A DNA stretch of 8,645 nt, from NCBI RefSeq assembly GCF_946481155.1, contig NZ_CAMLMK010000111.1, positions 1-8,645 of the forward strand, given 5' to 3'. Below the pieces are notes generated by a model. The model ran no database searches, was not told the origin of the DNA, and saw only the letters and a program-made list of their open reading frames with translations. The position numbers and the translations under genes are program-made. Shown here in pieces: positions 1-8,645 of this stretch; the first letter of the stretch is position 1, and each line of letters begins with the position of its first letter. This DNA comes from an uncultured Flavobacterium sp. GTDB taxonomy: Bacteria; Bacteroidota; Bacteroidia; Flavobacteriales; Flavobacteriaceae.

Positions 1-24
1 ATAAGTTTGCAGAACGCAGATAAT

Positions 25-59
25 TAATAAAGGGAATCAAATTTTGATTCCCTTTATTA
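25..59. terminator. Long palindromic hairpin, probable bidirectional terminator
   Basis: Positions 25-41 and 43-59 are exact reverse complements around a single central T. The core is GGGAATC pairing with GATTCCC, flanked by A-runs on the left and T-runs on the right, so the hairpin ends in a U-rich tail when read in either direction. It can end an upstream rightward gene lying outside the window and the leftward pyrophosphohydrolase gene whose stop is at 130. The innermost A/T bases probably form the loop. Positions 60-129 hold nothing I can interpret. Confidence 0.8.
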
Positions 60-129
60 TTGATCAATTTAGAGCGATCTTTTTTGCTTACAGGTTTTCA
101 ACTGAAATCTGCATTCTGATATCTGAATA

Positions 130-513
130 CTACTTAAGTATTTCTTCAAAATTCGGCTTGAAGTAATTCGGTCCTTTCATTACTTTTCCGTCTTCGCGGT
201 AAATCGGTTTTCCGTTTTCGCCTAACTTACTCATATTGCTTCGCTGGATTTCATCGAACACTTCTTCAATTTTATGCTGCAATCCGTGTTCCAGAATTGT
301 TCCGCATAAAATGTAAAGCATGTCGCCTAAGGCATCGGCAATTTCTGTCAGATCATTATTCTGAACTGCTTCCAGATACTCTTCATTTTCTTCTTTCATC
401 AGGTTAAAACGAAGCATATTTACCTGCTCCCCTAAGTCACCTTTTGGTGTATAGTTTACCCCTAGCCCAAAAGCTTCATGAAATTCTTTAACTGCGTTAA
501 GTTGTTTTTGCAT
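130..513 (-). CDS. MazG-like nucleotide pyrophosphohydrolase (COG4696-like)
   Basis: A 127-residue all-alpha NTP pyrophosphohydrolase of the MazG/phosphoribosyl-ATP pyrophosphohydrolase superfamily. These cytosolic enzymes cleave a nucleoside triphosphate to the monophosphate plus pyrophosphate using Mg2+, often to clear non-canonical nucleotides. The visible metal-binding pattern is an acidic helix EENEEYLEA at residues 41-49, then EIADALGDMLYI at 57-68, giving the family ExxE and ExxD arrangement (E57/D60, D64). The tail RSNMSKLG followed by GKPIYREDGK and GPNYFKP (about 91-119) is typical of the stand-alone family related to COG4696. I chose the ATG at 513 rather than the upstream in-frame ATG at 543, because the extra ten residues are AT-rich and resemble untranslated leader. 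The gene is divergent from the small membrane protein at 586. No clear -7 box is visible for it. The exact substrate cannot be read from the sequence, so I give no symbol. Confidence 0.85.
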   Translation of the reverse strand: MQKQLNAVKEFHEAFGLGVNYTPKGDLGEQVNMLRFNLMKEENEEYLEAVQNNDLTEIADALGDMLYILCGTILEHGLQHKIEEVFDEIQRSNMSKLGENGKPIYREDGKVMKGPNYFKPNFEEILK

Positions 514-561
514 AATCTTAAAATTTGTCCGGAAATTAATCAAAAAGAATTTTCAAAGAAC

Positions 562-569
562 TAATTTTG
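562..569 (+). promoter_or_regulatory. Bacteroidota-type -7 box (TAATTTTG)
   Basis: The sequence matches TAnnTTTG exactly and ends 16 nt before the ATG of the small membrane protein. No TTG element is visible at the expected 19-20 nt upstream, so this is a half-supported promoter. Confidence 0.45.
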
Positions 570-585
570 TATAAATTTTCAAACT

Positions 586-774
586 ATGTTTTCAACAGGC
601 CAGCTGTATTTTGCTATTTTCTTTGTTATCGTTTTTGTTTTGGTCATGATTTATGTTTATCGAAAAGATCTGGCCTTACATAAAATTCATTATAAAGGAA
701 GTTTATGGATTCTCTTGTGTTTCCTGCTTTTTATAGGAATTTTATTTATAATTAAGTTGGTACTGAAAGAATAA
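586..774 (+). CDS. Small two-helix membrane protein, function unknown
   Basis: A 62-residue protein with two hydrophobic segments, at about residues 5-25 and 40-60, joined by a short basic loop (YRKDLALHKIHYKG). Both helices could span the inner membrane, with the positively charged loop in the cytoplasm. I recognise no catalytic motif and no named family. Evidence that it is a real gene: it fills its interval exactly, has a consensus -7 box 16 nt upstream of the ATG, and keeps a membrane-protein composition throughout. The next gene starts 41 nt after its stop and has its own -7 box, so the two may be transcribed separately or together. A role cannot be stated. Confidence 0.6.
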   Translation: MFSTGQLYFAIFFVIVFVLVMIYVYRKDLALHKIHYKGSLWILLCFLLFIGILFIIKLVLKE

Positions 775-789
775 ATATTCCTATATTTG
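757..789 (+). promoter_or_regulatory. Candidate promoter: TTG (757-759) and TATATTTG (782-789)
   Basis: The -7 box TATATTTG fits TAnnTTTG exactly. A TTG lies 22 nt upstream, inside the end of the small membrane protein gene; this is slightly longer than the usual 19-20 nt spacing. The ATG of the SRPBCC gene lies 26 nt downstream. Confidence 0.5.
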
Positions 790-815
790 AAAATTATCAT
801 AATTAGACTAAGATT

Positions 816-1889
816 ATGCGAATTGTAAAATACATATTTCTCCTTATACTGCTTGCTGCCATTGCAATTTCGGTTTACATCGGAACCCAAAACGGGAATT
901 TTGATGTACAGCGAAGTAAAGTAATCAATGTCCCTCAATCGGTTTTATATAATTATGTAGACGACTATAAAAACTGGGAAGATTGGGGTCCGTGGGCTGA
1001 AGAAGACAAAACCCTTAAGTATACTTATTCCGAAAAGACCAAAGGTTTAGGAGCTTCTTACTCCTGGACGGGAGAAGAAGGCGAAGGTAAGATGACTACA
1101 GTCAAAACAGTTGACAACGACAGTATTTTCCAAAAAATATCTTTTGAAGGCGGAGAGCCGAATGACGTTATCTGGGGCTTCGAAAAAGCCGGAAGCGGAA
1201 CCAAAGTAACCTGGAGAATGAAAGGCAAAATGAATTTCATGATGAAATTTTTCTGCTTCTTTAAAGGTGGTGCCGAAAACATGATGGCTCCTATGTTTGA
1301 AAAAGGATTGGCTAACATGGATACGATCCTGGTTCAGGAACTTAAAAATTATTCTGTGACCGTTAACGGGTTAACCAGAAAATCAGGAGTTTACTACATT
1401 AAGCAATCCGTTACCTGCAAAATTCCGAGCCTTACCAAAAATATGGGAATCCTATTCCGTAAGATTACAAAGTTCGCTAAGGATAATAACATTACAGTAA
1501 GCGGTTCACCATTTGCCATCTATGACAAATACGATACAGTAAACGGAATCGTTACTTTCTCGGCCTGCCTGCCAATTGCCGAACAGATTTTCACCTCAGA
1601 AGGAAGTGACATTGAAGGCGGACAGTTTTATTCCTATCTGGCACTAAAAACAACACTTAAAGGTGATTATACCCATAGTAAGGAAGCCTGGGATAAAGCT
1701 TACGCAGAAATCGCAAAAAACAGATGGATCGAAAATCCTTCAGGAAAATATATTGAAGTTTATAAAGTTGGAGTAAATCAAACGAGAAAGGCTTCACAAT
1801 GGATTACTGAAATTTACATTCCGATTGTAGAAAAAGCCAAACCGATTGAAGTGACAAAAATAATAGCAGACTCTACAGCAGTACAATAA
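816..1889 (+). CDS. Membrane-anchored SRPBCC protein with C-terminal GyrI-like domain
   Basis: A 357-residue protein of three parts. Residues about 4-22 form one hydrophobic helix, which could be an uncleaved anchor. Residues about 31-176 resemble the SRPBCC/polyketide-cyclase fold, a hydrophobic ligand-binding cup: an INVPQSVLYNYVDD start, NWEDWGPW, a glycine/glutamate-rich GEEGEGKM hairpin, and a long closing helix around 155-176. Residues about 178-337 resemble the GyrI-like/AraC effector-binding domain, with SVTVNGLTRKSGVYY at the start, GSPFAIYD (230-237) in the middle and ITEIYIPI at the end. Both domains bind small molecules in related proteins, and no DNA-binding part is present. A ligand-carrying or sensing role in the envelope is an inference. 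It follows the 62-aa membrane protein closely and ends at a hairpin terminator. No frameshift is apparent and the length suits the two-domain form. Confidence 0.8.
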   Translation: MRIVKYIFLLILLAAIAISVYIGTQNGNFDVQRSKVINVPQSVLYNYVDDYKNWEDWGPWAEEDKTLKYTYSEKTKGLGASYSWTGEEGEGKMTTVKTVDNDSIFQKISFEGGEPNDVIWGFEKAGSGTKVTWRMKGKMNFMMKFFCFFKGGAENMMAPMFEKGLANMDTILVQELKNYSVTVNGLTRKSGVYYIKQSVTCKIPSLTKNMGILFRKITKFAKDNNITVSGSPFAIYDKYDTVNGIVTFSACLPIAEQIFTSEGSDIEGGQFYSYLALKTTLKGDYTHSKEAWDKAYAEIAKNRWIENPSGKYIEVYKVGVNQTRKASQWITEIYIPIVEKAKPIEVTKIIADSTAVQ

Positions 1890-1893
1890 AAGG

Positions 1894-1922
1894 AAAGGCC
1901 CCGAATTTCGAGGCCTTTTTTT
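1894..1922. terminator. Rho-independent hairpin between convergent genes
   Basis: The arms AAAGGCC and GGCCTTT, extended through a C-A mismatch to CGA/TCG, are followed by a run of T on the plus strand. It ends the SRPBCC transcript. On the minus strand the tail is shorter and interrupted, so termination of the tcdA transcript there is possible but weaker. The T-run enters the tcdA stop codon region. Confidence 0.8.
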
Positions 1923-2634
1923 ATTTCAATAAATGCTTGATAACCGTTTCGGCAGCATGCAGCCCAAACAAAGCGGGCATCCAGCTATTGGTTCCGAAGA
2001 ATGATTTCTTATAATTTAAACCATCAGTCATTTTCAGGCTTGTTTCATCCGGAGTTTCCATTGAAAACACGGCTTTCACACCTTTAGTAATCTTTTCTTT
2101 TTTAAGGCGCTTTCGCATTGTTTTTGCCAGCGGACAAACATCTGTTTTACTGATATCTCTCACAGTAACCTTGCTGGCCAGAAATTTTCCGCCGGCACCC
2201 ATATTACTGATGATTTTCACTTTCTTGCGCTTGGCGGCGATAATCAGATTTAGCTTTGGTGTGATACTGTCGATACAATCCAAAACATAATCATATTCCG
2301 GGGTAACCAATTCAAAAGCTCTTTCGGGAGAAAGAAATTCCTGAATTCGGGTTAACTGCAATTCCGGGTTGATATCCATTAAACGGTCGCCAACGATGGT
2401 CACTTTAGGTTGGCCTACTGTAGAATGCAATGCCGGTAATTGTCTGTTGATATTTGTGATATCTACTGTATCTCCGTCAACGATTGTCATTTTCCCTACT
2501 CCTGCTCTTGCGATGAATTCGGCAGCGAATGAGCCTACGCCGCCCATTCCTACAATCAGTACATTGGAATTTTTTAATTTTTCTAATCCTTCTTTTTTAA
2601 ATAATAACTCGGCTCTCTCTGTCCACTCTGCCAT
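1921..2634 (-). CDS. tcdA: tRNA threonylcarbamoyladenosine dehydratase (TcdA/CsdL, E1-like)
   Basis: A 237-residue E1/ThiF-like enzyme. TcdA uses ATP to convert t6A at position 37 of ANN-decoding tRNAs into its cyclic form ct6A. Visible features are the nucleotide-binding loop GMGGVGS at residues 29-35 after a short beta strand, the acidic ribose-binding end VDGD at 52-55, the NINRQ segment (61-65) with the conserved arginine, K77 in the GQPK motif, and DCIDS at 119-123, which marks the adenylation site. MGAGGK (145-150) and the DVCPLAKTMRKRLKK stretch (165-179) match the YgdL/CsdL subgroup rather than MoeB or ThiF. No CxxC zinc pair is seen, as expected for this subgroup. It is somewhat shorter than the E. 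coli protein (268 residues). It is last in a leftward cluster after the TatD-like gene, with a 49-nt gap that holds a hairpin but no promoter box. No alternative in-frame ATG is evident upstream. Confidence 0.9.
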   Translation of the reverse strand: MAEWTERAELLFKKEGLEKLKNSNVLIVGMGGVGSFAAEFIARAGVGKMTIVDGDTVDITNINRQLPALHSTVGQPKVTIVGDRLMDINPELQLTRIQEFLSPERAFELVTPEYDYVLDCIDSITPKLNLIIAAKRKKVKIISNMGAGGKFLASKVTVRDISKTDVCPLAKTMRKRLKKEKITKGVKAVFSMETPDETSLKMTDGLNYKKSFFGTNSWMPALFGLHAAETVIKHLLK

Positions 2635-2649
2635 TTTACAACATTTTGC

Positions 2650-2687
2650 GTAATGCGATCCCGGTCGAAAAACCGGTCGGCCATTAC
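2650..2687. repeat. Imperfect inverted repeat between tatD-like gene and tcdA
   Basis: The outer arms GTAATG (2650-2655) and CATTAC (2682-2687) are exact complements. The inner arms CCGGT (2661-2665) and ACCGG (2672-2676) enclose a CGAAAA loop, with a 5-by-5 internal loop between the two stems. On the minus strand this folds just at the end of the tatD-like gene (stop at 2684-2686) and has no U-run. It could be an mRNA-stability or attenuation element, but not a standard terminator. Confidence 0.4.
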
Positions 2688-3319
2688 AGGTTAAAAACTA
2701 ACTTAAAATTATCTTCGATAATCTGTTCCACATTGGTCTTTTTTACCGCAGCGGCTTTTATATATACATCTGAAATGTTTTCTTCTATCGTATCGGTTTC
2801 CAGAAAAAACCTGTCGTTGGGAACCTGCTCAAATACCGAAGACAATTCCGGATTTCGCAATAAATATTTTCCGAACGACAAATAAAAACCATTATCCAAC
2901 AATGATTTTGCGACCTGATAATTCTTAGAAAATCCGTGAATAATCATGGGAACCTCCATTTTCAGGCGCTTTTTGATTTCAATTACTTCCTGATATGCGG
3001 AAACGCAGTGCAAAATTACAGGTTTTTGGTATTTTTTAGCTAACTTCAGTTGTTTTTCAAAAATTTCGGTCTGAATTTCTATCGGTGTTTCGATTCTTTT
3101 ATCCAAACCACATTCACCTAAAGCAAGACAGTTTTGCAGTTGCAGCTTTTCTTCAATGATTCGGAGATGCATTTCAACCTGATCCAAATCTATATGCCAG
3201 GGGTGAATTCCGATGGAAAAGAACTTTACAGCTTCGTCGAATTCGTTTGGATATTGGTTAACAATCTCAAGCACATTTTCCTGATTCGTACTTTTATGCG
3301 TATGAAGATTATAGAGCAT
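2684..3319 (-). CDS. TatD-family metal-dependent hydrolase (short form)
   Basis: A 211-residue protein of the TatD/amidohydrolase TIM-barrel family, whose members are metal-dependent nucleases or related hydrolases. Metal-ligand positions visible in order are HTH at residues 6-8, GIHPWH at 37-42, the glutamate in ALGECGLD (E69), H104 in VILHC, H128 in IIHGF and D176 in LETDT. All the expected ligands are present, so activity is plausible. At 211 residues it is shorter than the usual 250-265 of bacterial TatD, with compact loops and a short C-terminal helix region. I therefore call it TatD-like and give no symbol. Its ATG shares one base with the stop of the upstream DUF1684 gene (TAATG on the minus strand), which points to translational coupling. 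Substrate (DNA ends or something else) cannot be told. Confidence 0.85.
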   Translation of the reverse strand: MLYNLHTHKSTNQENVLEIVNQYPNEFDEAVKFFSIGIHPWHIDLDQVEMHLRIIEEKLQLQNCLALGECGLDKRIETPIEIQTEIFEKQLKLAKKYQKPVILHCVSAYQEVIEIKKRLKMEVPMIIHGFSKNYQVAKSLLDNGFYLSFGKYLLRNPELSSVFEQVPNDRFFLETDTIEENISDVYIKAAAVKKTNVEQIIEDNFKLVFNL

Positions 3320-3909
3320 TAGTCGTGGAATTTCTTTACACCGGCTCTTACTTCAACCAATAAATCGTTTTCTTTTGGAGGGATTGGGCATGAATATCCT
3401 TCATTATAAGCACAGTAAGGATTATAAGCCTGATTAAAATCCAAAGTAAGCACATCTTTATCAGTGGCCTGTAAATCAATATAGCGGCCGCCACCATAGC
3501 TTTCAACCCCTGAAGTCAGATCAGTAAAGGGGAGAAACAGGTAATTTTTGTATTGTTCTGTTTTTGACAATTCGATATTTCGGAAAACATTTAATTTGCA
3601 TTCCTTTCCTTTTAAAGTGAAATGCAATTCTCCATACTTTACATATAACGGAGTACGGGAGCCGGAAGTTTTCATGACAAAAGGCTTCTCCTGCGGTGTT
3701 TTCGTCAGTTTCGCTTCCACACAAAAACTTTGATCAATAGCGTAAAAATCCAGCCCTTTAAAATGCTCGCGGTCGGAAGGTTTTAGCGGACTTTCCTTTT
3801 CATCGGCGTATTCTTTATTGAGTTGTGCCTGAAAATCGGTAGCAGTTTTCTCATTGCATTGCGCCAGAGCGGTTAACGGGAAAAGAAAGGCCCAGAATAT
3901 TTTTTTCAT
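3319..3909 (-). CDS. Secreted DUF1684 protein
   Basis: A 196-residue protein. Residues 1-16 are a signal peptide (MKK start, hydrophobic core, ALA end), with likely signal-peptidase I cleavage before Gln17. The following LAQC is a poor lipobox because Gln precedes the Cys. The body carries the hallmarks of DUF1684: a strand-rich region with SGSRTPLYVKYGELHFTL (about 82-99), the PFTDLTSGVESYGGGRYIDL block (127-146), and the C-terminal DFNQAYNPYCAYNEGYSCPI segment (157-176) ending in PPKENDLLVEVRAG. The biochemical role of the family is not known to me. The ATG at 3909 is preferred over the in-frame ATG at 3960: it begins a canonical signal peptide, and a -7 box lies between the two. It is first in a leftward cluster with the TatD-like gene (1-bp overlap) and tcdA, and divergent from the MFS gene. 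Confidence 0.85.
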   Translation of the reverse strand: MKKIFWAFLFPLTALAQCNEKTATDFQAQLNKEYADEKESPLKPSDREHFKGLDFYAIDQSFCVEAKLTKTPQEKPFVMKTSGSRTPLYVKYGELHFTLKGKECKLNVFRNIELSKTEQYKNYLFLPFTDLTSGVESYGGGRYIDLQATDKDVLTLDFNQAYNPYCAYNEGYSCPIPPKENDLLVEVRAGVKKFHD

Positions 3910-3925
3910 CTTTTGCTGTTTTATG

Positions 3926-3933
3926 CAAAAATA
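3926..3933 (-). promoter_or_regulatory. -7 box (TATTTTTG on the minus strand) for the DUF1684-tatD-tcdA cluster
   Basis: It matches TAnnTTTG exactly on the minus strand, 16 nt upstream of the chosen ATG at 3909. The nearest TTG upstream is about 26 nt away, longer than usual. It supports the shorter start for the DUF1684 protein. Confidence 0.45.
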
Positions 3934-4015
3934 AGCAAAATTGAGATGAAAAAAATTCACAAGAATTTAACATGTATTGCAGCAATTGGCTTAGTCTACT
4001 TTGTAGGTTAGTTCG

Positions 4016-4023
4016 TAACTTTA
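4016..4023 (+). promoter_or_regulatory. Near-consensus -7 box (TAACTTTA) for the MFS gene
   Basis: It differs from TAnnTTTG only at the last base and lies 22 nt upstream of the ATG at 4046. There is no well-spaced TTG element: TTTG occurs 12 nt upstream and TTG 27 nt upstream. The box overlaps a short dyad, TAGTT-CGT-AACTT (4009-4021). Confidence 0.35.
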
Positions 4024-4045
4024 CACCTTAACATCACTTCTGCTA

Positions 4046-5263
4046 ATGCTTTCAAAAGCCTTCACCCGCTACATCAATAATTTCAAAGGATTTTCACGCG
4101 AAATCTGGATACTTACACTGATTACTTTCATTAACCGTGCGGGCACAATGGTGCTCCCGTTTTTATCAAAATACCTTAAGGAAGATTTACACTTTTCCTA
4201 TAGTCAGGTAGGTACGATTATGGTTTGGTTTGGAATAGGCTCGATGTTGGGTTCATGGCTTGGAGGAAAGCTATCAGATAAGTTAGGATTTTACAGGGTG
4301 ATGATTTTTAGCTTATTTACAAGCGGAATCGCCTTCTTAATATTGCAATATATTACCAGTTTTGTCGGGCTTTGCATCGGAATGTTTTCGATTATGGTAG
4401 TTGCCGATATGTTTCGCCCTGCAATGTTTGTTTCACTGAGCGCCTACGCCAAGCCTGAAAACAGGACACGTGCGTTAACGTTAGTAAGACTTGCCATCAA
4501 TTTAGGATTTGCCGCCGGCCCTGCGATGGGTGGTCTTATAATTATGACTACCGGTTATAAAGGCTTATTCTGGGTGGATGGTGCTACCTGTATAGTAGCC
4601 ATACTGATTTTCTGGATGATGGTGAAAGAAAAGAAAAAATCACCTGAACAGAAATCCGAATTAGTTGCCACGTCTGACAAATCCGTATTTAAGGATACTC
4701 CGTTCTGGATATTCATGTTTATATGTATGACTACCGGTATTTTGTTTTTCCAATTATTTACAACGCTTCCGCTGTACCATAAGATTCAGTTCAATATGAC
4801 TGAATTCCAGAGTGGCTTACTTTTAATGATGAACGGACTGATTATTTTCTTTTCCGAGATGGCCGTTGTGGGTTATGTGGAACGAAAACAGATCGATAAG
4901 GTTCGGATAGTTATCTTAGGACTTGTCTTTATGATTGTCAGTATGTTCTTATTACTGATAAATACCTGGAGCGGTATTTTAATTATAATGATGCTGTTTA
5001 TGACTTTCGGTGAAATGTTTGCCTTTCCTTTCTCCAATTCGTTTGCCATGAGCAGGGCGCCTAAAGGCCATGAAGGCCGTTATATGGCTATTTTTACGAT
5101 GAGTTATAGTCTGGCACATATCCTGAGTTCTAAAGTAGGAATGGAAATTATCGGACATTGGGGCGGCTATCAGGTGAACTGGTTTTTTATGGGTTCGCTT
5201 GGGATTGTGGCATTAGCTGCTTCAGTATGGTTGCGAAAATTGCTTGCACAGGAAAATAATTAA
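4046..5263 (+). CDS. MFS transporter, multidrug-efflux type
   Basis: A 405-residue polytopic membrane protein with about twelve hydrophobic helices in two halves, separated by a charged cytoplasmic loop (KEKKKSPEQKSELVATSDKS, about 194-213). The MFS motif A is clear between helices 2 and 3: GGKLSDKLGFYR at 73-84, containing the conserved G, D and R. A motif-C-like GFAAGPAMGG lies at 154-163 in helix 5, a signature of proton-coupled antiporters, so export of small molecules is more likely than uptake. The substrate is unknown. Length is normal for the 12-helix DHA1-like group. The gene is divergent from the DUF1684 cluster (136 nt between starts). It has no obvious terminator after its stop, so transcription may continue into the blaI regulatory region. 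Confidence 0.85.
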   Translation: MLSKAFTRYINNFKGFSREIWILTLITFINRAGTMVLPFLSKYLKEDLHFSYSQVGTIMVWFGIGSMLGSWLGGKLSDKLGFYRVMIFSLFTSGIAFLILQYITSFVGLCIGMFSIMVVADMFRPAMFVSLSAYAKPENRTRALTLVRLAINLGFAAGPAMGGLIIMTTGYKGLFWVDGATCIVAILIFWMMVKEKKKSPEQKSELVATSDKSVFKDTPFWIFMFICMTTGILFFQLFTTLPLYHKIQFNMTEFQSGLLLMMNGLIIFFSEMAVVGYVERKQIDKVRIVILGLVFMIVSMFLLLINTWSGILIIMMLFMTFGEMFAFPFSNSFAMSRAPKGHEGRYMAIFTMSYSLAHILSSKVGMEIIGHWGGYQVNWFFMGSLGIVALAASVWLRKLLAQENN

Positions 5264-5316
5264 GTACCTGTAAATCAATTTAATTCTATTTTTTAAACTT
5301 CAGATTTTGTTAAAAA

Positions 5317-5372
5317 AACTATAAAATTAGTTACTTAACTATTTTTATAGTTGCGTAACTAAAAATATAGTT
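5317..5372. promoter_or_regulatory. Three tandem operator dyads, AACTA-N6-TAGTT, 20-bp period
   Basis: Three 16-bp dyads of identical layout occur at 5317-5332, 5337-5352 and 5357-5372. In each the arms AACTA and TAGTT are exact complements, and the six-base centre is A/T only. Starts are exactly 20 bp apart, about two helical turns, so dimers bound at each would lie on one face of the DNA. The second dyad overlaps the TTG -33 element and the third fills the spacer up to the -7 box of the blaI promoter. The location in front of a BlaI-family repressor gene suggests autorepression; binding itself is inferred. Confidence 0.75.
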
Positions 5373-5381
5373 GTAAGTTTG
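5351..5381 (+). promoter_or_regulatory. Promoter of the blaI-M56 operon: TTG-N20-TAAGTTTG
   Basis: TTG at 5351-5353 and TAAGTTTG at 5374-5381 (exact TAnnTTTG) are separated by 20 nt, close to the Bacteroidota standard. Transcription would begin near 5387, leaving a leader of about 120 nt before the ATG at 5510. Both elements lie in or against the operator dyads, as expected for a repressed promoter. Confidence 0.7.
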
Positions 5382-5405
5382 TTCTGTGCTTGAATGATAG
5401 CATTT

Positions 5406-5487
5406 GCGTTAGGGATAGAGGCGTTATCCTTTTGTGTAACGAAGTGAAACAAAAGATTTAGCCGAAAGCCCGACCCTTGGGGAACGC
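5406..5487 (+). ncRNA. Structured RNA element in the blaI leader
   Basis: This stretch of about 82 nt folds compactly by eye. A closing stem is GCGTT (5406-5410) with AACGC (5483-5487). Inside are a hairpin GGATA (5413-5417) with TATCC (5425-5429), a hairpin TTTTGT (5430-5435) with ACAAAA (5449-5454), and a small CC-CTTG-GG hairpin at 5474-5481. Its G/C-rich unpaired segments differ from the surrounding AT-rich DNA. From memory it resembles a structured element recurrent in Flavobacteria, possibly the Flavo-1 motif, but I could not verify this. It has no U-run after it and so is not a plain terminator. It could be a processed small RNA, a leader regulator, or a dispersed repeat. Confidence 0.6.
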
Positions 5488-5509
5488 CCAAAAATTAAAA
5501 ACAAACATC

Positions 5510-5866
5510 ATGCAAAAGTTAACCAACAAAGAAGAAGAAGTAATGCATATTTTATGGAAGCTTGGAAAAGCCTTCGTAAAAGAAGTTTTGGCTGAAATTA
5601 AAGAAGACCAGCCGCATTACAATACGCTTTCAACGATAATCCGAAACCTTGAGGAAAAAGGCTATGTATCGCACAATGCCTTTGGAAATACGCACCAGTA
5701 CTTCCCTATCGTAACCAAAGAAGACTATCGCAAAGGATTTATGAACACTGCCATTGAAAATTATTTCAATAATTCCTATAAAAGCATGATTTCCTTTTTT
5801 GCCAAAGAAGAGAAAATCAGTGCAAAAGAACTTCGTGAGATTTTAGAGATGATCGAAAAAAAATAA
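5510..5866 (+). CDS. BlaI/MecI/CopY-family transcriptional repressor
   Basis: A 118-residue winged-helix repressor. Residues 1-70 form the DNA-binding domain: the LTNKEEEVMHILWKLGKAFVKEVL start is the family helix pair, NTLSTIIRNLEEKGYV (about 38-53) is the recognition helix leading into the wing, and SHNAFGNTHQYFPIV forms the wing strands. Residues about 72-118 form the helical dimerisation part with SMISFFAKEEKISAKELREILEMI. In the known bla and mec systems the partner metallopeptidase triggers cleavage of the repressor in this helical part. The ATG at 5510 is chosen because homologues begin MxxLTxxEExVM and because the upstream in-frame extension lies inside the folded leader. The M56 gene follows after 4 nt. 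Three operator-like dyads overlap the promoter, indicating negative autoregulation. The true target genes and signal are unknown, so no symbol is given. Confidence 0.9.
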   Translation: MQKLTNKEEEVMHILWKLGKAFVKEVLAEIKEDQPHYNTLSTIIRNLEEKGYVSHNAFGNTHQYFPIVTKEDYRKGFMNTAIENYFNNSYKSMISFFAKEEKISAKELREILEMIEKK

Positions 5867-5870
5867 GCGT

Positions 5871-7805
5871 ATGGAAGCTTTGGGAATCTATCTGTTAAAA
5901 GTAAGTGCCTTGATGGGCGTGTTCTATCTGGCTTACGTATTGTTCCTTCGAAAAGAAACGTTCTTCAATTCGAACCGATGGTTTTTATTAGCGGGATTAA
6001 TCACATCGTTAGTATTGCCTTTTATCACCTATACGAAAATTGTTTGGGTAGACCCGAGTCCGATAGTCTATGATTATAGCCAGACTCCAAGTGCCGACAA
6101 TTATATCGCTGCTGCTGAGCCCGCATTTGAAATCAACTGGTTTATGGTGGCGATGATAGGTTATGGGATTGGTATTTCGATTTTCTTTATCAAATTCGTA
6201 ATCGACTGTTATGCCATCAAGCAGATTATCGAAAAACCGAAGGCGATCAAGCGAAGTAATTTCTATCTGATTGACACTGAAAATGTGCAGTCGCCTTTCT
6301 CATTCTTCAATTATATTGTGTACAATTCGACTTTATTGCAGGAAGACGAACTGGAGAATATTTTAAACCACGAAAGAGTCCACAGCGCGCAGAAACATTC
6401 GCTGGACATGCTTTTGGCCCAGATATTCTGTATCCTGTTTTGGTTTAATCCGATTGTTTGGCTGTACAAAAAAGCCATTGCCCAAAACCTGGAATTCATC
6501 GCCGATGCAGAAGCTACAAAACAAACCGACGACCTGAAAGGGTACCAGAAAACATTATTAAAAGTAACAATGCAGTCCAACTGTATTGCAATCACCAATC
6601 CTTTTTATCAATCATTAATCAAAAAACGAATCGTTATGTTAAACAAAAACCAATCAGACAAGAGGAATTCCTGGAAGTATCTTGTGGTGCTGCCACTCTT
6701 AGCTTTCTTTATGTTCCAATTCCAGATGCGCGTTTTGGCACAGGAAAAATCAACGCCTAAAGTTGAAAATCAAGAAACCACCAAGAAAGTGATTTCAGTG
6801 GTTATCGACAAGAATTCTACAGATTCTGAAATCAAGAAAGACGCCGAAATGCTTAAAAGTGATTTTGGGGTAAATTTGAAAGTTTCAAAAGTGAAGCGAA
6901 ACAACAGCGGGGAAATTACCGGAATTAAAGTCGACTACAAAGACAAAGACGGGCGTAAAGGCTCAACCCAAATGCAAAGCGATTCTCCTATTCAGCCAAT
7001 CCGTTTCTTTAAAGAAATGGATGAAACCGGAAAAGCAACGGCAATCGGATTTGGCAGACCTACCGAAAGAGAAAGAAGATCCGGTCTTGCAGCGATTCCG
7101 CACATCAGACATCTTGGTGAGGACGGAGATGACATTGAAATCGTTATTGACGGGGACGACGAAGGTTTTGCCTGGACAGACAATTTTAATTTCGATTTCG
7201 ATATTGAAGTTCCCGAATTGCCTGAAATGCCTGAACTTCCTGAAGCTGCAGAAGCGCCTGAAGCACCTGAAGCAGCAGAAGCGCCATCGCTAACAAGAAC
7301 TCCGGGAGCTCCGAGATTACCTAAAATGAAAGGAAAGAATGTAGTCATCAAACAAAACGGCAACAAAAAAGAAGTTTGGGTTGACGGTGAAAAAGTAACT
7401 GAAAACATTTTAGGAGAACTGGATGAAGAAGGTATCAGCAATGTATTTGTTTATACCGACAAAGGCCCTAAAGGCCCTAAAGGTCCTAAAGGCCCAAAAG
7501 GTGTAAAAGGTTATACTTTCAGCGATGAGGACGGCAAAGTGATTATCTCTAAAAAAGAAATCGAAAAGATCACAAAAGAAGCGTTGGAAGATTCTAAAAT
7601 CCAGATGAAAAAAATGAGAAAACATCTGGAGGAAATGAGACCGGAAATGGAGAAAGCTAAAATCCGTATGCGTGAAGCACAACCTGAAATGGAACAGGCC
7701 CGTGAAGAAATGCGAAAAGCGAGAGAAGAAATGCAGAAAGCAAAAGAGGAATTGGAAAAAGCTAAAGCTGAGCTGGAAAAAACGAAATCTTCGCTAAACA
7801 AATAA
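5871..7805 (+). CDS. M56 (BlaR1-like) membrane metallopeptidase with unusual C-terminus
   Basis: A 644-residue membrane protein partnered with the BlaI-type repressor 4 nt upstream. The N-terminal part has helices at about 3-25, 36-54 and 91-113, followed by the cytoplasmic zinc-protease domain with HERVH (HExxH) at 167-171 and the third-ligand region NLEFIADA (E208, D212). A further helix lies at about 180-198, and the last at 268-290 ends in VLAQE. The remaining 350 residues should be periplasmic. They contain a mixed alpha/beta segment (about 305-395), an acidic region (416-446), a Pro/Glu/Ala-rich repeat (447-472), a second small domain (485-530), a collagen-like GPK run (531-547) and a long charged helix, probably coiled coil (559-644). 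No penicillin-binding (SxxK, KTG) sensor is present, so a beta-lactam signal is unlikely. By family knowledge it would relieve repression on sensing an envelope signal; the signal is unknown. Confidence 0.88.
   Translation: MEALGIYLLKVSALMGVFYLAYVLFLRKETFFNSNRWFLLAGLITSLVLPFITYTKIVWVDPSPIVYDYSQTPSADNYIAAAEPAFEINWFMVAMIGYGIGISIFFIKFVIDCYAIKQIIEKPKAIKRSNFYLIDTENVQSPFSFFNYIVYNSTLLQEDELENILNHERVHSAQKHSLDMLLAQIFCILFWFNPIVWLYKKAIAQNLEFIADAEATKQTDDLKGYQKTLLKVTMQSNCIAITNPFYQSLIKKRIVMLNKNQSDKRNSWKYLVVLPLLAFFMFQFQMRVLAQEKSTPKVENQETTKKVISVVIDKNSTDSEIKKDAEMLKSDFGVNLKVSKVKRNNSGEITGIKVDYKDKDGRKGSTQMQSDSPIQPIRFFKEMDETGKATAIGFGRPTERERRSGLAAIPHIRHLGEDGDDIEIVIDGDDEGFAWTDNFNFDFDIEVPELPEMPELPEAAEAPEAPEAAEAPSLTRTPGAPRLPKMKGKNVVIKQNGNKKEVWVDGEKVTENILGELDEEGISNVFVYTDKGPKGPKGPKGPKGVKGYTFSDEDGKVIISKKEIEKITKEALEDSKIQMKKMRKHLEEMRPEMEKAKIRMREAQPEMEQAREEMRKAREEMQKAKEELEKAKAELEKTKSSLNK
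7461..7511 (+). repeat. Tandem 9-bp repeats encoding Gly-Pro-Lys
   Basis: Four consecutive copies of a nine-base unit (close to GGCCCTAAA) plus a fifth degenerate copy (GGTGTAAAA) encode GPK four times and then GVK, residues 532-546 of the M56 protein. The copies are almost identical at DNA level, differing only at third positions, which implies recent expansion by slippage. Copy-number changes keep the reading frame. Confidence 0.85.
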
Positions 7806-7817
7806 AAAAGCTTTATA

Positions 7818-7847
7818 AAAAAGACCGCAAATCACTGCGGTCTTTTT
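7818..7847. terminator. Strong hairpin terminator after the blaI-M56 operon
   Basis: A perfect 12-bp stem (AAAAAGACCGCA at 7818-7829, its complement at 7836-7847) encloses the loop AATCAC. The stem has A-runs on the left and T-runs on the right, so it can work on both strands. It ends the M56 transcript, and on the minus strand it is the first recognisable terminator downstream of apt. Confidence 0.9.
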
Positions 7848-7854
7848 ATTTTTG
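7847..7854 (+). promoter_or_regulatory. -7 box (TATTTTTG) at the edge of the terminator
   Basis: An exact TAnnTTTG match 17 nt before the ATG of the 46-codon gene, overlapping the T-run of the hairpin terminator. No TTG at the expected distance upstream, so support is partial. Confidence 0.4.
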
Positions 7855-7871
7855 TATAAAATAACCAGAAG

Positions 7872-8012
7872 ATGTTCAAACTTTTAGCCAAAATAAATCG
7901 ATTATTCTTACCTAGTTTTACCAAGCAACGCCTTGATTTAGCCAAAGCCAAAAACTGGCAAAAAGCATTGATAGCCTGGCGCTATTATGTTACTACCCGT
8001 GCCTTGGACTAA
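7872..8012 (+). CDS. Small basic protein of 46 residues, unknown function
   Basis: An open frame from ATG (7872) to TAA (8010-8012) encoding 46 residues, beginning MFKLLAKINRLFLPSF and ending ALIAWRYYVTTRALD. It is rich in Lys, Arg and hydrophobic residues, and looks like two amphipathic helices with the LDLAKAKNWQKALIAW stretch in the middle. A -7 box sits 17 nt upstream, and a strong terminator isolates it from the preceding operon. From memory, similar short proteins ending in WRYYVT...LD occur in Flavobacteria, but I could not check this and know no function. Its stop overlaps the stop of the convergent apt gene by 4 bp, with no terminator between, so the transcripts must run into each other. 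It is short enough to be missed by automated annotation. Confidence 0.65.
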   Translation: MFKLLAKINRLFLPSFTKQRLDLAKAKNWQKALIAWRYYVTTRALD

Positions 8013-8521
8013 TACGTTAAAGCGGCATAAATTTCCTTGTTAGGTATTTTTGCCCTGCCGTTAAGGAAGGACAACTCCATTAGGAAATTGCATTGTATTA
8101 CTTCCCCTCCCAGTTTTTCAACCAACTCGCATACAGCTTTCGCTGTCCCGCCTGTAGCCAGCACATCATCGTGGATTAAAACCTTGTCCCCTTTTCTGAT
8201 TGCATCGGTATGGATCTCCAGAGTGTCCTGACCATATTCCAATTCGTAGGAAGCTGAAATTGTAGTAAAAGGTAATTTTTTAGGCTTACGGACCGGGACA
8301 AATCCAACATTTAGTTCATGTGCCAAAAGCGTGGCGAAGAAAAAGCCCCTACTTTCGATTCCTACCACTTTATCAATGTTTTTACCCTTTAAGCTATTGA
8401 TTAGCAATGATAAACACTGTTTTGTTCCCTCCGGACTGGCTAAAAGTGGCGTAATGTCTTTAAAAACAATTCCTGCTTTAGGAAAATCCTGAATATCACG
8501 TATATACTGCTCTAACAACAT
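8009..8521 (-). CDS. apt: Adenine phosphoribosyltransferase
   Basis: A 170-residue cytosolic enzyme of purine salvage that makes AMP and pyrophosphate from adenine and PRPP. The family landmarks are in order: the FPKAGIVFKDITPLL start (13-27), ESRGFFF (56-62), the FVPVRKPKKLP segment (75-85) that helps form the active site, YELEYGQDTLEIH (92-104) and the PRPP-binding loop VLIHDDVLATGGTAKA (114-129). Length is normal for bacterial APRT (170-180). The ATG at 8521 gives the expected N-terminus, and the leader before it is A-rich on the coding strand. No convincing -7 box: the nearest is TAACTTGC on the minus strand (8553-8560), a weak match. The TAG stop overlaps the TAA of the convergent 46-codon gene. 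The divergent tRNA-Arg shares the roughly 70-bp upstream region. Confidence 0.95.
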   Translation of the reverse strand: MLLEQYIRDIQDFPKAGIVFKDITPLLASPEGTKQCLSLLINSLKGKNIDKVVGIESRGFFFATLLAHELNVGFVPVRKPKKLPFTTISASYELEYGQDTLEIHTDAIRKGDKVLIHDDVLATGGTAKAVCELVEKLGGEVIQCNFLMELSFLNGRAKIPNKEIYAALTY

Positions 8522-8549
8522 TTTTTTTACATTTTTATTTAAATAAGTC

Positions 8550-8580
8550 TTTGCAAGTTACACATTTATTTCTATATTTG
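8550..8580 (+). promoter_or_regulatory. Promoter of tRNA-Arg: TTTG-N19-TATATTTG
   Basis: TTTG at 8550-8553 and TATATTTG at 8573-8580 (exact TAnnTTTG) are separated by exactly 19 nt, the best Bacteroidota vegetative promoter in the window. The mature tRNA begins 13 nt after the -7 box, leaving a very short 5' leader for RNase P to remove. Confidence 0.75.
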
Positions 8581-8593
8581 CACCCGAATTAAA

Positions 8594-8645
8594 GGCCTCG
8601 TGGCGCAACTGAATAGCGCATCTGATTACGGCTCAGAAGGTTACT
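8594..8645 (+). tRNA. tRNA-Arg (anticodon ACG), 3' part outside the window
   Basis: The first 52 nt of a tRNA are visible. The acceptor 5' strand is GGCCTCG (8594-8600), followed by TG. The D-arm stem GCGC/GCGC (8603-8606 and 8616-8619) encloses a nine-base loop. The anticodon arm TCTGA-TTACGGC-TCAGA (8621-8637) carries anticodon ACG at 8628-8630, decoding CGN arginine codons after A34 is deaminated to inosine. The variable and T arms and the acceptor 3' strand lie beyond the window. The D loop reads AACTGAATA, with A where the usual second G of the GG pair would be. Confidence 0.9.

Follow-up and report, generated by a model that had tools for sequence, protein, structure and literature searches.

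The closest described relatives of the array analysed here are the operators of the BlaI/MecI/CopY repressors, taken here as far as the available text of the cited reports extends. In these systems a dyad in a 16-bp frame overlies the repressor gene's own promoter, with TACA-NN-TGTA as the classical core (PMC5341023, PMC7253601), and the CopY operator consensus reads RNYKACANNYGTMRNY (PMC7253601). Bacillus licheniformis has three bla operators (OP1-OP3) between the divergent blaP and blaI-blaR1 genes, through which dimeric BlaI controls blaI-blaR1; the sensor there has a penicillin-binding domain (PMC3305447). In the Firmicute Clostridium thermocellum, DAP-seq and EMSA assigned GACTAT/GTCTAT half-sites in ordered pairs to BlaI_1845 and BlaI_0696, which autoregulate their own operons (PMC8457756). 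Our literature search, limited by its coverage of subscription papers, found no Bacteroidota BlaI operator; one apparent report (PMC12578637) was dismissed as a false match.

In the window, the whole 8,645-nt stretch of Flavobacterium DNA analysed here, the pattern AACTA-N6-TAGTT occurs with zero mismatches exactly three times, at a spacing of 20 bp (Table 1). Loose single dyads are not enriched, as 8 with at most two mismatches were found against 5.96 expected. The letters also give a promoter, TTG-N20-TAAGTTTG, whose spacer is filled by the third dyad and whose TTG is overlapped by the second. The same three copies, period and promoter, with the last two copies on the -33 element and spacer, had been named in the original prediction. 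Because TAnnTTTG, the sigma-A -7 box of Flavobacterium, is placed at -12 to -5 (PMC9723704, available text), transcription is predicted to start near 5386, which would centre the dyads near -61, -41 and -21.

Table 1. Features of the window (positions count from its first letter).
Feature	Position	Strand	Basis and remarks
MFS transporter gene	4046-5263		lies upstream of the blaI and M56 genes
Distal dyad D1, AACTATAAAATTAGTT	5317-5332	.	exact match; least well kept dyad, perfect in 15/51 aligned loci
Middle dyad D2, AACTATTTTTATAGTT	5337-5352	.	exact match; overlaps the -33 TTG; perfect in 45/51
-33 element, TTG	5351-5353	+	direct reading of letters; TTG here in 49/51 loci
Proximal dyad D3, AACTAAAAATATAGTT	5357-5372	.	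exact match; within the promoter spacer; perfect in 51/51
-7 box, TAAGTTTG	5374-5381	+	direct reading of letters; one base past D3
Candidate Flavo-1 RNA element (RF01705), blaI leader	5395-5479	+	38 bits, E 3.7e-7, full length; just under the gathering score of 42
blaI, BlaI/MecI/CopY-family repressor, 118 aa	5510-5866	+	PF03965, E 1.9e-32
M56 peptidase, BlaR1-like, 644 aa	5871-7805	+	PF05569, E 5e-17 over residues 129-257

The repressor matches PF03965 over residues 4-116 of 118 (112.4 bits, cut-off 22.6), is 97% identical to its F. enshiense counterpart and has kin of known structure in MecI (1sd6, E 1e-8) and BlaI (1sd4, E 3.7e-7). It scores below all named NCBIfam BlaI, MecI and CopY cut-offs, the best being BlaI_of_BCL (47.3 bits against 180); CopY_TcrY gives 47.2 against 121.95. 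The M56 protein matches PF05569 in part (62.5 bits, cut-off 31), carries its HExxH motif as HERVH at residue 167 and reaches 45.7 against the NCBIfam blaR1_generic cut-off of 400; its Pfam matches, taken to an E value of 10, include no penicillin-binding (transpeptidase) domain. In place of a sensor domain, the C-terminal part of this protein (window 7461-7805) has a repeat of the GPKG type and a long, charged stretch that resembles a coiled coil. MecI is cleaved at Asn101-Phe102 (PMC5341023, available text), a dipeptide that is not kept in the window repressor, which has Phe96-Phe97 at the aligned place. Given this Phe-Phe pair and an M56 protein without a penicillin-binding sensor domain, induction may work otherwise here.

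Set beside the MecI, BlaI and CopY operators, the array shares their dyad frame and likewise overlies the promoter from which the repressor is expressed (PMC5341023, PMC7253601), and AACTA...TAGTT fits the outer ten positions of RNYKACANNYGTMRNY (RNYKA...TMRNY). Unlike the classical sites in the available text of those reports, its dyads lack the inner CA/TG of TACA-NN-TGTA, each arm in the window keeping only the outer T-A of TACA, and stand in tandem phased copies. AACTA had been predicted to differ from TACA/TGTA half-sites; the loss of the inner CA/TG agrees with this, but the contrast was overdrawn, the 16-bp frame and the outer CopY letters being common to both (PMC7253601). The number of operators recalls OP1-OP3 of B. 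licheniformis, although the placement between divergent genes and the penicillin-binding sensor of that system differ (PMC3305447). C. thermocellum BlaI offers ACTAT-type half-sites, two ordered inverted-repeat pairs upstream of its own operon and a small regulon; the BlaI_0696 repeats, however, are five nucleotides apart rather than N6, and the available part of the report contains neither AACTA sites nor the -33/-7 promoter geometry (PMC8457756). Judged by its letters and frame, the AACTA array is a variant of the known BlaI/CopY-type operators.

We then compared the window with orthologous loci, taking the best 78 among the matches listed in a protein search with its repressor. Fifty of these 78 loci have two or more dyads, in register at 20 bp, no further than 400 bp from blaI; TAnnTTTG stands behind the last dyad in all 50, at a spacing of exactly one base in 49. 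In 26 of the remaining 28, a double dyad lies 2.0-2.9 kb upstream, before the first blaI of a tandem operon (L007, L022, L023 and 23 others); there the array is 24-28 nt ahead of the first blaI in all 26 cases, and the second blaI follows ~2-3 kb behind the first without an array of its own. The two loci left over are L048, with no more than 43 bp of DNA ahead of blaI, and L075, where one and a half dyads lie 3.3 kb upstream and are followed by two beta-lactamase-family ORFs and then by blaI. Absence of the dyads from orthologous operons had been named as the outcome that would speak against an operator; instead, 50 of the 78 carry the array directly and 26 more through the tandem operon. In an alignment of 51 loci, the window included, with rows chosen for a D3 of at most one mismatch plus a -7 box, the arms of D2 and D3 are 94-100% kept, against roughly 40-60% across much of the flanks. 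The TTG of the -33 element falls within D2 and its linker in 49 of the 51, at a distance from the -7 box of 20 bases (36 loci) or 19 (12 loci). No more than 12 of these 51 loci have three perfect dyads, and the window is among the more perfect examples.

Starting from DNA alone, whole-genome pattern scans found the exact 36-bp double dyad in 101/150 genus, 116/299 family and 41/395 phylum genomes, samples that overlap in some genomes, and its backwards pattern in none of them. The rows listed in these scans gave 159 places, 12 of them (L121-L132) chosen by hand, for the most part in genomes that have two or more arrays; 157 had unique flanks. Among these 157, a BlaI ORF stands beside the array in 139; in 113 of these 139 a -7 box follows on the BlaI side at a distance of at most three bases, and in one it lies on the other side. 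The motif thus proved usable for finding targets, and the proposed genome scan returned phased pairs mostly beside BlaI genes. Eight of the other 18 arrays have blaI further along the transcription unit behind them (L141, L146, L144, L165, L374, L385, L388, L396), and one (L414) lies at a contig edge. No blaI was found near the remaining nine (L123, L125, L126, L134, L161, L379, L381, L382, L387), where the contig soon ends in L379 and L382. L134 is probably a chance array, because a -7 box is present on neither side of it. An exact array is missing from 49 genus genomes, and for 30 of them BlaI content was read as well. A BlaI search gave no hit in 18 of the 30, nothing but a distant paralogue (34-43% identity) in 4, and the orthologue (60-86%) in 8, in every case behind an array with substitutions.

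Other BlaI genes of the phylum use other letters. We read the upstream DNA of 90 Bacteroidota BlaI genes, mostly the best-scoring among the matches listed, and added the window as a 91st row. AACTA dyads occur with a 20-bp period in 19 rows, with an 18-bp period in 6 and singly in 4; 22 rows have TTCTACA-NN-TGTAGAA, 10 TACTA-N6-TAGTA, 7 a TACGA type and 23 none of these. The 18-bp-period AACTA-N6-TAGTT clade comprises L213, L215, L229, L232, L235 and L239. The TTCTACA-NN-TGTAGAA paralogues share the phylum, the 16-bp frame and the 20-bp period with the window, even within the F. enshiense genome, but have classical letters and Thr or Ser in place of Asn at helix position 38. F. enshiense has a second BlaI gene (L243), which belongs to this TACA type and was found again by the TACA-type pattern alone; in the scan by DNA alone, the TACA-type array pattern (N6 spacing) was present in 22/247. 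A single genome can therefore combine classical with AACTA sites; the code is a property of the repressor clade. We accordingly rejected a phylum-specific code, since several operator codes coexist among the 90 genes. The original prediction of a Bacteroidota-specific code fails on both sides, as other clades of the phylum use TACA-NN-TGTA or other sites, one of them in F. enshiense, and GACTAT/GTCTAT half-sites are reported for C. thermocellum BlaI (PMC8457756). In this set of upstream regions, the AACTA lettering tracks a single branch of the repressor family and not the phylum as a whole. In five loci (L281-L285), TACA-type arrays lie directly ahead of small lipoprotein-like ORFs, ~140 aa long except for the 83 aa of L283, and BlaI ORFs are absent for 400 bp around; one of these genomes (G064) has a BlaI gene ~1.4 kb on.

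A tree was built with the recognition helix left out, from a short alignment that leaves many forks unresolved; on it, operator class takes 5 changes with the AACTA variants merged and 18 with seven groups kept apart, against a shuffled mean of 64.2. These and the helix counts of the classed set below retain as misfits L211 and L218 (labelled TACA by regular expression) and L203 (labelled TACGA), which by eye have CACTA/TACTA-type dyads; L190 was relabelled AACTA by hand, its array lying 208 bp upstream and past the 200-bp search, and L191 and L196, second genes of tandem operons, were left unlabelled for the tree analysis. Position 38 (window numbering) aligns with MecI Lys43, the third residue of the recognition helix, which spans Ser41-Asn56 in a MecI homologue (PMC5341023, available text). 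In the DNA-first sets, from which 6/87 AACTA and 6/22 TACA loci without an adjacent BlaI were dropped, this residue is Asn in 81/81 AACTA-linked and Thr or Ser in 16/16 TACA-linked repressors. The classed set, which overlaps the DNA-first sets and here omits the rows of class 'none', has Asn in 36/37 AACTA rows, Thr or Ser in 36/38 TACA rows, and Thr in 10/10 TACTA and 6/7 TACGA rows. The association of operator class with the recognition helix is new here and is confounded with clade. Asn38 was not accepted as a proven determinant: the tree offers only 2-3 independent pairs, so its role is a prediction rather than a demonstration.

Some arrays precede genes other than blaI. Beta-lactamase-family genes (PF00144) lie behind arrays in five loci, without a blaI found nearby in L123 and L161 and ahead of blaI in L144, L374/L416 and L075, the last with two PF00144 genes in a row; the proteins of L123 and L144, the two tested, are far under the NCBIfam class C beta-lactamase cut-off. 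Other first genes encode a MacB/FtsX permease (L165), GLPGLI proteins (L125, L126) and small exported proteins. An exported protein of ~327 aa recurs behind AACTA arrays (L417:2968-3948, L420:2930-3913, L418:3032-4018), with a similar ORF in L382; L418 and L382 were likened to it by eye, and the L417 and L420 proteins have no Pfam match. No wide regulon was found in F. enshiense, only the blaI array being phased among its 12 exact dyads, and the array-type regulon of this species seems to be its own blaI operon.

The leader between promoter and blaI holds a further feature. A Flavo-1 element stands at the same place upstream of blaI in other loci, reaching the cut-off in L197, L075 and L076 and missing it in L001 and L002. 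F. enshiense has 42 Flavo-1 matches, 38 of them over the cut-off; the match in its blaI leader is one of the weaker ones. In 46 of 50 relatives the ATG lies 25-47 nt past the last dyad; the candidate Flavo-1 element thus lengthens the window leader. In the F. psychrophilum transcriptome, Flavo-1 lies in either orientation to transcripts, with no function assigned in the available text (PMC9723704).

The 36-bp array was also found in 20 stretches of viral contigs (L332-L351), several of them near-copies of each other, against 0, 2 and 1 for three control patterns; none of the 20 arrays has an adjoining BlaI ORF. Five of the arrays stand just ahead of small ORFs of packaging type: in L336, L345, L346 and L348 the array is just upstream of a similar small ORF, followed in L345 by a large terminase gene, and in L341 it is upstream of a terminase small subunit. 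One viral contig has two arrays (L342, L346), and L332 has seven dyads. A DNA search with two of the contigs found no named relatives, and one viral terminase matched none of 250 records at 60% identity or more, the 12 matches listed reaching no higher than 29%. These arrays could be host-operator capture, the site of a phage regulator or a packaging site.

Several other readings of the window array were weighed against an operator of the adjoining repressor. Chance repetition in AT-rich DNA would suit the single exact dyads, which in F. enshiense are at chance level (12 versus 16 for the backwards pattern); the 9 outside its array are all unphased and 7 of the 9 lie inside ORFs of at least 100 aa. 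Phased pairs behave otherwise. Simulation of the 246-bp intergenic region with a first-order Markov model gave any dyad in 300 of 200,000 sequences and a phased pair in none, and the backwards pattern yielded no phased pair in any genome scan. Simulation and backwards control together leave a chance origin with next to no probability and rule it out for practical purposes, in line with the original argument from exact phasing. Another reading, which is very unlikely, takes TAGTT-N4-AACTA, a 14-bp register with two copies, as the true unit and the N6 dyads as its by-product. In many loci D1 has decayed on the left while its right half is kept, leaving TAGTT-N4-AACTA well conserved, yet the related clade of six genes retains AACTA-N6-TAGTT with a 2-base linker at its 18-bp period, which makes N6 the constant unit, and the N6 frame is the 16-bp CopY frame (PMC7253601).

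We consider it extremely unlikely that another regulator, an activator or global factor, reads the array in place of the adjoining BlaI protein. Such a factor would account for the viral arrays, none of 20 beside a BlaI gene, and for arrays before some genes without blaI nearby. It would not lead one to expect BlaI genes beside 139 of 157 arrays, nor the lack of an orthologue in 22 of the 30 array-less genus genomes and mutated arrays in the remaining 8, nor an operator class that tracks the BlaI clade.

The three dyads are thus, very probably, the operator of the downstream BlaI-family repressor, which would repress its own blaI-M56 operon until relieved by the M56 peptidase. Sequence, geometry, conservation and linkage to the AACTA-type repressor clade are direct observations, and from them we infer cooperative binding of the repressor, repression, and induction by way of M56. 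One repressor dimer would occupy each 16-bp AACTA-N6-TAGTT. On the two promoter-proximal dyads, covering the -33 element and the spacer, it would exclude RNA polymerase and so autorepress blaI-M56; the distal, less conserved D1 may serve as an auxiliary site. An envelope signal would lead the M56 peptidase to inactivate the repressor, inducing the operon. Since 20 bp correspond to ~1.9 helical turns, contact of the dimers on the same face is plausible, but the 18-bp period of another AACTA clade means that same-face phasing is no general rule.

A wider scenario, which we consider rather unlikely, would have BlaI paralogue clades split into codes (AACTA, TTCTACA, TACTA, TACGA) within one fixed frame, set largely by the third helix residue (Asn38 versus Thr/Ser, with positions 41, 45 and 46) and insulating the repressors within a cell; phages would then have captured the AACTA array on packaging or other promoters, placing these under the host repressor. 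For the family itself, the array is a concrete and highly specific candidate operator for the many BlaI-M56 systems of Bacteroidota that are still uncharacterised, and it finds blaI operons from DNA alone. It also names further candidate targets, among them beta-lactamase-family and other exported proteins, and the AACTA- and TACA-type repressors found in one genome would form a natural panel in which one fold is paired with different DNA letters.
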